64,000 bases of DNA, taken from positions 103,687-167,686 of the forward strand of contig JAOAJD010000001.1 of the NCBI GenBank assembly GCA_026414365.1, given 5' to 3'. The notes below the pieces were generated by a model, which was not told where the DNA came from, did no database searches, and worked only from the letters and a program-made list of their open reading frames with translations. The DNA is from Candidatus Iainarchaeum sp. GTDB taxonomy: Archaea; Iainarchaeota; Iainarchaeia; Iainarchaeales; SKW153. The position numbers and the translations under genes are program-made. Below, piece after piece: positions 1 through 64,000 of the stretch; the stretch's first letter is position 1, and each line of letters begins with the position of its first letter.

Positions 1-655
1 AGCCTCTTCTTGTTCTTGCAATATGTGAAAGTTCAATACTATCAGCAAAAGAATCGAATATTACTGTGTGGGTACCTGGTACAAAGCCACCTCTCACACT
101 AGCAAAATGAAATTCATCTGGGCATATTGCTCTATCAAGCATAGTATAAACGACCTTTTTCTTCTTTGAAAAGTTTTTAACTAGAATATCGGAAATTGAT
201 TTTGCAGTACCACTTGGTGAATCTTTCTTCATCTTGTGATGTATTTCATAAGCCAAAACATCATAGTCTTCAAACTTATTTATCAACTTAGACGCATCTT
301 TAATTATTTTATAGAATATATTAACACCCAAAGAAAAATTAGATGCATAAATTAAACCTATGTTATGATCTAAAGCTATTTTCCTAACCTTATCTATCTC
401 GTTATACCAACCTGTTGTACCAACAACAATATCTTTGCCTAGAGAAGCAACTCTCTTTATATTATCTATAACTACATCAGGAGTAGTAAAATCTATGCAT
501 ACATCAACATCCTTCAAGGATTCTTTAGATATCTCCTTAAAGTTTGCCTCCTTAGCAACTGGATCTATAATTGAGGAGACTGTTATTTTTCTCTCATCTG
601 CTAGCTCTTTTATTTCTCTACCCATTTTCCCAAAGCCTATCAATGCTACATTCAT
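1..655 (-). CDS. dapB: 4-hydroxy-tetrahydrodipicolinate reductase, 3' end outside window
   Basis: Translating the minus strand from ATG at 655 gives an N-terminal Rossmann motif (MNVALIGFGKMGREI), then VCIDFTTPDV, VVGTTGWYNE, YASNFSLGVNIF and the dihydrodipicolinate-reductase signature region EIHHKMKKDSPSGTA. These are hallmarks of DapB, which reduces the DapA product with NAD(P)H in the diaminopimelate route to lysine. About 218 residues are present and the reading frame is still open at base 1, so only the C-terminus is missing. The gene is divergent from the dapL-dapF-lysA run across a 150-base gap, and all four act in one pathway. DapA is not in the window. Confidence 0.93.
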   Translation of the reverse strand, partial: MNVALIGFGKMGREIKELADERKITVSSIIDPVAKEANFKEISKESLKDVDVCIDFTTPDVVIDNIKRVASLGKDIVVGTTGWYNEIDKVRKIALDHNIGLIYASNFSLGVNIFYKIIKDASKLINKFEDYDVLAYEIHHKMKKDSPSGTAKSISDILVKNFSKKKKVVYTMLDRAICPDEFHFASVRGGFVPGTHTVIFDSFADSIELSHIARTRRG

Positions 656-772
656 ACTATCACATAAAAATATAATATACTAAAAAAATTCCTTTTGAAA
701 ACTATTTTAAAAGTAATTTATTTACGAATTTCGTAATAAGAAAATAACTTTAATCCTTACTAAAGAATCAAT

Positions 773-780
773 TTTATAAC
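773..780 (+). promoter_or_regulatory. dapL: Candidate TATA box for the dapL-dapF-lysA operon
   Basis: TTTATAAC lies in the dapB-dapL divergent gap. Its centre is 23 bases before the GTG at 799 and 31 before the ATG at 808. Archaeal TATA boxes usually sit about 26 bases before transcription start, so the transcript would begin at or just before the start codon, with little or no leader. No Shine-Dalgarno motif precedes either codon, which agrees. This is inferred from sequence only. Confidence 0.5.
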
Positions 781-807
781 CCTAAACCATTTTTAAGTGT
801 GATAATT

Positions 808-2001
808 ATGTTTAGTAAAAATAGAGGAATGGAAAGGATAATGAAACAACCATATGCTTTTGACGTCGTTGAGCAAAATAAAGAATTGGCAATCAAGAAA
901 TTTGGGAAAGAATATATTATTGATTTTGGAATAGGAGATCCGTCTGATCCAACGCCAGAAGAAATAAGAGAAAAGTGCAAAAAAGCAGTTGACGAGAGAA
1001 AGGATTCTGGATATCCCCAAACACTAGGTCATTTTGAATTTAGAGAAGCTGTTTGCAAATGGATAAAAAAACGGTTTAATGTTTCTTTAAGTGAAAATGA
1101 TATTATAGCAACATATGGTGCCAAATATGCTTGTTTCCATATTCCTTTATGCTTTACTAACCCAAATAATAATGATTTTGTACTTATTCCTAACCCTGGG
1201 TATCCCCCATATACTGAAGGAACTCTTTTAGCAAATGCAGAACCATACTACCTAAACTTAACTGAAGACAATAATTTTGAGCCTAATGTTGAAGAAATAG
1301 AAAAAGATGTTGTCAAAAAATCAAAAATAATTTTTGTTAATTCTCCCCACAGTCCAACAGGAAGAATATACAAAAAAGAGAAACTTAAAGAAATAGTAGA
1401 TTTCTGCATAGATAATGAAATAATTTTAGTTTCAGACGAATGCTATTCAGAACTGTATTTTTCAGAGAAATCAATGTCAATACTAAATATAAAGAACGCT
1501 GAAGATTGTGCAATAGTATTAAACTCACTATCGAAAAGAAGCATGATGACTGGGTATGCTGTTGGTTTTTACGCATCAAAAAACGAAGATTTGTTAAAAA
1601 CATTTAAAGTATTACAACAAAAAAGTGTACAAGGGGTTGCTACTTTCATACAAGATGCTGCTGCTTTTGCTTACCTAGAAGATAAACACGTTGAGAAAAT
1701 GAGAAATGAATATAAGAAAAGAGTAGAAATAATGGTAGAAGCATTAAGATCTATCGGCTGTGAAGTAAGTATGCCAGAAGGTACATTCTATATATGGACA
1801 AAAACACCTAAAAACAAAAACCCATTAGAGTTTTCTAGAGAGTTATTGCTAGAAAAAGGTATAAACAGCACACCAGGCAATTTGATATCTAAAGAGTTTA
1901 AAGGAAAAAATCCAGGAAAAGACTATGTGAGATTTGCAATGGTGCAATCTATTGAAAAAACAAAAGAAGCTGCAGAGAGAATTTTAGAATTAAAAAGATA
2001 G
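808..2001 (+). CDS. dapL: PLP aminotransferase, probable LL-diaminopimelate aminotransferase
   Basis: A fold-type I (class I/II) aminotransferase of about 397 residues. Visible are the FGIGDPSDPTPE start region, the NPGYPPYTEGT segment, NSPHSPTGRIY, VSDECYSELYF and the PLP-lysine motif NSLSKRSMMTGYAVGF (Lys near residue 243). It is followed at once by dapF and lysA, so the likely job is amination of tetrahydrodipicolinate to LL-DAP, or of the succinylated intermediate. The SLSKRS lysine motif is more like DapC-type enzymes than classical plant-type DapL. No dapD or dapE is seen nearby, which favours the direct route. An alternative GTG start lies at 799. Family is certain; exact substrate is inferred from context. 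Confidence 0.82.
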   Translation: MFSKNRGMERIMKQPYAFDVVEQNKELAIKKFGKEYIIDFGIGDPSDPTPEEIREKCKKAVDERKDSGYPQTLGHFEFREAVCKWIKKRFNVSLSENDIIATYGAKYACFHIPLCFTNPNNNDFVLIPNPGYPPYTEGTLLANAEPYYLNLTEDNNFEPNVEEIEKDVVKKSKIIFVNSPHSPTGRIYKKEKLKEIVDFCIDNEIILVSDECYSELYFSEKSMSILNIKNAEDCAIVLNSLSKRSMMTGYAVGFYASKNEDLLKTFKVLQQKSVQGVATFIQDAAAFAYLEDKHVEKMRNEYKKRVEIMVEALRSIGCEVSMPEGTFYIWTKTPKNKNPLEFSRELLLEKGINSTPGNLISKEFKGKNPGKDYVRFAMVQSIEKTKEAAERILELKR

Positions 2002-2021
2002 CTGAATTCTTAGTGATGAAG

Positions 2022-2843
2022 ATGAAAATAAATTTTTCAAAGATACATGGTTTGGGAAATGATTTTATTGTTATAGACGAAGAAGAAAAAGAAATTGTAA
2101 ATGCAAAAGCTGAATTCTCAAGAAAATACTGTGAAAGGCATAGAGGAATAGGAGCAGATGGAGTTCTTTTTATGCAAAAATCTAAGAAAGCTGATTTTCT
2201 TATGAGGATATTTAATGCTGATGGCTCAGAAGCAGAAAATTGTATAAATGGTATAAGATGTATAACTCTATTCAAAATGCTTAAAGATATTGAGAGAGGG
2301 ATAAATAAAGACGAATACTTAGTAGAAAGTAAAGCCGGATTAAATAAATTAAAAGTTGTAAAAAAGAATAAGAATAAAGTTATGTTTGAACTAAGTTTCC
2401 TAGGAAAAGCTGAAGTTATAGAAAAAAACAATATAAAAATTTTTGGAGAAGATATTGAATATATTTTTGTAGATGTTGGCAATCCTCATGCAGTGTTTTT
2501 CATAAAAAGTTCTATAGAAAATTTCGAAGTTGAGAAATTTGGTCATCTAATAGAATACCATGAAAGATTCAAACCAAAAAGGACAAATGCAGAATTTGTA
2601 AACGTATTAAACAAAAATAAGGCTTTAATCAGGATACATGAAAGAGGTGCATGTGAAACAATGGCATGTGGCTCTGGAAGTATTGCAGTTTATTTAGCGG
2701 GATTGAAAGAAGGCATCTTCAGCGACAAAGAATTTGTTGAGATTCAACAACCAGGAGGAAGCTTATATATAAAGAAAGAAAGCAACATTATTTTACTTAG
2801 AGGCGAAGCGGAAAAAGTTTTTGATGGTATTTTAGAAATTTAA
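2022..2843 (+). CDS. dapF: Diaminopimelate epimerase
   Basis: Converts LL-DAP to meso-DAP, the substrate of LysA. The protein shows KIHGLGNDFIVID at the N-terminus, RHRGIGADGVLF, then FNADGSEAENCINGIRC with the first catalytic Cys at about residue 74. ERGACETMACGSGS carries the second at about residue 216. These match the two-cysteine racemase mechanism of DapF, and the length of 273 residues is normal. ATG 2022 is chosen because homologues begin a few residues before the KxHGxGNDF motif; GTG 2013 and ATG 2016 are also in frame. The gene follows dapL by about 20 bases and precedes lysA by 13, so it is in the same operon. Confidence 0.95.
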   Translation: MKINFSKIHGLGNDFIVIDEEEKEIVNAKAEFSRKYCERHRGIGADGVLFMQKSKKADFLMRIFNADGSEAENCINGIRCITLFKMLKDIERGINKDEYLVESKAGLNKLKVVKKNKNKVMFELSFLGKAEVIEKNNIKIFGEDIEYIFVDVGNPHAVFFIKSSIENFEVEKFGHLIEYHERFKPKRTNAEFVNVLNKNKALIRIHERGACETMACGSGSIAVYLAGLKEGIFSDKEFVEIQQPGGSLYIKKESNIILLRGEAEKVFDGILEI

Positions 2844-2856
2844 TAAGGTGTTATAA

Positions 2857-4125
2857 GTGGAACATCTAGATGTGTTAGAAAATAGACTAAAAATTTGCGG
2901 TTTTGATGTTGCTGAGTTGGCAGAAAAATATGGTACTCCGTTATATATTTACAATTTAGATAGAATAGTTGAAAACTATGAGTTGTTGAAAAGCAGTTTT
3001 GAAAACGAAGGTATAAATGTAAAAATTCACTATGCAATGAAAGCTAATTCCAATCCAGAAATATTAAAAGAGCTTAGAAAACTAGAATCCTGTTTGGATT
3101 GCGTATCCCCAAACGAAGTCAAATTGGCAATAAAATGTGGCTTTAAAAGTAAAGATATCTTATTTACAGGTACATCTGTAAGTGATGAAGATCTGAAAAT
3201 TTTGACTGAAGAAGAAATTTTAATAAATGTAGATTCACTTTCTCAAATAAAAAGACTGGCAAAAATAAATCCAAAAAGGAAAGAAATTAGTATAAGAATA
3301 AATCCTCAAATAGGTGCAGGAATTCATGAGCATACTATAACTGCAGGAAAATATGTTAAATTTGGAATACCGGAAGAGAATGTTATTGAAGCCGCGAAAT
3401 TAGCTAATGGTTTTGGTTTTAAGATTAAAGGAATACACGAACATATTGGTTCAGGATGGTTAGGCAATGACGTCAAAAATTTTTTGACTACTGCAAATAA
3501 GTTAATTGAAATTTACAAAAAGATTAGTTCTTTTTTGGGGTATGAACTAGAGTTTATAGACTTTGGTGGTGGACCTGGTATTCCATATAGAGAAAACGAT
3601 GAAGAATTCCCAATAAAACAATATTCTGCAGGAATTTCAGAAATTGTTAGAAAGGAAGACATAAATGCAGATGTTTTTATAGAACCTGGAAGATTTATAG
3701 TTGGTGATGCTGGAATATTAGTTTGTAAAATAAATACTGTAGAAGACAAATATGTACCAATAATAGGGGTTGATGCAGGTTTTAATTGTTTAATAAGACC
3801 TGCGTTTTATGGAGCATACCATAGAATTATCCTATGTGAAAATGTTGAATCAAAAAATACAAAAGATTACTTAATTGCAGGTAACCTTTGTGAATCTGGA
3901 GATGTATTTAATGAAAACAGAGAAATTCTTAGAAAGTTACCAATTGCAGAAGAAGGACAGCATATTGCTTTATTAGATGCGGGAGCATATGGCTTTACCA
4001 TGGCAAGCAACTATAACCTAAGAACAAAACCAGCAGAAATTATAATAAAAGAGAGAAATATAAAACTTGTTAGAAGAAAAGAAAACTTAGAAGATATGTT
4101 AACAACTTTAGAAGAAAAATTGTAA
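2857..4125 (+). CDS. lysA: Diaminopimelate decarboxylase
   Basis: Final step of lysine synthesis: PLP-dependent decarboxylation of meso-DAP. It is a fold-type III enzyme of 422 residues. HYAMKANSNPE carries the PLP lysine (Lys62). It also shows LDCVSPNEV, the HEHIGSGW strand, the phosphate-binding glycine loop DFGGGPGIPY, EPGRFIVGDAG and the active-site Cys motif CESGDVF near the C-terminus, followed by the aromatic AYGFTMASNYN. The start is GTG 2857, supported by an AAGGTG ribosome-binding site at 2845-2850. Last gene of the dapL-dapF-lysA run. Other ornithine/arginine decarboxylases share this fold, but the neighbours decide the assignment. Confidence 0.95.
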   Translation: MEHLDVLENRLKICGFDVAELAEKYGTPLYIYNLDRIVENYELLKSSFENEGINVKIHYAMKANSNPEILKELRKLESCLDCVSPNEVKLAIKCGFKSKDILFTGTSVSDEDLKILTEEEILINVDSLSQIKRLAKINPKRKEISIRINPQIGAGIHEHTITAGKYVKFGIPEENVIEAAKLANGFGFKIKGIHEHIGSGWLGNDVKNFLTTANKLIEIYKKISSFLGYELEFIDFGGGPGIPYRENDEEFPIKQYSAGISEIVRKEDINADVFIEPGRFIVGDAGILVCKINTVEDKYVPIIGVDAGFNCLIRPAFYGAYHRIILCENVESKNTKDYLIAGNLCESGDVFNENREILRKLPIAEEGQHIALLDAGAYGFTMASNYNLRTKPAEIIIKERNIKLVRRKENLEDMLTTLEEKL

Positions 4126-4129
4126 AAAA

Positions 4130-4492
4130 TCACTTAATCAACTCTTTTATTATCAAATCCCCGTACTTTGGGATTAAATCTTTTTCAGAAAGATCAAAAT
4201 CATCAGGATCTATTTTTTTAATTAGCTTTAAAACTTTCTTTTGACTGGTGATTTCAAAATCGATTAGTTTTTCTAGTGCAACTTTTAGTTCTATAGATTC
4301 TTGTGTATAAAAATAACTCACAAAAATAAGATCAAAATCTTTAAGACTAATCAATTTTTTTGGTAGATCTAAAAGAGAATCTAAAACGATTTGGGATATT
4401 TGAACATTTGCAAAGTTTTTTGTTAAATAATTAGATAAACCACTAAAGAAATTAAAGTATGTATCATTAAAAGTTATCAAAGCAACTTTCAT
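4130..4492 (-). CDS. Small protein of unknown function, possibly lumazine/riboflavin-synthase-like fold
   Basis: 120 residues with alternating predicted strands and helices: MKVALITFNDTYF, a helix, VQISQIVLDSLLDLPKKL, then DFDLIFVSYFY and a C-terminal helical part. The order of a first strand, a xxDLPxxxKxL stretch and a hydrophobic DxIxxxxxx strand recalls archaeal riboflavin synthase (the lumazine-synthase fold). The similarity is weak and read by eye. It overlaps the next upstream minus-strand gene by 4 bases, so the two are probably co-translated. A RibAB gene lies about 18 kb away. If this is not a riboflavin enzyme, it is simply a small Rossmann-like protein. Confidence 0.6.
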   Translation of the reverse strand: MKVALITFNDTYFNFFSGLSNYLTKNFANVQISQIVLDSLLDLPKKLISLKDFDLIFVSYFYTQESIELKVALEKLIDFEITSQKKVLKLIKKIDPDDFDLSEKDLIPKYGDLIIKELIK

Positions 4493-4938
4493 CTAAAAAC
4501 CCAAAACCAAATTTTTCTATAATTGTTATCTTCTTTTCCATCTTGTAAAATTTTATTAACAGATATTGTAACTTTCAAAGGAAATTTTACGTTATATTTT
4601 GTTAAGTTTATGTCTTCAAAAAAATGTTTCTTTTCACCTTTTTTTAGATAAAAATTCTCTTCTTTTATTAATTCATCTCCAAAAAATAACCGGTACTTGT
4701 AATTAAAATCAGAAATTTCTTGAGAATCAACAACAAATGAGAAACTCAAAACAGGCCATGAAAAATTATTGTAATCAACAAAATAAATTTGAGTAAACCC
4801 CGAAGGTTTATGTGTAAAAATTGAATAAACAATAAAAGCAATAACAATTAAAAGAACACTTACAACTATACAAAAAACATAATTTATGTCATTATCTTCC
4901 GAAATTGTTTTTGAAAGGTTATTTCTCTTATTTTGCAT
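4489..4938 (-). CDS. Single-pass membrane protein with DUF1616-like outer domain
   Basis: 149 residues. A short charged cytoplasmic start is followed by one strong transmembrane helix (about residues 20-42, VFCIVVSVLLIVIAFIVYSI) and an outer beta-rich domain. That domain begins GFTQIYFVDYNN and ends KIWFWVFR. The sequence after the helix resembles the extracytoplasmic part of DUF1616-type archaeal proteins (FTELYF-like start, then a predicted Ig-like sandwich). The stop overlaps the start of the following 120-residue gene by 4 bases. It is divergent from the large membrane-anchored protein at 5019. Function unknown. Confidence 0.7.
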   Translation of the reverse strand: MQNKRNNLSKTISEDNDINYVFCIVVSVLLIVIAFIVYSIFTHKPSGFTQIYFVDYNNFSWPVLSFSFVVDSQEISDFNYKYRLFFGDELIKEENFYLKKGEKKHFFEDINLTKYNVKFPLKVTISVNKILQDGKEDNNYRKIWFWVFR

Positions 4939-5018
4939 TATTAAAATTTTTATTAAAAAGATATTTATATATAGTTATAAGGATATTGTTTATTGTAAAT
5001 AAAACGATTATAATATAA

Positions 5019-6608
5019 ATGGCAACAATGCCGGAGGCTGGTTTTTTGCAATTAAAAAAACAAGAGATATATGACAAACCTACAACAACAGATGAAATAA
5101 TTATAGATGATAGAAGTGATGCTGAAAAGGTTATCGATGGGACAAAAGAATTTTTATCCAAATATAAATTTGTCATATTGCTGATTATAATAATAGCTGC
5201 AATATCATTATTTTTATATGATTACTTTATTGGTAGTTACAGAGATGTTATTTTTGAAATAAAAAATACAGAAGGCGAAAATATCGCCGCTAACGTGAAA
5301 ATATATGACGAAAGTAATAAAATAGTGGCTTCCTTTTCGGGTTCCCGCATAATTTCACTTAAAAAGGGTAATTATTTGGTGGAAATAGGTCAAATTGGAT
5401 ATATTCCAAAAACTCTACCTTTAGAAGTATCAGATAATGAAAACAAAGTTGTAGTAACAATTTTGAAAGGAATAGATGTAGAATTATCAGTAAAAACTAC
5501 AGCTCCAGATATGGTATTCCAAGGAGAATCATTTAAAGTTGTGTTAGAAATATCAAATAAAACAGATCAACCACAAGAAATCACGCTTATTTCAGAGGGT
5601 TTTAATGATAAAATACTAATGGAGAAGTCATTCAAAGTATACCTTGGCCCCCGAGAAATAAGAGACTTAAATATTGAAATAAAGGTTGATGAAAAATTTC
5701 CTATAAACGAAAAAACAAAAGAGGCAAGAGTCGAAGGTAAAATAAGATTAAAATATACAAACAAATCACAAGAAATAACTTTTAAAGTAATAGAATATAA
5801 GAGGGACAAAATATATATAGAAGAACAAAAAGGAAATAGTTACTCTCCAATAAGTCAGATTGTGTATGACTTAAACGCAGACAACCCAGTCACAAAAAGA
5901 ATATTTATAAGAAATAACAATGTTACATCTCTCAAAAATATAAAAATAACTATTGAGAAAACCAGTATAAATTACCTAAGAGAAAGTCTTTTAGACAGAT
6001 TATTCACCATAACACCAAATATATTAAGCGAAATTGACTCAAACGAAAGATTATCTATTGACATAACAATAAATCCCTCTATAAAACTTTTAGATATTCC
6101 TGAAAATCAAACATCAGCAAAATATCTTGGCAAATTAATAATAAAAATAGGAGATTTCGATTCAATTCAAACACTAGTTGATTTAACAATTAGAAAACCA
6201 AATATAAAGCTAGAGATTTCCGGAATAAACTCAAAATATACTGCAAAATATAATATCAACGAGGACAAGTACACAGTAAGTAGTCCGGTGACTATAACAA
6301 ACAAGGGTAATGTAGTATTAAAAAATGTTAGATTAAATGCATTCTTGTGTAGATATTCTATAACCCAAAATTGGAGTTTATCAACAGATTTGTCTCTTGG
6401 TGATTCAAGTTGGGATAAAATATATCCTAATGAAAGCAAAAGGACAAATTTATATATAGCTTTACCTTCAACCTTCCCAGAAAACCAAACAATATATTGT
6501 AAAGGTCAAATTATTTTAGACAACCCGTTATATAACGAATATAGTTTTACGATTCCGCCTAGCTTAACTGTAGATATCTCTGAATTTTCTATAACTACTA
6601 AAAAATGA
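5019..6608 (+). CDS. Membrane-anchored multi-domain beta-sandwich protein
   Basis: 529 residues. An acidic cytoplasmic N-terminus of about 45 residues is followed by one transmembrane helix (FVILLIIIIAAISLFLY, about residues 50-66) and a long outer part. The first outer domain (NTEGENIAANVKIYDES... GNYLVEIGQIGYIPKTLPLEV) looks like a carboxypeptidase-regulatory or PEGA-like domain. It is followed by at least three Ig-like, NEW3/COG1470-like domains, as in FKVVLEISNKTDQPQEITL and SPVTITNKGNVVLKNVRLNAF. Such proteins are usually cell-envelope or surface components. A second in-frame ATG at 5028 is possible. A TTTATATATAG stretch at 4964-4974 could be its TATA box. Role unknown. Confidence 0.75.
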   Translation: MATMPEAGFLQLKKQEIYDKPTTTDEIIIDDRSDAEKVIDGTKEFLSKYKFVILLIIIIAAISLFLYDYFIGSYRDVIFEIKNTEGENIAANVKIYDESNKIVASFSGSRIISLKKGNYLVEIGQIGYIPKTLPLEVSDNENKVVVTILKGIDVELSVKTTAPDMVFQGESFKVVLEISNKTDQPQEITLISEGFNDKILMEKSFKVYLGPREIRDLNIEIKVDEKFPINEKTKEARVEGKIRLKYTNKSQEITFKVIEYKRDKIYIEEQKGNSYSPISQIVYDLNADNPVTKRIFIRNNNVTSLKNIKITIEKTSINYLRESLLDRLFTITPNILSEIDSNERLSIDITINPSIKLLDIPENQTSAKYLGKLIIKIGDFDSIQTLVDLTIRKPNIKLEISGINSKYTAKYNINEDKYTVSSPVTITNKGNVVLKNVRLNAFLCRYSITQNWSLSTDLSLGDSSWDKIYPNESKRTNLYIALPSTFPENQTIYCKGQIILDNPLYNEYSFTIPPSLTVDISEFSITTKK

Positions 6609-6614
6609 GGAAAG

Positions 6615-6708
6615 AGCCCTGAGAGGGATTTGAACCCTCGACCACTCGCTTTCTTTTAAAAACACTTTTTATTACGAGGCGAGTGCTCTGCCACTGAGCT
6701 ACCAGGGC
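6615..6708 (-). tRNA. tRNA-Thr (CGT) with a 22-base intron
   Basis: The minus strand folds into a full cloverleaf. The acceptor is GCCCTGG/TCAGGGC with U73, the D-stem is GCTC/GAGC, the anticodon stem CTCGC/GCGAG and the T-arm GAGGG-TTCAAAT-CCCTC. The loop reads CT-CGT-A, giving anticodon CGT (threonine). Position 37 is separated from 38 by an intron at 6651-6672. The intron contains a perfect AAAAA-GTG-TTTTT hairpin. G1-C72, C2-G71 and U73 agree with archaeal Thr identity. CCA is not encoded. The central helix of the bulge-helix-bulge motif is weak here, only about two pairs. Confidence 0.93.
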
Positions 6709-6750
6709 TTAAAAAATAAAAATATAAAAATCGTAAAGTTATAAATCCCT

Positions 6751-8277
6751 CTATAGATCATCAAAAGAAATCTTCTTATTCTTCAAAAGCCAAAGCTTAG
6801 TGGGGATATCTGCTATAAAAATTCTTTTTTGTTTCATAGTGTTTCTCTCTCTCAAAGTAACAGAATTATCACTAAGAGTTTCATAGTCTACAGTAATTGC
6901 ATAAGGCACACCAATTTCATCAATTTTAGCATACCTTCTTCCAATAGAAGCTTTTTCTTCATAAATAACATCAAAATCGTAACTCTCAAGGTCATTTTTT
7001 ATTCTTTTAGCAATTTCAGGTAATCCATCTTTACTAACTATTGGAAAAACTGCAATAAAATAAGGTGCAATTTCGTGTGATAAATCTAGATATATTCTTT
7101 CTTCCCTTCCCCTAACTTCTTTCTTAAAAGCCAAGTCTAACAAAACATAAAATGTCCTATCTATACCTGCAGAAATCTCAAAAACATGCGGTATAAACCT
7201 AACACCATCTTCAACAACTGACAAATCTTTTTTACTTATATTACCATGACCTTTCAAATCATAATCAGTTCTATAATTACACGCAACCAATTCTACCCAA
7301 CCTAAGTCTATCTTAACTTCAAAATCCCAAGTTTCTTTTGAATAAAAAGCTTTTTCATCATCGGCTAATTGTCTAAATCTGATTAAATTGTTAGATATTC
7401 CTAAAGACTCATAAAATTGTTGTGTCCTCGCAAGAAGATAAGCTATTAATTTACCGGAAACTATCTTCTTAGCACATGCTTCATCACAAGATATTTTTTC
7501 AACATCTTCTTTACCAAGCAAAAGAAGATTAAGCTTGTAATCCTTTACTTCATCCCAACCTTCAACATTATCTATTTTATTTGGATTAAAAAATACTTCA
7601 ATCTCCATCTGACCCAATTCTCTCTCTCTTAACAAACTATTTCTTGGTGCAATTTCATTTCTGAAAGACTTACCAGCTTGTGATATGCCCAAAGGCAACT
7701 TTTGTATATTTTTATATATTCTTAAGAAATCAGGGAAAATACTTTGACAAGTTTCTGGCCTTAAGTAGCATTCATTATCTTCAGTAGCACCTATCATTAC
7801 TCTCATCATCATATTAAACCTTCTAACATTACTGAAATTCTCACTTTTACATTTTGGACAAACTATTTTGTGCTTTTTTATTAAAGCTTCTAATTCTTGA
7901 TTAGACATTGATTCAGGAACAATCTCATAGATACTATCTTTTATCAGTTCATCGGCTCTATGTAAAGAATTGCACTTCAAGCATTGAATTATAGGATCAG
8001 AAAAGCTCTTCAAGTGTCCAGAAGCCTCAAATACATCTCTTGGTAAAATTACTGTACCATCAATCTCAAGGAAACCTTCTTTTTCAACAAGCTTTTTTCT
8101 CCATTGCTCAACAATCTTCCTTCTAATAATACTCCCAAAAGGACCAAAATTCCAAAAACCTGAAGGACTCGAAGAATATATTTCTGCAGCTGGGTAAAAC
8201 AAATTTCTTCTTAATGCTAAATTCATTATCTCGTCTTTTGGCAAAAAAACACCTTTTTTAAAATTTAAATTTAACAA
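6751..8277 (-). CDS. glyS: Glycyl-tRNA synthetase, class II
   Basis: Charges tRNA-Gly. The 508-residue protein is of the archaeal/eukaryotic alpha2 type. It shows an N-terminal MNLALRRNLFYPAAEIY, GFWNFGPFGSIIRRK, zinc-type CLKC and CPKC pairs in the insertion, motif 2 GKSFRNEIAPRNSLLRERELGQMEIEVFF, and motif 3 FEISAGIDRTFYVLLD. The C-terminal anticodon-binding domain begins SHEIAPYFIAVFPI. It is somewhat shorter than many archaeal homologues (about 570). An internal ATG 17 codons on (MNLALRR) is another possible start. It stands alone between a tRNA gene and the divergent Nop5 gene. Confidence 0.95.
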   Translation of the reverse strand: MLNLNFKKGVFLPKDEIMNLALRRNLFYPAAEIYSSSPSGFWNFGPFGSIIRRKIVEQWRKKLVEKEGFLEIDGTVILPRDVFEASGHLKSFSDPIIQCLKCNSLHRADELIKDSIYEIVPESMSNQELEALIKKHKIVCPKCKSENFSNVRRFNMMMRVMIGATEDNECYLRPETCQSIFPDFLRIYKNIQKLPLGISQAGKSFRNEIAPRNSLLRERELGQMEIEVFFNPNKIDNVEGWDEVKDYKLNLLLLGKEDVEKISCDEACAKKIVSGKLIAYLLARTQQFYESLGISNNLIRFRQLADDEKAFYSKETWDFEVKIDLGWVELVACNYRTDYDLKGHGNISKKDLSVVEDGVRFIPHVFEISAGIDRTFYVLLDLAFKKEVRGREERIYLDLSHEIAPYFIAVFPIVSKDGLPEIAKRIKNDLESYDFDVIYEEKASIGRRYAKIDEIGVPYAITVDYETLSDNSVTLRERNTMKQKRIFIADIPTKLWLLKNKKISFDDL

Positions 8278-8393
8278 TGTGTTAAGTTGGCATTTTTAAG
8301 CGACTAACAAAAATTTTTAATTATAAATAAATACTTTAAAGTTATCTTTTTATAATATGCACAAACAATAAATTTTGAATTAATTTGATCACT

Positions 8394-9191
8394 ATGGATA
8401 ACTTTGAAGAATTAAAGAAGAAGCTTTTAGAAAAGACAAAAACCGAAGTTAAAGAAAAACTTTCTAGTGACGAAATAAACATAATTAGAGCATATTCTCT
8501 AACCGAAAGTATAGATGCAACTTCTAACCTACTTTATGAACAGCTGAGAGAATGGTATTCTTTATACTTCCCAGAACTAACCACACTAATAAAAGATCAA
8601 GAAATATATTTGAAACTAGTTTATGAGCTGTGTACAAAAGAAAAATTTACAAAAGAAGAAATAACAGAATTCTATAAAAACACCAAGAAAGCTGAAGAAA
8701 TAGAGAAGGCTGCTAAAAATTCCATTGGTTCTAAAATAGAAGAAGAAGCACTAGAAGAGATAAGGTTGTTAGCTTTGAACATTTTAAATCTTAAAGAAGA
8801 AAAAAAATATTTAACAAAATATATTGAAAAGACAACTGATAGAATTATGCCAAATACTAGTTATATATTAGGAAATATGTTGGCTGCCAAAATGCTTTTA
8901 AAAGCTGGTTCATTAAAGAAACTTGCCAACATGCCTGCTTCAACTATACAAATCCTTGGAGCAGATAAAGCGATATTTTTACATATAAAAAAGAAAACTA
9001 AAAGTCCAAAATATGGCATAATATACAACAGCAAGCTTATTATGGATGCACCTAGAAGGCAAAGAGGTAAAGTAGCTAGAATATTAGCAAACAATCTAGC
9101 TATCGCACTCAAAGTAGATTATTATACAAAGAGGTTTATTGGTGAAGAATTGAAAAAAAGAATTCTAAAAAAGATAATTAAATTAAAGTGA
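8394..9191 (+). CDS. nop5: Nop5 (Nop56/58-family) C/D-box RNP scaffold, short form
   Basis: Scaffold of the archaeal box C/D ribonucleoprotein that positions fibrillarin for 2'-O-methylation. The central coiled-coil domain (about residues 25-140) is followed by the Nop domain with NTSYILGNMLAAKMLLKAGSLKKLANMPASTIQILGADKAIF, and then the L7Ae/RNA-contacting RRQRGKVARILANNLAIALKVDYY. At 265 residues it is far shorter than typical archaeal Nop5 (about 370-420): the N-terminal fibrillarin-binding domain is absent. ATG 8394 is preferred over TTG 8385. A TTTTTATAATATG box at 8347-8356 supports a short leader. It overlaps or abuts the fibrillarin gene, its functional partner. Confidence 0.93.
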   Translation: MDNFEELKKKLLEKTKTEVKEKLSSDEINIIRAYSLTESIDATSNLLYEQLREWYSLYFPELTTLIKDQEIYLKLVYELCTKEKFTKEEITEFYKNTKKAEEIEKAAKNSIGSKIEEEALEEIRLLALNILNLKEEKKYLTKYIEKTTDRIMPNTSYILGNMLAAKMLLKAGSLKKLANMPASTIQILGADKAIFLHIKKKTKSPKYGIIYNSKLIMDAPRRQRGKVARILANNLAIALKVDYYTKRFIGEELKKRILKKIIKLK

Positions 9192-9865
9192 TTCCCATGT
9201 TAAAAGCATTGGAAATTTTTAAAGGTGTTTATAAGATCGGAAATAAAATATTTACAAAAAATATGACTCCTGGAAAGAATACGTACGGAGAAGAGTTAAT
9301 AAAAATAGATGGAGTAGAATATAGAGAATGGAATCCTTATAGAAGTAAACTGGCAGCAGCTATTATTAACAATCTTAATTTTTTCCCGTTTGATAAAAAT
9401 TCCAAGGTTTTATATCTAGGAAGCGCTGAAGGTACTACTATATCGCACATAAGTGACATTGTAGAAGAAGGAGCTATATTTGGTATAGATATAAGTGCAA
9501 AAGCAATGCAAAAATTTGTATATCTATGTGAACAAAGGAAAAATGTTGTTCCGATATTGGCTGACGCTGAAAAACCACAAAGTTATTCAGATTATATTAA
9601 AAATTTCAGCATAGATATATTATACCAAGATATTTCTCAAAAAGATCAAGTTTCAATATTTCTAAAAAATTCTAGGATGTATCTAAAACCAGATGGATGT
9701 GGGATATTAGTGCTAAAAATTAGGTCTATAAGTTTAGACGAAAAGACTGAAGTAGTGTTAAAAAGAGAAACTGCAAAACTAAACAAAGAATTCGAGATAA
9801 TACAAGAAATTAATTTAGAACCATATGATAAAGACCACTACTTTATAATTTGTAAAAGGAGATGA
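9188..9865 (+). CDS. flpA: Fibrillarin-like rRNA/tRNA 2'-O-methyltransferase
   Basis: SAM-dependent methyltransferase of the C/D-box RNP. The signature YREWNPYRSKLAAAI is followed by motif I VLYLGSAEGTTISHISDI, motif II IFGIDIS and the acidic DILYQDIS, typical of archaeal fibrillarin (225 residues, normal length). GTG 9188 overlaps the Nop5 stop codon by four bases (GTGA), suggesting translational coupling; ATG 9197 is the alternative start. A Nop5-fibrillarin pair is a conserved archaeal arrangement. The neighbouring Nop5 lacks the domain that usually docks fibrillarin, so the contact may differ here. Confidence 0.96.
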   Translation: MIPMLKALEIFKGVYKIGNKIFTKNMTPGKNTYGEELIKIDGVEYREWNPYRSKLAAAIINNLNFFPFDKNSKVLYLGSAEGTTISHISDIVEEGAIFGIDISAKAMQKFVYLCEQRKNVVPILADAEKPQSYSDYIKNFSIDILYQDISQKDQVSIFLKNSRMYLKPDGCGILVLKIRSISLDEKTEVVLKRETAKLNKEFEIIQEINLEPYDKDHYFIICKRR

Positions 9866-9868
9866 ATA

Positions 9869-10732
9869 ATGGATAGAAAAACTTTAAGAGCAATGGCATA
9901 TTCTCCATCACACATAACAGGTTTTTTTGTCATATTTAAGAAAGGTTCTACTGGAGCAGGCGTTAATGTAAAAGAAGGAGTAGTAACTGAAGTTGTTGCA
10001 AAACCAAGCAAAAAAAGCAAAATAATTATAAAAATAAACGGAAAGAAAGTAAAAGCAAAGACTTCTGAGAGGGTTATTAGAAAGATATTAGCAAGACTAA
10101 AAAATAAAAAATATTTTATATTAGTCAAACACAAAACAAAAATTCCTATTGGTTATGGCCTTGGGATAAGCGGCGCAGGTGCTTTATCTCTCTCTTTAGC
10201 TATTAATAAAGCACTATCTGTTGGACTTACAAAAAAAGAATGTGTAGATATAGCAAAAGAAGCTGAGATAGAAGAGGGTACTGGTTTAGGAGATGTGATA
10301 GCTGAACAATACTATGGTATAATGATTGGAAAAAAACCATATCCATCAAAAGAGGTTGAAATTATCCCTACAAATAAAAAATATGTTGTGCTTGGTTTTT
10401 TCAAACCAATAAAAACAAAAAGTGTAATAAGAAACCCTGCTATGAAACAAAAAATAAACAAGGTAGGAATTAAATGTATGAAAATATTAGAAAAAGAAAA
10501 AACACTCGAGAAATTTATAGAACTTTGCGATTTTTTTTCTAGGGAAAGTGGATTGCTCACAAGAAGGTTAAAAAAAATTAAGGAAAAAATTCCTTATGCA
10601 AACATGTCAATGTTAGGGGAAACTTTGTTTGTGATAACTAACGAACCAATGAAAGAAGCAAACAAAATGAGAAGATATACTAAAAGAATTCTAATATCTG
10701 AGATATCAAAAGAAGGTGCTAAAACAATATAA
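9869..10732 (+). CDS. Pantoate kinase (archaeal, GHMP family)
   Basis: First step of the archaeal route to 4'-phosphopantothenate: phosphorylation of pantoate. 287 residues. AYSPSHITGFF near the N-terminus is typical of COG1829 proteins. The GHMP ATP-binding loop is IPIGYGLGISGAGALSLSLAINKAL (about residues 93-117). EIEEGTGLGDVIAEQYYG follows. It begins 4 bases after fibrillarin and is followed 17 bases later by phosphopantothenate synthetase, its pathway partner. Homoserine or mevalonate kinases share the GHMP fold, but the PSHITGFF start and the neighbour make pantoate kinase far more likely. Confidence 0.92.
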   Translation: MDRKTLRAMAYSPSHITGFFVIFKKGSTGAGVNVKEGVVTEVVAKPSKKSKIIIKINGKKVKAKTSERVIRKILARLKNKKYFILVKHKTKIPIGYGLGISGAGALSLSLAINKALSVGLTKKECVDIAKEAEIEEGTGLGDVIAEQYYGIMIGKKPYPSKEVEIIPTNKKYVVLGFFKPIKTKSVIRNPAMKQKINKVGIKCMKILEKEKTLEKFIELCDFFSRESGLLTRRLKKIKEKIPYANMSMLGETLFVITNEPMKEANKMRRYTKRILISEISKEGAKTI

Positions 10733-10749
10733 TATTAAGAGGATAAAAT

Positions 10750-11484
10750 ATGCATAAAATACCAGAAACACACCCAAGATATAAATCTCTAAAAGAGAGG
10801 CACAAGATAGAAGAAGGTTATAAGAAAGGAATAACGCATATCCAAGGCTTAATAGCACATGGTAGAGGAGAAGCTTTTGATTATCTCATCAAAGAGAAAA
10901 CACATAGATTTGCAAAAAAAGCAATAAAAGCATCTGCAGCACTTTTGTTAATAGCAAAAAGACCTATCATATCAGTTAACGGCAATAGTGCAGTACTCTG
11001 TCCTAATGAGATTAAAGAATTATCAAAAGAACTAAATTGTAAAGTAGAAGTTAATCTTTTCTATAGGACTAGGGAGAGAGTTGAAAGAATAGTTAATTAT
11101 CTAAATAAGTTTGGCATAAATGCGCTAGGAAAAAAGGCAAAAAAGAAAATAAAAGGATTAAATTCAAAAAGAGCAATTGTAGAAGAAGATGGGATATACA
11201 ACGCTGATGTTGTATTAGTAATGCTTGAAGATGGCGATAGAACAGAAGCATTAAAAAAAATGCATAAAAAAGTTATTGCCATTGATCTAAATCCTTTGAG
11301 TAGAACATCAAAAAAAGCCAATATCACAATTGTAGATAATATAACAAGGGCTTTACCTTTGCTTGTAGAGGAGATTAAAAAACTGAAAAAATTTAAAAAA
11401 AATAAACTAATTAAGATATTAAAGAATTATAAAAATAAAGAAATTTTGGAAGAAGCGGAAAGAGAGATAAGAAAATCATTATGA
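10750..11484 (+). CDS. 4-phosphopantoate--beta-alanine ligase (phosphopantothenate synthetase)
   Basis: Second archaeal-specific step toward coenzyme A: joins phosphopantoate and beta-alanine using ATP. 244 residues matching the DUF137/COG1701 family. The start is [20 protein letters not shown]. It continues [38 protein letters not shown] and the [25 protein letters not shown] stretch, with [14 protein letters not shown] near the C-terminus. It directly follows pantoate kinase, so the two form a CoA-precursor operon. Its stop overlaps the start of the next gene by 4 bases (ATGA). Confidence 0.93.
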
Positions 11485-12029
11485 ATAAAAAAGAACTTAA
11501 AAGGCAAATTGCGCATATAGGACTTGGTATTATCATAATTAGTTTATTTCTACTAATTGGCAAAAAAACAGCAATAATAACCTTTCTAATAGCAGCATTT
11601 GGGATGATTATTTTAATACTCACACAAAACGAAAAAAATATCCCTATAATCTCTGAGGTATTAGAACAATTAGGGAGAAAAAATGAAACAATAAGAGGGA
11701 TTGGAGCAGTGACATTTTTTTTAGGATTAACTTTAGCTATAGCCCTTTTTAGTTATAAAGTTTCACTAGGTTGCTTAATAATATTAGTATTTGGAGATGC
11801 AGCTTCAACTATTATAGGAACTAACTATGGAAAGATCAAGATAACTAAAGAGAAGACATTAGAAGGTAGTTTGGCTTTTTTAGTTAGCTCTTTTATTTTG
11901 TTGCTACCTCTTTTTGGATTTATAAAATCTTTTTTTGTTAGTCTCTTCGCTACATTAGTTGAACTCATACCTCTTGATGATAACATTGTATTGCCAATCA
12001 TGACTGGAACTTTGTTAAGTATTATTTAA
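11481..12029 (+). CDS. Integral membrane kinase of the dolichol-kinase/DGK1 (CTP-dependent) family
   Basis: 182 residues with about five hydrophobic helices. The family hallmark [16 protein letters not shown] (about residues 107-122) is followed by KTLEGSLAF, as in dolichol kinase, phytol kinase and yeast diacylglycerol kinase Dgk1, which use CTP to phosphorylate lipid alcohols. In an archaeon the substrate could be a polyprenol or geranylgeraniol. It overlaps the phosphopantothenate synthetase gene by 4 bases. It is separated from tRNA-Arg by about 60 bases. Family assignment is good; substrate is not known. Confidence 0.8.
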
Positions 12030-12093
12030 AACACAAAAATAAATTTTAAAAACATTGAGAAAGAAGGATTTAGTTATAAAGAGATGTAATGAA

Positions 12094-12180
12094 GGACCGG
12101 TAGCGTAGTTTGGATAGCGCAACTGCCTCCTAAGCTCTAGAGCAAGCAGTAGGTCGCGGGTTCGAATCCCGCCCGGTCCG
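12094..12180 (+). tRNA. tRNA-Arg (CCT) with a 12-base intron
   Basis: Cloverleaf: acceptor GGACCGG/CCGGTCC with G73, anticodon stem ACTGC/GCAGT and T-arm GCGGG-TTCGAAT-CCCGC. The loop CT-CCT-A gives anticodon CCT (arginine AGG). Twelve bases at 12133-12144 (AGCTCTAGAGCA) interrupt position 37/38. A bulge-helix-bulge can be drawn with three-base bulges TA^A and CA^A and a central helix of CTC with GAG plus one mismatch. This is close to the minimum size for an archaeal tRNA intron. CCA is not encoded. Confidence 0.93.
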
Positions 12181-12230
12181 CATTTTGTGAATTTAATTTG
12201 TTTTTTCAAATTTTTCTTCAACGAAACAGA

Positions 12231-12238
12231 TTTAAACT
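12231..12238 (+). promoter_or_regulatory. Candidate TATA box giving a leaderless transcript for the XRE-type regulator
   Basis: TTTAAACT is centred 26-27 bases before ATG 12261, the normal archaeal TATA-to-start spacing. Transcription would therefore begin at the start codon itself. This supports ATG 12261 rather than the in-frame upstream ATG at 12198. Confidence 0.5.
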
Positions 12239-12260
12239 AATAACAACATTATTTTTGTTG

Positions 12261-12965
12261 ATGGAGAAACTAGAACTGATAATAGCAGGTGAAATTGCTC
12301 TCTCCAAAGAACCAGGGAAAGCACTAAAAAAGTGGAGAGAAATATTTGGAATTAGCCAAATAGAACTATCTAAAGCTTTAGGTATAAGCCCATCAACAAT
12401 TTCTGATTATGAAGGAGGGAGAAGGCAAAGTCCGGGAATAGGTGTTGTGAAAAGATTTGTTGAAACTATATTAAAAATTGATGCTGAGAGAGGTGGCCAA
12501 GTTACAAAACAACTCTTAAAAGAAATTGAACCTAGAAAAAGTATTTTTGACGTAAGAGAATTTGCAGATTCTGTAGATGGGACAAAATTTACTGAATTGA
12601 TAGAAGCAAAATGTATTGCAAACAAAAACAAACTCAAAGAGATAAAAATTTTTGGGTATACTATAATAGATTCTATAAAAGTTATCGTAGATGTGCCCGT
12701 TAATGAGTATATTGCAATGTATGGGAAAACACCACAAAGGGCATTAATATTCCTAAAGGTTGAAACAGGTAGAAGTCCAATGATTGCTGTAAAAGTAGGG
12801 AGATTCAGTACTGAAATGAGACCTGCTATTGTTGTTTTACATGGTGTTGAAAAAGTTGACCCTGTTGCTATAAAAATAGCAGAAAACGAAAAAATACCTT
12901 TATTAACAACTAATATGCCCGTTGAAAAAATAAGAGAAGTATTAAAAAAATTTGAAGTTTCTTAA
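12261..12965 (+). CDS. XRE-type HTH transcriptional regulator (COG1709-like)
   Basis: 234 residues from ATG 12261. A Cro/cI helix-turn-helix lies at about residues 24-62 (LKKWREIFGISQIELSKALGISPSTISDYEGGRR). The long C-terminal domain (IFGYTIIDSIKVIVDVPVNEYIAMYGKTPQRALIFLKVETGRSPMIAVKVG) is shared by a family of archaeal predicted regulators. The end, IAENEKIPLLTTNMPVEKIREVL, is also conserved in that family. Ligand and targets are unknown. It stands alone downstream of tRNA-Arg and convergent with NMD3. The upstream ATG 12198 would add 21 hydrophobic residues inside the promoter region and is less likely. Confidence 0.85.
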   Translation: MEKLELIIAGEIALSKEPGKALKKWREIFGISQIELSKALGISPSTISDYEGGRRQSPGIGVVKRFVETILKIDAERGGQVTKQLLKEIEPRKSIFDVREFADSVDGTKFTELIEAKCIANKNKLKEIKIFGYTIIDSIKVIVDVPVNEYIAMYGKTPQRALIFLKVETGRSPMIAVKVGRFSTEMRPAIVVLHGVEKVDPVAIKIAENEKIPLLTTNMPVEKIREVLKKFEVS

Positions 12966-12981
12966 AGTTGAAAATAAACTC

Positions 12982-13671
12982 TTAAAGAAATCTAACACAG
13001 AAAGTAACTCTTTTTTTCATTTTATTCTTTTGCCTATCATAACCTACAACAGAATAAGTTTCCAAAACTTCAACATTAAATTTAGATAAAACATTTTTAA
13101 CTAATCTTTTCAAAGATCTTGCAGAACCAATCTTTAAATCAATACCTTCTTTTAGTTGCTCTATAGAAACCACTGATGCTAAACTATCCTCTAATTTTTC
13201 TTTTTCGAAAAAAGAATTTACCTCATTTAAAAGTTTATCTTTATTAAAATTACCTCTTAATTGTAAGATTCCTTCATAATATTGACCACTTAATTTTAAA
13301 CAACTTTCACAAAGCACTTTTTTTTCAAATATCTTAAACTTCTTCTCGAATCTAAATTCTTTTTTATTATTGGAAATGCGAATAACGAGCTTAACATCAT
13401 AACCATAATCTTTCTGATAAAAATCCAAAGCAGCGTCAGTTATTTTTAAATTGCTAAAACTTATATTGTTCATTACGAAGTTTTTCAAACTCTCGTTGTT
13501 TTTTTCTAACCACCTTCCAAAAACTTTTATTTTACCACAACTCCTACAGACTAACAACTCTAAACATTCATTTACTTTTATTGGATTTTTTAATTCTAAG
13601 TAACATTTACTACAAAGTTTATCGAACAATTTGTTTACGGACTTACCACACTCAGGACAAAAATATCTCAT
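12982..13671 (-). CDS. nmd3: NMD3-family ribosome-associated protein
   Basis: 229 residues. The N-terminal zinc modules show CPECGK and CSKCY, then CRSCGKIKVFGRW and CESC, and the family-defining SGQYYEGILQLRG at about residues 126-138. The C-terminal half matches the eL6/eIF5A-binding part of NMD3 (IDLKIGSARSLKRLVKNVLSKFNVEVLETYSVVG). In eukaryotes Nmd3 escorts the 60S subunit; the archaeal protein is presumed to act in large-subunit maturation. It lies 6 bases after the stop of a multi-pass membrane gene on the same strand, with no evident functional link. Confidence 0.88.
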   Translation of the reverse strand: MRYFCPECGKSVNKLFDKLCSKCYLELKNPIKVNECLELLVCRSCGKIKVFGRWLEKNNESLKNFVMNNISFSNLKITDAALDFYQKDYGYDVKLVIRISNNKKEFRFEKKFKIFEKKVLCESCLKLSGQYYEGILQLRGNFNKDKLLNEVNSFFEKEKLEDSLASVVSIEQLKEGIDLKIGSARSLKRLVKNVLSKFNVEVLETYSVVGYDRQKNKMKKRVTFCVRFL

Positions 13672-13677
13672 AAAAAT

Positions 13678-14466
13678 TCACTTTATGTATTTAACATACG
13701 AAACCGGACTTAAAACATATATGTAAGTAGAAATTATTGCAATGAAAAATCTTAGAATAACAAAAATTAAAAAGAAAATTGTTTTTTCTAATGTTCCGTG
13801 TGAAAGCTCTAAAGTAAACGACAATAAGAAAGTTAGCAAGGACAGAAAAACAGAAAAGAGTGCTAATTTCGAAACTAATTTAATATTCTTCTTAGAACAA
13901 TCTATGCTATTTTTTATTGCACTGAACAAATTAAACTTTTCTAAAGAGGCTACTGGATAAATAAAATAAAAAATTATCGAAATAACAAAAATTACAAGAA
14001 GCGAAATTAGCAAAGATAAAAAGAAAGCAAATTTACCTAAAAAAAACAGTATTGCAGAAGCAGAGAATGCTAAAATTATCACTATGAGCATTGAAAAAAA
14101 TTCAACCAAAAATGGGCTAAAAAAAGCAACTACAAACCTTTCTTTTAATTTATGAAATGCATTTATAAAAGATATTTTCTTTAACCTAAAATATTCTGCT
14201 ACAAGAAAAGGATATAATGCATTTATGCAAATATCAAGAATCGCTACTAAAATAGTAAACAACATAAAGAATAGAACATATTTCAGCAACTCTAAACTAG
14301 GTGTTGAAAAAGACGAGATTGTCAAAGGAGGTATTACAAGGATTACTATTGAATAAAGAAAAGAAACTAATAATTTTGGTATAAACAACTTTGGTTCTTT
14401 GATTAACAACAATAAAGCATCTTTAAGTATCATTAAAACATTTTCTTTCTTTATAATTTTTTTCAT
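13678..14466 (-). CDS. Multi-pass membrane protein of unknown function
   Basis: 262 residues with about six transmembrane segments and short charged loops. It starts KKENVLMILKDALLLLIKEPKLFIPKLLVSFLY. The middle of the protein reads AEYFRLKKISFINAFHKLKERF, and the C-terminal pair of helices follows ALFSVFLSLLTFLLSFTL. The architecture, with a cytoplasmic start LxDxxxLLxxxPxLFIPxL, is like DUF4013-type or glycerophosphoryl-diester-type membrane domains found widely in archaea. It precedes NMD3 by 6 bases and lies downstream of the GGR/UbiA module on the same strand. No catalytic motif is seen. Confidence 0.7.
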   Translation of the reverse strand: MKKIIKKENVLMILKDALLLLIKEPKLFIPKLLVSFLYSIVILVIPPLTISSFSTPSLELLKYVLFFMLFTILVAILDICINALYPFLVAEYFRLKKISFINAFHKLKERFVVAFFSPFLVEFFSMLIVIILAFSASAILFFLGKFAFFLSLLISLLVIFVISIIFYFIYPVASLEKFNLFSAIKNSIDCSKKNIKLVSKLALFSVFLSLLTFLLSFTLELSHGTLEKTIFFLIFVILRFFIAIISTYIYVLSPVSYVKYIK

Positions 14467-14510
14467 AAATAAATCCTACAATACAAATTATTAAAGAATA
14501 TCCAAAAAAA

Positions 14511-15053
14511 CTATGTAAAACCGCCCATTAAATCATAACAAACATCAAAAAAAATAATTGCCAGGAAATATTCAAAACTAAAATAACCAAACAAAACCAA
14601 AAATAAAATTGTGAACTTAAGAACAGCCCTATACCTAAAAAAATAGTAAATAGAAAGCAAAAAATAATTTTTTTTGTTTTTTATCATATCGACTAAATCA
14701 TTGCCAAACTCATCAACAATAGCAGCAAATAGTAAAATAGGAAGAAGATAGAACTGAATGTTAAAATTGCTAAAGAACAATAAAAGAAATATTGTTGAGA
14801 TAAAACCAAGAAAATGAGCAATATTATCTACTTTGCCTGCTAAAAATGAACCTAATAAAATAGATAGAAGAATGGTAGCAGATATTTCGCTTATCATCAT
14901 AGCATAAACCCAAATTAATGAAAGTAATAGTGCTATCAAAATCGCTTTATTCTTACTGAAACTATTTTTATCAAAAGCGTTGTCTATAATTTTTAACCCT
15001 GCTCCCAAAACACCATACAAAAAAACTAGTAATAAATTGACACTTCCTATCAT
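14511..15053 (-). CDS. Multi-pass membrane protein at the end of lipid module A
   Basis: 180 residues with about six predicted helices. Three acidic motifs sit at membrane borders: KIIDNAFD near residue 21, GKVDNIAHFLG near 73 and VDEFGNDLVDMI near 112. Such aspartate clusters between helices are common in enzymes that handle isoprenoid or phosphate substrates, but no family could be named. It begins 14 bases after the stop of the FAD reductase gene on the same strand, so it is likely co-transcribed with the UbiA/reductase/V4R/KaiC module. Module B has no counterpart. Confidence 0.65.
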   Translation of the reverse strand: MIGSVNLLLVFLYGVLGAGLKIIDNAFDKNSFSKNKAILIALLLSLIWVYAMMISEISATILLSILLGSFLAGKVDNIAHFLGFISTIFLLLFFSNFNIQFYLLPILLFAAIVDEFGNDLVDMIKNKKNYFLLSIYYFFRYRAVLKFTILFLVLFGYFSFEYFLAIIFFDVCYDLMGGFT

Positions 15054-15067
15054 AAAAAATACTTGAC

Positions 15068-16120
15068 TTATTTTACCATAAGTCCAAATCTTTTTTTAGA
15101 ATCTTTTATCTTATTGGACTTTGATATCTTTAACATTACTCTATTTATTAGAGATTGACTTTTTTTTACATATGTCTCAAAGATTTTCTCTTTAGAATTA
15201 AATGCTTCTGCACAATATTTGCCACTTTCCAAAGCAAAACTTATTCCTTCTCCACTGCTAGGACTTATCAAACAAGCTGCTTCTCCAACTAAAAAAATAT
15301 TATTTTTTCCTAAGAAGATATCTCTCTTTGAATTTGGTCTACATATTAAATATGCTGAAAGTTTACCTTCATTTGATAGTTTAAACCTATCTTTAATTTT
15401 TTCCTTTAGTAATTCAAATCTAACCAATGCATCTTCTAAAGGTAAAGCAGAACCCAAAAGCAATTTATTACCTTTAGGAATAATCCAAGAATAAAAATCA
15501 GTTATACTATTGTCATAAATGAAATAAGATATATTTAAACCAGGGTTATCGAATGTCTGTTGTATTGCTAAGTAATGAGGTATTGGTTTACCATATAGCT
15601 TTCTCCTTATAACAGAGCTAGCACCATCACATCCAACTAAATATTTGCACACTACTGTCCTAACCTCGGAGTTACTCTCTAGAACAACAACAACGAAGTC
15701 TTTTTTTTTGGTAAAGTAAAAATCTATTAGGAATGTTTTCTCTAAAAAAGAAATATTCTTATCATCTAACCATGATAATAACCACCTATCAAACTCTTTT
15801 CTGTTGACATTTAGAAAATTCTTTTTAGAATATTTCGTTATATTGTTCTCCAAATCCAAATAAATTAAATCCAATCTTTTTGGTTGTGAGAATATATTTT
15901 CTGGAATATCAAATTTACTCAAAAACGATTCTGAGTTTTTTACTAATATACCACCACATGGTTTATCACGTGGAATTTTTGACCCATCTATCAACAACAC
16001 AGAATAATCCTCAGTAGAAATGTCATTACAAAAAGAACAACCTGCAGGACCGCTGCCAACAACAACAATATCGTAAGCAGGCTTTATTTCATCAATAGAA
16101 ATTTTTTTCAAATCAACCAC
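15068..16120 (-). CDS. FAD-dependent reductase of the geranylgeranyl reductase family (module A)
   Basis: 350 residues. The N-terminal FAD motif is DIVVVGSGPAGCSF. It is followed by KIPRDKPCGGILV, the PCGG motif typical of geranylgeranyl reductases. It continues NVNRKEFDRWLLSW, YLVGCDGASSVIRRKL and the FAD-contacting VGEAACLISPSSGEGISFALESGKYCAEA. Known members hydrogenate isoprenoid chains of archaeal lipids or of chlorophyll. It starts at GTG 16120, just after a UbiA prenyltransferase. It is paralogous along its whole length to the reductase at 49600-50616. It could be digeranylgeranylglycerophospholipid reductase, but the substrate is not determined. Confidence 0.88.
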   Translation of the reverse strand: MVDLKKISIDEIKPAYDIVVVGSGPAGCSFCNDISTEDYSVLLIDGSKIPRDKPCGGILVKNSESFLSKFDIPENIFSQPKRLDLIYLDLENNITKYSKKNFLNVNRKEFDRWLLSWLDDKNISFLEKTFLIDFYFTKKKDFVVVVLESNSEVRTVVCKYLVGCDGASSVIRRKLYGKPIPHYLAIQQTFDNPGLNISYFIYDNSITDFYSWIIPKGNKLLLGSALPLEDALVRFELLKEKIKDRFKLSNEGKLSAYLICRPNSKRDIFLGKNNIFLVGEAACLISPSSGEGISFALESGKYCAEAFNSKEKIFETYVKKSQSLINRVMLKISKSNKIKDSKKRFGLMVK

Positions 16121-16164
16121 ACTTTATATTAAACTGAAATGTTAAGAAATTATTTAATTAAGAT

Positions 16165-17070
16165 CTATAGCAAAAATTTGTGATATGCTGCTAATACTAG
16201 TAATGAATAATAAAAAAACATTGCCAAAAGCCTCCCTATTGCAAATGCTTTAACACCTTGTTTAGGTTCTGGATTATTAAAAAGAATATACTCGTTAGTG
16301 ACAAATCCTAATAAAGTTATAAGGCCTACAAACCAAGCTAATATGTTATCCATATAAAAAGTATAAATATAGTAAACAGAAAGAGGAATAAATAGGACAG
16401 CACACAAAATAGCTAAAGGAATAATTTTATTTGGGCCATAAAGAATTGCAGCTGTCATTTTACCAGATTTCTTATCTCCTTCCACATCCTTAAAATCTTT
16501 TATCAGAGTAACTGATAAATACACACCAGTCATAAACAAGCACAAAAGCAAGAAGTTTTGTGGTAAAATAAAAGAATCTTTTGCCAAAAAACCACCAAAT
16601 AGTGCAGGAAGTAGAATAGTTGCAATAGCCAAACCAATGTTTGCAATTATCCCTTTTCTGTCAATTCTAAACGGAGGACAACTATATAAAACGCCAACAA
16701 TTACAAATACTATTGCACCCAATAATAAATAGAAAGAAACTGAAGCAAAAATAAATCCTAAAAAATACATTAACACTGCAAATAATTTGGCCGATTTTAA
16801 AGAAATCTCTTTTTTAGACAATGGTCTGAAAGGCATATTATGTTTATCTTCCTCAATATCATAAACATCATTTAAAGTTGTTCCACCCATATAAAAAAGC
16901 AAAAAAGTCATAAATGCAGAAAACAATAAAACCAAAGAAGGATTACTTGAAAGTAACAAATAAGTCAAAACAGCTACTGCTCCTATAAGAGCTCCATTCC
17001 AAGGTCTTCCTAGAAGAAGATAATTAAGTATTTTATTTTTTCCTGCTAGTTTAGAAAAAAATTCCTCCAT
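16165..17070 (-). CDS. UbiA-family prenyltransferase (module A)
   Basis: 301 residues, about eight to nine transmembrane helices. The two Mg-binding motifs are intact: NDVYDIEED (residues 67-75) and DFKDVEGD (192-199). LYSCPPFRIDRKGIIANIGLA (about 128-148) recalls the YSAPPLKLKxNG segment of chlorophyll-synthase-type members. The enzyme should transfer a polyprenyl group; candidates are geranylgeranylglyceryl phosphate (DGGGP synthase) or an unknown acceptor. A strong GAGGTGG ribosome site precedes ATG 17070. It lies between the V4R gene and the reductase, all on one strand. The paralogue is at 47547-48434. Confidence 0.88.
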   Translation of the reverse strand: MEEFFSKLAGKNKILNYLLLGRPWNGALIGAVAVLTYLLLSSNPSLVLLFSAFMTFLLFYMGGTTLNDVYDIEEDKHNMPFRPLSKKEISLKSAKLFAVLMYFLGFIFASVSFYLLLGAIVFVIVGVLYSCPPFRIDRKGIIANIGLAIATILLPALFGGFLAKDSFILPQNFLLLCLFMTGVYLSVTLIKDFKDVEGDKKSGKMTAAILYGPNKIIPLAILCAVLFIPLSVYYIYTFYMDNILAWFVGLITLLGFVTNEYILFNNPEPKQGVKAFAIGRLLAMFFYYSLLVLAAYHKFLL

Positions 17071-17074
17071 GAAA

Positions 17075-17081
17075 CCACCTC
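17075..17081 (-). promoter_or_regulatory. Strong Shine-Dalgarno for the module A prenyltransferase
   Basis: GAGGTGG on the minus strand ends 4 bases before ATG 17070 and fixes this start. It shows that internal genes of the run rely on Shine-Dalgarno initiation, while some first genes appear leaderless. Confidence 0.7.
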
Positions 17082-17089
17082 TAAAAAAA

Positions 17090-17740
17090 TTATTCTATTC
17101 CGAAAAATGCAGGATCTTCTCCGAAATCTTTCATAAACTTAGTCTCTTTTTCTATTAAATAACTTAAATCAAACTGCTTTTTAATAAATTCTTCGCCTAA
17201 CTCCGCAATTCTGTGTGGTGCTAAATTTGCATGCAAACAATATTGTCCATTTTGAGCTGCACACTCAAATTCAACATTATTCATCAAGGTTTCGTGAACC
17301 CAACAGCCACCACCTGATTCTATGCCCCTTACAAAATAACAAAAAATATTATCATTTTTATAGAATTGTAATGCAAAAGGATTTCCTATAACCTTAAATT
17401 TAGCATGATCTGCTCTTTTGAAGCTGAGTGTTTGATAATCACCAAAACCGAGTACACTCATTATATCCATACAAACTTTATATCTCTCTTCAAATTTTTT
17501 TAGTTTGAGTTGATTAACTATATTTTTTGTTACAACAAAACCATATACCCAACCATAAAAATAAAGATCTGTTAAAGCCTTTATATCTTTTTTAAGCGCA
17601 TCTCTGGTCATTTCTTTTATTGTTTCCATAGAACAAAGAAAGAAAGGTAAATCAAAAGCTATTATTTTTCCTTGTTCAAACTTTATTTTTCTTCCCAAAA
17701 GCAATTTTGCTAATGTTCCCCCAAATTCCAACAAAATCAC
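17090..17740 (-). CDS. V4R-like (hydrocarbon-binding) domain protein (module A)
   Basis: 216 residues. The C-terminal half fits the 4-vinyl-reductase (V4R) domain: MSVLGFGDYQTLSFKRADHAKFKVIGNPFA, VRGIESGGGCWVHETL, then VEFECAAQNGQYC with a CX7C pair (Cys160, Cys168). The N-terminal half (FEQGKIIAFDLPFFLCSM...) resembles the C-terminal half of the module B V4R protein. V4R domains occur in BchJ and in regulators sensing hydrophobic ligands. Its ATG overlaps the stop of the KaiC-like gene by 4 bases, so the two are translationally coupled. It is followed by the UbiA gene. Probable role: ligand-binding sensor or carrier, inferred. Confidence 0.75.
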   Translation of the reverse strand: MILLEFGGTLAKLLLGRKIKFEQGKIIAFDLPFFLCSMETIKEMTRDALKKDIKALTDLYFYGWVYGFVVTKNIVNQLKLKKFEERYKVCMDIMSVLGFGDYQTLSFKRADHAKFKVIGNPFALQFYKNDNIFCYFVRGIESGGGCWVHETLMNNVEFECAAQNGQYCLHANLAPHRIAELGEEFIKKQFDLSYLIEKETKFMKDFGEDPAFFGIE

Positions 17741-18537
17741 TTCATCAAAACATCCATTGCATTTGCCAAATCAACTTCGATACCTTTGTTTGATACTATT
17801 GAATAAGGAATATAACTCTTATTATGATCAGTATACCTCATTTTTCTTATCCTGAGAGTTAGACTATTTGCTCCTTCTATGCCCAAAAAATATGTATTTA
17901 TAACACCATCACATATGAACTCAGAAATCTCATCAGCACTCAAGAAATCTGTTTTCTCTGGAAGTTCAGAGGTCATAATCACAGTCGCATTAAACAATCT
18001 TAATTTTCTAATCAGATGATAAAGCATTGCCCTTGCTATTATTCTTTCAGATTTTGGAATTGGTGATACTGATGTAACTACTTTAGCAAAAGTATATGGC
18101 TTCTTTTCGCTATCATCTGAAACTAAGATAGAATCTGTGAAGGTTGTTAATGAATCTATTACAATTCTTTGAGGGGCAAACTGAGCAACATTGTCATGCA
18201 CTTTTTCTAAGAAATCATCCCCTTCAACAATATCAAAATAAACTATTTTTAACAAATTTTTCTTTTCAAGATTTTCTAAATCCCAGCCAAATTGCATACC
18301 TGCTCTCAAAATCTCTGGCTTAGATTGCTCTGTGGATATGTAAAGGCCTCTCTCATTGTAAATCTTAGCCCCATTCACTAAATACTGCAAACAAAAAGTA
18401 CTTTTGCCAGTTCCACATCCGCCAGACAAAAGAACAATGTTGCCTTTTGGAATACCACCATTTAAAGCATCATCTAACCCTTTTATTCCTGTTGGAACTT
18501 TAGATATCAAATTATTCTTAGATAAATTCTCAACCAT
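17737..18537 (-). CDS. KaiC-like RecA-superfamily ATPase (module A)
   Basis: A single KaiC domain of about 266 residues. VPTGIKGLDDALNGGIPKGNIVLLSGGCGTGKST contains Walker A at residues 39-47. It continues GLYISTEQSKPEILRAGMQFGWDL, the Walker B strand RIVIDSLTTF, and VIMTSELPEK with DGVINTYFLGIEG near the end, as in archaeal KaiC/GvpD-like ATPases. These often work in signal transduction and transcription control. ATG 18537 is preferred over ATG 18564 because homologues begin shortly before the PTGIxGLD motif. It is first in the run KaiC-V4R-UbiA-reductase and overlaps V4R by 4 bases. The paralogue is at 46716. Confidence 0.87.
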   Translation of the reverse strand: MVENLSKNNLISKVPTGIKGLDDALNGGIPKGNIVLLSGGCGTGKSTFCLQYLVNGAKIYNERGLYISTEQSKPEILRAGMQFGWDLENLEKKNLLKIVYFDIVEGDDFLEKVHDNVAQFAPQRIVIDSLTTFTDSILVSDDSEKKPYTFAKVVTSVSPIPKSERIIARAMLYHLIRKLRLFNATVIMTSELPEKTDFLSADEISEFICDGVINTYFLGIEGANSLTLRIRKMRYTDHNKSYIPYSIVSNKGIEVDLANAMDVLMK

Positions 18538-18787
18538 ATTGTAGTAAATAATATAAAAACCCATTATTAAAACTTACTAAAAATAAAAATGGGGAAACTA
18601 TTATTTTAATTATCTGATCATGGCACAGATAAATATTTTTTTGATAAATTTATTAGAATAACTAAGACATAAGTATTTTGTTAAATTTTACTTTATAGAT
18701 GAGACTGAATATATAAATTAACAAAAAATCTACTTAAATCGAACAAAATAAAATTTTAATAAGGATGTTAAGAAGAAAAATAGATAA

Positions 18788-20056
18788 TTACAAAATGATT
18801 TCTTCCCCAATATTTGGATTATATGTTTCAAAACCATCTTCTTCTAAATCTTTACCAAACTTCTCGATAACCTCGCTGTCTCCATGAACTAAAATCACCT
18901 TTTCTGGATCTAATCTATTGATTATAGAGAGTAATTCTTTTCTACCGGCGTGAGCAGAGAAATCGTATTTTTCATAACCTATCTTAGGCTCAACCATGAT
19001 ACCATCAATATTTATCTTACCACTATCTAGCAATATTCTGCCAGGTGTATCTTTTACTTGATAACCTGTTAAAAATAATTTAGAGTTTTTATCATTATAA
19101 AGTTCTCTTAAATAAAACTGGACTGGTCCACCTTGAAGCATCCCAGAAGTGGTTATAATTACACATGGCTTCTTCAACGCTGCTTTTCTCATCTTTAAAT
19201 TTTTAACCCATATCAATCTCTCTAAAGCTTTCTTCAAAAACTTTGGTTTTCTGAGAAAATTAGGATTCTTTATATAAGTGATTGCCGCTTCTTGACACAT
19301 CCCATCAAAATATATGTCTGTATCTAATCTATATTCGTAAAGTATGTCTGCAATTTCCTGGCTTCTACCAACAGCAAAGGCTGAAATTAGTGCTATGCCT
19401 CCTCTATCTAAAACGTCTTGTATATCCTCAACAAACCTTTTTTCTAATTCTTTTCTTGGGGGGTGATCTCTATCACCATAAGTACTTTCTATAATCAAAT
19501 AATCGCATTTTTTTATTTTTGAAAGATCTGCACCTGAATGCAATCTTGTTTCTTCCTCTTTGAAATCACCTGTATAAACTAAAATCTTATCGCCTACTGT
19601 TAATTTGACTATTGCGGAACCTAAAATATGTCCCGCATCTGAAAATTGCAATTTAATATTGTCTGTTATATTTATATCTTTTTTATAGTTTACTGCAAAA
19701 GTAAACCTTTCAGTTCTTATTATCTCTTGTTTTGAAAAGCTTGCATCAATACCTTCCATTCCGGCAATGTGTAATGAATCATGCCATAAGATTTTAGCAA
19801 TTTCTAAAGTTGGTGATGTCATATAACTTAAAAATCTTGAATCTTTGAAAAGATGAGGAAGCTGACCAGAATGATCTAAATGGGCATGACTAATTATTGC
19901 AGCATCAATTTTTCCATTCGGCAATAGAGGATATTCGGTACCTTTAGGAGTTAGCTTAATACCATAATCTAAAATAACCTTATCACCACTATCAATTAAG
20001 AATCCACTTCTACCTACTTCTAAACCACCACCAAGAACTTTTAACTTTATAGACAT
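18788..20056 (-). CDS. Beta-CASP metallo-beta-lactamase ribonuclease, archaeal CPSF type 2
   Basis: About 422 residues, without N-terminal KH domains, so it matches aCPSF2 rather than aCPSF1. Metal motifs: AIISHAHLDHSGQLP (motif 2), DAGHILGSAIV (motif 3) and YTGDFKEEETRLH (motif 4). The beta-CASP parts are LIIESTYGDRDHP, ALISAFAVGRSQEIADILYE, TSGMLQGGPVQFYL and the C-terminal SAHAGRKELLSII and VHGDSEVIEKF. These enzymes are endo- and 5'-3' exoribonucleases in RNA turnover and transcript 3'-end processing. ATG 20062 would add two residues. Monocistronic as far as visible. Confidence 0.93.
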   Translation of the reverse strand: MSIKLKVLGGGLEVGRSGFLIDSGDKVILDYGIKLTPKGTEYPLLPNGKIDAAIISHAHLDHSGQLPHLFKDSRFLSYMTSPTLEIAKILWHDSLHIAGMEGIDASFSKQEIIRTERFTFAVNYKKDINITDNIKLQFSDAGHILGSAIVKLTVGDKILVYTGDFKEEETRLHSGADLSKIKKCDYLIIESTYGDRDHPPRKELEKRFVEDIQDVLDRGGIALISAFAVGRSQEIADILYEYRLDTDIYFDGMCQEAAITYIKNPNFLRKPKFLKKALERLIWVKNLKMRKAALKKPCVIITTSGMLQGGPVQFYLRELYNDKNSKLFLTGYQVKDTPGRILLDSGKINIDGIMVEPKIGYEKYDFSAHAGRKELLSIINRLDPEKVILVHGDSEVIEKFGKDLEEDGFETYNPNIGEEIIL

Positions 20057-20236
20057 AAACAAAACCGTTTTATAATTTTAAGAACTTTACAAAATAAAAA
20101 GGACTTTTATAAGATTAAACTTAGATATGTTTATAAAAGTAGTTAATAAGATAACTAAATCTAAAATAACTCTAACAAAAGATAGAATTTTATTTTTGTG
20201 ATTTTTCTTTGGATTTTTAGTAAAAAAATGAAAAAA

Positions 20237-20536
20237 TTACTCTTTGCAATTAAGCAACTCTTTTTGGGCAAAAAATTCTTCTTCAAAAATCTTAAGAATA
20301 AAATCTTCCTTATTACAAAAATACTTATTCGCATAACAACATATTAGCTTCTTACATTCCAGATTTTTTATTATTTCTTTTAGATATTCTTCATCTAGAC
20401 AAAAAATCCTTTGAAGTTCTGTTCTGCTAATACCTTTATTCTCAACAAGTAGATTAATGATCCTTGCTTCCTCATAAGAAAGATAATTATTCTCAACCAA
20501 CCTAAATAAACAAAAACTGAACAATGAAATAACCAT
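20237..20536 (-). CDS. Small winged-helix-like protein
   Basis: 99 residues. From about residue 20 the pattern YEEARIINLLVENKGISRTELQRIFCLDEEYLKEIIKNLECKKLICCYANKYFC has the spacing of a MarR/ArsR-type winged helix (helix, turn, recognition helix, wing). It has a hydrophobic first 12 residues of unclear role. It lies 51 bases after the stop of the V4R gene on the same strand. With the winged-helix gene at 21141 it flanks that V4R gene, suggesting a regulatory cluster. Function inferred from pattern only. Confidence 0.6.
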   Translation of the reverse strand: MVISLFSFCLFRLVENNYLSYEEARIINLLVENKGISRTELQRIFCLDEEYLKEIIKNLECKKLICCYANKYFCNKEDFILKIFEEEFFAQKELLNCKE

Positions 20537-20587
20537 AAAAAAAGTTTATTGTGAAAATTAATATAATTTTGGTTTAATAAACAAAAA

Positions 20588-21148
20588 TTAAATGTTAATT
20601 TGTCTCCTAACAATTTCGTTATTAAAATCAAAGTCAGAAGTTCTTTTTATCACAAACTCACAGAAAGGGTAATTTGTCGCATAACACTTTAGTTCAACGC
20701 AATCTACATTATCTTTAAAATAATGCGAAAATATACCTGCAAAAAACCCTCTAAGAATATGATCTACAGGATAATTTACCTTACCTTTTAAAGGCATTGC
20801 AATCGGCGAATTCTCTACCTTTAAGATTGCTCGCTTAAAATTCATATCCAAACTTAATGTCTCTATTGCTCCCCAACCAGAAGCAGAAATAAAATCTTCT
20901 AAAAGCTTTAAGAACTGATGATCGTTTAATCTAAACTGCGAATCAAAACTTTTTACTAAATTTTTTAAAGTTGCCTCTTTAACATCTTCATAAAGAATTT
21001 TATCAAAAGTTAAGTTTTGCTCTGCACATATACCTAAAAGAATATCAACAGGCAATATTACAAAAGGAAGTTCTGCTAAGTAAAAGTTATTATGAACATA
21101 CCTCAATGTTGAAGTATATAAAAATTTATCTAGAAAACTGTTAAGCAT
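20588..21148 (-). CDS. V4R-domain protein between two winged-helix genes
   Basis: 186 residues from ATG 21148, the start that leaves an 8-base overlap (ATGCTTAA) with the upstream winged-helix gene; ATG 21199 would overlap it by 59 bases. The C-terminal part shows the V4R pattern: ASGWGAIETLSLDMNFKRAILKVENSPIA, an alpha region HILRGFFAGIFSHYF, then CVELKCYATNYPFCEFVIKR with a CX7C pair (Cys155, Cys163). It is the third V4R gene in the window. Probably a hydrophobic-ligand sensor acting with the adjacent DNA-binding protein, by analogy with V4R-containing regulators. Confidence 0.75.
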   Translation of the reverse strand: MLNSFLDKFLYTSTLRYVHNNFYLAELPFVILPVDILLGICAEQNLTFDKILYEDVKEATLKNLVKSFDSQFRLNDHQFLKLLEDFISASGWGAIETLSLDMNFKRAILKVENSPIAMPLKGKVNYPVDHILRGFFAGIFSHYFKDNVDCVELKCYATNYPFCEFVIKRTSDFDFNNEIVRRQINI

Positions 21149-21458
21149 TCTTATCAACCTCAGAAGCCAAAATCTCGTGAATAGTTCTATATTTTTCAAC
21201 CTCTGCCGGCCAAACTATTAAAGCATTTCCTATACGTTTAGAAAATATTAGCTTTTTCTCATTAAGCTTTTTCAAATAATAAGAAAACTTAGAGGAGACT
21301 CTCCTTCTTTCATCCCTTGTTTTTGCAATTATGCCTAAATGTTCTGCTATCTCAACAGCACTTGTTGGCCAACATTCCAAAATACATTCCAAAATTTGCA
21401 TTTCCCTAATTGACAGATTATCTTCTTTTTTTATTGGCAAGCCAGATAGTCTTCTCAT
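21141..21458 (-). CDS. Winged-helix DNA-binding protein coupled to V4R gene
   Basis: 105 residues. LSIREMQILECILECWPTSAVEIAEHLGI forms helices 1-2, and DERRRVSSKFSYYLKKLNEKKLIFSKRIGNALIVWP the recognition helix and wing. This is the layout of MarR/ArsR-like archaeal regulators. Its stop overlaps the V4R start at 21148 by 8 bases, so the sensor and the DNA-binding protein are made together. They could form a two-protein one-component regulator. Targets unknown; module A ends 2.6 kb downstream on the same strand. Confidence 0.7.
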   Translation of the reverse strand: MRRLSGLPIKKEDNLSIREMQILECILECWPTSAVEIAEHLGIIAKTRDERRRVSSKFSYYLKKLNEKKLIFSKRIGNALIVWPAEVEKYRTIHEILASEVDKNA

Positions 21459-21607
21459 TTTAATCTAAAAGATAGAATAATTCTATTATATTTAAATGTT
21501 ACTATAGTAATATGATTCATCCAAATTTTGGCATGACAAAAATAGGATAAAAAATTCAGTTTAAAAAGAGGGAATATTTATAAAACCAATATAATATTTA
21601 TAGAAAT

Positions 21608-22555
21608 ATGGAAAACTGCATACTGTCAATTGATATGCATACACATCTCTTAGAAAAAAAAGTGAAACCAAAAAAATATTGGGAGAGAGCCAAAAAAATA
21701 GGACTAAACGCTGTAGCTATATGCGAACATTCAGAAATGAACCCAAAGAAAGCATATGATGTTTTGAAAAAAGAGATGATCCCTGAAACACAATTGATTC
21801 CGGGTATGGAGGTAAAAACTGAGAAAGGCCACATTTTAGCATACTCAGAGGATGAAAATATTTATTCAATTAAAGAACTTGGGCAGAAAGAGATAAATTT
21901 TGAAGAATTATTTGATGTTGCCAAAGAGAATAATTTGATACTAAGCATAGCACACCCATGGGGATTTGATTATGATAGTTTAGGTTTCTATTTTGACCAA
22001 GAAGAAATTGAAGAGTTAGTAAAAAGAGAATTTGTAGGGGTAGAAGCCTATAATGGGATGATTGGATATCTAGGAAATTTCATTTATGATTCAAGTTGGA
22101 TAAAAAAGCCCATAAACTTTTTTGATTTTCTTGAAAAAAACAAGATTTTAAGTAAAATAGGTATGACAAAAATTACGGGTAAAATAACAAAGACAATTGA
22201 CAAACAAAGATTAGAAGTATTAAAGAGAAATATAAAAGCCATCGAGTTAAGCAAATTATCAAAATTTGTTACTGCCGGTTCGGATGCACACACAGCTGAT
22301 AGACTCGGTACAGGAATAATGAAAGTAAAATTTTACGAAAGCGAAATAACTCCTAAAAATATCTTAGAGTCAATACTAAAAAAAGAAAATGTTATTTGGG
22401 CTGGCCCATTGGTGAGAGAAGTTGACAATGGAATGTATGAAAAAGTATACGAGCCAATAAAGAGAAAAGAGATTTTAGAAGGGATCACATATATAACTAA
22501 AAGTATTATAAAGAAACAAATTGGCAAGCTAAAAAAAATTGAAAAATCAACTTAA
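21608..22555 (+). CDS. PHP-domain metal-dependent phosphoesterase
   Basis: 315 residues. Metal-ligand motifs of the PHP (polymerase and histidinol phosphatase) fold are present: SIDMHTHL at the start, AICEHSEM, LIPGMEVKTEKGHILAYS, SIAHPWGF and VTAGSDAHTADRLGTG near residue 225. Stand-alone PHP proteins often hydrolyse phosphate esters such as nucleotide or histidinol phosphates. The substrate cannot be told from sequence. It converges with ribAB, whose coding region overlaps it by 4 bases at the stop codons. Confidence 0.85.
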   Translation: MENCILSIDMHTHLLEKKVKPKKYWERAKKIGLNAVAICEHSEMNPKKAYDVLKKEMIPETQLIPGMEVKTEKGHILAYSEDENIYSIKELGQKEINFEELFDVAKENNLILSIAHPWGFDYDSLGFYFDQEEIEELVKREFVGVEAYNGMIGYLGNFIYDSSWIKKPINFFDFLEKNKILSKIGMTKITGKITKTIDKQRLEVLKRNIKAIELSKLSKFVTAGSDAHTADRLGTGIMKVKFYESEITPKNILESILKKENVIWAGPLVREVDNGMYEKVYEPIKRKEILEGITYITKSIIKKQIGKLKKIEKST

Positions 22556-23739
22556 CAACAATGGAAAAGTCTCTCTTTTTTTGATTTCAAATATTTTTTA
22601 TTATATTTGTTGGGTTTAACTTTGATCGGTATTATACCTACTATCTTTAAACCATATGCACTTAATCCAATTATCTTTCTTGGATTATTGGTTAGCAGCT
22701 TAATTTTTCTTAGTCCAAGGTCTCTTAATATTTGAGCTCCTATTCCATAATCCCTCAGATCAGCAGCAAATCCTAAAGAGATATTTGCATCTACTGTATC
22801 TTTACCTTTATCCTGTAAGGCGTATGCTTTTATCTTATTGACTATCCCAATACCTCTACCTTCATGTGAAGGAATATAAAGCAAAACGCCAGATTTACTT
22901 TTTGCAATATAATTTAATGAAAATTCTAGTTGTTGTCTACAATCACAACGTAAAGAGCTAAATACATCACCTGTTAAACAAGCAGAATGGACTCTTACTG
23001 GCACGACATCAGAAGTTTTTATTTTACCTTTAACCAGGACGATATAATGATCGTTATTTACTATATCAGTATAGGCATACAAATTAAAATTACCAAATTT
23101 AGTAGGTAAAAATGCTGATGCTGTCCTTTCAACAATAAGCCCCTTCTCTAACTTATACTCTATTATCTCTTTAACAGATACTATTGGTAAATTGAATCTA
23201 GTTGCAAATTTTTTTAACTCTTTAATCCTTGCCATGGACCCATCTTCATTCATAATTTCTGCTATCACTGCCACAGGATTTAATCTAGCTATTTTTAGTA
23301 AATCTATTGATGCTTCAGTATGTCCTGCTCTTTCCAAAACTCCTCCATTTTTAGCAACTAAAGGAAACAAATGACCAGGTCTTAACAGATCAGATGGTTT
23401 AGATTTATTAGATAATATCACTCTTATCGTTTTTAGTCTATCTTCTACAGATATACCAGTAGCAACATCTTTAGCATCAACAGAAACTGTAAAAGGTGTT
23501 TGGAATTTATCTGTGTTCTGTGTCATGTATGGTAATTGTAATTGTTCTGCCTTCTCTTTAGTTATTGGTACGCACATTAATCCCTTTGCCTCTTTTATAA
23601 AAAAGTTTAAGATTTCTTTATTTACAAACTGTGCTGCTACTACTAAGTCGCCTTCATTTTCTCTTTCATAATCATCTACTATTATTACCATTTTTCCTTT
23701 TTTCAAAGCATTAACAGCTTTAATCACATTATTACTCAT
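22552..23739 (-). CDS. ribAB: Bifunctional 3,4-dihydroxy-2-butanone-4-phosphate synthase / GTP cyclohydrolase II
   Basis: 395 residues, the bacterial RibAB fusion. The N-terminal DHBP synthase part has VDDYERENEGDLVVAAQ, the LMCVPIT strand, and RPGHLFPLVAKNGGVLERAGHTEASIDL (about residues 120-147). The GTP cyclohydrolase II part has VHSACLTGDVFSSLRCDC with the three zinc cysteines, YIPSHEGRGIGI and the KIKLLTNNPRKI end. It supplies both riboflavin precursors. Archaea normally use a separate RibB and a different GTP cyclohydrolase III, so this gene looks horizontally acquired from bacteria. Monocistronic; convergent with the PHP gene. Confidence 0.96.
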   Translation of the reverse strand: MSNNVIKAVNALKKGKMVIIVDDYERENEGDLVVAAQFVNKEILNFFIKEAKGLMCVPITKEKAEQLQLPYMTQNTDKFQTPFTVSVDAKDVATGISVEDRLKTIRVILSNKSKPSDLLRPGHLFPLVAKNGGVLERAGHTEASIDLLKIARLNPVAVIAEIMNEDGSMARIKELKKFATRFNLPIVSVKEIIEYKLEKGLIVERTASAFLPTKFGNFNLYAYTDIVNNDHYIVLVKGKIKTSDVVPVRVHSACLTGDVFSSLRCDCRQQLEFSLNYIAKSKSGVLLYIPSHEGRGIGIVNKIKAYALQDKGKDTVDANISLGFAADLRDYGIGAQILRDLGLRKIKLLTNNPRKIIGLSAYGLKIVGIIPIKVKPNKYNKKYLKSKKERLFHCC

Positions 23740-23823
23740 AAGAATAAAAAATAAAGAAAAACATATTAAAACAATAGTAAACTACAAAAAAATTAAAAAC
23801 AACGAAAAACCTAAAGATTAAAG

Positions 23824-24216
23824 ATGAAGCTAGCTCTTTATCCAAATAGTCCTATAAACAATATAGAAAACATTGAAGAAATACACTTAGTTAGGCCAAT
23901 AAACTTTAAGATGCTGACAAAGATTATAAAAAACAAGAAAAAGATATCGATGAGCAGATCTACCTATGAAAGACTTTCAAAAAAAGTAAAAAAACTTTTA
24001 AATGAAAATAATATTGAAATTAACATAGAAACCCATCAAGGAAGAACACTAAAAGAGATTGAAAAAATTAGGGATATTGTAGAACTCAGAAGAGATTTTA
24101 GAAGTTATAGAGAGATAGAAAAAAAAATAGGAATTCCTAAAAGTACTGCTCATTATTTGATAAGATATGCAAAAAGAGACAAATTAAAAAAAGGAAACAG
24201 AATATTCTATCTTTAA
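23824..24216 (+). CDS. Archaeal conserved protein with C-terminal HTH, DUF1699-like
   Basis: 130 residues. The N-terminal half (ENIEEIHLVRPINFKMLTKIIKNKKKISMSRSTYERLSKKVKKLLNENNIEI) has the strand-helix pattern of the archaeal DUF1699 family. The C-terminal part, DFRSYREIEKKIGIPKSTAHYLIRYAKR, is a clear helix-turn-helix. It is rich in lysine and probably binds nucleic acid. Divergent from ribAB across 84 bases. It could regulate its neighbour, but nothing in the sequence proves this. Confidence 0.65.
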   Translation: MKLALYPNSPINNIENIEEIHLVRPINFKMLTKIIKNKKKISMSRSTYERLSKKVKKLLNENNIEINIETHQGRTLKEIEKIRDIVELRRDFRSYREIEKKIGIPKSTAHYLIRYAKRDKLKKGNRIFYL

Positions 24217-24222
24217 GAATAT

Positions 24223-24822
24223 TTACTTAAGGAGCTTAACTATTTGTTCCCCAAAAGATTTGGCAGCATCGGGACCGTTTGCTGTTATTATTTTTCCATC
24301 TACCTCTACACTATTACCTGTGAATATTGCACCTCTCTTTTTAATATTTGACTCCTCTGAAGGAAATGCAGTTGCCTTTTTTCCACTCAAAATGCCTGAA
24401 TTAGCCAAAATAGATGGCGCAATACATATTGCACCAACAACTTTGCCTTTTTTGTAAAAATCGTTGGCCAGAGATAAAGCTTTATTATTATCAAAATAGA
24501 TAGAAGCTCCTGGACCACCTACAAAAATAATTGCATCAAAATCATTTACTGAGATTTCATTTAACGACAATGTTGCATCAGCTTTTGAACCTAATTTACC
24601 TATATAAGTACCTCTCTCTAGAGATGCAACCTTAACATTGACCCCTGCTTTCTCTAAAATCTCTTTAGGTTTAAATAATTCTTCATCCCTAAAATTTCCT
24701 GGTGCTATTACCATAACAACATTTTTATTTTTCAAAACCATATTAGAATCCTCCTCAAAACTATTTTGGACACAACCTGTAAACAAAAAAAATATAAACA
24801 AAATTATAGGTATCTCTCTCAT
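24223..24822 (-). CDS. DJ-1/PfpI-family protein with lipoprotein signal
   Basis: 199 residues. The N-terminus is a short lipoprotein signal, PIILFIFFLFTGCVQNS, with a lipobox-like FTGC at about residues 13-16. The rest is a DJ-1/PfpI domain: VVMVIAPGNFRDEELFKPKEILEKAG, DAIIFVGGPGASIYF, and the nucleophile elbow VVGAICIAPSILANSG. The Cys lies in AICIAP near residue 132. Members include proteases, chaperones and glyoxalases. Nearly all are cytosolic, so an exported, membrane-anchored form is unusual. It converges with the DUF1699-like gene, 6 bases apart. Confidence 0.85.
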   Translation of the reverse strand: MREIPIILFIFFLFTGCVQNSFEEDSNMVLKNKNVVMVIAPGNFRDEELFKPKEILEKAGVNVKVASLERGTYIGKLGSKADATLSLNEISVNDFDAIIFVGGPGASIYFDNNKALSLANDFYKKGKVVGAICIAPSILANSGILSGKKATAFPSEESNIKKRGAIFTGNSVEVDGKIITANGPDAAKSFGEQIVKLLK

Positions 24823-24937
24823 TACAAAAAAAACTTTGTTAAAACAGATATAAATAAATTTCTAAATAAATTATGAAAGATATATAAATTAAAATAACAA
24901 TAAGAGAATATGAACAACTAAATAGAATAAAAGAGGG

Positions 24938-25264
24938 ATGGATATGGATAGAATAGAAAAACTAATAACAGAATATACTAGAAAAGGACAACTAGATAAA
25001 GCAAATTTTCTAAAGAATCTGGATAAGGTTTTGTTACCTAGTACAATACAAAGAATACAACAAAATGATAAAACAGTATTAAAAGAAATTGTTTTGCCAA
25101 AATGGGTAGATTGGGAACTATTGTATGAATGGGCAAACTCGAAAAAAATAAAAAATGGGAGAACATGTATACTTTGCAATGAAAGTTCTGAAACTGGTAT
25201 TGATTTTAAGAGCAAGTTTATTTGCGATAACTGCTTTTTAAGGCTAAAAAATTTAAACCAATAA
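24938..25264 (+). CDS. Small protein with C-terminal zinc-finger-like Cys pairs
   Basis: 108 residues. A helical N-terminus (DRIEKLITEYTRKGQLDKANFLKNLDKVLL) is followed by LPKWVDWELLYEWANSKKI and a Cys motif CILCNESSETG...FICDNCFLRL near the C-terminus. The two CxxC pairs are 15-16 residues apart, enough for one zinc ribbon. A GAGGGATGG stretch precedes ATG 24938. No family recognised. It lies 40 bases before another small, very basic gene on the same strand. Confidence 0.6.
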   Translation: MDMDRIEKLITEYTRKGQLDKANFLKNLDKVLLPSTIQRIQQNDKTVLKEIVLPKWVDWELLYEWANSKKIKNGRTCILCNESSETGIDFKSKFICDNCFLRLKNLNQ

Positions 25265-25304
25265 AGTTAAATACAAGAAAAACTATAAAAATTCTAAAAG
25301 AATT

Positions 25305-25583
25305 ATGACAACTATAAGCTGTGTGGTTTGTATGGTGATGTTAGGTCCACCATCTGAAAAACTAAGATTGAAACTTTTAGAAGAAGAATTAAAACTGAGA
25401 AAAAAACAACCAGAGCATTGGGCAAAAAGCAAGTATAGAAAATATGCAAATTTGCAATCAAAAAGAAAGAGAAAAAGAGAAGAGAGAGAATTAGAGAAAG
25501 AGCAAGAAATAATTGAACAGGCGATGGAACAGAGAGAAAAAATTGACAAAAAAAGAAAACAAAAGAAAAAGGGTAAAAGATAA
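25305..25583 (+). CDS. Small highly charged protein, function unknown
   Basis: 92 residues. After a short hydrophobic start (MTTISCVVCMVMLGPPSEK) the protein is almost entirely Lys, Arg and Glu in helix-forming order and ends KKRKQKKKGKR. It could be a nucleic-acid-associated or coiled-coil protein. The low complexity prevents family assignment. It follows the zinc-ribbon gene on the same strand and converges with the DHH phosphoesterase gene. Start uncertain. Confidence 0.45.
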   Translation: MTTISCVVCMVMLGPPSEKLRLKLLEEELKLRKKQPEHWAKSKYRKYANLQSKRKRKREERELEKEQEIIEQAMEQREKIDKKRKQKKKGKR

Positions 25584-25605
25584 GTAAGATAAAGAAGTTT
25601 TAAAC

Positions 25606-26646
25606 TTAATACTCTCTTATAGGAACCTTCTTGCTCTCATAATTCTCTATAAACTGATGGGTTAACTTAACACACAAATCTAAAGCAGCTGAAGACATAG
25701 ATGAAGATGAATTGAAAGATGCTGCTCCGGCATGGCCACCCCCGGAACCACCTATTCTTCTACTTAATTCATAAAAAATATTTTTGGATAAGTCAAAACC
25801 TGTCTTTTTCAAAAAATCTTGTTTGACCCTTGCTGATATCAATAAAATTCCTTTTTTAACACCTGCAGCAAATGCGACATCTGCCCCAAATTGAACTAGC
25901 AATGAAGCTGCATTTGCCTCATAAGCATCAACTTCTGTAGTTACTATTAGATATCCCAAACTATTAAAGATCCTACACCTTTTAACAGCTTTCAATGTGG
26001 CCACTTTTTCAGCTATTGTCCTAGGAATCTCAAATAGAGAACAAATCTCATAATAACTTTTATTAGATAAATCTAACATCTTTGCCAAATAGTATAAATC
26101 TTCACTTCTAGCTAAATATAAATTAGAAGAGTCTGAGATTATACCTGAAGCTACGCATACAGCAATATCTTTATTTATATCTAAACCATAATGCTCTGTT
26201 ATTTTGTAAATTAATAAAGTCGTAGAAATACTATCTGCTATAATAAAATTATTTTTTTTAATCTTTGATTGATGGTGGTCTATTACAAAAACATTCTCTT
26301 TATCTAAAAAATTAGCATAGTTTCCAAGCATATTCTTTTCAGAACAATCCAAAATAAAAATATAGTCAAAAAGTTCCATATCTTTATTGCTTATTCGTTC
26401 ATCAACAGAGAAAGGTATTTTTAGCTTCTCTGCAAAGGACTTCGCTGCCATATTTATGTGTTCAGGAACTATTATCTTAACAGAATGATTCTTAATAAAC
26501 ATAAAATAGAAAATTCCTGCTGAAGCTATTGCATCAACATCTGCACCTTTGTGAGTTAAAATCAATATATTTAACGATTTTGATTCTACAGCTGAAAAAA
26601 ACTTTTCTAGAGCACTAAAATCATTATTAGTTTGTACTGATCCCAT
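25606..26646 (-). CDS. DHH-DHHA1 phosphoesterase (RecJ/NrnA-like)
   Basis: 346 residues. The DHH domain has ILILTHKGADVDAIASAGIFYF (motif I, GADVDA in place of the usual H.D.DA), DYIFILDCSE (motif II) and VFVIDHHQSK (motif III DHH). The DHHA1 domain ends in RRIGGSGGGHAGAASF, with the GGGHxxAA substrate-binding motif. Archaeal relatives act as nano-RNases, oligoribonucleotide exonucleases or GAN-like helicase partners. It is the first gene downstream of the prefoldin/exosome run on the same strand, separated by about 90 bases. The exact substrate is open. Confidence 0.88.
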   Translation of the reverse strand: MGSVQTNNDFSALEKFFSAVESKSLNILILTHKGADVDAIASAGIFYFMFIKNHSVKIIVPEHINMAAKSFAEKLKIPFSVDERISNKDMELFDYIFILDCSEKNMLGNYANFLDKENVFVIDHHQSKIKKNNFIIADSISTTLLIYKITEHYGLDINKDIAVCVASGIISDSSNLYLARSEDLYYLAKMLDLSNKSYYEICSLFEIPRTIAEKVATLKAVKRCRIFNSLGYLIVTTEVDAYEANAASLLVQFGADVAFAAGVKKGILLISARVKQDFLKKTGFDLSKNIFYELSRRIGGSGGGHAGAASFNSSSSMSSAALDLCVKLTHQFIENYESKKVPIREY

Positions 26647-26733
26647 AAAATAGAATAAACAGACATAAGTATATTAAGATTCTGTTATAGACAAATATTT
26701 CGAGAAGAGCAGATTGTATAATTAAATAAAAAA

Positions 26734-27102
26734 TTAACTAGAAGCTAGCTCACTGTTTTCTGACTCTGCAGAAATATTCTCTACTTCAGATTTCTCTATC
26801 TTTGCCTTTAATTTATTCAACTTCTCTAACAAAGCATCTTCTTGCTTTTGGAAAGTCTTTATTCTAAGGTCGATATTCTCTTTTTGTGATTTTAACTCTT
26901 TAACTAACTCTTTTGGGTCAGCTGGAATCAAAATATTGCCAATCGCTTTGTAAGCAATCTTCTCTTTTGTTTTTTCTAATTCTTCGATAGCATTATTTAA
27001 AATTTCTGACTGTACTACAAAATTTCTTTTTTGAGTAGAAACATTAATAAGTTGAGCTCTTGATTTTTCGAACTCTTTTATATCATCAGCATTTTCTGCC
27101 AT
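26734..27102 (-). CDS. pfdB: Prefoldin beta subunit
   Basis: 122 residues from ATG 27102. Two long helices around a short beta hairpin: FEKSRAQLINVSTQKRNFVVQSEILNNAIEELEKTKEKIAYKAIGNILIPADPKELVKELKSQKENIDLRIKTFQKQEDALLEKL. AYKAIGNILI is the typical beta-hairpin signature. It hands unfolded proteins to the thermosome. The start overlaps the Pcc1 gene by 17 bases. Prefoldin beta next to Pcc1, RpoP and L37Ae is the known archaeal superoperon order. The C-terminal acidic tail (ENISAESENSELASS) is longer than usual. Confidence 0.93.
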   Translation of the reverse strand: MAENADDIKEFEKSRAQLINVSTQKRNFVVQSEILNNAIEELEKTKEKIAYKAIGNILIPADPKELVKELKSQKENIDLRIKTFQKQEDALLEKLNKLKAKIEKSEVENISAESENSELASS

Positions 27103-27346
27103 ATAATCCCTCCTCAATATTAACACATAAAGCAATCTGTTTTAAATAAGAATTGAAAGATGCTTTCAGAGCAGTATTGTCTCTTGCAGATATTTTTAAA
27201 CAAATCTTATTACCTTCTAAGAAAAAATTTGACTCTGATCTTTTTTCTAATTTTTTTTCTACATCGGGAATTATTGAATCAAATATTGCCTTTGCTAAAT
27301 GTTTATCATCAAAAATAATATCTAATTCTAAATAGCAACTCATCAT
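27086..27346 (-). CDS. pcc1: KEOPS complex subunit Pcc1
   Basis: 86 residues. The pattern YLELDIIFDDKHLAKAIFDSIIPDVEKKL...NKICLKISARDNTALKASFNSYLKQIALCVNI fits the small alpha-beta Pcc1/Cgi121-type fold. Pcc1 is the dimerisation subunit of KEOPS, which makes the t6A modification at position 37 of ANN-decoding tRNAs. It lies between rpoP and prefoldin beta, overlapping the latter, exactly as in other archaeal exosome superoperons. Two ATG codons in a row (27346, 27343) can serve as start. Confidence 0.85.
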   Translation of the reverse strand: MMSCYLELDIIFDDKHLAKAIFDSIIPDVEKKLEKRSESNFFLEGNKICLKISARDNTALKASFNSYLKQIALCVNIEEGLYGRKC

Positions 27347-27350
27347 AACA

Positions 27351-27488
27351 CTATCTAGCTTTTATTTTCTTAGTAACGGGTGGCCTAACTTTTTCAACCA
27401 CTCTATAAGCACAACTCGGACATCTTATTAAACTTTTTGAGATAGTATCGAAAACTCTCCCGCATGCTACGCACCTATAAGTTGCCAT
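27351..27488 (-). CDS. rpoP: DNA-directed RNA polymerase subunit P (Rpb12-like)
   Basis: A 45-residue protein read on the minus strand from ATG 27488 to TAG at 27351. It starts MATYRCVACGRVFD and continues IRCPSCAYRVVEKVRPP, with four cysteines in CxxC...CxxC order forming one zinc ribbon, followed by a basic tail. This is the smallest RNA polymerase subunit, needed for promoter opening. It sits 4 bases from pcc1 and 30 bases after the L37Ae gene, as in other archaea. Confidence 0.93.
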   Translation of the reverse strand: MATYRCVACGRVFDTISKSLIRCPSCAYRVVEKVRPPVTKKIKAR

Positions 27489-27518
27489 CCAAACACCTCA
27501 TATATCTATCTACTATTT

Positions 27519-27908
27519 TCAACTCTTATTTTTCTTTGCTTCTTTTTTTTCTTTTTTATCTGTTTTTTCTTTTCTGCTCTCCTCTAAATTTAATATGCTT
27601 CCCTCTACGCTACCTTCTTTAACAGAAATAAGTTGGGCCAGATTGGCCATAAAACTTTTTTGTTCTACCATCTTCTTTATTATATCTCCGGATGTAGTTT
27701 TCGGCAAATAAGCACCACCTGCAAAAGTAGTATTACATTTGCCACAGTAAAATATACCTGTACTGACTCTTTTAACTTTCTTAAAACCGCATAGTGGGCA
27801 TTCATGTTTTTGTCTTTGTAAAGGTTCTATTTTCAATAACCTCTTTCTAATTCCAACACCATATCTTGCTCCAAACCTTGCAGTTTGCTTCGTTTTTTTT
27901 GTTGACAT
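27519..27908 (-). CDS. rpl37ae: Large-subunit ribosomal protein L37Ae (eL43) with C-terminal extension
   Basis: 129 residues. The first 70-75 are a normal eL43: KTARFGARYGVGIRKRLLKIE-type start (here KQTARFGARYGVGIRKR), CPLCGFKKVKRVSTGIFYCGKC zinc ribbon, and TTFAGGAYLPKTTSG. The usual protein ends soon after. Here about 50 further residues follow, with a hydrophobic stretch (MANLAQLISVKEGSVEGSIL) and a lysine-rich tail. Position after Rrp42 and before rpoP is the conserved superoperon order. The extension is unusual and may contact rRNA. Confidence 0.93.
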   Translation of the reverse strand: MSTKKTKQTARFGARYGVGIRKRLLKIEPLQRQKHECPLCGFKKVKRVSTGIFYCGKCNTTFAGGAYLPKTTSGDIIKKMVEQKSFMANLAQLISVKEGSVEGSILNLEESRKEKTDKKEKKEAKKNKS

Positions 27909-27930
27909 TTATTATCACTCTCTTCTAATT

Positions 27931-28713
27931 TTACAAAAGCTTTCTCAATAACTCAGCATTTTTAAATGCTAAATCAATACATCTATCAATCTCATCTTTT
28001 TTAAATGAACCAATACCTCCTTTTTGGAAAGCTGTCATAAACCCATCCTCTGTAACGCATACTGAGAACCTACCATCTGAAGCTTTTTCTTCCTTTAAAG
28101 AAGCATCAACCAAAAGGAGATCTTCTACTTTCGTAAAAGTATTTAGGATAGGTAATCTTTTTAAGTTCAATGGAATATTAGTACTCTCTTTTAATACTAT
28201 CTTATCATTTTCCATTTTTGGAAATTTAGAGTTTTTTAACGCAGATAATGCCGCTAATGCAGATGCATCAAAAAGATTTCCATCATCATTAAGCACATAT
28301 AAATCTAAATAAATGATCCAAACTAATTCACCCTCTCTTATACAAAGACTATTAAAATCAATTGCTTTAGATTCTCTAATACCCCTATCAACAACTCTTG
28401 CTAATTCTATTGCATTTTCATCTGGAGGCCCAACATCAAAAGAAGGCGACGCCATTGCTAACAATTCCGTACCTACAGAAATTGCCCCTTCGTTTGGTGA
28501 ATCAGGGTAAGGTTCACCTAAGCCAAACTTAACACCTGCTAAAACAAAAGTATTACCAAGTTTTACACTAGCAGAACCATCAGCATTCTTTGTAATTCCA
28601 TACTCTATCTTTATTGGTCTATATTGATCTAAAGATCTTCCATCTTCTCTTATCCCTTTTTTAAGCTCATCAATCGTTTTATCTTTTATTAAATCCCAGA
28701 TAATTTCATTCAT
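27931..28713 (-). CDS. rrp42: Exosome complex subunit Rrp42
   Basis: 260 residues, RNase PH fold. REDGRSLDQYRPIKIEYGITKNADGSASVKLGNTFVLAGVKFGLGEPYPDSPNEG is the family start, followed by ARVVDRGIRESKAIDF and LDLYVLNDDGNLFDASALAA. Rrp42 is the non-catalytic partner of Rrp41 in the hexameric exosome ring, which degrades and tails RNA 3' ends. Its start overlaps the Rrp41 stop by one base. A normal length and all conserved blocks are present. Confidence 0.96.
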   Translation of the reverse strand: MNEIIWDLIKDKTIDELKKGIREDGRSLDQYRPIKIEYGITKNADGSASVKLGNTFVLAGVKFGLGEPYPDSPNEGAISVGTELLAMASPSFDVGPPDENAIELARVVDRGIRESKAIDFNSLCIREGELVWIIYLDLYVLNDDGNLFDASALAALSALKNSKFPKMENDKIVLKESTNIPLNLKRLPILNTFTKVEDLLLVDASLKEEKASDGRFSVCVTEDGFMTAFQKGGIGSFKKDEIDRCIDLAFKNAELLRKLL

Positions 28714-29408
28714 TATAACTCCTCCACAAAATATTTACTTTTTAACGCTTGTTTTTGAATTTCATAAACTTGTTTTGCTGCTTTTATACCCATTTCACAC
28801 AAAATTTTCCACTCTTCTTTAGTAAGCAATCCATCCATTTGCAACAAAACAATCTCCTCTGTATTGGGCATTATTGCAAAAGGAATATCTACTGCATCTT
28901 CTGCATCTTCCTCTTCTTTATTTAAATCAACAACTAGTTGTCCGTTAGCCTTTCCTATACCAACAGCACTAATTAAATCTCTCATAGGTATTCCAGCATC
29001 AGCCAACGCAACTGCTGCTGCTGTCAATGCTGCAACTCTTGTACCTGCATTACTATCTATAACTTCCACATCAATCTCAATTTCGGTGTTTGGAAATTTT
29101 TCTGTAAAGATTGCTCTCTCTAATGCCTCACCACTGACCTTACTTATTTCAATTTCCCTTCTGCCTGGTTTTGGATTTTTTCTTTCAGGAACAGAAAAAG
29201 TTGCCATTCTATAATTATAAGTTACAACAGCTCTATATGGATTACCTATGTGTTTAGGTAAACATTCCTTAGGACCATAAACTGCAGCATATATTTTGTT
29301 TTGTCCCCATTCTATGTAAGCAGATCCATCAGCCCTTTGTATTACACCTACTTCTATTTTTATTGGCCTTAAATCTTCAGGATTTCTACCATCCGGTCTT
29401 TTATTCAT
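28713..29408 (-). CDS. rrp41: Exosome complex catalytic subunit Rrp41
   Basis: 231 residues, RNase PH fold. The family start RPDGRNPEDLRPIKIEVGVIQRADGSAYIEWGQNKIYAAVYGP is followed by the RNA-binding RMATFSVPERKNPKPGRREIEISK. The catalytic region is DVEVIDSNAGTRVAALTAAAVALADAGIPM, with the acidic phosphate-site residues retained in DVDIPFA-like VDIPFAIMPN. It is the phosphorolytic 3'-5' exoribonuclease of the exosome. It lies between Rrp4 (4 bases upstream) and Rrp42 (1-base overlap). Confidence 0.96.
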   Translation of the reverse strand: MNKRPDGRNPEDLRPIKIEVGVIQRADGSAYIEWGQNKIYAAVYGPKECLPKHIGNPYRAVVTYNYRMATFSVPERKNPKPGRREIEISKVSGEALERAIFTEKFPNTEIEIDVEVIDSNAGTRVAALTAAAVALADAGIPMRDLISAVGIGKANGQLVVDLNKEEEDAEDAVDIPFAIMPNTEEIVLLQMDGLLTKEEWKILCEMGIKAAKQVYEIQKQALKSKYFVEEL

Positions 29409-29412
29409 AATT

Positions 29413-30048
29413 TCACTCTCCTAAAACATTACTACTCTGATTTTTTGCTTCTTCAATTATCTTAGTAACTCTATCAGTCAAATTTTCAGTATGTGCTTGC
29501 GATTCAATAAACTTTATCAACCTAAAGGCTAATTTTACATCTCCTCCTTTTATCCAAATTCTACCATTCCTACCAACAAGTATATTACAACCTGTACCTT
29601 TCTTTAATATGTTTAACATAGAGCCTTCTTTACCTATAACTCTAGGAATTTTTACTGGACTTATCTCTAAAAGCTCACCATCTTCTAATATCCTCGGCGA
29701 ATCTAAATCTACTTCGTTAACTTCATTAACTGATGCTATCTTAACAGATACCAAATCACCTACTTTAGCAAAGAAATCAATATTTTTCTTTGGTATAAAA
29801 CCAGAATAAAAAGAATTTATATTAACTACATACCCAGCAAACAATTCTTGTTCTATTATACCGATTACAATATCATTAATATTGGGTATGTATGGACCCT
29901 CTAATGGAATAACAGATATACTATCATAGCTCTCATTAACCAAACCAATACAATCAGAATACAGTTTGCCATCCCTTACAAAAACATGTTGTCCTGCTTT
30001 TTTTGAATTGTCACTAACTAACTCACCAGGTATTACTAATTTTCTCAT
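29413..30048 (-). CDS. rrp4: Exosome RNA-binding subunit Rrp4
   Basis: 211 residues. A short N-terminal domain (RKLVIPGELVSD) is followed by an S1 domain (PNINDIVIGIIEQELFAGYVVNINSFYSGFIPKKN... GDLVSVKIASVNE) and a KH domain (VIGKEGSMLNILKKGTGCNILVGRNGRIWIKGG). This is the cap subunit that guides RNA into the exosome channel. It is located between SBDS and Rrp41 with essentially no spacing. The C-terminal tail (KIIEEAKNQSS) is typical. Confidence 0.96.
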   Translation of the reverse strand: MRKLVIPGELVSDNSKKAGQHVFVRDGKLYSDCIGLVNESYDSISVIPLEGPYIPNINDIVIGIIEQELFAGYVVNINSFYSGFIPKKNIDFFAKVGDLVSVKIASVNEVNEVDLDSPRILEDGELLEISPVKIPRVIGKEGSMLNILKKGTGCNILVGRNGRIWIKGGDVKLAFRLIKFIESQAHTENLTDRVTKIIEEAKNQSSNVLGE

Positions 30049-30744
30049 TTAATCACCTAAGATCTTAACCTCTACACTTCCATGAGTAATATGATTAAGC
30101 TCATTAAGCAAAGAGATCTTTGCACCTGCAGATATTTCAAATAGTGCAATTAAACTACCGTCGCTTTGCCACTGCTCTTGTTTTACTTCATACTTATGTA
30201 TTGCCGCACTTGCTTTGCCTGCGTATTCTGCAGGAATCCTAACTGCAAATTTAATTTTGTCTATAGTTATAGGTAAAACTTTCTTAAGTTCTTTAACTAT
30301 AGCATTAGCCTGTTCTATTGTACTTCTATGTAAATCAATAGAAATTCTTAATTCATTAATCGCATTTTCAATTCTTTGAGGGGGGTGTGGTGCTTTTGTT
30401 TTTGGGTCGTATGCATTTTTAGCTATATAATCTATAATCTCCTTTCTTCTTTTATCTAACATCTGTCTTCTAAGTTCAGTAGTAAGTTGAACCTCACCTT
30501 CTTTTATTATTGTTTTTGCGATTTCTTGGATATCTGTTGTTTTAAAAACTTCTCTTATGTTTGCCTCTGACTGTCTATCTCCTTTTCTTGCATCTTTGAA
30601 TACTTCGTCAGATGCTAAAAGATCATCAAAATTTATTTTATTCCCATGCTTTAACTCCATTGCTAAAAAAGGATCAACTAAAATTTCAAACCTATGCCCG
30701 AATTTTTCATATTTTGCAATAACTGCATCTTCCATTTTTACCAT
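30049..30744 (-). CDS. sbds: SBDS/Sdo1 ribosome maturation protein
   Basis: 231 residues in three domains. The N-terminal FYSH domain (DAVIAKYEKFGHRFEILVDPFLAMELKHG... DEVFKDARKGDRQSE) is followed by the helical middle (TTELRRQMLDKRRKEIIDYIAKNAYDPKTKAPHPPQRIENAI) and the C-terminal ferredoxin-like part (LPITIDKIKFAVRIPAEYAGKASAAIHKY). Partner of EF-2-type GTPases in removing aIF6 from the large subunit. It lies between the proteasome alpha gene and Rrp4, as in most archaea. Confidence 0.96.
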   Translation of the reverse strand: MVKMEDAVIAKYEKFGHRFEILVDPFLAMELKHGNKINFDDLLASDEVFKDARKGDRQSEANIREVFKTTDIQEIAKTIIKEGEVQLTTELRRQMLDKRRKEIIDYIAKNAYDPKTKAPHPPQRIENAINELRISIDLHRSTIEQANAIVKELKKVLPITIDKIKFAVRIPAEYAGKASAAIHKYEVKQEQWQSDGSLIALFEISAGAKISLLNELNHITHGSVEVKILGD

Positions 30745-30770
30745 ATAAAAACCCTTGTTTAAAAAAGTGC

Positions 30771-31496
30771 CTAAACCTTAGCTAAATATTGTTTTAAATC
30801 TTCGTTGGGAATCTTTGTAAACCTTTTGTTTTTTTGTTCAATAAACGAAAACTCTAAGTTTTTATATTCTAATTTCTCTTTTTCTTGCAAGCCAAACTTT
30901 AAGGTTTTAAGCACCAGTATTATAGCATCATCATAATTAATGTTTTGGTTGTAATCTTTTTCTAAAAACTCCATAGCTTTTTCTCTATTCCTACCTATTG
31001 CAATTGCATGATATTCTGCTAAAGCCCCTGAAGGTTCTGTCTCAAATAATCTTTTACCTGTTGCATCTATGCCTCCAATTATGAAAGAAACACCAAAAGG
31101 TCTACCACCACCATATTGTGTATAAAGTTGTTTTAAAGAACTTATTTCTTTAACCAAAGTTTCTACTTCTATAGATTGTGAATAAAGAACTATGTTTTCT
31201 TGAGCTTTTTGTCTTGCAAATTCTGCCAACCTTCTGGCATCTCCAACTAAACCTGCAGACAAAGCCATTATATGATTATCAATTAAAAACATTTTCTCAA
31301 TTGACTCTGGTACTATAAGCTTACTTGTTACTCTCTTATCTGCACCAAAGATAATTCCGTCATTATACTTAACAGCAACTCCTAAAGTACCTTGAGATAC
31401 TATTTTACTAGCATACTCTACTTGATAAAGCCTACCATCAGGGCTAAACATTGTAGCTACTCTATCATAACCTGCTGTTTGAGATAACGGATACAT
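30771..31496 (-). CDS. psmA: Proteasome subunit alpha
   Basis: 241 residues. The alpha-type N-terminal signature GYDRVATMFSPDGRLYQVEYA is followed by SQGTLGVAVKYNDGIIFGADKRVTSKL, IMALSAGLVGDARRLAEFAR and YGGGRPFGVSFIIGGID. Alpha subunits form the outer gate rings of the 20S proteasome. First gene of the SBDS-exosome run here. The psmB gene is not in the window. The C-terminus (YLAKV) can dock into neighbours but lacks an HbYX motif, as expected for alpha. Confidence 0.97.
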   Translation of the reverse strand: MYPLSQTAGYDRVATMFSPDGRLYQVEYASKIVSQGTLGVAVKYNDGIIFGADKRVTSKLIVPESIEKMFLIDNHIMALSAGLVGDARRLAEFARQKAQENIVLYSQSIEVETLVKEISSLKQLYTQYGGGRPFGVSFIIGGIDATGKRLFETEPSGALAEYHAIAIGRNREKAMEFLEKDYNQNINYDDAIILVLKTLKFGLQEKEKLEYKNLEFSFIEQKNKRFTKIPNEDLKQYLAKV

Positions 31497-31552
31497 AATA
31501 ATCTCTCCTCTAAAAACTAATTTATAGTAAATAATATAAAAAGAATGTTTTC

Positions 31553-31903
31553 TTAACTGTTTAAAAGCTTGTTTATGTTTCCACTAATCTTATGAGTCAA
31601 TACTATTACTCTTTGTTTAGAAATCCTATCTAAAAATAAAAAACTTGCCCTAACCTCATTATTCATTACTAAAGAATATCTTAAAATGCCGTAATTTTTA
31701 TTTTTGTCCCAATAAATTAACCACGGCCTAATGATAGCACAACCTCTAATACCATATAGACTTAACAAATTGTTCCATATTGCCTCTTCTACCTCTGCCT
31801 TTGAAAATAGATTACTATCAGGTAAAACTCTGAAAGCTAAATATCTTTTTTTCCCTCTCATTGTTGTTTTAGCTATCTTTAACTTTTTCTTTATATTACT
31901 CAT
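31553..31903 (-). CDS. rnp2: RNase P protein component 2 (Pop5)
   Basis: 116 residues. KRYLAFRVLPDSNLFSKAEVEEAIWNNLLSLYGIRGCAIIRPWLIYWDKNKNYGILRYSLVMNNEVRASFLFL matches archaeal Pop5, an RRM-like subunit that pairs with Rpp30 (Rnp3) to position the catalytic part of RNase P RNA. Located 56 bases upstream of psmA on the same strand, where RNase P genes often sit in archaeal exosome superoperons. Its ATG overlaps the HD-protein stop by 4 bases. Confidence 0.87.
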   Translation of the reverse strand: MSNIKKKLKIAKTTMRGKKRYLAFRVLPDSNLFSKAEVEEAIWNNLLSLYGIRGCAIIRPWLIYWDKNKNYGILRYSLVMNNEVRASFLFLDRISKQRVIVLTHKISGNINKLLNS

Positions 31904-32439
31904 TTAAGATCACTTAAGTTTACATCTAATTTTGCTTTTGAAAATATTTCTTGTTCTAATCTTTTACAAGGCAAATAACAACGCTCAATCTCATCCAAAA
32001 TGTCTTTTGACTTTGATCCATATCTATTTCTCAAATAATCAAACCTCTCATCTAAACTCACTATCTTATTACCCTTAACTCTCTTATCCGCATAATAAAC
32101 TATCTTGCTTTCCCAACTTCTTAATGATTCTGGATTTAAAATCTCACTCAGAGCATGCTCTTTAACAATCTTAGCTATTTCTTTATAACCTAAATCTTCT
32201 AACATCTGTGCTCCTTTTATACCATGTTTTGTATCTGAATTTAAAGACTCAAATTTTGCAATATCGTGTAATATTGATGCTCTCTCAACCAAATCTATAT
32301 TTATATCAACACCATTTTTCTTTAAGCCATTCGCTATATAAACTGCAACCTTCGCAACCATTAAAGAATGCTCTAGTATTGAATCTGGATTTTTCTCTCT
32401 AACCATTTTAATACTATCTTCTCTTGAAGGCAAACGCAT
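31900..32439 (-). CDS. HD-domain phosphohydrolase
   Basis: 179 residues. HD motifs: ILEHSLMVAKVAVYIA (first His), RASILHDIAKFE (central HD pair), KHGIKGAQMLEDLGY and VKEHAL (third and fourth His regions), then YYADKRVKGNKIVSLDERFDYL. The arrangement resembles bacterial and archaeal HDIG-type nucleotide phosphohydrolases. Substrate unknown. It is translationally coupled to the Pop5 gene and follows the flavin reductase-like gene by 18 bases. Its presence in this ribonuclease-rich run hints at RNA or nucleotide metabolism, but that is inference. Confidence 0.85.
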   Translation of the reverse strand: MRLPSREDSIKMVREKNPDSILEHSLMVAKVAVYIANGLKKNGVDINIDLVERASILHDIAKFESLNSDTKHGIKGAQMLEDLGYKEIAKIVKEHALSEILNPESLRSWESKIVYYADKRVKGNKIVSLDERFDYLRNRYGSKSKDILDEIERCYLPCKRLEQEIFSKAKLDVNLSDLK

Positions 32440-32457
32440 ATTATCACTTTAAAATTA

Positions 32458-33015
32458 TTATTTCTTCTTAAATCCATAGCTAGCAAGTTTGTTGCCTACA
32501 CCAAAATATTCATTACTAAACAACAACAATGCTTTAATATTCTGAGTTTTTAATTTAGAATCTTCTAAAAGATTTTCATCAACTAATGCTAATTTTACCT
32601 CTCCAATAAAAAGATCGTGTGTTCCTAAAGAGATAATTTCCTTAAGCTCACATTCATAGCTAATAGGACACTCTTTTACTAAAGGTGCATTTATTTTTTT
32701 TGCTTCTTCTAAAGTTAAACCAATATCTTTAAACTTATCACAACTACATCCAGAAATAATGCCAGCTAAGTCAACTTTCTCTAAAATTTTTTCTTCAGGA
32801 ATATTTATGGAAAAACATTTTGATTCTTTAATTGCTCTATTTGTTAATCTTGAAGGCCTTATAGAAACACCCAAATATGGTGGTACACTACACAAAACAC
32901 CAAACCATGCTGCTGTCATAACATTATTCTTTCCTGATGAATCTCTGGAACCAACCAAAACTACAGGAGAAGGAAAAAGATTAATTAATTGACCTAATTG
33001 AAATTCTTTTTTCAT
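32458..33015 (-). CDS. Flavin reductase-like FMN-binding protein (DIM6/NTAB family)
   Basis: 185 residues from ATG 33015, fixed by an AGGTGA ribosome site at 33021-33026. FPSPVVLVGSRDSSGKNNVMTAAWFGVLCSVPPYLGVSIRPSRLTNRAIKESKCFSINIP matches the split-barrel FMN-binding fold of flavoredoxin and flavin reductases. The C-terminal LVDENLLEDSKL and SNEYFGVG are also typical. Likely reduces or carries FMN for an unknown partner. It lies between Rpp30 and the HD protein on one strand. Confidence 0.88.
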   Translation of the reverse strand: MKKEFQLGQLINLFPSPVVLVGSRDSSGKNNVMTAAWFGVLCSVPPYLGVSIRPSRLTNRAIKESKCFSINIPEEKILEKVDLAGIISGCSCDKFKDIGLTLEEAKKINAPLVKECPISYECELKEIISLGTHDLFIGEVKLALVDENLLEDSKLKTQNIKALLLFSNEYFGVGNKLASYGFKKK

Positions 33016-33030
33016 AAAGATCACCTAAAA

Positions 33031-33603
33031 TTAATCTAAACATTCTCTATCTAAAAAGAAAAAATCTGCTAAACTCTCTAAACATTCTGGGTCTCTTAAT
33101 TCAAACAAATCTCTAGCACCTGAGAAAAATTTAACTTTGCATTTAAACTTTGATAAAAAACTAAAACTTATAATTGAATTTTTTGTTAATAAAGCCCTCT
33201 CTTTGTCGTTCAATCCAAAAAATTCAGAAAATAAAAAAACAAAAGTTAAATCATTTTCTTTCCCCACTCTTGCTAAAGCAGAATCAATTAAAATAAAATC
33301 TTTAGAAAACGGGTGGATTATGAAGTCAAACATCTCTCTCCTCAAAGCATAATTCAAACTTTCTATATTATTTGGTCTAAACCCTAGATAATCGAAATTT
33401 TTATACTTTTTATTGCAATCTTCTTTTGAATTAACTATTTTACAAAACTCTAAATTCAAGCCCAAAGAATTTGATCTCTCCTTAAGATAAAAAATTTCTT
33501 TTTCAGCTAAATCTTTAGCTATTATAAAACTATTCAATCCAAAAAAATCTTTAGCTAATTTTAAGCTTTCTAAATTATCTATAAACACCAAATCTTTTTT
33601 CAT
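33031..33603 (-). CDS. rnp3: RNase P protein component 3 (Rpp30)
   Basis: 190 residues. A TIM-barrel-like protein with FDYLGFRPNNIESLNYALRREMFDFIIHP and IDSALARVGKENDLTFVFLFSEFF, the conserved core of Rpp30. It partners Pop5 (rnp2, 1.1 kb downstream on the same strand) in RNase P, which makes tRNA 5' ends. The start shows ATG 33603 after a 58-base gap from tRNA-Ala. It is somewhat shorter and more divergent at the N-terminus than typical archaeal Rpp30 (about 210-230). Confidence 0.83.
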   Translation of the reverse strand: MKKDLVFIDNLESLKLAKDFFGLNSFIIAKDLAEKEIFYLKERSNSLGLNLEFCKIVNSKEDCNKKYKNFDYLGFRPNNIESLNYALRREMFDFIIHPFSKDFILIDSALARVGKENDLTFVFLFSEFFGLNDKERALLTKNSIISFSFLSKFKCKVKFFSGARDLFELRDPECLESLADFFFLDRECLD

Positions 33604-33661
33604 AAAAAGATAAGGAAAGAAAAAATTATATGATATTGCATTTTTGCTAAAAAATAAGTAA

Positions 33662-33748
33662 TGGACTGGGCGAGAATCGAACTCGCAGTTTCACCCATTC
33701 TGGTCTAGAAAATGCCAAGGGTGCGTCATACCACTAGACCACCAGCCC
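33662..33748 (-). tRNA. tRNA-Ala (GGC) with a 15-base intron
   Basis: Minus-strand cloverleaf: acceptor GGGCTGG/CCAGTCC with the G3-U70 alanine identity pair and A73, anticodon stem CACCC/GGGTG, T-arm GCGAG-TTCGATT-CTCGC. The loop TT-GGC-A gives anticodon GGC. An intron at 33698-33712 splits positions 37 and 38. It forms a good bulge-helix-bulge: TTGG pairs with CCAG, flanked by three-base bulges CA^T and AA^T. CCA is not encoded. Confidence 0.94.
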
Positions 33749-33823
33749 ATAAAATAATAGGATTGAAAATAAATTTTTAAATTTTAGATAAAGTGTAAAA
33801 TAAAGTTAAGTTAAAGAAAAGAA

Positions 33824-34054
33824 TTATGGAGAAATTAATATTATTGTATCTCCTCTCAAAATAACTTTCCCATATTTTGCTTTCATTTCACCATCTTGGT
33901 TTAACTCTTCAGCATCATCCAAAACAACATTCATATGAACATCAAAAGATTTCAAAATTCCTCTTATCCTAACTCCTCCTTTTAATAAGACTAAAACATT
34001 CTTTCCTATAGAATCATTTAGTAGGTCAAAAGGCCTTGAATTATTATTAGTCAT
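33824..34054 (-). CDS. Sm-like archaeal protein (Lsm)
   Basis: 76 residues. Sm1 motif LNDSIGKNVLVLLKGGVRIRGILKSFDVHMNVVLDDAEEL and Sm2 motif KYGKVILRGDTIILISP are complete. Archaeal Lsm proteins form heptameric rings that bind U-rich RNA. The ATG overlaps the MinD stop by 4 bases, so the two genes are translationally coupled. In many archaea Lsm is followed by L37e; here the downstream neighbour is tRNA-Ala instead. Confidence 0.96.
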   Translation of the reverse strand: MTNNNSRPFDLLNDSIGKNVLVLLKGGVRIRGILKSFDVHMNVVLDDAEELNQDGEMKAKYGKVILRGDTIILISP

Positions 34055-34923
34055 TTCTTAACCTCCTTTTTTATGTCTTTGCTCTTACTCTCTTCCTTAG
34101 TTGTATTATCTTTTTTGATAGCAGTATCTTGTTGTACTTTCTGCCTTCCAAATATCAAAGATAATATCCAATCTAAAAAACCTTTTGTCTCTTTAGGTTC
34201 TTCCTTTAAACTTACGCCAGATATTTTGTAAGCTAATTTAGAGAAAGCAACAGATGCAGGCGAATTTGGTTTTCTAATAACAACAGGCTCTGCCTTCTCT
34301 AACAAAAAAGATTTTCTAACTTCATCATCATAAGGAATGATGCCATAACAAGGTATCTCTAACATTTTAGATATTTCTTCAGGAGATATTTCGCCTTTTT
34401 CACTTCTAACCATATTACTAACAAACCCAATACAATCTTTACCTAATCGCTGTACAGTAAGTCTTGCCTTTAAAACATCTGCAACAGCTGCACTTATTGG
34501 CATAGTAACTAACAAAATTTCATCAGAAGCATTTATTACAGCAATAACATCTCTTTCTATGCCTGGTGGAGAATCAAGTAAAATATAATCATACTTATTT
34601 TTTATATAAGAAATTACTGCTGCCAATCTTTCAGGATCTACTCTCCTATAATTCTGTAAGCTAAGTCCTGAAGGAATAAAATTTATGCCTCCAGGTCCAT
34701 CATAAATTGCATCGCTGATTACTGCTTCACCAAGTAAAACCTCATGTAAAGTTATAGGGCAGCTTTGCATATTAAGAAGCAATGATAAATTTGCCATAGC
34801 TATGTCTGTGTCCACTAAACAAACTTTAAGACCCCTTTTGGCTAAAGATACTCCTAAATTAGCTGTTATTGTTGTTTTACCTACGCCACCTTTCCCTGAT
34901 ACTAATGAAATTACTCTACCCAC
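34051..34923 (-). CDS. minD: MinD/ParA-family ATPase
   Basis: 290 residues from GTG 34923, chosen because AAAGGTG at 34930-34936 gives a 6-base spacing. The deviant Walker A, VSGKGGVGKTTITANLG, is followed by VCLVDTDIAMANLSLLL, DYILLDSPPGIERD and IPCYGIIPYDDEVRKSFLLEKAEPVV. After the ATPase core comes GFLDWILSLIFGRQK, an amphipathic helix similar to the MinD membrane-targeting sequence, then a lysine/glutamate-rich tail. It probably positions something at the membrane. Archaeal MinD homologues work in arrays and motility positioning. Partner not visible. Confidence 0.9.
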   Translation of the reverse strand: MGRVISLVSGKGGVGKTTITANLGVSLAKRGLKVCLVDTDIAMANLSLLLNMQSCPITLHEVLLGEAVISDAIYDGPGGINFIPSGLSLQNYRRVDPERLAAVISYIKNKYDYILLDSPPGIERDVIAVINASDEILLVTMPISAAVADVLKARLTVQRLGKDCIGFVSNMVRSEKGEISPEEISKMLEIPCYGIIPYDDEVRKSFLLEKAEPVVIRKPNSPASVAFSKLAYKISGVSLKEEPKETKGFLDWILSLIFGRQKVQQDTAIKKDNTTKEESKSKDIKKEVKK

Positions 34924-34996
34924 TAAAAACACCTTTAATAATAGAAGTAATTGTTATTTCCTTAAAAATATAACTTAAAGGAGTTATATATTTATT

Positions 34997-35995
34997 ATGA
35001 AAACAAAAAAGAAGAAAAAAGAGCAGAAAAATAAATCTGGGTTAAAAATTGAAGAAAAAAAGAAAATAAAATGTGTTTATTGCAATAAAGATGCTGACAT
35101 AATTCTAAAATATGGGCCTCATAGATTTTGTAAAGAACATTTTTGTTATTTCTTCGAAAAAAGAGTTAGAAGAACAATTAGGATGAACAAGCTTATAGAA
35201 GGGAGAGAAAAAATTGCAGTAGCCTTAAGTGGTGGTAAAGATTCTATTACTGTGTTGTATATATTAAATAAAATATTTGGTAAAAGCAATGAAATTGTGG
35301 CAATAATAGTAGATGAAGGAATAGGTGAATATAGGAATAGAGCAATAAAAGCAGCAATAGAAAGTTGCAAAAATTTTGGGATTGATTATGAACTTATTTC
35401 TATGAAAAAATATTATGGAATTTCTACAAAAGAAGTAGCATTATCTTTGAAAGGAGATTTACAAAAAACATGCAACTATTGTGGTATTATTAGGAGAAAA
35501 ATAATAAATCAGAAGGCTTTAGAAATAGGTGCTAAGAAATTAGCCACAGGACATAATTTGGATGATGAATGCCAGAGTATATTAATGAATATCTGTTCAA
35601 AAGATATCCCAAGATTATTAAGATTAGGTCCCATTGCCGGAGTAAAAAGAATAGAAAGCTTTGTACCAAGAATAAAACCATTATATGAATGCCCTGAAGA
35701 AGAAGTAGAATTATTTGCAAAAATTAATAAGTTAAAATACTTCAGTAAGAAATGTCCATATGGAATAGAATCAAAAAGAAACTATTTTAGAAAATTTGTA
35801 AATTATCTTGAAGAAAAAATGCCTGGCATAAGATTTTCTATAATTGCATCTTTGAAAGAAATAAAAAATTTAATAAGATTAGAAAAAGAAGAAAGCTTTA
35901 AAATTTGCCAGATCTGCGGAAACCCAAGCAACGAAGATATTTGCAAAAGCTGTGAAAAACTTAACAAATTAAAAGAGTTATTAAAGATAAATTAA
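34997..35995 (+). CDS. ncsA: tRNA 2-thiolation protein, NcsA/TtuA-type
   Basis: 332 residues, PP-loop ATPase. An N-terminal zinc finger (CVYCNKDADIILKYGPHRFCKEHF) precedes REKIAVALSGGKDSITVLYIL (SGGKDS PP-loop). It continues DEGIGEYRNRAI, KTCNYCGIIRR (catalytic/Fe-S cysteines), ATGHNLDDECQSILMN and the third Cys in KKCPYGI. A C-terminal zinc finger CQICGNPSNEDICKSC completes the family pattern. It thiolates tRNA uridines (U34 or U54), adding sulfur from a ubiquitin-like donor. Divergent from minD. Immediately upstream of tRNA-Val. Confidence 0.92.
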   Translation: MKTKKKKKEQKNKSGLKIEEKKKIKCVYCNKDADIILKYGPHRFCKEHFCYFFEKRVRRTIRMNKLIEGREKIAVALSGGKDSITVLYILNKIFGKSNEIVAIIVDEGIGEYRNRAIKAAIESCKNFGIDYELISMKKYYGISTKEVALSLKGDLQKTCNYCGIIRRKIINQKALEIGAKKLATGHNLDDECQSILMNICSKDIPRLLRLGPIAGVKRIESFVPRIKPLYECPEEEVELFAKINKLKYFSKKCPYGIESKRNYFRKFVNYLEEKMPGIRFSIIASLKEIKNLIRLEKEESFKICQICGNPSNEDICKSCEKLNKLKELLKIN

Positions 35996-36023
35996 TTTAT
36001 TATAAATTTAATAAACAGCAAAT

Positions 36024-36096
36024 GAGCCCGTGGTCTAGTGGCTATGACGTCTGCTTGACGTGCAGAAAGTCGTCGGTTCGAATCCGGCCGGGCTCA
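36024..36096 (+). tRNA. tRNA-Val (GAC), no intron
   Basis: Cloverleaf of 73 bases: acceptor GAGCCCG/CGGGCTC with A73, D-stem GTC(T)/(A)GAC region, anticodon stem TCTGC/GCAGA, loop TT-GAC-GT giving anticodon GAC (valine), T-arm GTCGG-TTCGAAT-CCGGC. It is the only one of the four tRNA genes in this window without an intron. CCA is not encoded. Confidence 0.95.
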
Positions 36097-36153
36097 TAAC
36101 TTTCTTATCAAGAATTTTTTTAATGCCAATCAAAACTATTGAAAAGTAAAAAG

Positions 36154-36639
36154 TTAAGACTTTCGGGCAAAGAAAAGCTCGACTTCTTTTGAAATTGCTT
36201 CCAGTTCAGGTAAAGCGAGATTGTTTTTTGCTCTTATAAGATAAAAAAAATCTTTTTTGTGGTAAATTATGTGCCAAACACCCTGTTTAATCATGACTGA
36301 CTGAGTCTTTGGCATTTCTGACTCTATGTAATTAAATAAAGAACTAATCTTGATTCCTTCTGCTAGAGAATCACCATTTGAAGAGAAAACAATAGAGCCA
36401 TCTTTCTTAAAAACCGAAATTGAATCCAAAAAATGTTTTTTTAAAAGCGCTTTTGAGAAATGCTCTACAGAATCATAGAAACAAGAAATTTCTCTATAAA
36501 ACCTTCTATGTTGCGATTCGATTAGAGAAAATTGCTCTTTTGGTAAAGAAGTATCGTCAATATCAAAAACAAAACTAAAAATATTTCTAAAGAAATCGTT
36601 TAAATTTCTAAGCAAAAAAACCACCAGAGTGTTATCCAA
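36154..36639 (-). CDS. Hypothetical protein, possibly roadblock/LC7-like
   Basis: 161 residues. The N-terminus is helical. The C-terminal half reads DSISVFKKDGSIVFSSNGDSLAEGIKISSLFNYIESE, then SVMIKQGVWHIIYHKKDFFYLIRAKNNLALPELEAISKEVELFF. This strand-helix-strand order, with a VxxxDGxxxxS opening, recalls roadblock/LC7 domains, but the match is only by eye. The start overlaps the preceding DUF2226-like gene by 8 bases. It is the third gene of a tight NYN-DUF2226-hypothetical operon. Confidence 0.6.
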   Translation of the reverse strand: MDNTLVVFLLRNLNDFFRNIFSFVFDIDDTSLPKEQFSLIESQHRRFYREISCFYDSVEHFSKALLKKHFLDSISVFKKDGSIVFSSNGDSLAEGIKISSLFNYIESEMPKTQSVMIKQGVWHIIYHKKDFFYLIRAKNNLALPELEAISKEVELFFARKS

Positions 36640-37132
36640 GACCTTCTAAACCTAATTTTTTCAATACCTCTTCTCTAGAACTATGTTCCTTTAAAAACTT
36701 AGAAACAAAACTTTTTGACAAATCTTCTGAGTATTTTGATGAAAATAGTTTTGAAATATCCCCCTTGCTTATCTTTTTTTCTAGTTCAATCTTATCATTA
36801 AAAGCGGTAATCAAATCTACTTGCTGTGGAGTTAAAGTATAAACATCAACTACACCTTCATCGCATACAAAAGCATTGAAAACATAATTCAACGCATCTT
36901 TACCATACAAAGAACTGTCATAATTAAGAAAATCATAAATTGCTGCTACTATCGTTCCTTTTTTAAAAATTAAAACACCTTCTTCAATTCCTTCAAAACC
37001 ATCGATAGTTACAACTACATAACCTGTGAATCCTTTATCTAAAAAATCTAAGAATTTATTTTTATAATTGAAATCTTTTAACCTAACTCCTTTCTCAATA
37101 GCATTATCTACAGGAAGATTCATAACGAACAC
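36632..37132 (-). CDS. DUF2226-like archaeal protein
   Basis: 166 residues. LPVDNAIEKGVRLKDFNYKNKFLDFLDKGFTGYVVVTIDGFEGIEEGVLIFKKGTIVAAIYDFLNYDSSLYGKDALNYVFNAF matches the archaeal DUF2226 family pattern (an N-terminal LPxGxxxxxV start, then GYxxxxxDGxxGxEEGxLxFxxGxxVAAxYE). This is reminiscent of the PATAN/DUF4388-like domains found in signalling proteins. GTG 37132 shares one base with the NYN stop (TAGTG); ATG 37123 is an alternative. Function unknown. Confidence 0.75.
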   Translation of the reverse strand: MFVMNLPVDNAIEKGVRLKDFNYKNKFLDFLDKGFTGYVVVTIDGFEGIEEGVLIFKKGTIVAAIYDFLNYDSSLYGKDALNYVFNAFVCDEGVVDVYTLTPQQVDLITAFNDKIELEKKISKGDISKLFSSKYSEDLSKSFVSKFLKEHSSREEVLKKLGLEGLG

Positions 37133-37599
37133 TAACCTAACTTCGGCATTACTATTACATAATCTGCATTATTTTTTAGAGCAACTGCGCTAGCTTCTTC
37201 TGCTAAAATAACTACTGTTTCCTTGCCGTTCCTTTTAGCTTTTATAAGAGCAGGCAAAAAATCTGAATCCCTAGTTACGAAAGCAATAACGTCAATGTGT
37301 GGATTATAGACAGCTTCTACTGCATCTGCTGCCATAGAAACATCTATGTCACCAACAGTAATAACTGGCTCAAAACCTTGATTGACAACAGCTTCAACCA
37401 ATTTATCAGAAGCGTATTGATTTAGAAAAACTTTACCAATTTTTATTTTTCCAAACTTTTGTAGAATTTTTTTTACTTCCGATAAATCAACTTTTAATTC
37501 TCTTCTTAAAATATTTGGCCCATCTATAAAAACAGCTATTTTTTTATCTTGCTTAGGTTTACCCAAAGAAGAAATCTTTTCTCTAACCTTTTCTAACAA
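37132..37599 (-). CDS. NYN/LabA-like ribonuclease-fold protein
   Basis: 155 residues. KKIAVFIDGPNILRRELKVDLSEV carries the first acidic catalytic residue. DVSMAADAVEAVYNPHIDVIAFVTRDSDFLPALIKAKRNGKETVVI carries the others. This is the NYN (PIN-like) metal-dependent nuclease fold, LabA/DUF88 type, and the acidic site appears intact. The start is TTG 37599, with a TTTATAAA box at 37631-37638 upstream. It is first in a coupled three-gene run with DUF2226 and a hypothetical. RNA cleavage is likely from the fold; the target is unknown. Confidence 0.86.
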   Translation of the reverse strand: MLEKVREKISSLGKPKQDKKIAVFIDGPNILRRELKVDLSEVKKILQKFGKIKIGKVFLNQYASDKLVEAVVNQGFEPVITVGDIDVSMAADAVEAVYNPHIDVIAFVTRDSDFLPALIKAKRNGKETVVILAEEASAVALKNNADYVIVMPKLG

Positions 37600-37630
37600 A
37601 TTAAATCAACCCCTATCCTTCAACCTAAGC

Positions 37631-37638
37631 TTTATAAA
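37631..37638 (-). promoter_or_regulatory. Candidate TATA box of the NYN operon
   Basis: TTTATAAA on the minus strand is centred about 35 bases before the TTG at 37599, predicting transcription start near 37608 and a leader of about 9 bases. The remaining divergent gap up to L15e (to 37829) shows only AT-rich sequence, with an AAGGAG ribosome site at 37814-37819. Confidence 0.45.
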
Positions 37639-37829
37639 AATATGTTAATAGTAAATAATAATATAAATTAAACAGAATATAAATGTTGTTAAGTTTAATA
37701 ATTAGTAAAAAATTTTGAAGGGAAGATCAATTATTTTTAAATTAACTTCTAAAAATAAAATCTATTCACACAGAATTTTAATTTTTGAGTGGTTGATTTT
37801 AAAATTAAGTTTTAAGGAGAATGATAAAA

Positions 37830-38432
37830 ATGGGGTATAAGAAATATCTAAGAGAGATAGTGAAAAAAGAGTACAAGGGAGAGAAAGATAATAACTATAA
37901 TTACAAACAAATTTACAAAAATAGACTTATTGAATTTAGAAAAGAACCTGCAATAACAAGAATAGAAAAACCAACTAATTTAATTAGAGCCAGAGAATTA
38001 GGCTACAAAGCAAAGAAAGGTGTTTTTGTAGTTAGGGTAAGAATAAGAAAGGGTGGTGGAGCACATATAAGACCGTCAAGAGGAAGAAAACCAAAAAACT
38101 TAGGAATAAATAAACTCACAAGAGCAAAATCTATCCAAGCAATTGCTGAAGTTAGAGCGGCAAAGAAATTTCCTAATGCAGAAGTTTTGAACTCATATTG
38201 GGTTGGAGAAGACGGAAAACACAAATTTTTTGAAGTAATAATGATAGATGTCAATCATCCTGAAATTAAAGCAGACAAGCAATTAATGATGCTATGCACG
38301 AATAAACAAAGACACAGAGCTGAAAGAGGTCTTACATCTGCGGGTAAAAAAAGCAGAGGGCTATTGAGAAAAGGTGTAGGCGCTGAAAGAATAAGAACAG
38401 TTTCAAAACAGAGAAGAAGAAACAAAAAATAA
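37830..38432 (+). CDS. rpl15e: Large-subunit ribosomal protein L15e (eL15)
   Basis: About 200 residues. MGYKKYLREIVKKEY start, RLIEFRKEPAITRIEKPTNLIRARELGYKAKKG, VRVRIRKGGGAHIRPSRGRKPKNLG, and EVLNSYWVGEDGKHKFFEVIMIDVNHPEIKAD match eL15. The RHRAERGLTSAGKKSRGLLRKGVGAERIR C-terminus is likewise conserved. ATG 37830 is preferred over 37821 because the AAGGAG site at 37814-37819 then has a spacing of 10 bases and the protein starts as in homologues. It is followed after 72 bases by aIF5A. Confidence 0.96.
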   Translation: MGYKKYLREIVKKEYKGEKDNNYNYKQIYKNRLIEFRKEPAITRIEKPTNLIRARELGYKAKKGVFVVRVRIRKGGGAHIRPSRGRKPKNLGINKLTRAKSIQAIAEVRAAKKFPNAEVLNSYWVGEDGKHKFFEVIMIDVNHPEIKADKQLMMLCTNKQRHRAERGLTSAGKKSRGLLRKGVGAERIRTVSKQRRRNKK

Positions 38433-38504
38433 AAAATTATTCTAAATTTAATATTGTAAAAGCTTAATAAAAAATATAAAACTACGAAACATAAAGGTGA
38501 TTTG

Positions 38505-38900
38505 ATGACCGATGTAGAAAAGAGATTTGTAGCAGCAGGCCAATTAAAAGAGGGCAACTATGTTTTAATTGATGACGATGTGTGTCAAGTAAGAGAAGTA
38601 GAAAAATCAAAACCAGGAAAACATGGAGCAGCGAAGACAAGAATAACTGCTATTTCTGTTTTTACTGATGCAAAAAAGACTTTGCTAAAACCTGTCGATG
38701 CTGATGTTGAAGTTCCAATAATCAAAAGAGGTACTGCACAAGTAGTTGCAATAGTTGGTAATAACATAAGTATAATGGACACATCAAGTTATGAAATGTT
38801 TGAATCAGCAAAGCCAAAAGAAGTTCCTGATTTAAAGAATGGTGACGAAGTAGAGTATATCAGATTTGGAAGTAAAGTAAGGATTGTAAGAAAAAAGTGA
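38505..38900 (+). CDS. eif5a: Translation factor aIF5A
   Basis: 131 residues. The N-terminal SH3-like domain carries the modification loop EVEKSKPGKHGAAKTR with the lysine (Lys39) that becomes deoxyhypusine or hypusine. The OB-fold domain begins DADVEVPIIKRGTAQVVAI. aIF5A rescues ribosomes stalled on proline-rich stretches. ATG 38505 is supported by AAGGTGA at 38494-38500; the TTG just before is less likely. It is followed by a ureohydrolase of the agmatinase family, a conserved archaeal pair linked by polyamine supply for the modification. Confidence 0.96.
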   Translation: MTDVEKRFVAAGQLKEGNYVLIDDDVCQVREVEKSKPGKHGAAKTRITAISVFTDAKKTLLKPVDADVEVPIIKRGTAQVVAIVGNNISIMDTSSYEMFESAKPKEVPDLKNGDEVEYIRFGSKVRIVRKK

Positions 38901-38904
38901 AATA

Positions 38905-39672
38905 ATGAGAGTTTTTTCTTTTAAAATACACGAGGGGAGCTTAGGCTATAATAACGGTACAGAGAAAGCTCCTGAGAAAATTTTGGAGAAACTCAATTTA
39001 AGATCTTCAAAAGAATTTGACGGAAGTTTGGATAGGATACAAAAAGAATCATATCTAGAAGCAAAAAAAATATTGAACAAAGAGGAATTTCTTTTTTCAG
39101 TTGGTGGTGATCACTCAATAACATATCCTTTATTCAAAGCATTTTCTGAAGCTTATGGTAGAGATTATTCACACTTGATAATACTAGATGCACATGCTGA
39201 TTGTTGGGAATTTATAAAACCAGTTGCTCATGAAGACTATGTGAAAGTGTTAATTGACGAAAAATATCTCAATCCTGAAAATTTGTTAGAAATTGGTATT
39301 AGACATACATGGAAAGCAGAAGAAAAGTTTCTAGAAAAAAAGAAGATAAAAGTTATAAGAGGTAAAGATATGAAATCAGATTTTCAAGGAGTATTAAAAC
39401 AATTAAGAGAATTTTTAGAAGCTAGTGAGAATATTTATTTGAGTGTTGATTTTGATTTTATGGATAAAGAGATAGCTTTTGCAACTGGTTGGCCAGAAAC
39501 GCAAGGGGCTAGTTTAGAACAAACATTAGAAATTATTGACTTAATAATGAACACAAAAAAAGTAAAAGCTGCTGATTATGTGGAATACAATCCAACTTTA
39601 GATAAGAACGATGTTGGTTTAAACGCATCTTTAAAAATTGTGAACAAAATTTTAACTAAAGCAAAAACTTAG
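38905..39672 (+). CDS. Agmatinase/arginase-family ureohydrolase
   Basis: 255 residues. Mn-binding motifs: SVGGDHSITYPLF (GGDHS), LIILDAHADCWEF (DAHAD) and IYLSVDFDFMDKEIAF (SxDxDxxD) are present. The third motif is followed by KEIAFATGWPETQGAS rather than the usual PxxAPGTGTPxxGG, though the TG-P-GG-like end is recognisable. Agmatinase would provide putrescine for spermidine and deoxyhypusine. It begins 4 bases after aIF5A, an arrangement seen in many archaea. Arginase or formimidoylglutamase activity cannot be excluded. Confidence 0.87.
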   Translation: MRVFSFKIHEGSLGYNNGTEKAPEKILEKLNLRSSKEFDGSLDRIQKESYLEAKKILNKEEFLFSVGGDHSITYPLFKAFSEAYGRDYSHLIILDAHADCWEFIKPVAHEDYVKVLIDEKYLNPENLLEIGIRHTWKAEEKFLEKKKIKVIRGKDMKSDFQGVLKQLREFLEASENIYLSVDFDFMDKEIAFATGWPETQGASLEQTLEIIDLIMNTKKVKAADYVEYNPTLDKNDVGLNASLKIVNKILTKAKT

Positions 39673-39694
39673 ATTAAAACTAAAAAGATTAAAT

Positions 39695-41176
39695 TTATTG
39701 CAACAATATTTTTTCAAATAAAACATTACCTTTTGTTATTTTAGTATTCTTTTTTGTTAAATTTGGTTTGCACTTATCAAAAGATAACTCTTCAAAACCA
39801 AATTGTTGTTTTATACTATTTACTGCATTTGGGATAAATGGACTTAGAAGAATGGCAACAACTCTTATTGAATCAGAGAGAGTATATAATGTTTTATTAA
39901 GCTCATGTCCTTGTTGTTTCCAAGGTTGTTTCTCATTTATGTATTTATTAACCTCTGATATAAACGAAAATATTTCTGACAATGCTAGATGAAACTCATA
40001 AGAGTCCATATGTTGTTCTATAGAATTTATATCAAGTTTTTTAAATAGTTCCAAATCCGAAGAAGAGTCAGGAATTAAAGAATTATTCTTCTTTTCTAAT
40101 AAAGACAGAGTTCTATAAACTAAATTACCTAATTCGTTAGCTAATTCATTATTGTGTCTTGTTATCAATGCCTCTTCTGAAAATCTACCATCTTCACCAA
40201 AAGGAATTTCTCTCAATAGAAAATATCTAACAGAATCACAACCATATCTTTCAACTAATTGAATTGGATCTATTACATTGCCTAAACTTTTTGACATTTT
40301 TGCACCTGTTGAAGTTGTGATAAACCCGTGCACACAAATTTTTTTTGGAGGTTTTATATCTGCTGCAAAAAGCATACATGGCCATATCACACTATGAAAC
40401 CAAAGAATATCTTTCCCAATGTTATGTACGTCTGCTGGCCAATATTTGCCAAATTTATCTGATCCATAACTAACGCCAGAAACATAGTTTAATAAAGCAT
40501 CAAACCAAACATAGATAACATGATTTTTGTCATTAGGCAAAGGGATTCCCCAACTAAAAGATGTTCTTGAAACACTCAAATCTAACAAACCTTCTTTAAC
40601 TCTATTTATTATCTCTTGTCTCTTTGAAATTGGATAAATAAACTCAGGATTATTTTCAAAATAATTTAACAATTGATTTTGATATTTGCTCATTTTGAAA
40701 TAATATGTCTTTTCTTTAACAACATCTAATTCTTTGTTATGCACAGGACATTTTCCTTCTACTAGGTCTTTCTCTAAATAGAATCTCTCACAATCTGTAC
40801 AATAAAGACCTTCATAAGTACCTAAATAAATATCACCTTTATCATAAACCTTCTGAAATATTTGTTGGCAAATTAACTCGTGATCTTTGTCTGTAGTTCT
40901 TATAAACCTGTCATAAGAAATATTCCAAACTTCGCAGAGTTTTTTGAAATTTTTAACCTGTAAATCTACAAATTCTTTAGGAGTTTTTCCTTCTTTTTCT
41001 GCTGCTCTTTGTATCTTTAAACCATGCTCATCAGTTCCTGTCAAAAAGAAAACATCTTTACCTTTTAATCTATTCCATCTTGCCATCACATCTGCTATTG
41101 TTTTTTCATAAGCGTGTCCTAAATGTGGTTTAGAAGAAGGATAATCTATTGCCGTTGTAACATAAAATTTATCCAA
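39695..41176 (-). CDS. metG: Methionyl-tRNA synthetase, short bacterial type
   Basis: 493 residues. FYVTTAIDYPSSKPHLGHAYEKTIADVMARW carries the class I HLGH motif, VFFLTGTDEHGLKIQRAAEKEG follows, and TTSTGAKMSKSLGNVIDP has KMSKS. The CTDCERFY segment with one surviving Cys pair and the overall pattern match bacterial MetG of the short, B. subtilis/Thermus-like type. Archaeal enzymes usually begin ALPYANGPxHIGH and carry a larger zinc domain. The C-terminal tRNA-binding (EMAP-like) domain is absent. This suggests horizontal transfer from bacteria. Confidence 0.94.
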   Translation of the reverse strand: MDKFYVTTAIDYPSSKPHLGHAYEKTIADVMARWNRLKGKDVFFLTGTDEHGLKIQRAAEKEGKTPKEFVDLQVKNFKKLCEVWNISYDRFIRTTDKDHELICQQIFQKVYDKGDIYLGTYEGLYCTDCERFYLEKDLVEGKCPVHNKELDVVKEKTYYFKMSKYQNQLLNYFENNPEFIYPISKRQEIINRVKEGLLDLSVSRTSFSWGIPLPNDKNHVIYVWFDALLNYVSGVSYGSDKFGKYWPADVHNIGKDILWFHSVIWPCMLFAADIKPPKKICVHGFITTSTGAKMSKSLGNVIDPIQLVERYGCDSVRYFLLREIPFGEDGRFSEEALITRHNNELANELGNLVYRTLSLLEKKNNSLIPDSSSDLELFKKLDINSIEQHMDSYEFHLALSEIFSFISEVNKYINEKQPWKQQGHELNKTLYTLSDSIRVVAILLSPFIPNAVNSIKQQFGFEELSFDKCKPNLTKKNTKITKGNVLFEKILLQ

Positions 41177-41494
41177 ATAATCACCTTTCTACAAAATGTC
41201 TTCTTTTAACCGAAATCCTAATAAATAAAAGAGTAGGTTAGAAAAGTAATTTAATTATAAAGTTTTCAGATATTTTGTAAGTAGTTGAATATTCAAAGAA
41301 AGCAAATGAAAAATAAAAAAAGTTTAATATTAAAATAAAAATTGGAAAAAATGTTTGGATTTCTAACAGAATACCTATAATAAAATTAATTTCCTATATA
41401 TATTGGGTTTGGCTAAATCGTATTTTAATAAAACTTACTTGTAAATTGCAATGGCAAAGAGGTTGCGTAATTTTAGTAATGTAAAAAACACAAG
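41177..41494 (+). other. Intergenic region between metG and mcm, no gene seen
   Basis: About 318 AT-rich bases between the divergent metG and mcm genes. No open frame of useful length, no tRNA fold and no repeat array is seen. It must hold both promoters; TAATTATAAAG near 41250 could serve metG. No origin-recognition-box repeat or clear inverted repeat could be made out by eye, although the position beside mcm makes it worth testing as an origin. Confidence 0.4.
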
Positions 41495-43834
41495 ATGATA
41501 TTTATGAAAAGAAAGAACAAAAATCATTCTAACAACTTTGATCAAGAAGAAAATGAAAAAGATATATATATTGAACAAAGCCCACAAAACAACCCAGAGC
41601 AACAAAACCAGGAAAACCAAGAACAAAACAACGATGAATTAACACATGTTAACAACACAGAAAACCAAGAGCAAACAAAAATAGACAAATTAGACTTCGA
41701 AACAAACCCACTTGTAAGAAGATTTGAAAGTTTTTTGAAAGAAAAAATGATGAACGAGTTGAACGAATTGGCATGTGTTTTCCCAGCGCAAAAAAGTCTG
41801 TTGATAGACTATAAAAAAATGGATTATTACGATGTTGTATTGGGAGATGAATTAATATATAACCCTGACACATGCATAGAAGCAGTAAAAAAAGCAATAA
41901 AGAGAATTCCTTTATCAGTCCTACCAGAGCAAGAAAAAAAATTCGATCCTAACATAAGATTCTACAACTTTTACAATTTTGATGAAGTTAAACTCAAAGA
42001 ACTAAATTCAGAAAAAATAAATAAAATAGTAGTAATTGACGGATTAGTTAAATTAACAAGCGATGTATTACCAAGGATAAAGGAAATTGCGTGGGAGTGT
42101 AGGAGATGTGGTAATATAATCAAGACAATTCAGAGAGATACTACTCCAAACCCTCCCTATGCTTGTGCGTGTGAAAACAAAACTTTCAAAATTCTAACAG
42201 AAAGTTCTTCTTTTGTAGATTTCCAAAGATTAGAAATTCAAGAGCCGTTGGAACAATTGAGAGGCTCCGAACAACCTACTAATGTGGAGGTTTGGCTAAC
42301 AGACGATTTAGTTAATTCTGTTCTGCCTGGTGATAGAATTAAAATAGTGGGAATAGTGAGATTAAAAAACCAGACAAAATCAAAAATTGTGTACGGAAAA
42401 TACATAGAAGCAATACACATAGAAAGAATAGAGAAAGAATTTGAGGAACTGGATATAACAGAAGAAGAAAAAAACAAGATAGAGGAACTAGCAAAAGATC
42501 CAGAAATATATGAGAAAATCAAGAAGAGTATTGCTCCGAACATATACGGTCATGACGTTGTGAAAGAAGCTATAGCTTTACAGTTGTTTGGTGGAGTGAA
42601 AAAAAAGCTCCCTAATAAGAGTTGGGTTAGGGGAAATATTCATATTCTATTGGTTGGGGAGCCAGGAATGGCTAAAAGTATGCTGTTACAAGCAACATCC
42701 AAAATTGCTCCGAAAGCTGTTTACGTTGCAGGAAAAACAACAACTGGTGCAGGGTTAAGCGCAACAGCAGTGAAAGATGAATTTGGCGAAGGATGGGTGT
42801 TGAAGGCAGGAGCGTTGATATTAGCTAATGGTGGTTTCTGTATGGTTGATGAACTTGATAAGATGGATGATCAAGATAGAAGTGCATTACATGAAGCTAT
42901 GGAACAGGGAATAATAAGCGTAGCAAAAGCAGGAATTGTAACACGATTTAAAGCTGACACTTCTATTTTGGCAGCTGCAAATCCTAAGTATAGTAGGTTT
43001 GATCCTTTTGAAAATTATATTGAGCAAATAGATCTTCCACCTTCTCTCTTATCACGTTTTGATTTATTCTTTATAATTAAGGATGTGTTGGATAGAAAGA
43101 AGGACGAAGAAATAGCAACATACATAACCAATGTCCACAGAGCTGGATCAAAATTATTGAGAAAAGAAAAGGGAGAAGAACCACAAGAAGAGTTAACACA
43201 TGTTAACAACACAGAAAACCAAGAGCAAACTACAAATCAAAACAATCAAGAGAAAGAGAGTATTGACGAAACTATAAAAAACATAACTCCTGAGATAGAC
43301 CAAGAATTGTTAAGAAAATATATTGCATACGCGAGACAAAACATAATTCCTGAAATGACGGAAGAAGCTAAAAAAATGATAATTGATTTTTACGTTAACT
43401 TAAGAGAACAAGGGAGAAACGAAAACACATACACAGCAACACACAGACAGTTGGAAGCTTTAATAAGATTGAGCGAAGCATCAGCGAAAATAAGACTAAG
43501 TAAAAAAGTAGAAATCCAAGATGCGGAGCGAGCAATAAGAATATTCAAATTAAGTATGGGAGAAGTTGCAGTTGATAAAACAACAGGAAAAATTGATATT
43601 GATATTTTGAGTGCTGGTAAAAGTAGATCAGAAATTGAAAACATAAAACAAGTATTGAGAATAATAAAAGAAAAATCCGCATTGTTCGATTTAGTGTCAA
43701 TTGATGATGTAATTCAGGAAGCAAAGAATGTTGGAATTGATGAAGAAAAAGTAAGAGACATATTAACAAAATTAAAGAACGAGGGAGAAATTTATTTCCC
43801 AAAACATGGGTTTGTGAGGATTACTTCTGGATAG
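41495..43834 (+). CDS. mcm: Replicative helicase MCM
   Basis: 779 residues. After a Gln/Asn-rich N-terminal tail (about residues 10-62) come the MCM N-terminal domain with zinc ligands ECRRCGN...CACEN and the AAA+ core. The core has Walker A VGEPGMAKSMLLQATS, Walker B GGFCMVDELDKMD, and the arginine finger LPPSLLSRFDLFF. The C-terminal winged helix follows. Two nearly identical Q/N-rich segments (ELTHVNNTENQEQT) occur, one in the tail at residue 49 and one at residue 567 between the arginine finger and the lid; each is encoded by the same 38-bp DNA repeat. ATG 41504 is an alternative start. No intein. Confidence 0.95.
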   Translation: MIFMKRKNKNHSNNFDQEENEKDIYIEQSPQNNPEQQNQENQEQNNDELTHVNNTENQEQTKIDKLDFETNPLVRRFESFLKEKMMNELNELACVFPAQKSLLIDYKKMDYYDVVLGDELIYNPDTCIEAVKKAIKRIPLSVLPEQEKKFDPNIRFYNFYNFDEVKLKELNSEKINKIVVIDGLVKLTSDVLPRIKEIAWECRRCGNIIKTIQRDTTPNPPYACACENKTFKILTESSSFVDFQRLEIQEPLEQLRGSEQPTNVEVWLTDDLVNSVLPGDRIKIVGIVRLKNQTKSKIVYGKYIEAIHIERIEKEFEELDITEEEKNKIEELAKDPEIYEKIKKSIAPNIYGHDVVKEAIALQLFGGVKKKLPNKSWVRGNIHILLVGEPGMAKSMLLQATSKIAPKAVYVAGKTTTGAGLSATAVKDEFGEGWVLKAGALILANGGFCMVDELDKMDDQDRSALHEAMEQGIISVAKAGIVTRFKADTSILAAANPKYSRFDPFENYIEQIDLPPSLLSRFDLFFIIKDVLDRKKDEEIATYITNVHRAGSKLLRKEKGEEPQEELTHVNNTENQEQTTNQNNQEKESIDETIKNITPEIDQELLRKYIAYARQNIIPEMTEEAKKMIIDFYVNLREQGRNENTYTATHRQLEALIRLSEASAKIRLSKKVEIQDAERAIRIFKLSMGEVAVDKTTGKIDIDILSAGKSRSEIENIKQVLRIIKEKSALFDLVSIDDVIQEAKNVGIDEEKVRDILTKLKNEGEIYFPKHGFVRITSG
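41639..41676 (+). repeat. First copy of 38-bp repeat inside mcm
   Basis: This stretch starts TTAACACATGTTAAC and ends CAAGAGCAAAC. It is identical base for base to 43193-43230. Both copies are in the same reading frame of mcm and encode LTHVNNTENQEQT. The start of the unit, GTTAACACATGTTAAC-like, is nearly palindromic. Confidence 0.9.
43193..43230 (+). repeat. Second copy of 38-bp repeat inside mcm
   Basis: Exact match to 41639-41676, 1554 bases apart (a multiple of three, so the frame is preserved). It lies in an inserted Q/N-rich linker between the MCM arginine-finger region and the helical lid (about residues 563-590). Confidence 0.9.
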
Positions 43835-43857
43835 CTTTTTATCAAGATTTTGATTAG

Positions 43858-44508
43858 GTGTGTGATACAAAGAGCGTGGTCTATATAGAAAAATTAGTTT
43901 TCGAGATTAATAAATTAAAAAAAGATAAAATAACAGAAACTGTAAAGAAAAGAATTTTAGAGTTTGAAAATATTGGGAAGGACAAAGACAAAATATTTGA
44001 AGAACTCTGTTTTTGTTTGCTAACTGCAAACTTTAGAGCAGATAAAAGTATATTTATTCAAAATATTTTGAGAGATAAATTTCATGTAGAAAGTGAAAAA
44101 AGAATTGCAGAAAAATTGAGAGAGTTGGGTCACAGATTCCCTGAAGCAAGAGCAAAATATATTGTAGAAGCAAGGACGAAGAAAAATTTAATTTACTCTA
44201 TAATTAGAAATTCTACTGATGAAAAAGAAAAAAGAGAAAGGTTAGTTAAAGAAATAAAGGGTTTAGGGTATAAAGAAGCCAGCCATTTTTTGAGAAATAT
44301 TGGATACAAAAATTTAGCAATAATTGATTTCCATATCTTGAATTTACTTGAAAAGTTTAAGGTAATTAAAAAACCTAAAACATTAACTAAGAAAAGATAT
44401 CTAGAAATAGAGAATATTCTTAAAAAAATTGCAGACAAAACAAACAATACTTTGGCAGAATTAGATCTATACCTTTGGTATTTAGAAACTGGAGAAGTTT
44501 TGAAGTAA
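43858..44508 (+). CDS. 8-oxoguanine DNA glycosylase/AP lyase, Ogg2-type
   Basis: 216 residues. The helix-hairpin-helix region LVKEIKGLGYKEASHFLRNIGYKNLAIIDFHILNLL has the catalytic Lys (in GLGYKEASHFLR) and the downstream Asp (AIIDFHIL), as in archaeal Ogg2. The earlier LCFCLLTANFRADKS and GHRFPEARAKYIVEA blocks are also typical. It excises 8-oxoguanine. The start GTG 43858 lies 23 bases after the MCM stop, so co-transcription with mcm is possible. A GTG at 43876 is another candidate start. Confidence 0.87.
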   Translation: MCDTKSVVYIEKLVFEINKLKKDKITETVKKRILEFENIGKDKDKIFEELCFCLLTANFRADKSIFIQNILRDKFHVESEKRIAEKLRELGHRFPEARAKYIVEARTKKNLIYSIIRNSTDEKEKRERLVKEIKGLGYKEASHFLRNIGYKNLAIIDFHILNLLEKFKVIKKPKTLTKKRYLEIENILKKIADKTNNTLAELDLYLWYLETGEVLK

Positions 44509-44559
44509 AGCCTTAGATGAAAAAATATATAAATATAACCTTAAGATAATGATTATAAA

Positions 44560-45309
44560 ATGTTAGCATATGAACTAAAACAAATGAATCTGCCTGATAG
44601 GCTTTTTTTAAAAAAAATATTCGTAAATTTCATAGAAGACAAAATAATGATGGATAAAAAATTAGAGGAATATGGTATCTGCTATGATGATGATATTAAC
44701 ATAGAAAAAATACAGAAAATACTAGAAATACCAAAAATAACTCGAGATGAAGCAGGAATACCAGATGAACGTACAGGCACTAACTCACTAAAACCGTATG
44801 TTGAACTTTCTGTGAAGATTAAAAATAAAAAGTGTTATATTGAAATAAAAGGGGATAAAAAATATTCGTATAAATATGATTTAAAAGATCACAAGGAAAT
44901 TCCTGACAATTCTAAAGAATATATAAAATTGAATCTTGATAAAGAAAATTATTTTATAAACAACAAAAACTTATATGAAGAATATATAAAATGCGGATTA
45001 ATAGATAAAGAAGGAAGGGTTTCTACTGAAAATCTTAATAAAGTGTGTTCTAAATTCTCAGAGCTATTGAAAAAAAATGTTGAAGAATTACCAAATCAAA
45101 AAATAAACTTTATTCTTGTACTGCTACCCGAAGATCAAAAAGTAGAATATAGAAAACCAAATGAAGAACATGAAAAATCAAAAACAAATTTTGAAGATGC
45201 TCTATGGGAAGAAGCGGAGATGCAAAGATTGTTGTTATCTAAAAATATGCAAGAGGATCTAAATATAAAAAAAGAAACTAAAAAACTAAATGGCTCAGAG
45301 TTGAGTTAA
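44560..45309 (+). CDS. Hypothetical charged protein
   Basis: 249 residues, not recognised. The N-terminus is helical (LAYELKQMNLPDRLFLKKIFVNFIEDKIM). The middle shows a beta-rich part, KPYVELSVKIKNKKCYIEIKGDKKYSYKYDL, and later VEELPNQKINFILVLLPEDQKVEYR. The C-terminal 50 residues are acidic and lysine-rich and probably disordered. No signal peptide or transmembrane segment. It stands alone between the glycosylase gene and the convergent MFS transporter. Confidence 0.6.
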   Translation: MLAYELKQMNLPDRLFLKKIFVNFIEDKIMMDKKLEEYGICYDDDINIEKIQKILEIPKITRDEAGIPDERTGTNSLKPYVELSVKIKNKKCYIEIKGDKKYSYKYDLKDHKEIPDNSKEYIKLNLDKENYFINNKNLYEEYIKCGLIDKEGRVSTENLNKVCSKFSELLKKNVEELPNQKINFILVLLPEDQKVEYRKPNEEHEKSKTNFEDALWEEAEMQRLLLSKNMQEDLNIKKETKKLNGSELS

Positions 45310-45388
45310 TTCATCATCTTTTGGTCAGAAGGTGTTAACCTCATCATTGCCAATAAAAAATATGAATATTTTTCTTTTAAAACTAATA

Positions 45389-46552
45389 TTATTTTTTAAA
45401 ATTTAAAAATACAGTAATTAAGATAACTGCAATTGCACTAGTAAAAGCACTAAAACAAAAAGCTACCTCAGCACCAAAACTACTCCACAAAAAACCTGCA
45501 ATAAGACTAGCTGGTAACAAAAGCAATCCTGTTATTCCTTGATACAAGCCAATAGCCTTTGTCCTCTTATCTCTAGGAACAATCTCTGAAGCAATTATCC
45601 TCTGTGTTGTTTCAACACCAGCAGTTGCAGCACCGTAAACAACAAGTAAAAGAATAGCCAACCAAACATCCTTGAACAAATAAAAACTTAGGAATGTAAT
45701 TGAGAATAAAGAAAATGCTAAAGAGAGTGTTTTTATTCTTCCTATCTTGTCAGCCAATCTTCCAAATGGGATAGCAAAAAAACTATATGAGATGTTTAAC
45801 AAAACATAAGCTAGAGGGACAAAAGCAATTGGCAACCCAAGCTCTTGAATTCTTATTAGAAGAAAAGCAAAACTCATATTACCCAAAGCAAAAATAGAAG
45901 AAGAGAAAACAAAAAATTTATAATTTCTATCTTCCAAATCAATAAACTTTGATTCTTTTTTAATAACAAAAATTTTTTTCTCGTTAACAAAGAAAAATAT
46001 TATTAAAAGTGCTACTAACGCAGGAACAAATGAGAAAAGAAAAACGAGATTAAAATTTTTTACATACAAAGACAAGATTAAAAAAGCAAATACTGGTCCA
46101 ATTACTGCTCCTATTGTATCCATCATCCTATGAAAACCAAAAGAAATACCTCTATTTTTACTGTTAGAGTAATCCGCTATCATTGCATCTCTTGCCGGCC
46201 CTCTTATACCTTTTCCAACTCTATCTAAAAATCTAATAATTAGAATCTGCCACCAAACTGTAGCAAAAACAAACAAAGGTTTTACTAAAGTTGATAAACC
46301 ATAACCTAATAGGATAGTCTTTTTCTTACTTTTAAAAACCCTTTCTAACTTAGCAGAAAATAATTTAGAAATACTTGCAGCAGATTCTGCCAAACCTTCT
46401 ATCAAACCTATTATCGACTTATCAATCATTAAAACGCTTGACATAAAAACAGGCAGTATTGAAAAAATCATTTCACTAGAGATGTCAGTTAAAAGGCTAA
46501 CAAAACCAAGAGTAAATATATTCTTATTTATCTTTCTCGACAAATTGCTCAC
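45389..46552 (-). CDS. Major facilitator superfamily transporter
   Basis: 387 residues, about twelve predicted transmembrane helices. The loop 2-3 motif appears as GLIEGLAESAASISKLFSAKLERVFKSKKK. IIRFLDRVGKGIRGPARDAMIADYS is typical of a group of MFS proteins (DRxGKGIRxPxRDA) common in bacteria and archaea. The second half starts near ALGNMSFAFLLIRIQELG and contains PFGRLADKIGRIKTL, the repeated motif A. Substrate unknown. Divergent from the module B KaiC-like gene across 163 bases. Confidence 0.88.
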   Translation of the reverse strand: MSNLSRKINKNIFTLGFVSLLTDISSEMIFSILPVFMSSVLMIDKSIIGLIEGLAESAASISKLFSAKLERVFKSKKKTILLGYGLSTLVKPLFVFATVWWQILIIRFLDRVGKGIRGPARDAMIADYSNSKNRGISFGFHRMMDTIGAVIGPVFAFLILSLYVKNFNLVFLFSFVPALVALLIIFFFVNEKKIFVIKKESKFIDLEDRNYKFFVFSSSIFALGNMSFAFLLIRIQELGLPIAFVPLAYVLLNISYSFFAIPFGRLADKIGRIKTLSLAFSLFSITFLSFYLFKDVWLAILLLVVYGAATAGVETTQRIIASEIVPRDKRTKAIGLYQGITGLLLLPASLIAGFLWSSFGAEVAFCFSAFTSAIAVILITVFLNFKK

Positions 46553-46702
46553 ACCAACGAACCAAATAAAGATAACATATATTTTTCAATTAATTAAAAT
46601 ATCAATCTGTCTTATTTTTTTAATAAAATATATTAAGTCTAAAAATTTATAAACCAAAAATATTAATAAATCAAAAATATAAATATATTAAAAACCTCTA
46701 AC

Positions 46703-46709
46703 AGGGGTG
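46703..46709 (+). promoter_or_regulatory. Shine-Dalgarno deciding the start of module B KaiC-like gene
   Basis: AGGGGTG ends 6 bases before ATG 46716. The GTG within it (46707) opens the same frame but would leave no ribosome site, so ATG 46716 is the better start. Confidence 0.65.
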
Positions 46710-46715
46710 TATCTT

Positions 46716-47447
46716 ATGGTAAAAAGAGTAAAAAGTTATATATCTGGTTTAGACAAAATGTTAAATGGTGGATTCCCCGAAAATAGTGTTGTCATAATAA
46801 ATGGCGGTCCTGGAACAGGAAAAACAATAATCTGTACACAGATTGCATACTATAATGCACTCAATGGAAATAAAGTTGTATTATTTGACCTCGAACAAAA
46901 CAGAGAAAAAATTATAGAGCAAATGAAACAATTTAAGTGGAGTTTTGAAAAAGTGAAAAGGAATATGGAAATAATAACGATCGAAGATGTGGAAAAAGAA
47001 AAAGGCAACTATTTAGAGTATCTTTTAGAAAAAATAAATAAAACAAAATATGATATTATAGTAATTGACTCTTTGGATTCAATAATTACATACTTGTTAA
47101 AAGAAGAGGACATAAAAAAGATAGGAATAGAAAAAATAAAGGATATAGTAGTGCCTGCAATAATTGATGCTGAACATGTAGAAAGAATGAAGATAAAACA
47201 TATCTTTGAAATGCTTACTAAATCTAAAGCTACTTCTCTGATAACAAGTGAAAAAGTTGATGGGGAAATTGGAAACACTAGAGACAAAATCTCAGAATTT
47301 TTGTGTGATGGAATGATAACTTTGAATAGAAATTCTATAAGCGGAGGATTAACAAGAACAATAGAAGTAGTAAAAATGAGAAGAACTAATATAGATAGTA
47401 GTGTTCACTCTTTTGATTTTAAGAAAGGGGGAATATTTGTAGAATAG
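46716..47447 (+). CDS. KaiC-like RecA-superfamily ATPase (module B)
   Basis: 243 residues, a single KaiC domain. VKSYISGLDKMLNGGFPENSVVIINGGPGTGKT carries Walker A at residues 30-37. It continues VVLFDLEQNREKIIEQMKQFKW, Walker B DIIVIDSLDSII, ATSLITSEKVDGEIG and DGMITLNRNSISGGLTRTIEVVKMRRT near the end. It is paralogous to the module A ATPase but with a 34-residue hydrophilic insertion after Walker B (LLKEEDIKKIGIEKIKD...). First gene of KaiC-UbiA-V4R-reductase. Likely a signalling or regulatory ATPase; partners inferred from the conserved neighbourhood. Confidence 0.85.
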   Translation: MVKRVKSYISGLDKMLNGGFPENSVVIINGGPGTGKTIICTQIAYYNALNGNKVVLFDLEQNREKIIEQMKQFKWSFEKVKRNMEIITIEDVEKEKGNYLEYLLEKINKTKYDIIVIDSLDSIITYLLKEEDIKKIGIEKIKDIVVPAIIDAEHVERMKIKHIFEMLTKSKATSLITSEKVDGEIGNTRDKISEFLCDGMITLNRNSISGGLTRTIEVVKMRRTNIDSSVHSFDFKKGGIFVE

Positions 47448-47546
47448 CAATATTAAAATAGTAACAGTAGTAGAACTTTTATATAAGTTAACAAAATTAA
47501 TTTTAATTTTTGTCAAAAGTATACTCTTGATATTTTTTGATTCTTT

Positions 47547-48434
47547 ATGAAAACCATTAACAAAATGAATCTTAAATTTATCTTAGATGCAATAATTACA
47601 CTTAACATTTACCTTTCTTTTGGAATTGCATTAACTGCATTAGCTTTTGGCTTTTTAATTAGTGGAAAATTAGATGTTGGTTTATTTTTGATTGTTTTTT
47701 TACCTACGTGGTCTCTATATTTATTGAATAGAATAACAGATAAAGAAGAGGATTTGATAAATAAACCGGAAAGAAAAAATATTATTGAAACATACAATAA
47801 AACAATAATTTGTGTTATTGTTATAACCTACTTGCTTGCAATACTTTTGGCTTTAAGAACAAATATCAACTTGTTCTTTTTATTGTTAATTATATTATTT
47901 ATAGGCATAATATACAGTGTAAAAATTACAAAACTAAAAAAAATAATCGGTTATTATAGATTAAAACAAATCTTTTTGATAAAAAATATAACAATAGCCA
48001 TTGATTGGGCATTAGCTACTGCAATAATTCCTGTACTATATTATAATCTGCCAATAAATATTCAATCAATTGTATTAGCAACTTTTTTATTTATTAGATC
48101 AAATATAAACACAATCGTATTTGACATTCCTGATGTAGAAGGAGATAGAAAACATAAAGTAATGACAATACCGGTTAAATTAGGTGTAGAAAAAACAATC
48201 TATTGGATGTATATACTAAATACTATATCTCTAATACTAATAATATTTTCTGTATTAATAGGAATTTTACCAAATTTGGCATATGGGTTATTAATTGGAC
48301 CAATGATGGGATATGCATTCCTTTATCTTTTAGATAAACCTAATACGATAAGTACAAAAAACCTATTAGATTGGATAGTAGATGGAGAATTTTTAATTAC
48401 TGGAATGTTTATAATATTATTGGGAATATTTTGA
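47547..48434 (+). CDS. UbiA-family prenyltransferase (module B)
   Basis: 295 residues, about eight to nine transmembrane helices. The Mg-binding motifs are NRITDKEED (residues 61-69) and DIPDVEGD (193-200), followed by MTIPVKLGVEKT. NRxxD at the first motif, instead of the ND of module A, separates the two paralogues. The typical middle YSVKITKLKKIIGYYRLKQIFLIKNITIAIDWALATAIIP matches members acting on aromatic, tetrapyrrole or lipid acceptors. It lies 99 bases after KaiC and 7 bases before the V4R gene. Acceptor unknown. Confidence 0.87.
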   Translation: MKTINKMNLKFILDAIITLNIYLSFGIALTALAFGFLISGKLDVGLFLIVFLPTWSLYLLNRITDKEEDLINKPERKNIIETYNKTIICVIVITYLLAILLALRTNINLFFLLLIILFIGIIYSVKITKLKKIIGYYRLKQIFLIKNITIAIDWALATAIIPVLYYNLPINIQSIVLATFLFIRSNINTIVFDIPDVEGDRKHKVMTIPVKLGVEKTIYWMYILNTISLILIIFSVLIGILPNLAYGLLIGPMMGYAFLYLLDKPNTISTKNLLDWIVDGEFLITGMFIILLGIF

Positions 48435-48441
48435 TCTTTGC

Positions 48442-49587
48442 ATGGAAAATATCAAAAATAAAATAGTTAAATGGTTTATAGAGAATATTATTGTTCCAAA
48501 AGCAGAGAGGATAGATATAGCTGGTTTTATTATCTTAAAATTATCCGAAGAAAGAAACAATGTTAATATAAGAGAAATAAGTATTCCAGAAAAAATACTA
48601 TGTAATATTGAATCAGCAATTGTAACAAACAAACCTGAAAAAGGTAAGTATATTTTATATTGTACTGGGAAAAATTTTGGATATAGATACGCAAAAATAT
48701 GTAAATATCCCCATATTAGAAATGCATCTGTTAAGCAAATCGACAAATTTTTAGACTATTTCCTTACATACATGGAAGCAGTATTTTTTGGTAAAAATAT
48801 CAAACACTCTGCAAATTTTGATAAGAAAATTTACAATATGCAAATGGAAGATTATGTAGTATGTGGAAAAAATGGTTTAGGTTATATTCTCACTGATGGC
48901 GGATGTGCAGGGACTTGGGCATACCTTGTCCAAGACTTTTCTATCGAAGGTGTGCAAACAAAATGTAAAGGAAGGGGTGATGACCATTGCGAAGTAATTT
49001 GTGCCCCACCAACATATCTTAAAAAGAACAACATAAAGTACCTTACTGAGAATAATCTAAAAGAAGATTTTGAGGGTTTATCATCACAATATCAAATGTT
49101 TAATGAAGTAAGAGAAACAAAATATGGAAAAACATCATTGAAAGATCTAATAAACGCAAATGTTTTTAGTTTGAAAAATGGTCAACTGAGTCTTAATAAT
49201 GAAAGATATATCTTAATTGAGGCCGGTTTCTTATACATGTTAGAAGATGGTTTAAGGAAAATGGGGGAAGAAAAATTAATAGAAAAATATGCTTTTGAGT
49301 TTGCAAAAGATTTGATAAAAAAAGAAAAAACAACAAATATAGAAAACTTTGCAATGAATTTACTGTCTGCTATGGGCTTTGGAGATGTATTAATAATAAA
49401 AAGGTCTGGTAAATATTATGTTCAATTTAACTATTTCCCTTGGACAGAATTAGCAGAAAATTCTAAATTCTTATATATAAAAGGTTTTACAGCCGGACTA
49501 CTATCAAAAAAAAGAAATGTAATACTGGATGGCCCAAAGATAAGTACTAAAAATAAATTTCTTAGTTTAACTTTCGTAGAGAAATGA
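48442..49587 (+). CDS. Double V4R-like protein (module B)
   Basis: 381 residues. The N-terminal half ends with a typical V4R pattern: VCGKNGLGYILTDGGCAGTWAYLVQDFSIEGVQTKCKGRGDDHCEVIC, CX7C at Cys175 and Cys183. The C-terminal half (LKNGQLSLNNERYILIEAGFLYMLEDGLRKMGEEKLIEKYAFEFAKDL, then NLLSAMGFGDVLIIKRSGKYYVQF) resembles the module A V4R protein but lacks the cysteines. So it looks like two V4R modules in one chain, one keeping the metal/ligand cysteines and one not. It is 7 bases after UbiA and 12 bases before the reductase. Confidence 0.75.
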   Translation: MENIKNKIVKWFIENIIVPKAERIDIAGFIILKLSEERNNVNIREISIPEKILCNIESAIVTNKPEKGKYILYCTGKNFGYRYAKICKYPHIRNASVKQIDKFLDYFLTYMEAVFFGKNIKHSANFDKKIYNMQMEDYVVCGKNGLGYILTDGGCAGTWAYLVQDFSIEGVQTKCKGRGDDHCEVICAPPTYLKKNNIKYLTENNLKEDFEGLSSQYQMFNEVRETKYGKTSLKDLINANVFSLKNGQLSLNNERYILIEAGFLYMLEDGLRKMGEEKLIEKYAFEFAKDLIKKEKTTNIENFAMNLLSAMGFGDVLIIKRSGKYYVQFNYFPWTELAENSKFLYIKGFTAGLLSKKRNVILDGPKISTKNKFLSLTFVEK

Positions 49588-49599
49588 AAAGAGATTCTT

Positions 49600-50616
49600 A
49601 TGATAAATCTTAATCTAACAGAGATATCTGATTATTATGATGTTGTCATAATTGGTGCTGGCCCAGCAGGATGTAGTTCAGCTAAGAATCTATCAGAAGA
49701 ACTAAAAGCAATAATTATCGACTCAAATAAATTACCTAGAGAGAAGCCTTGTGGGGGAATATTAGTAAAAGAAGCTATGAACTTCATAAAAAATCTAAAA
49801 CCGCCTGAAAAAATATTTGTCGAACCGAAAGAAATAAAGATCGAATACATTGATTTAAACAAAAATGAAAAATTTTTCTCTAATGAGAAGTATTGGAATA
49901 TAGACAGAAAGGAATTTGATAAATGGCTATTATATTTGGCAAAAGAAAATAAAATAGATGTTTGCGACAATACTTTCCTATTAGATTTCTATTATTCGAA
50001 AAAGGGAAAAGAAAACATAACACTTAAACTAAAATCTCCTTATTTTGAGAGAGAAATAAAAACAAAATATTTGATAGGTTGTGATGGAGCACTCTCTACA
50101 ATCAGAAGAAAAATATTTCCTAAAAAAATTCGTTGGCTAATGGGAATGCAAGAAATAACTAAAAACAGCATTAATCTAAAAAACACTGTTTTTATCTATG
50201 ACAATGAAATATGCGACTCATATTCTTGGTTAATACCAAAAGATAACAAAGTTATAATAGGCTCTGGTTTAGAACCTAAAGAAGCTAAACAAAAGTTTGG
50301 GTTACTTAGAAGAAAAATTAGAGGAATGTTTGGCAAATTAGAAAATGGCATGATTAATGGTTGGCCTGCGTTGAATCCTAACAGCATTTCAGACATATTC
50401 TTAGGTAAAGATAATATATTGCTAGCAGGAGAAGCAGCTGGCTTAATAAGTCCAACAAGCAGCGAAGGTATAAGTTTTGCTTTAGAGAGTGGTAAATATT
50501 GTGCAGAGGCAATAAATGAAAGTTGTGAAGATTTGGTTGAAAGGTATTCAAAGAAATGCGAGAGTTTAGTAAAAAGGATTAGCGAAAAATTAAATTTAAA
50601 AAAAATGAAAAAATAA
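49600..50616 (+). CDS. FAD-dependent reductase of the geranylgeranyl reductase family (module B)
   Basis: 338 residues, colinear with the reductase at 15068-16120. FAD motif DVVIIGAGPAGCSSAKNL, then KLPREKPCGGILVKEAM (PCGG), NIDRKEFDKWLLYL, YLIGCDGALSTIRRKIFP, DSYSWLIPKDNKVIIGSGLEPKEA and LAGEAAGLISPTSSEGISFALESGKYCAEAI. The two reductases share almost every motif. They differ in the middle substrate-facing region (WLMGMQEITKN against HYLAIQQTFDN). Last gene of module B. Probable role: saturation of an isoprenoid chain, substrate unknown. Confidence 0.88.
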   Translation: MINLNLTEISDYYDVVIIGAGPAGCSSAKNLSEELKAIIIDSNKLPREKPCGGILVKEAMNFIKNLKPPEKIFVEPKEIKIEYIDLNKNEKFFSNEKYWNIDRKEFDKWLLYLAKENKIDVCDNTFLLDFYYSKKGKENITLKLKSPYFEREIKTKYLIGCDGALSTIRRKIFPKKIRWLMGMQEITKNSINLKNTVFIYDNEICDSYSWLIPKDNKVIIGSGLEPKEAKQKFGLLRRKIRGMFGKLENGMINGWPALNPNSISDIFLGKDNILLAGEAAGLISPTSSEGISFALESGKYCAEAINESCEDLVERYSKKCESLVKRISEKLNLKKMKK

Positions 50617-50682
50617 CTTTTTTGTAGATAAAATATTAACAACATTTTTTAGTCATTGTAAAAATTAAAATATGTGTAAACA

Positions 50683-51117
50683 CTAAGCAAAAAATAACAA
50701 AAGTTTAACCTTTTCAACTCCTTTTAAAGATTGAAATTTGGATGCTAAATCAATTATTACACTATCTTTCGCTCTTATCAAAACAGTTTCTAGACAATAT
50801 TTTTCATTTATGTGTACGTGATTGCTTGAGATTATGAAATTATTGAATTTATGTTGCAAATCAACAAGTTTATCCAATATTCTGCTCTTATTATGATCAT
50901 AAACTAAAGAAATTACGCCAAACGCATCTTTACCTTTAGATTCCCAAGAATAATTTTCTAAATAGTATTTCAATGCATCCGCTATTGCCTTGGATCTATT
51001 ACTATAAGCCTTACTCCTTATTAAAGAATCAAATTTCTCAAATAAATCTTTGTCAATAGATAAACTAATTCTTTTAACATACTTTTTTCCATTGACAGAT
51101 AACATATTACTATTCAT
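50683..51117 (-). CDS. nikR: Nickel-responsive regulator NikR
   Basis: 144 residues. The N-terminal ribbon-helix-helix (KRISLSIDKDLFEKFDSLIRSKAYSNRSKAIADALKYYL) is followed by the ACT-like metal-binding domain (KDAFGVISLVYDHNKSRILDKLVDLQHKFNNFIISSNHVHINEKYCLETVLIRA). The nickel ligands keep the exact E. coli NikR spacing: His89, His100, His102 and Cys108 here match His76, His87, His89 and Cys95. It should repress genes when nickel is bound. It is divergent from two small membrane protein genes, the natural candidates for its regulon. Confidence 0.93.
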   Translation of the reverse strand: MNSNMLSVNGKKYVKRISLSIDKDLFEKFDSLIRSKAYSNRSKAIADALKYYLENYSWESKGKDAFGVISLVYDHNKSRILDKLVDLQHKFNNFIISSNHVHINEKYCLETVLIRAKDSVIIDLASKFQSLKGVEKVKLLLFFA

Positions 51118-51207
51118 AGATAAAAGTATTACTAAAATTAATTTTTTATTACTTTTTAACGTTTAATATTTCATCAATATCTTTAATAAAAACACTTTGG
51201 TGAGATT

Positions 51208-51549
51208 ATGGCTTGCTTTTTAGTTCCTTTATTTTTGGGAATTATCTTACTCATGCTTAAAAAACAACTTCCTGAGAGATTGAAAATCAACTTTTTGCTA
51301 TGGATGATCTTCGGAGGATCTATGGCTTTAGCTATTGAACATATTGCTCACCAAGAAATTGTTCCATGGCCTCCGTTTTTGACTGCGATGAAAACTCCTG
51401 AAGAAACTGCAGTTATGATTGAAGAAATGTTTAGTGTTGGAGTTCCAATGACTTTAGCTTTACTAGGGGCTTGGATACTGATTGTATATCTTTATAGAAC
51501 AGAAAACATATTAGAAACAACCGCTAAAACAGAATTAAGTGATAATTAA
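51208..51549 (+). CDS. Small membrane protein, NikR-adjacent
   Basis: 113 residues with three hydrophobic helices. The loop EHIAHQEIVPWPPFLTAMKTPEETAVMIEEMFSVGVPMTLAL contains two His and several acidic residues and could bind metal. A GGTGA ribosome site precedes ATG 51208. Divergent from nikR across 90 bases. Its stop codon shares one base with the ATG of the next small membrane gene, so they form a coupled pair. The family is not recognised with certainty. Confidence 0.7.
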   Translation: MACFLVPLFLGIILLMLKKQLPERLKINFLLWMIFGGSMALAIEHIAHQEIVPWPPFLTAMKTPEETAVMIEEMFSVGVPMTLALLGAWILIVYLYRTENILETTAKTELSDN

Positions 51550-51848
51550 TGTGGTTTGTTGTTTTTATCTTTGCTTCTTTAATTGCATTGTCAATGCATA
51601 TTTTAATAAGAGATAAAGAAAAATACAAGACACTTAACTTATCATTAATGCTTTTAGGGGCAACAATTATGATTTTTGTAGACAAATTAATTGGTTTTTT
51701 AAACAACGAAGGATTTATTGAAACAACAACTGATGGATTAATAACAAACTCCTTATTGCTAGGATTTCTTATGTTAATTCCAATAATTGCAGTTTGGCTT
51801 ATGATAATTGTTATAAATCAAAAAAGTCAAACAAACAACAAAAAATAA
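51549..51848 (+). CDS. Small membrane protein, second of the NikR-adjacent pair
   Basis: 99 residues, three hydrophobic segments (WFVVFIFASLIALSMHILI, LMLLGATIMIFVDKLIGFL, LLGFLMLIPIIAVWLMIIVI) and a short polar C-terminus. ATG 51549 overlaps the stop of the preceding gene by one base. It has no catalytic motif. Together with its neighbour it could form a small transporter or a metal-linked membrane complex under NikR control; this is a contextual guess. Confidence 0.65.
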   Translation: MWFVVFIFASLIALSMHILIRDKEKYKTLNLSLMLLGATIMIFVDKLIGFLNNEGFIETTTDGLITNSLLLGFLMLIPIIAVWLMIIVINQKSQTNNKK

Positions 51849-51868
51849 TTATTAAACTAAAAATCCCT

Positions 51869-52738
51869 TTAGTGTAATTCTTTTTCAGTAAATCCCAATT
51901 TTTTCAACTCTGTGTCAGAATATCCTAACCATTTTAATCTCTTTGCACTAATTCCACTTTTTCTTAATTCATTGGCATTAATTCCTCCTTCAAGTAACTC
52001 CTCAGCGCTATATTTCAAATTTATTATATCTTCTAAAGGCACTCTCAACTTTCTTAATTCTCTAGGAGATCTTCGCAAATCTAAAACCGTATTACTCAAA
52101 TATGAAATTCCTAAACTTCTAATATCAGAAACACTGTAACCATTCTCTATTAAATCACCCACAGTAATACCCTCTCTTTTTAACTCCTCAACATTCTTTA
52201 TAGCCTGTTTTATCTCTATTGCTTTATACCTAGCACTAAGTAATTCCTTAATAGTATACCCCCCTTCTCTCAGCTCTAATGCTTTAAAACCGATATTCTT
52301 TAAATCTTGTGAAGAAACACCTGCTGACTTAAAAAACCTAGCACCCAGACCATCGGCTTTTAATTCATTTGAATTAAACCCTGCCTCTATCAACTTTTTG
52401 GCTGTCTCCAAAGTAGTTCTATTTGCATTATTGTTAAAATGTGAATTTAAAGTAGATAAAATTTCTTTAGGAGTAAACCCTAACTTCCTTAATTCCCCTA
52501 AATTTGCAACTTTATAAAATAAAACACTAGATCCAAATCCATTTCTTCTTAAAACTCGAGCATTCAGTCCTCTTGCAAGCAAATCTCTTGCTTTTAACCC
52601 AGCCCCTGGAGGTATACTATATCTTTGAAAAAACTCTACAACAGTATTCATCTGAGAAGGCTTCATTTTTTTCACATTTTGTTTTATCTTCTTAAAAGTA
52701 GATGATTTCTCTAAGTTTCCTAATTTTTTAAACTTCAA
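51869..52738 (-). CDS. Protein built of short LxxxGxxxxEL helical repeats
   Basis: 289 residues. After a basic N-terminus of about 35 residues, the chain is a string of 9-11-residue units of the kind ELRKLGFTPKEIL, ELKADGLGARFFKSAGVSSQDLKNIGFKALELREGGYTIKELL, and ELRKSGISAKRLKWLGYSDTELKKLGFTEKELH. Units share Leu-x-x-x-Gly-hydrophobic-Ser/Thr spacing. This suggests a regular helical solenoid. Such repeats usually serve protein binding. No signal peptide. Monocistronic; no known partner. Confidence 0.8.
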   Translation of the reverse strand: MKFKKLGNLEKSSTFKKIKQNVKKMKPSQMNTVVEFFQRYSIPPGAGLKARDLLARGLNARVLRRNGFGSSVLFYKVANLGELRKLGFTPKEILSTLNSHFNNNANRTTLETAKKLIEAGFNSNELKADGLGARFFKSAGVSSQDLKNIGFKALELREGGYTIKELLSARYKAIEIKQAIKNVEELKREGITVGDLIENGYSVSDIRSLGISYLSNTVLDLRRSPRELRKLRVPLEDIINLKYSAEELLEGGINANELRKSGISAKRLKWLGYSDTELKKLGFTEKELH

Positions 52739-52918
52739 GCAAAATCACCCCAAAATATTGGCCATAAACTAAATTATATCTTCTTTAATTAATAAATATT
52801 CCTAAAAAAAGAGAAAAATAAAAAAAACTTGAAAATAAAAATTAAAATATGAAAATTTTAAATGAAATCTGTTAAACAAATTGATAAAAAATATGACTTG
52901 AAAATTTAAAGAAAAAAA

Positions 52919-53398
52919 TTATTGTAATTTATTAACTAACTTACACTGATGATTAACACATTTGGTCTCCAAATGTCCAGCAATTCCTGTGCAAAAATCA
53001 GGACATTGTTTTGCTATATTGACAAACTCCTTAGAACCGACAAAGCAATCTCCAGTTGAGACATTGGTCCCACAAGCACAATCTTCATCGCTTATACAAA
53101 AATTTGGATTTGAAGGACTACACTCTCCTCTGTAATAAGCCCACTCTTCACATTTTGCACCATTAGTAAAAATACAAACTCCGGTTTTACTATCACTAGC
53201 ACCAATATACTCTAATTTGCCTCCTCCTTCTTCACACTTCTTAGTAGTAGGGGGGACAGCACAACAGATGTAAAAAAACTTATAATAAACAACCAAAGAG
53301 AGTAGTATTAATACACCAATAACAAAAAGGATCAAAAATAGTTTGTTTTTGAATAATGATAATATATTTTTCATATTCATTTTAAGCATATGAAACAA
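52919..53398 (-). CDS. Exported Cys-rich protein with DUF333-like domain
   Basis: 159 residues. An N-terminal transmembrane or signal helix (LFLILFVIGVLILLSLVVYY, about residues 20-40) is followed by two Cys-rich domains. The first, CEEGGGKLEYIG...TGVCIFTNGAKCEEWAYYRGEC, matches the DUF333 pattern. The second, DEDCACGTNVSTGDCFVGSKEFVN... QCPDFCTGIAGHLETKCVNHQCKL, is a CxxDxxC-type module repeated in many archaeal secreted proteins. Even spacing of cysteines suggests disulfides outside the cell. Several upstream Met codons make the start uncertain. Confidence 0.78.
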   Translation of the reverse strand: MFHMLKMNMKNILSLFKNKLFLILFVIGVLILLSLVVYYKFFYICCAVPPTTKKCEEGGGKLEYIGASDSKTGVCIFTNGAKCEEWAYYRGECSPSNPNFCISDEDCACGTNVSTGDCFVGSKEFVNIAKQCPDFCTGIAGHLETKCVNHQCKLVNKLQ

Positions 53399-53523
53399 TA
53401 TTTAATAATATAGTTAAATGATAAAATATTAAAAATGCTCATTTTTTATAATTTAATAATTATATGAATAATTATATTTAATATTAACACATATGGGCAT
53501 AATAAACATTGAGATGTGTTGTT

Positions 53524-54681
53524 ATGGAAATAGGGATATTCCACCCAATATTCTACTACGGTGGTGGAGAGCACGTTGCTTTACACATTGCAAAAGCATT
53601 TGGAAAAAAAGAAATTTATACATTATACAATGAGTTAAAAACTAATGAAGCAGATGGAATAAAAATAATAGATGTTTCTTATCTTCTCCCAACATGGGCA
53701 AGAATATTAAAAAAAATTCCAAAAGTGGGCTTTTATACAAAATATATATCTATTATATTTTGGGAGACTATCGATATAAGAGACATAAATGATTTTGATG
53801 TTGTTATAACTAGTAGTCACCAAATGAGATCATTAATTACGCCTGAAAATGTGATGCATGTTAATTACTGTCATACTCCCACAAGATCACTGTGGGACCT
53901 GTATTTCTCTCATTTCAACAGTAAAGGAAAGAATGCCTTTTTTTTTACAGCTATGGAACTTCGTAGGTGTATAGATATACTTGTAGACTCAAGAGTAGAT
54001 CATTATTTCGTAAACTCAGAGATTATAAAAAGAAGATTGTGGCATTACTTGAAAAGAGATTCTGTTATTCTATACCCACCAATACAATGTAAAGAATATA
54101 AAAATAAAAGTAGTGAAGATTTCTTTTTGCATATAGGTAGAATAGATAAAATGAAACAAATAATGCCAGTGATTAAGGCTTGTGAAATGGAAAATAAAAA
54201 ACTTATTCTGATAGGTCCTAAAGGAAATGACAAAAAATGTTTAGAATATCTAAAAAATTATAAAGGAAATTTGATAGAATACAAAGGTCTAGCAAAAGAT
54301 AAGGAAAAGAAAGATCTTTTGGCGAGATGCAAAGCAGTTATATATAACCCTTACAACGAGGACTATGGAATAGTGCCTTCTGAAGCATTGGCATCAGGAA
54401 AACCTGTTATTGTCAATGACACTGGTTTCCCTCCTATACTAATTAAGAAAACAGGATTTTTAGAGAAAAAAGGAGATCTTAGTTTTTATAAAGGTGGGAT
54501 TATAACTAAAGGAGATGAAGAAAGTATAAAAAAAGCAATTAATGAGATAGATAAAATAGAATGGGATAGTAAATATATGCAAAAGTTTGCAAAGCAATTC
54601 GATTTCTCTATATTCAAAAAAAATATCCATTATTGGGTTAAAAAATGGTGGAAAGATTACAACAATTTTAAGTTTTGCTAA
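53524..54681 (+). CDS. Glycosyltransferase, GT-B fold (GT1/GT4-type)
   Basis: 385 residues from ATG 53524. It starts EIGIFHPIFYYGGGEHVALHIAKAFG, typical of the N-terminal Rossmann domain. Then HVNYCHTPTRSLWDLYF, the second domain FFLHIGRIDKMKQIMPVIKACE, and the donor-binding AVIYNPYNEDYGIVPSEALASGKPVIVNDTGFP, with the E-x7-E-like signature of GT4 enzymes. It probably adds a sugar in lipid-linked glycan or envelope polysaccharide synthesis. An in-frame TTG at 53509 is less likely. It precedes a second glycosyltransferase by 91 bases. Confidence 0.9.
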   Translation: MEIGIFHPIFYYGGGEHVALHIAKAFGKKEIYTLYNELKTNEADGIKIIDVSYLLPTWARILKKIPKVGFYTKYISIIFWETIDIRDINDFDVVITSSHQMRSLITPENVMHVNYCHTPTRSLWDLYFSHFNSKGKNAFFFTAMELRRCIDILVDSRVDHYFVNSEIIKRRLWHYLKRDSVILYPPIQCKEYKNKSSEDFFLHIGRIDKMKQIMPVIKACEMENKKLILIGPKGNDKKCLEYLKNYKGNLIEYKGLAKDKEKKDLLARCKAVIYNPYNEDYGIVPSEALASGKPVIVNDTGFPPILIKKTGFLEKKGDLSFYKGGIITKGDEESIKKAINEIDKIEWDSKYMQKFAKQFDFSIFKKNIHYWVKKWWKDYNNFKFC

Positions 54682-54772
54682 AAAACTTAAAAAGTTAACT
54701 TAAAAAAACTACTTTGGTTATACTAATAAATAATAAAATTTGTGAACTAAATCTAATAGAAGATGATAAGAG

Positions 54773-55846
54773 ATGTATATAGCAATGGTTTTAGAATATT
54801 TTGTTTATGGTGGTACTGAGCAAGCAGCGATAAATCTTGCAAGAGGCTTGAAAGCTAAAGGACATAATGTTAAGATATTTACTACAATGAACAACAGAAA
54901 AGATTCTGACATAGAGGTTATAATTATAAAAGATATAAAAAATTTTAGGAATCTGTTTCATAAAAAACCAGATATCATATTATTTCATAGCCCAGGGCCA
55001 TTATCATATGCTATACTTGCTTACGCTAAAATAGCGAACATAAAAACGGTAGCATATTACCATACCTTGCCAGAAGTATTTGTATCCCTCATCACAAATA
55101 ACATAGATAGACCAAAAAACATTTTTAAAGAATTCAATAAGATAGCAGAGATACCAAAAAAAACTATTGATGGTTATCTGAAGTCATTTTATAACACAAC
55201 AGACATAACTTTTTGTCCATCAAAAACACTAACAGAAAAACTTAAAAAAAGTGGATTTGTTAATGCAAAATATTTACCTTATGGACTAGAGCTAAAAACA
55301 AAAGTAAAAAAGAGAAAATTAGAGAAAATTGTAAAACTACTTTATGTTGGTCAATTAAGAAAAGATAAAAATGTCGAATTCTTGCTTAAAGCATTTAGCC
55401 AGTTACTAGAAATAGAAAAAAAGAGGGATTTTGTATTAGATATTGTTGGTAGTGGTCCTAGGGAAAAACAAATTAGAGATTTGATCTTAGAATTAAATCT
55501 AGAGGGCAAAGTTAGATTTTATGGCACAATACCTCATGAAAAATTAGAAGATATTTATCCAAAGTATGATATATATCTAAATGCTGCAAAATCAGAAACT
55601 TTTGGATTATCTATGGCCGAAGCTTTGGCTTATGGTTTGCCAGTTGTTGCTATTCATTCACATGGATCAAAAGAACTTATTAAAAATAAAAAAAATGGTT
55701 TTATTATAAGATCGCCAAGAGAAATGGCAAAAAGTATTCTGAAAATAATAAGAAAATATAAAGAATTCTCAAAAGAAGCATACAAAAGTGTTGAAAATTA
55801 TTCTATAGAAAAATTTGTGGACAGATTTTTATATTTGGTGAAATAG
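54773..55846 (+). CDS. Glycosyltransferase family 4-like
   Basis: 357 residues. N-terminal MVLEYFVYGGTEQAAINLARGLKAKGHNVKIFT; acceptor-domain segments IILFHSPGPLSYAIL and KTVAYYHTLPE. The second domain has KLLYVGQLRKDKNVEFLLKAF, LDIVGSGPREKQIRDLILEL, VRFYGTIPHEKLEDIY and YLNAAKSETFGLSMAEALAYGLPVVAIHSHGSKELI. The ESETFGLxxxEAxAxGxPV signature is that of GT4. Along with the gene before it, this suggests a small envelope-glycan operon. Sugar specificity cannot be told. Confidence 0.93.
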   Translation: MYIAMVLEYFVYGGTEQAAINLARGLKAKGHNVKIFTTMNNRKDSDIEVIIIKDIKNFRNLFHKKPDIILFHSPGPLSYAILAYAKIANIKTVAYYHTLPEVFVSLITNNIDRPKNIFKEFNKIAEIPKKTIDGYLKSFYNTTDITFCPSKTLTEKLKKSGFVNAKYLPYGLELKTKVKKRKLEKIVKLLYVGQLRKDKNVEFLLKAFSQLLEIEKKRDFVLDIVGSGPREKQIRDLILELNLEGKVRFYGTIPHEKLEDIYPKYDIYLNAAKSETFGLSMAEALAYGLPVVAIHSHGSKELIKNKKNGFIIRSPREMAKSILKIIRKYKEFSKEAYKSVENYSIEKFVDRFLYLVK

Positions 55847-55911
55847 TTAATAAACAAAGACTAAAAGATTAATTAAGTCAAAAAAATAGGGACTTGCTGT
55901 ATAATGTTTGT

Positions 55912-55954
55912 TTTATATACCTTTCTCAAATTTTATAGTTTAAGTAAGAGGTGG
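55912..55954 (+). promoter_or_regulatory. TATA box and ribosome site of the ferritin-like gene
   Basis: TTTATATA at 55912-55919 predicts transcription start near 55942, followed by a short leader that carries GAGGTGG at 55948-55954, 4 bases before ATG 55959. This is one of the clearest promoter-plus-Shine-Dalgarno arrangements in the window. Confidence 0.55.
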
Positions 55955-55958
55955 TAAA

Positions 55959-56429
55959 ATGAGTAAAAAAGTGGAAGAAATTATAAATTTATTAAATAAA
56001 GCTTTAGAGACAGAACATCAAGCAAATATACAATATTTATCTCATGCTGAAGTCGTTGATGGAATTAATTCAGAACCTATAATAGAAAGACTAAAAGAAA
56101 TAGCTGAAGATGAAAAGAAACATGCAGCAATGTTAAGAACTTTAATAGGTGATTATTTAGATGGAGTACCTGCTATAACGATGGCAAAAGCAAAAAACGC
56201 AACAACAATAGAAGATATAATTAAGACAAATTTAAAAGATGAAAAAGAAGCAGTAGAATTATATACCCAAATATTAGAGAAAGTTAGAGAGGCAAAACAA
56301 GAACTCCCATACAACTTTCTAAAAATAGAGCATGATTTGAGACATATAATTATGGATGAACAAGAACACATTGCTGAGTTAAGAAAACTATTAGGAATGA
56401 AACTATCTGAAATTGAAAAGATAAAGTAA
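55959..56429 (+). CDS. Ferritin-like diiron protein (bacterioferritin/Dps-like)
   Basis: 156 residues in a four-helix bundle. Ligand positions are recognisable: ALETEHQANIQYLSHAE (helix 1 Glu), IAEDEKKHAAMLRTLI (helix 2 ExxH), NLKDEKEAVELYTQILEKV (helix 3) and IIMDEQEHIAELRKLL (helix 4 ExxH). Such proteins store or detoxify iron, or act as bacterioferritin-type oxidases. Strong GAGGTGG ribosome site. Monocistronic and convergent with the DUF72 gene. Exact family (bacterioferritin, DPSL or rubrerythrin-like) is open. Confidence 0.87.
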   Translation: MSKKVEEIINLLNKALETEHQANIQYLSHAEVVDGINSEPIIERLKEIAEDEKKHAAMLRTLIGDYLDGVPAITMAKAKNATTIEDIIKTNLKDEKEAVELYTQILEKVREAKQELPYNFLKIEHDLRHIIMDEQEHIAELRKLLGMKLSEIEKIK

Positions 56430-56432
56430 GAA

Positions 56433-57167
56433 CTAAGAAAGAAGACTTTTTAACTGAAGAGCATTCTTTACAGCATGGGCATTATCATCATTGTTAAAGT
56501 AACAATAAACCTCTTTTACCTTCAATTTTTTTATCTTTTTTCCCCATTCTCTTAATTCTTTCAAACTATATTCGGAAGAATATTTCTTTTTACTACCGTG
56601 AAATCTAACATAAGCAAAATTTGAGGTAGCTATACAAATATCTGGCATATCAACAGCAGAAACACAACAAAATCCAACATTGAAATCTCTTAATTTATCA
56701 AAAACATCATCACAAAACCAGCTTTTGTGTCTGAACTCTAAAACATTTTTATAATCGTAATCCAAATTTGATAATATGTTATTTAACTTGTTGCTATTAA
56801 AACTTAGAAAAGGAGGAAGCTGCCAAAGTATGCATGCAAGCTTATTATCTAAAACACTAATTTGCGAATAAAAATTCTTTACTAATTTTTTACAATTTGA
56901 GAATTTTTTTATGTGTGTTATTAGTTTGTTACCCTTAATACTAAAAATAAAATTTTCTGGCACTTTATTCTTCCAGGATTTCATACTGTTTTTCTTTGGA
57001 AAATGATAATAAGTGGAATTTATTTCTACTGTAGAAAAATGTTTTGCATAATAACTTAACCAATTATTTGGCTTTAGATCGATGGGATAAAATTTCTTAA
57101 CCCAGTGCCAATAAAAATAACCTGAAGTACCAACAAAGAATTTCCTTGTAACTAATTTTTGTTGCAT
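56433..57167 (-). CDS. DUF72 family protein
   Basis: 244 residues. FFVGTSGYFYWHWVKKFYPIDLKPNNWLSYYAKHFSTVEINSTYYHFPKKNSMKSWKNKVPENFIFSIKGNKLITH is the classic DUF72 start. The ACILWQLPPFLSF, NVLEFRHKSWF and AYVRFHGSKKKYSSEYSLKELREW blocks follow. It is a TIM-barrel family, widely distributed, without an established role. Convergent with the ferritin-like gene and divergent from the YggS-like gene by 35 bases. Confidence 0.92.
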   Translation of the reverse strand: MQQKLVTRKFFVGTSGYFYWHWVKKFYPIDLKPNNWLSYYAKHFSTVEINSTYYHFPKKNSMKSWKNKVPENFIFSIKGNKLITHIKKFSNCKKLVKNFYSQISVLDNKLACILWQLPPFLSFNSNKLNNILSNLDYDYKNVLEFRHKSWFCDDVFDKLRDFNVGFCCVSAVDMPDICIATSNFAYVRFHGSKKKYSSEYSLKELREWGKKIKKLKVKEVYCYFNNDDNAHAVKNALQLKSLLS

Positions 57168-57202
57168 AATTAATATTAAACAAATAATAAAAATAATATT
57201 TT

Positions 57203-57844
57203 ATGATAGAGAAGAATTACTTCAGAGTAAAAGAAATAATTAAAGAAAAAAATCCAGATTGTAGATTGGTAATTATTACTAAGAATAGAAGTATTGATGA
57301 AATTGAAAAGTTAATTAGGATAGGCCATAGGGACTTTGGAGAAAATAGAGTACAAGAACTTGAAAGTAAAGTAAGTATTCTTAATGAAAAATATAATGAT
57401 CTAATATGGCATTTTGTTGGCCATTTGCAAAGTAATAAAGTTAAAAGGGTAGTAAAAACTTGTGAATATATTCATTCGCTGGACTCAACAAAAACTGCTG
57501 ATAAAATAGAAAAAAGTTGTCAACAATTTAACAAAAAAGTAAAATGTTTTATAGAAATTAACATTGCTAAAGACCCTAAAAAACATGGGATATTCTTGGA
57601 AGATTTAGAACATTTTTATTTAGAATTAAAAAATAAACAATATAAAAATCTGGAAATTATAGGTCTAATGACAATAGCTCCTTTTGTAAAGGCAGAAGAC
57701 ACTAGGATTTTTTTTAAAGAGTTAAAAAATGCTGCTAATAAAATTAATCTGAACGAACTAAGTATGGGTATGAGTAATGATTATATTATTGCTTTAGAAG
57801 AAGGAGCAACTTTCGTTAGAATTGGTAGAAAAATATTTGAATGA
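57203..57844 (+). CDS. YggS/PROSC-family PLP homeostasis protein
   Basis: 213 residues, fold-type III PLP barrel. RLVIITKNRSIDEIEKLIRIGHRDFGENRVQELESK carries the PLP lysine in ITKN and the GENRVQE motif. It continues WHFVGHLQSNKVK, IHSLDSTKTADKI, and LSMGMSNDYIIALEEGATFVRIGRKIF, the phosphate-binding end. It manages free PLP rather than catalysing a defined reaction. Length is normal (about 220). It begins the run to the presenilin-like protease. Confidence 0.92.
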   Translation: MIEKNYFRVKEIIKEKNPDCRLVIITKNRSIDEIEKLIRIGHRDFGENRVQELESKVSILNEKYNDLIWHFVGHLQSNKVKRVVKTCEYIHSLDSTKTADKIEKSCQQFNKKVKCFIEINIAKDPKKHGIFLEDLEHFYLELKNKQYKNLEIIGLMTIAPFVKAEDTRIFFKELKNAANKINLNELSMGMSNDYIIALEEGATFVRIGRKIFE

Positions 57845-57882
57845 ACCAATTTTAAATATTGTTTGCTATAAAAACTTATTAA

Positions 57883-58710
57883 ATGCAAAGAGAACTTTTA
57901 AGTCAAATATTATTGGCTTTTTTTATAACACAAATTTTAGGTATTTATGTAGCGTATTCTATATTAGAGCAAGAATCTCAAGTTGAAATATTTGAAGATA
58001 GAAGCAGTATAATAAATAGCATATTTCTTTTTATTTATATTTTGGCAGCAAGCATAATCTTGTTGCTATTTATTAAATTTGTCAAAGCAGATATATTATA
58101 TATAACACTTAGAATATTTGAATCAATGGTAATTTTTTTTACTACACTAACAGTCTTGTCTCTTTTTTGGAGCTCTTACTTAAACATAATAGCTGCACTA
58201 CTGCTTGTAGTTATTAGAAATATACTCCATGATAACATCATGCTGAGAAATATAACTACAATAATAGCAGTTAGTGTGGCTGGAGCTATAATAGGAATAT
58301 CTTTAGACCCATTGCCATTAGTGATATTTATGATTCTGTTGGCAATATATGATTATATTGCAGTCTTCAAAACAAAACATATGGTAACATTAGCGAATGC
58401 GGTGACTAAAAAAAATTTAATATTTAGTTATGCTATCCCAACAAAAATTCATAAATTTGAGTTAGGTACTGGAGATCTTGCAATTCCTCTCGCTTTTGCA
58501 TCCTCAATATTTGCAAAAGCAAAGATGATATATGTTTTCCCTCACTATCTTATTTTTCCTTTAGTAGTTATCCTCTGTTCTTTACTTGGAATTCTTATGA
58601 CTGCAAAAATAGCTTCTGAAGAACCAGGAAGAGCGTTGCCTGCATTACCATTACAAGTAGTATACATGGTATTCAGCTATTTGATTATGCATCTTTCTGG
58701 AATTATCTAG
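57883..58710 (+). CDS. Presenilin/signal-peptide-peptidase-like intramembrane aspartyl protease
   Basis: 275 residues, nine predicted transmembrane helices. The two catalytic motifs are AIYDYIAVF (Asp157, YD) and ELGTGDLAIPLAF (Asp198, GxGD). They are followed by RALPALPLQ (about 251-259), the PAL motif in the last helix. These three together define the A22/PSH family, related to presenilin and MCMJR1. It cleaves substrates inside the membrane. 39 bases after YggS; convergent with the VTT gene at 1-base distance. Substrates unknown. Confidence 0.93.
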   Translation: MQRELLSQILLAFFITQILGIYVAYSILEQESQVEIFEDRSSIINSIFLFIYILAASIILLLFIKFVKADILYITLRIFESMVIFFTTLTVLSLFWSSYLNIIAALLLVVIRNILHDNIMLRNITTIIAVSVAGAIIGISLDPLPLVIFMILLAIYDYIAVFKTKHMVTLANAVTKKNLIFSYAIPTKIHKFELGTGDLAIPLAFASSIFAKAKMIYVFPHYLIFPLVVILCSLLGILMTAKIASEEPGRALPALPLQVVYMVFSYLIMHLSGII

Positions 58711-59337
58711 CTAAACCAAAAAAGAAACAATTATCTCAACACTGTAAAATATAGACAAGCCTAAAATAAAATATCTAGTTAGTTTGCCAACTAACACAGA
58801 AATAAAGAAAATATAAAAATTGTATTTTATCACACCTGCAGCAACACCAACTATGTCAAAAGGAAATGGAATTAAAGAAGCTAAGAATAAAACTATTGGC
58901 CCTGAACTATGTATACTTTCTTTAAACTCTTCTAATTTTTGAACATCCTTTTTAGATAATTTCTTTATTGACTCTGAACCTAAAGAACCAAAAAAATAAG
59001 AACTGCACTCGCCTAAAGCAGCTCCAAAGCCTGCGGCAAAACACATTAATAATATGTTAAAAAGAGATTTATCCAATCCAATTAACATAGGGTTTATTAA
59101 TATAGGTATTAATATAACATCAAAAGGAATAGGAATAAAAACAGTAGAATTTGTAAATAAAGAGCCTATGAAAATACCTACAAAACCAAAGTTTTGAACT
59201 AGCTTTGATGTAAAAGTATTGCTAGAAAAAAGTAGATAAATTATAATCATAAAAGCAACAAAAAATAAAAGAGCAATGAAGAGATTGTTTTTGATAAATT
59301 TTTTATAAGTTCTAAATAATTCATAATATTCTTTCAT
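58711..59337 (-). CDS. DedA/VTT-family membrane protein
   Basis: 208 residues from ATG 59337 (TTG 59349 possible). Five to six hydrophobic segments with the VTT-domain blocks GFVGIFIGSLFTNSTVFIPIPFDVILIPIL, GFGAALGECSSYFFGSLG and FLASLIPFPFDIVGVAAGVIKYN. DedA/VTT proteins include lipid scramblases for undecaprenyl phosphate and phospholipids. It follows the large coiled-coil gene at 6-18 bases on the same strand, so the two are likely co-transcribed. Confidence 0.87.
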   Translation of the reverse strand: MKEYYELFRTYKKFIKNNLFIALLFFVAFMIIIYLLFSSNTFTSKLVQNFGFVGIFIGSLFTNSTVFIPIPFDVILIPILINPMLIGLDKSLFNILLMCFAAGFGAALGECSSYFFGSLGSESIKKLSKKDVQKLEEFKESIHSSGPIVLFLASLIPFPFDIVGVAAGVIKYNFYIFFISVLVGKLTRYFILGLSIFYSVEIIVSFLV

Positions 59338-59355
59338 AAAAAATCTCAAAAAAAT

Positions 59356-62079
59356 TCACTTTTTCTTTTCTTGCGACTTTAATTTTTTCTTTTCTTGTAA
59401 TATCTTATCCAACATTATACCCATCTCTTCGGCAAACTCCTTTTCGAATTCGGTAAGCTCTCTCATTTTTTCATCTATTGCTGCAATGTGTTGACTTATC
59501 TGTTCATCCCTCTTTTTCATATCTTCAGCTATTGATCTTTTAGCTTCATTAAACTCTGCTATGTTTTTCTCTACAACTTTTACAAACTGAACCTTGAACT
59601 CATCGATTGATTCTAAAGCTGCTTCTACTCGTTCAGGGGATATTCTCTTCAAAGCAGTATCTATCTGTTGTTCTTTTTCCGCCAAAAACTGTGACAAAGT
59701 TGCATTTTGTTTATTAGCCAGATTATTGAAATAAATATCTAGTTCTTTTTGTTTACTATTAAAGAGCTCAAGAATATCTCTACTTATCTCTTCGCGCATA
59801 GCTAACATCTTGTCTTCTATTACATACGGGTTAATCTTGGATTGCAACACTTCTAACTCGTTTATTTTTTTGTCAACTCTCTCAACTAAAGAAGGTATTT
59901 GGGCATTAAGTGCCTCTCTAACCTTGCCAACTTGCTTAACAGTATCATCAATATAAGCATCCAACATTTCTTTTTGTTCTTTTACCTTTAAATTGAGATT
60001 AGACGCTAATTTATTATTAAAAATTTCTAGATCTTTTTGTTGTGTTTTGAATAACTCTAATAAATCGTTTGAGATTTCTTGGTGGATTTCTTCTAATCTT
60101 TTCTCTACTACTTCAGGACTTATTTTAGATTCTAATATCTCTAGTTCTTTTAATTTAGTATCTATCTTTGATTGTTGATCCAACAACCTTTGGTTGATAT
60201 CTTTGATTGTGTTTTCTTTAAAAGCGGATATCTCTTGTTGTTGTTTCTTTTGTGATTCAATAAATCTAGCATCTATTATTTCAGGACTCACTTTTGAAGC
60301 AAGTCTATTGAGTTCTTCTATTTTTTCTTTGAACTTATATTGCGTATCTTCTAGTTCTTTGTTGAACTTTGTTAATAGATTAGATTTAAAACTAGTTAGT
60401 TCTTGTTGTTGTGTTTTGAATAACTCTAATAAATCGTTTGAGATTTCTTGGTGGATTTCTTCTAGTCTTTTCTCTACTACTTCAGGACTTACTTGAACAT
60501 ATAAGTTTTCTAATTTAGATAGTTTGTCGTTAATCTTAGATTTTTCTTCTGATAACTCTCTGTTAAAAACCGTTATGGCTGTATCTCTAGCTTTTCTGAG
60601 TTCTTCCTGCTGTTGTCTTTGTAATTCAGCAAATCTTTGATCGATTGCCTTAACATCTAACCTAGAAGCTAAATTTTCTAGATCTTTCACCTTTTGTTCA
60701 AAGATAGATTGCTCCTCCTTGAGTTTTCTACTATATTCTTCAACTATTTTCTCTTCAAATTTTATAAATTCTGATTTTTGGGCATTAAACAAATTTGACA
60801 AATCTGTTGATAATCTGTTATTTATCTCTTGAACTTTTTTCTCTACTGCTTCAGGACTTACTTGAACATATAAGTTTTCTAATTTAGATAGTTTGTCATT
60901 AATATTAGATTTTTCTTCTGATAGCTTTTGATTAAACTCAGACAGCAAATTTAGTTTAAAACTTTCTAGATCTTTTTGTTGTGTTTTGAATAACTCTAAT
61001 AAATCGTTTGAGATTTCTTGGTGGATTTCTTCTAATCTTTTCTCTACTACTTCAGGACTTATTTTAGATTCTAATATCTCTAGTTCTTTTAATTTAGTAT
61101 CTATTTTACTCTCTAGTTCTGTGCTTTTAGAAAGTTCTAATTTATCAATCTTATTTTTCGCATCTTCGAAAAGACCTTCTACTATTTTTGATTCTAACTC
61201 TAAAGCTCTATTAATCCTGTTGTCTAAGGCTTCTCTTTTTTCAAGAGAGTCCTTAAGAAAATCTTCAACTTTTGTTTGAGCCTCAATTATCTCTTTATTC
61301 ACATCTCTAATTAGTGTCTCTTTTATTTTTTCCAACTGCAAAAGCTTGTTCTCTATTTCAGTCAATAAACTCTGATTAAGACTTTTCTGCATCTCTATTT
61401 TTTTTAAACTATCTTTAGTTTCTAAATTTATTTGTTTTAACTCTTCTATCTTCCTATCAATTAAGACATTTATCTCATTAACCTTTCTATTTAAGGTAGC
61501 ATCGATTCTTTTGTTGGCTGTCTCGATTTCTGATTCTATCAATGCATTTGTGGCTCTCATTTCTTTATCTAAAATATTTTTTATCTTTTGTTCTATAATG
61601 TTATTAATATCTTCTTTTATTTTCTTCATCTCCTCAAGTTTTGCATCAACTGTGGACAATATTCCTCTTTCCCAAAGAATATAACTTTCTTCTTTTTCAT
61701 GCGATTTGTCGCTTACTTTGTCTTCATATTTTTTAAAAACACTTTGCTCTTGACCTTTTTCTAATCCCTTTTCCAAATTTTCATATTCCATATCGAAAAA
61801 TAATTCATCTATCTTATCGCCCTTTTCAGAATCAGAATATTCACTTGCTACCTGCTTTTGTAGCTCTTCTTTACTTTTTTTATCTGAACTATCTTCCTTT
61901 TCTAATCCTTTTTGATCAACTTTTATTTTTTTTCTAGTTTGAATTTCGTTTAATAAAGACTCTGCTTCTTCCTTGGAAACTCCTACATCAGAAAGACTCT
62001 GGATGATCTCTTGTTTAGATAAACCTAAATCTATAAGCTTAGAGATAGAGTCTAGTAATACTTCTTTTCTCTTATCCAT
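59356..62079 (-). CDS. Large repetitive coiled-coil protein
   Basis: 907 residues. Residues 1-55 form a UBA-like helical bundle (DSISKLIDLGLSKQEIIQSLSDVGVSKEEAESLLNEI). The rest is almost continuous coiled coil. The middle repeats a unit beginning SPEVVEKRLEEIHQEISNDL; units are 67 or 56 residues long. The difference of 11 is one hendecad, which keeps coiled-coil register. At DNA level 60024-60165 equals 60963-61104. It ends in a lysine-rich tail. No signal or transmembrane segment. It could be a cytoskeletal, chromosome-associated or surface-linked filament; neighbour is a VTT membrane protein. Confidence 0.85.
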   Translation of the reverse strand: MDKRKEVLLDSISKLIDLGLSKQEIIQSLSDVGVSKEEAESLLNEIQTRKKIKVDQKGLEKEDSSDKKSKEELQKQVASEYSDSEKGDKIDELFFDMEYENLEKGLEKGQEQSVFKKYEDKVSDKSHEKEESYILWERGILSTVDAKLEEMKKIKEDINNIIEQKIKNILDKEMRATNALIESEIETANKRIDATLNRKVNEINVLIDRKIEELKQINLETKDSLKKIEMQKSLNQSLLTEIENKLLQLEKIKETLIRDVNKEIIEAQTKVEDFLKDSLEKREALDNRINRALELESKIVEGLFEDAKNKIDKLELSKSTELESKIDTKLKELEILESKISPEVVEKRLEEIHQEISNDLLELFKTQQKDLESFKLNLLSEFNQKLSEEKSNINDKLSKLENLYVQVSPEAVEKKVQEINNRLSTDLSNLFNAQKSEFIKFEEKIVEEYSRKLKEEQSIFEQKVKDLENLASRLDVKAIDQRFAELQRQQQEELRKARDTAITVFNRELSEEKSKINDKLSKLENLYVQVSPEVVEKRLEEIHQEISNDLLELFKTQQQELTSFKSNLLTKFNKELEDTQYKFKEKIEELNRLASKVSPEIIDARFIESQKKQQQEISAFKENTIKDINQRLLDQQSKIDTKLKELEILESKISPEVVEKRLEEIHQEISNDLLELFKTQQKDLEIFNNKLASNLNLKVKEQKEMLDAYIDDTVKQVGKVREALNAQIPSLVERVDKKINELEVLQSKINPYVIEDKMLAMREEISRDILELFNSKQKELDIYFNNLANKQNATLSQFLAEKEQQIDTALKRISPERVEAALESIDEFKVQFVKVVEKNIAEFNEAKRSIAEDMKKRDEQISQHIAAIDEKMRELTEFEKEFAEEMGIMLDKILQEKKKLKSQEKKK
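60024..60165 (-). repeat. 142-bp direct repeat in the coiled-coil gene, copy 1
   Basis: Reads the same as 60963-61104 over 142 bases by eye. It encodes the end of a linker heptad block, SPEVVEKRLEEIHQEISNDLLELFKTQQKDLE. A third, slightly diverged copy of the core is at about 60405-60490. Confidence 0.85.
60963..61104 (-). repeat. 142-bp direct repeat in the coiled-coil gene, copy 2
   Basis: Identical to 60024-60165, 939 bases away (a multiple of three). Separate repeated stretches at about 60480-60560 and 60850-60930 share the sequence for ENLYVQVSPE. Near identity points to recent duplication or gene conversion. Confidence 0.85.
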
Positions 62080-62223
62080 TTCACAAAATAAAATAACTTA
62101 AGCAATATAAATATTTAATTGTTAAAATAATAAATATATTCGCAAATCATTACTAAAGAATAAAAAGTACTCTTATTCTAATAAAAAAGTATCCTTTATA
62201 TAATTTAATTAAAAGGTGTAAAG

Positions 62224-62625
62224 ATGGAATATGAGAAAATGTTAGATAGGCTATATATGCAAGTCACAACAAAAGGGAAAAATGAAGGCAGAATGGAGAT
62301 TCCTAAACCAGAGTCAATAATAGAAGGAAATAAAACAATAATAAAGAACTTCTCACAATTTGTTAAAACTATCGAAAGAGATGAAAAGCAAATAATTAAA
62401 TACATTACTAAAGAAACTGCAAGTAGTGGTGTTGTTAATTCAGGAAGATTGATACTAAACGGTAAGTTTTCACAGTTCCAGATAGAGAGACTTTTCGATA
62501 ACTATGTAAAAAATTTTGTGCTTTGCCCAGAGTGTAAAAGACCAGACACAAAAATATTGGACAGACAAGGAGTAAAGATAATGAAATGTGAAGCTTGTGG
62601 AGCAATAAGTGCAATAAAGGGGTAA
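62224..62625 (+). CDS. aif2b: Translation initiation factor aIF2 subunit beta
   Basis: 133 residues. YEKMLDRLYMQV start, RMEIPKPESIIEGNKTIIKNFSQFVKTIERDEKQIIKYITKETASSGVVNSGRLILNGKFSQFQIERLFDNYVKNFVLCPECKRPDTKILDRQGVKIMKCEACGA match aIF2-beta, with the C-terminal zinc ribbon (CPEC, CEAC). It carries Met-tRNAi to the small subunit together with aIF2 alpha and gamma. GGTG at 62215-62218 precedes ATG 62224. First of a translation cluster. Confidence 0.95.
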   Translation: MEYEKMLDRLYMQVTTKGKNEGRMEIPKPESIIEGNKTIIKNFSQFVKTIERDEKQIIKYITKETASSGVVNSGRLILNGKFSQFQIERLFDNYVKNFVLCPECKRPDTKILDRQGVKIMKCEACGAISAIKG

Positions 62626-62631
62626 AAATAA

Positions 62632-62913
62632 ATGTACTGTGCTATCCATAATAATGAAGTTTTGGCTTGCTGCGATAAAGAATTGTTAGGTAAAAAAGTA
62701 AGATATAAAGATATTGAAATAGAGATAAAAGAAAGTTTCTATGGCAAAAAAGAGATTGATGAAAAAAAATTAGCTGAATTATTAAAAGAATTTAAAAACA
62801 TAAATCTTATTGGCAACAAAACTGTGAATGTTGCAATAAGAGAAGGCATAGTGTCCGAAAAAAATGTAATGGAGATAGATAAAATAAAACATACTGTGAT
62901 TATTAAAATATAA
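62632..62913 (+). CDS. DUF424 family archaeal protein
   Basis: 93 residues. YCAIHNNEVLACCDKELLGKKVRYKDIEIEIKESFYGKKEIDEKKLAELLKEFKNINLIGNKTVNVAIREGIV matches the DUF424/COG2412 pattern. It commonly sits in archaeal translation operons. Function not established; OB-like or thump-like fold is not evident. Lies 6 bases after aIF2-beta and 12 before aIF1A, so co-transcription is clear. Confidence 0.88.
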   Translation: MYCAIHNNEVLACCDKELLGKKVRYKDIEIEIKESFYGKKEIDEKKLAELLKEFKNINLIGNKTVNVAIREGIVSEKNVMEIDKIKHTVIIKI

Positions 62914-62925
62914 AGGAGGATCGAT

Positions 62926-63231
62926 TTGGAAGAGCGACAAAACGAGGAAAGTAATTTAAAGCTTCCGAAAAAAGAAAATAGAGAGATATTTGGATTGCTG
63001 ATTCAATTGCATGGTTCAAATCAAGTTAGAGTTCTAGGAGAGGATGGAAAAGAAAGAATGTGCAGAATTCCTGGTAGAATGAAAAAGAAGGTTTGGCTAA
63101 AAGAAGGAGATTTGGTAATAATACAATTATGGGAGACGCAACAAGACAGAGCTGATGTTGTTTGGAGATATTTTGGGAATCAGATAGAGCAATTAAAGAG
63201 AAAAGGCTTTCTAAAAAATTTACCTGTTTAA
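62926..63231 (+). CDS. aif1a: Translation initiation factor aIF1A
   Basis: 101 residues. FGLLIQLHGSNQVRVLGEDGKERMCRIPGRMKKKVWLKEGDLVIIQLWETQQDRADVVWRYFGNQIEQLKRKGFL is the OB fold and flanking helix of aIF1A, which occupies the ribosomal A site during initiation. The start is TTG 62926, chosen because GGAGG at 62915-62919 gives 6-base spacing. Third gene of the translation cluster, followed after 144 bases by RIO1. Confidence 0.95.
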   Translation: MEERQNEESNLKLPKKENREIFGLLIQLHGSNQVRVLGEDGKERMCRIPGRMKKKVWLKEGDLVIIQLWETQQDRADVVWRYFGNQIEQLKRKGFLKNLPV

Positions 63232-63344
63232 TTCTTTTTACGTTTTTGAATTTATTTTAAATTCAAAAAAATAAACCAACATTCTATTGAACTCTCAAAT
63301 ATTAATATCAAAACATTTTTTATCAATTTAAAGATTACTTATTA

Positions 63345-63350
63345 TTTAAA
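63345..63350 (+). promoter_or_regulatory. Candidate TATA box for RIO1 kinase gene
   Basis: TTTAAA within TATTTAAATTAA is centred 28 bases before ATG 63376, the spacing expected for a leaderless or near-leaderless transcript. No Shine-Dalgarno motif directly precedes the ATG, in agreement. The gap before it (63232-63344) is AT-rich with T-runs near 63240 that may end the aIF1A transcript. Confidence 0.45.
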
Positions 63351-63375
63351 TTAATAAGAGGACCAAATACTAATT

Positions 63376-64000
63376 ATGGTGGAAGAAAGATTAGAAAAGT
63401 TAATAAAAGAAGAAAACCTAAGGAAACATTTCGTAAAAGTCTTTGATGAAGATACAATTTTGGCAGTTCATAAATTGGCGCAAAGAGGTTATTTTAATCA
63501 TTTAGAATTTGTTATAAGCGAAGGTAAAGAAGCTGTTGTTTTTAGAGCAGTAGATAACAAAGGAAATTATTTTGCAGTTAAGATATACAAAATAGAGACT
63601 TCCAACTTCAAAAAAATGTATGACTATCTAATTTATGATCCAAGGTTTCAGGGAATATCGAATGATAAAAAGAGTGTGATTTTTGCTTGGACAAAAAAAG
63701 AATATAAAAATTTAGAGATTGCGATAAAAGCAAATCTGAAAGTTCCTTTGCCTATAGCATACTTTGAGAACTGCTTAGTTATGGAATTTATAGGTAAAGA
63801 TGGTGTTTTTGCCAAAACAATAAAAGAAGACAAACCAAAAGATCCTAAAAATGCTTATAAACAAATAATAAAATTTATAGCAAAATTATATGAAAATAAA
63901 CTTGTGCATTCAGACCTTTCTGAATATAACATATTAAACCATAACGAAGATATGGTTGTGATAGATATGGGACAAGCGGTAAGCACATACCATCCTCTAG
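63376..64000 (+). CDS. rio1: RIO1-type serine kinase, 3' end outside window
   Basis: About 208 residues present. The N-terminal winged-helix-like part is short. The kinase begins FVISEGKEAVVFRAVDNKGNYFAVKIYK (a flexible P-loop STGKEAxVY-type region and the ATP lysine). It continues FKKMYDYLIYDPRF, VPLPIAYFENCLVMEFIG, the catalytic loop LVHSDLSEYNIL and metal motif VVIDMGQAV. RIO1 acts as an ATPase/kinase in late small-subunit maturation. It follows aIF1A as in most archaea; a KH protein (Dim2) usually follows but lies outside. The frame is open at base 64000. Confidence 0.94.
   Translation, partial: MVEERLEKLIKEENLRKHFVKVFDEDTILAVHKLAQRGYFNHLEFVISEGKEAVVFRAVDNKGNYFAVKIYKIETSNFKKMYDYLIYDPRFQGISNDKKSVIFAWTKKEYKNLEIAIKANLKVPLPIAYFENCLVMEFIGKDGVFAKTIKEDKPKDPKNAYKQIIKFIAKLYENKLVHSDLSEYNILNHNEDMVVIDMGQAVSTYHPL

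What the first reader, a model, noticed from the sequence alone, without database searches (positions are those of the whole stretch)
46703..50616. Module B: a second, reordered copy of the same four-family set on the opposite strand
Seen: KaiC (46716), UbiA (47547), V4R (48442) and reductase (49600) on the plus strand, 30 kb from module A. The two reductases are colinear through every motif. The two UbiA proteins keep both Mg sites but differ at the first (ND against NR). Gene order differs (V4R and UbiA swapped), so this is not a simple recent tandem duplication. Retention of all four partners twice argues that they function together.
Basis: partly seen in the sequence, partly recalled or inferred. 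Interest (0 to 1): 0.88.

Follow-up and report, generated by a model that had tools for sequence, protein, structure and literature searches.

The report
A swappable archaeal lipid-tail gene module
In a small uncultured archaeon, the second four-gene set (an ATPase, a predicted sensor of oily molecules, and two enzymes predicted to attach and saturate prenyl tails) is not, as a whole, a copy of the first set; across relatives the sensor changes in step with the tail-attaching enzyme while it does not follow the ATPase, which likely marks a plug-in way of controlling how these cells make lipid tails.

Summary
In detail: KaiC, UbiA, V4R and a GGR-type reductase lie head to tail at 46707-50616 (+), 30 kb from a second such set (A) with another order. 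"Second copy" does not hold for the set as a whole. Trees reject a sister relation of A and B for KaiC, UbiA and V4R (p-AU 2e-4, 8e-69, 9e-72); only the reductases (47% identical) leave it open (p 0.11). In 75 genomes of the order (members named Diapherotrites) the KaiC-V4R pair recurs beside prenyl-chain enzymes that take each other's place: UbiA, a divergent GGGP synthase (PcrB), cis-prenyltransferase, several GGR types. V4R trees follow UbiA trees (Mantel r 0.74, p 0.0001, 13 loci with a Pfam-level UbiA) but not KaiC trees (r 0.05, p 0.31). V4R-B is modelled as a tandem V4R protein whose first half matches the phenol sensors PoxR/MopR/DmpR and keeps their zinc-ligand residues. The same genome has a separate housekeeping ether-lipid set. 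I propose a local ATP-driven sensor-switch: V4R senses the prenyl product of its partner transferase and KaiC actuates. Ligand, product and switch are inferred. Two tetrapyrrole markers are absent from all 75 genomes, so a chlorophyll-type pathway is unlikely.

The parts
46707..47447 (+). KaiC-B, single-domain KaiC/RecA-like ATPase (ATG at 46716)
   Evidence: Pfam KaiC 152.8 bits; Walker A GGPGTGKT, Walker B IVIDS; clade with two KaiC of G027 that also precede long V4R genes (99/96)
47547..48434 (+). UbiA-B, membrane prenyltransferase, variant first Asp motif NRxxDxxxD
   Evidence: Pfam UbiA 76.3 bits; both Asp motifs; nearest protein found P0019 at 47%; not in the DGGGP synthase clade
48442..49587 (+). 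V4R-B, tandem-V4R protein of the long (about 380 aa) type
49600..50616 (+). GGR-B, FAD reductase of the geranylgeranyl-reductase superfamily
   Evidence: TIGR02032 152.2 bits, PRK11445 224.5 bits, both under cut-off; solved relative 3oz2 (archaeal lipid reductase) E 3e-9; GAGPAG, PCGG, YSWLIP
17737..18564 (-). KaiC-A (module A), member of the order-wide KaiC-A group
17090..17740 (-). V4R-A (module A), short V4R, overlaps KaiC-A by 4 bases
   Evidence: no Pfam match; joins the other V4R in iterated profiles and one tree
16165..17070 (-). UbiA-A (module A)
   Evidence: Pfam UbiA 111.9 bits; 5-row clade 100/100
15068..16120 (-). GGR-A (module A)
14511..15053 (-). small membrane protein downstream of GGR-A; in 7 relatives its homologue sits between KaiC-A and a gene for a 123-133 aa protein
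20588..21199 (-). third V4R protein (V4R-C) with HTH gene 21141-21458 upstream, a recurrent neighbour of KaiC-A loci
   Evidence: Pfam V4R 47.6 bits; same arrangement in several relatives

Best explanation
Module B is a close-set KaiC-UbiA-V4R-reductase gene group whose KaiC, UbiA and V4R trees reject a sister relation with those of module A, and it likely works as a local sensor-switch on its own enzymes: the V4R protein is predicted to bind the prenyl compound that its partner UbiA makes or uses, the KaiC ATPase would turn that binding into on/off control, and the reductase would saturate the prenyl chain. Shown: the families, motifs and predicted V4R fold; the recurrence of KaiC-V4R beside prenyl-chain enzymes that take each other's place; the co-variation of V4R with UbiA (and less with GGR) but not with KaiC; a separate housekeeping ether-lipid set in the same genome. 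Inferred: the ligand, the acceptor of the prenyl group (a polar, glycerol-phosphate-like acceptor is my guess because a GGGP-synthase relative takes the place of UbiA in three relatives), direct contact of KaiC with V4R, and the direction of control.
For: (1) Linkage: of 36 KaiC-A-group loci, picked by KaiC alone, 27 have a V4R gene within 2 genes, and within 4 genes 11 have a Pfam-level UbiA (13 by my profile), 3 PcrB and 19 a GGR-family gene; of 12 KaiC-B-like loci 6, 3, 0 and 1; of 28 other KaiC loci 0, 0, 1 and 0, and that one PcrB hit is an SDR protein by Pfam. Fisher, A against control: V4R p 1e-10, UbiA/GGR 4e-7. (2) Enzyme swap: KaiC-V4R-PcrB-GGR in L055, KaiC-V4R-PcrB in L083 and L084, each beside a canonical PcrB elsewhere in the genome; KaiC-V4R with a cis-prenyltransferase in L061 and L114. 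(3) Matched pairs: V4R-UbiA Mantel r 0.49, p 0.0002 in 15 loci; without the two loci whose UbiA is doubtful r 0.74, p 0.0001 in 13 loci, V4R-KaiC r 0.05, p 0.31; V4R-GGR r 0.39, p 0.012 in 11 loci. (4) V4R-B: fold of the PoxR/MopR/DmpR sensor domain plus a second V4R domain; DmpR's zinc ligands (PMC7264223, passages) have counterparts in V4R-B; the three rows that lack the counterpart of C175 are the three PcrB-linked ones. (5) Spare set: GGGP synthase, DGGGP-synthase-like UbiA, archaeal lipid reductase and a trans-prenyl synthase lie elsewhere in the genome. (6) AU tests.
Against: No biochemical or expression data. The KaiC-A loci are orthologues in related genomes, so the Fisher counts are not independent; 16 of 36 A, 7 of 12 B and 15 of 28 control loci touch a contig end within 4 genes. 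5 of the 27 A loci with V4R nearby have, as I read, only the HTH-linked V4R-C type. 13 of 36 A loci and 6 of 12 B loci show none of the five prenyl-enzyme classes; V4R also neighbours FIST, aldehyde dehydrogenase, methyltransferase and deaminase genes, so the pair is not tied to prenyl enzymes alone. Two of the 13 profile-called UbiA (L051, L053) have no Pfam match, I had seeded my profile with them, and an unseeded comparison is weak (hhalign probability 19%, 35 columns). UbiA follows KaiC somewhat (r 0.31, p 0.03), and UbiA-GGR correlation is weak (r 0.02, p 0.39 in 13 loci; r 0.27, p 0.04 in 11). 6 of 28 control KaiC loci lie near a trans-prenyl synthase without V4R. The GGR pair may be sisters (p 0.11).
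Confidence: 0.5

Rival explanations
1. V4R is a carrier or chaperone, not a sensor: it holds the prenyl intermediate and hands it from UbiA to the reductase, with KaiC driving handover. A chaperone role has been suggested for BchJ, a V4R protein (family by recall) of the bacteriochlorophyll pathway that also contains a UbiA (BchG) and a GGR (BchP).
For: V4R co-varies with UbiA and, less, with GGR. Loss of bchJ in C. tepidum led to excretion of an intermediate and a chaperone role was suggested, unverified (PMC7242693, passages). The V4R fold includes TRAPPC3/Bet3, solved with covalently bound palmitate (6aq3).
Confidence: 0.25
2. Extra copies of ordinary membrane-lipid enzymes (second DGGGP synthase and reductase) that happen to sit beside regulatory genes.
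For: UbiA and GGR are the families of late steps of archaeal ether-lipid synthesis; PcrB, of the first prenyl-transfer step, takes UbiA's place in three relatives.
Against: UbiA-A and UbiA-B both fall outside the clade with the genome's own DGGGP synthase candidate and Methanothermobacter enzymes; GGR-A/B lie far from the housekeeping reductase and score better with PRK11445 and BchP-ChlP than with the DGGGPL-reductase model. Linkage with V4R is far above the KaiC control.
Confidence: 0.15
3. Module B arose from module A (or both from one ancestor) as a unit, followed by unequal divergence.
For: Same four families; GGR-A and GGR-B 47% identical and not rejected as sisters.
Against: Sister relation rejected for KaiC (p 2e-4), UbiA (8e-69), V4R (9e-72); each has other closest relatives.
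Confidence: 0.05
4. A tetrapyrrole-tail pathway of the chlorophyll type (BchJ-BchG-BchP likeness).
For: UbiA-A scores 76 bits with ChlG, GGR-B 120 bits with BchP-ChlP, both under cut-off.
Against: ALAD in 0 of 75 and CobN/Mg-chelatase in 0 of 75 genomes, with positive control genomes; the ChlG motif NDXXDRXXDXXXXXXR (PMC9066304, passage) is not met by either UbiA.
Confidence: 0.02

Closest known systems
Archaeal KaiC-like ATPases proposed as signal transduction hubs (Makarova, Galperin, Koonin 2017; paper not held, seen only as cited in PMC5847659)
   Same: Single-domain KaiC beside putative sensor genes in archaea
   Different: Here the sensor is V4R and the neighbours are prenyl-chain enzymes that take each other's place; whether that paper lists this neighbourhood I could not check
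PoxR / MopR / DmpR phenol-sensing domain (V4R)
   Different: Free-standing tandem V4R, no sigma54 AAA+ or DNA-binding part; the ATPase is a separate KaiC; 14-17% identity over the aligned part
BchJ-BchG-BchP (bacteriochlorophyll tail attachment)
   Same: V4R, UbiA and GGR families serve one pathway (V4R family of BchJ by recall)
   Different: Two tetrapyrrole markers absent from the order; ChlG motif not met; a KaiC is added
Archaeal ether-lipid enzymes GGGPS, DGGGPS, GGR
   Same: Families and, probably, chemistry
   Different: Separate housekeeping copies exist in the same genome; module enzymes form other clades
PRK11445 FAD-binding protein family (NCBIfam equivalog; E. coli CbrA by recall)
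   Same: Best named model for both GGR (224.5 and 242.9 bits)
   Different: Below the curated cut-off of 303 bits; archaeal, clustered with prenyltransferases

Membership tests
KaiC-like ATPase superfamily (PF06745) | Pfam score over cut-off; Walker A and B | tested here: met
   152.8 bits against 26.6; GGPGTGKT and IVIDS
Circadian clock KaiC (TIGR02655) | Two KaiC domains, equivalog cut-off | tested here: not met
   246 aa single domain; 66.5 bits against 546.25
UbiA prenyltransferase superfamily (PF01040) | Pfam score; two Asp-rich motifs; several membrane helices | tested here: met
   76.3 bits against 34.2; NRITDKEED and DIPDVEGD, 8 hydrophobic segments
DGGGP synthase (NCBIfam PRK12882/PRK12883) | Equivalog cut-off; grouping with known enzymes | tested here: not met
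   34.0 and 34.4 bits against 296 and 353; separate clade
V4R domain (PF02830) | Pfam cut-off | tested here: not met
   15.6 bits against 31, residues 168-186
V4R fold (PoxR/MopR/Bet3) | Fold match over most of a domain | tested here: met
Zinc site of aromatic-sensing V4R (DmpR Cys151, Glu172, Cys177, Cys185) | Four ligand residues in corresponding places | tested here: inconclusive
   C141, E169, C175, C183 all present in 19 of 22 rows; correspondence by sequence and spacing only, geometry not measured
Geranylgeranyl reductase superfamily (TIGR02032) | Subfamily cut-off 158.8 bits | tested here: not met
   152.2 (B) and 151.3 (A) bits, just under
Geranylgeranyl reductase superfamily (TIGR02032) | Reduction of prenyl double bonds | not testable with these tools
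   needs an assay
Chlorophyll synthase ChlG | NDXXDRXXDXXXXXXR motif | tested here: not met
   UbiA-A NDVYDIEEDKHNMPFR, UbiA-B NRITDKEEDLINKPER (motif from PMC9066304)
Whole-module duplication of A | A and B sisters in all four trees | tested here: not met
   rejected for three of four families; GGR undecided

The most novel reading that the evidence does not exclude
A plug-in lipid-sensing system: a generic KaiC motor stays put in the chromosome while V4R receptors, each matched to the product of its own prenyltransferase, are exchanged together with that enzyme (UbiA, GGGP synthase, cis-prenyltransferase), so that one archaeal lineage builds several independently controlled prenyl-lipid branches. 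It would be the first KaiC that reads lipid chemistry, and the V4R fold (kin of the TRAPP subunit Bet3) would be a prenyl-lipid receptor.
Probability: 0.3. Interest if true: 0.85.

Novelty: new variant of a known kind. Interest (0 to 1): 0.62.

Why it matters
KaiC-like ATPases are common in archaea and for most the input is unknown (general knowledge, not from a call). Here one KaiC group has a defined partner fold that binds hydrophobic or aromatic ligands in solved relatives, and a defined enzyme class as likely target, so the question what such a KaiC senses becomes testable with four proteins. It would also show how small-genome archaea regulate tail chemistry beyond the housekeeping ether-lipid pathway, and it gives an archaeal metabolic setting for V4R, the proposed ancestor of the TRAPP subunit Bet3 (PMC2253512, passages).
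Full report
WHAT IS THERE. Window 46707-50616 (+) holds four co-directional genes with gaps of 99, 7 and 12 bases: KaiC (246 aa), UbiA (295 aa), a 381 aa protein and a FAD reductase (338 aa). Pfam supports KaiC, UbiA and the FAD domain above cut-off. The 381 aa protein reaches only 15.6 bits with V4R (cut-off 31). Module A, on the minus strand at 15068-18564, holds KaiC, V4R (216 aa, no Pfam match), UbiA and reductase in another order, followed by a small membrane protein at 14511-15053. Both KaiC keep Walker A and B, both UbiA keep two Asp motifs (ND in A, NR in B), both reductases keep GxGPAG, PCGG and YSWxIP.

THE ORGANISM. The window lies in a 579 kb partial genome (68.5% complete). Protein records whose contig lengths equal those of relatives in its order (G022, G067, G012) are named Candidatus Diapherotrites and archaeon GW2011_AR10 (P0039, P0050, P0056), so I take the order to be Diapherotrites (Iainarchaeota); one V4R-B relative (P0006) is filed under Aenigmatarchaeota.

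B IS NOT, AS A SET, A COPY OF A. Identity between A and B is 47% for GGR (332 columns), 33% for KaiC (224), 28% for UbiA (212), and for V4R 22 identical residues of 70 aligned. In the KaiC tree A sits in a 34-row group and B in a 5-row group with two KaiC of G027 and those of G070 and G072. In the UbiA tree A is in a 5-row clade of module-A genomes (100/100) and B with P0019-P0024, one of them from a Halobacteriota bin (98/92). In the V4R tree A is in a 5-row clade of the same genomes (100/100) and B in a 23-row clade of long proteins (100/100). AU tests reject A+B for KaiC (p 2.1e-4), UbiA (8e-69) and V4R (9e-72). For GGR, both lie in one large clade, B with P0033 and P0034 (100/98), but A+B is not rejected (p 0.11). 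So three of four parts have separate histories; the reductase may or may not have been copied.

WHAT THE RELATIVES SHOW. One search found 36 genomes of 75 with a KaiC-A-group gene (34 at 250 bits or more, plus broken ones in G047 and G004); I fetched a locus for each of the 36. Within two genes of KaiC there is a V4R gene in 27 (five of these, as I read, only the HTH-linked V4R-C type). Within four genes there is UbiA in 13 by my profile, 11 of them also by Pfam; PcrB in 3, a GGR-family gene in 19, a cis-prenyltransferase in 2, a trans-prenyl synthase in 1. Sixteen of the 36 touch a contig end. Twelve KaiC-B-like loci, the window's included, give V4R 6, UbiA 3, PcrB 0, GGR 1, cis-prenyltransferase 2, trans-prenyl synthase 1. 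The control, 28 other KaiC genes in 21 of 22 regions examined, gives V4R 0, UbiA 0, GGR 0, PcrB 1 (an SDR protein by Pfam), trans-prenyl synthase 6. The last number counts against a special link of the pair with trans-prenyl synthases.

SWAPS. KaiC-V4R-UbiA-GGR as in A: L052, L056, L054 (one reverse gene before GGR), and L093 up to its contig end. KaiC-UbiA-V4R-GGR as in B: L058 (which also has the small membrane protein) and L100 (GGR reversed, in two ORFs). UbiA reversed: L057, L060, L094, L097, and the doubtful L051 and L053. KaiC-long V4R-PcrB: L055 (with a GGR of the A/B type), L083, L084; in these three genomes the divergent PcrB stands beside a canonical PcrB elsewhere. KaiC-V4R with a cis-prenyltransferase: L061, L114. 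In seven loci the small membrane protein plus a 123-133 aa protein stand where V4R and UbiA stand elsewhere, in five of them followed by another GGR type. Other KaiC-V4R loci carry FIST or aldehyde dehydrogenase genes, a methyltransferase or a deaminase. Five genomes hold more than one such set (G000, G012, G027, G070, G072).

MATCHED PAIRS. For 15 loci with KaiC, V4R and UbiA side by side, V4R and UbiA tree distances correlate (Mantel r 0.486, p 0.0002; partial on KaiC the same), V4R and KaiC do not (0.027, p 0.37), nor UbiA and KaiC (0.118, p 0.23). Two of these loci (L051, L053) have a doubtful UbiA; without them, 13 loci: V4R-UbiA 0.744 (p 0.0001; partial 0.768), V4R-KaiC 0.047 (p 0.31), UbiA-KaiC 0.306 (p 0.03); KaiC-A-type loci alone (11): V4R-UbiA 0.882. 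With GGR, 13 loci including the doubtful two: V4R-UbiA 0.371 (p 0.003), V4R-GGR 0.307 (p 0.015), UbiA-GGR 0.016 (p 0.39), V4R-KaiC 0.173 (p 0.11); 11 loci without them: 0.735, 0.387 (p 0.012), 0.265 (p 0.04), 0.087 (p 0.24). V4R is thus the part that follows the transferase most closely, and it does not follow KaiC.

WHICH PATHWAY. The genome has a separate GGGP synthase (C11:295041), a DGGGP-synthase-like UbiA (C11:38667; 157.7 bits with PRK12882, under its cut-off of 296), a lipid reductase (C11:410259; 235 bits with TIGR02032, above cut-off) and a trans-prenyl synthase (L110, Pfam 219 bits). The module enzymes score otherwise and cluster apart. ALAD and CobN/Mg-chelatase are absent from 75 of 75 genomes, with positive control genomes. 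I therefore read the modules as dedicated side branches of prenyl-lipid chemistry.

MECHANISM. Committed reading: V4R binds the prenyl compound of its partner transferase; occupancy changes KaiC; KaiC controls the enzymes; GGR saturates the chain. Likelihood about one half. The nearest rival is V4R as carrier, as suggested for BchJ (PMC7242693, passages).

NOVELTY. KaiC hubs, V4R sensors, UbiA and GGR are all known kinds. The combination, with exchange of the transferase and of the matching V4R beside an order-wide KaiC, I did not see in the listings searched (four of these were capped); the 2017 KaiC survey was not held and may mention parts of it.

Noticed in passing
window 20588-21458 (-) with PHP-domain gene 21608-22555 (+): A third V4R gene with an HTH gene directly upstream, beside a PHP-domain gene; the same arrangement lies near KaiC-A in several relatives, perhaps a conserved chromosomal address for module A.
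   Followed up: partly
window 14511-15053 (-); L058, L064, L095, L096, L099, L101, L103, L106: Small membrane protein with invariant acidic positions (ID..FD, DE...D, D..Y in the alignment of 9); in seven relatives it stands between KaiC-A and a gene for a 123-133 aa protein. No known family or fold found.
   Followed up: partly
L055, L083, L084: Divergent PcrB (GGGP synthase family) directly behind the long V4R gene, in addition to a canonical PcrB elsewhere; the V4R of these three lack one candidate zinc-ligand cysteine.
   Followed up: yes
L110 (own genome C11:278000-297000), L135, L136, L142, L143, L147: Another KaiC, outside the A and B groups, lies within four genes of a trans-prenyl (GGPP-type) synthase in six control loci.
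   Followed up: no
L083 (G009:C15): Two KaiC genes in tandem before long V4R and PcrB, only one of them of the KaiC-A group.
   Followed up: no
L051:8780-9646 (-), L053:3425-4291 (+): Related 288 aa proteins in the UbiA position between V4R and an A/B-type GGR, without a Pfam UbiA match; either very divergent UbiA or another enzyme in the same slot.
   Followed up: partly
window 50683-51117 (-): NikR-type nickel regulator (RHH plus NikR_C) convergent with module B, next to two small ORFs without a significant Pfam match.
   Followed up: no
L121, L123: V4R-C type gene beside two neighbouring trans-prenyl synthase genes (by profile).
   Followed up: no
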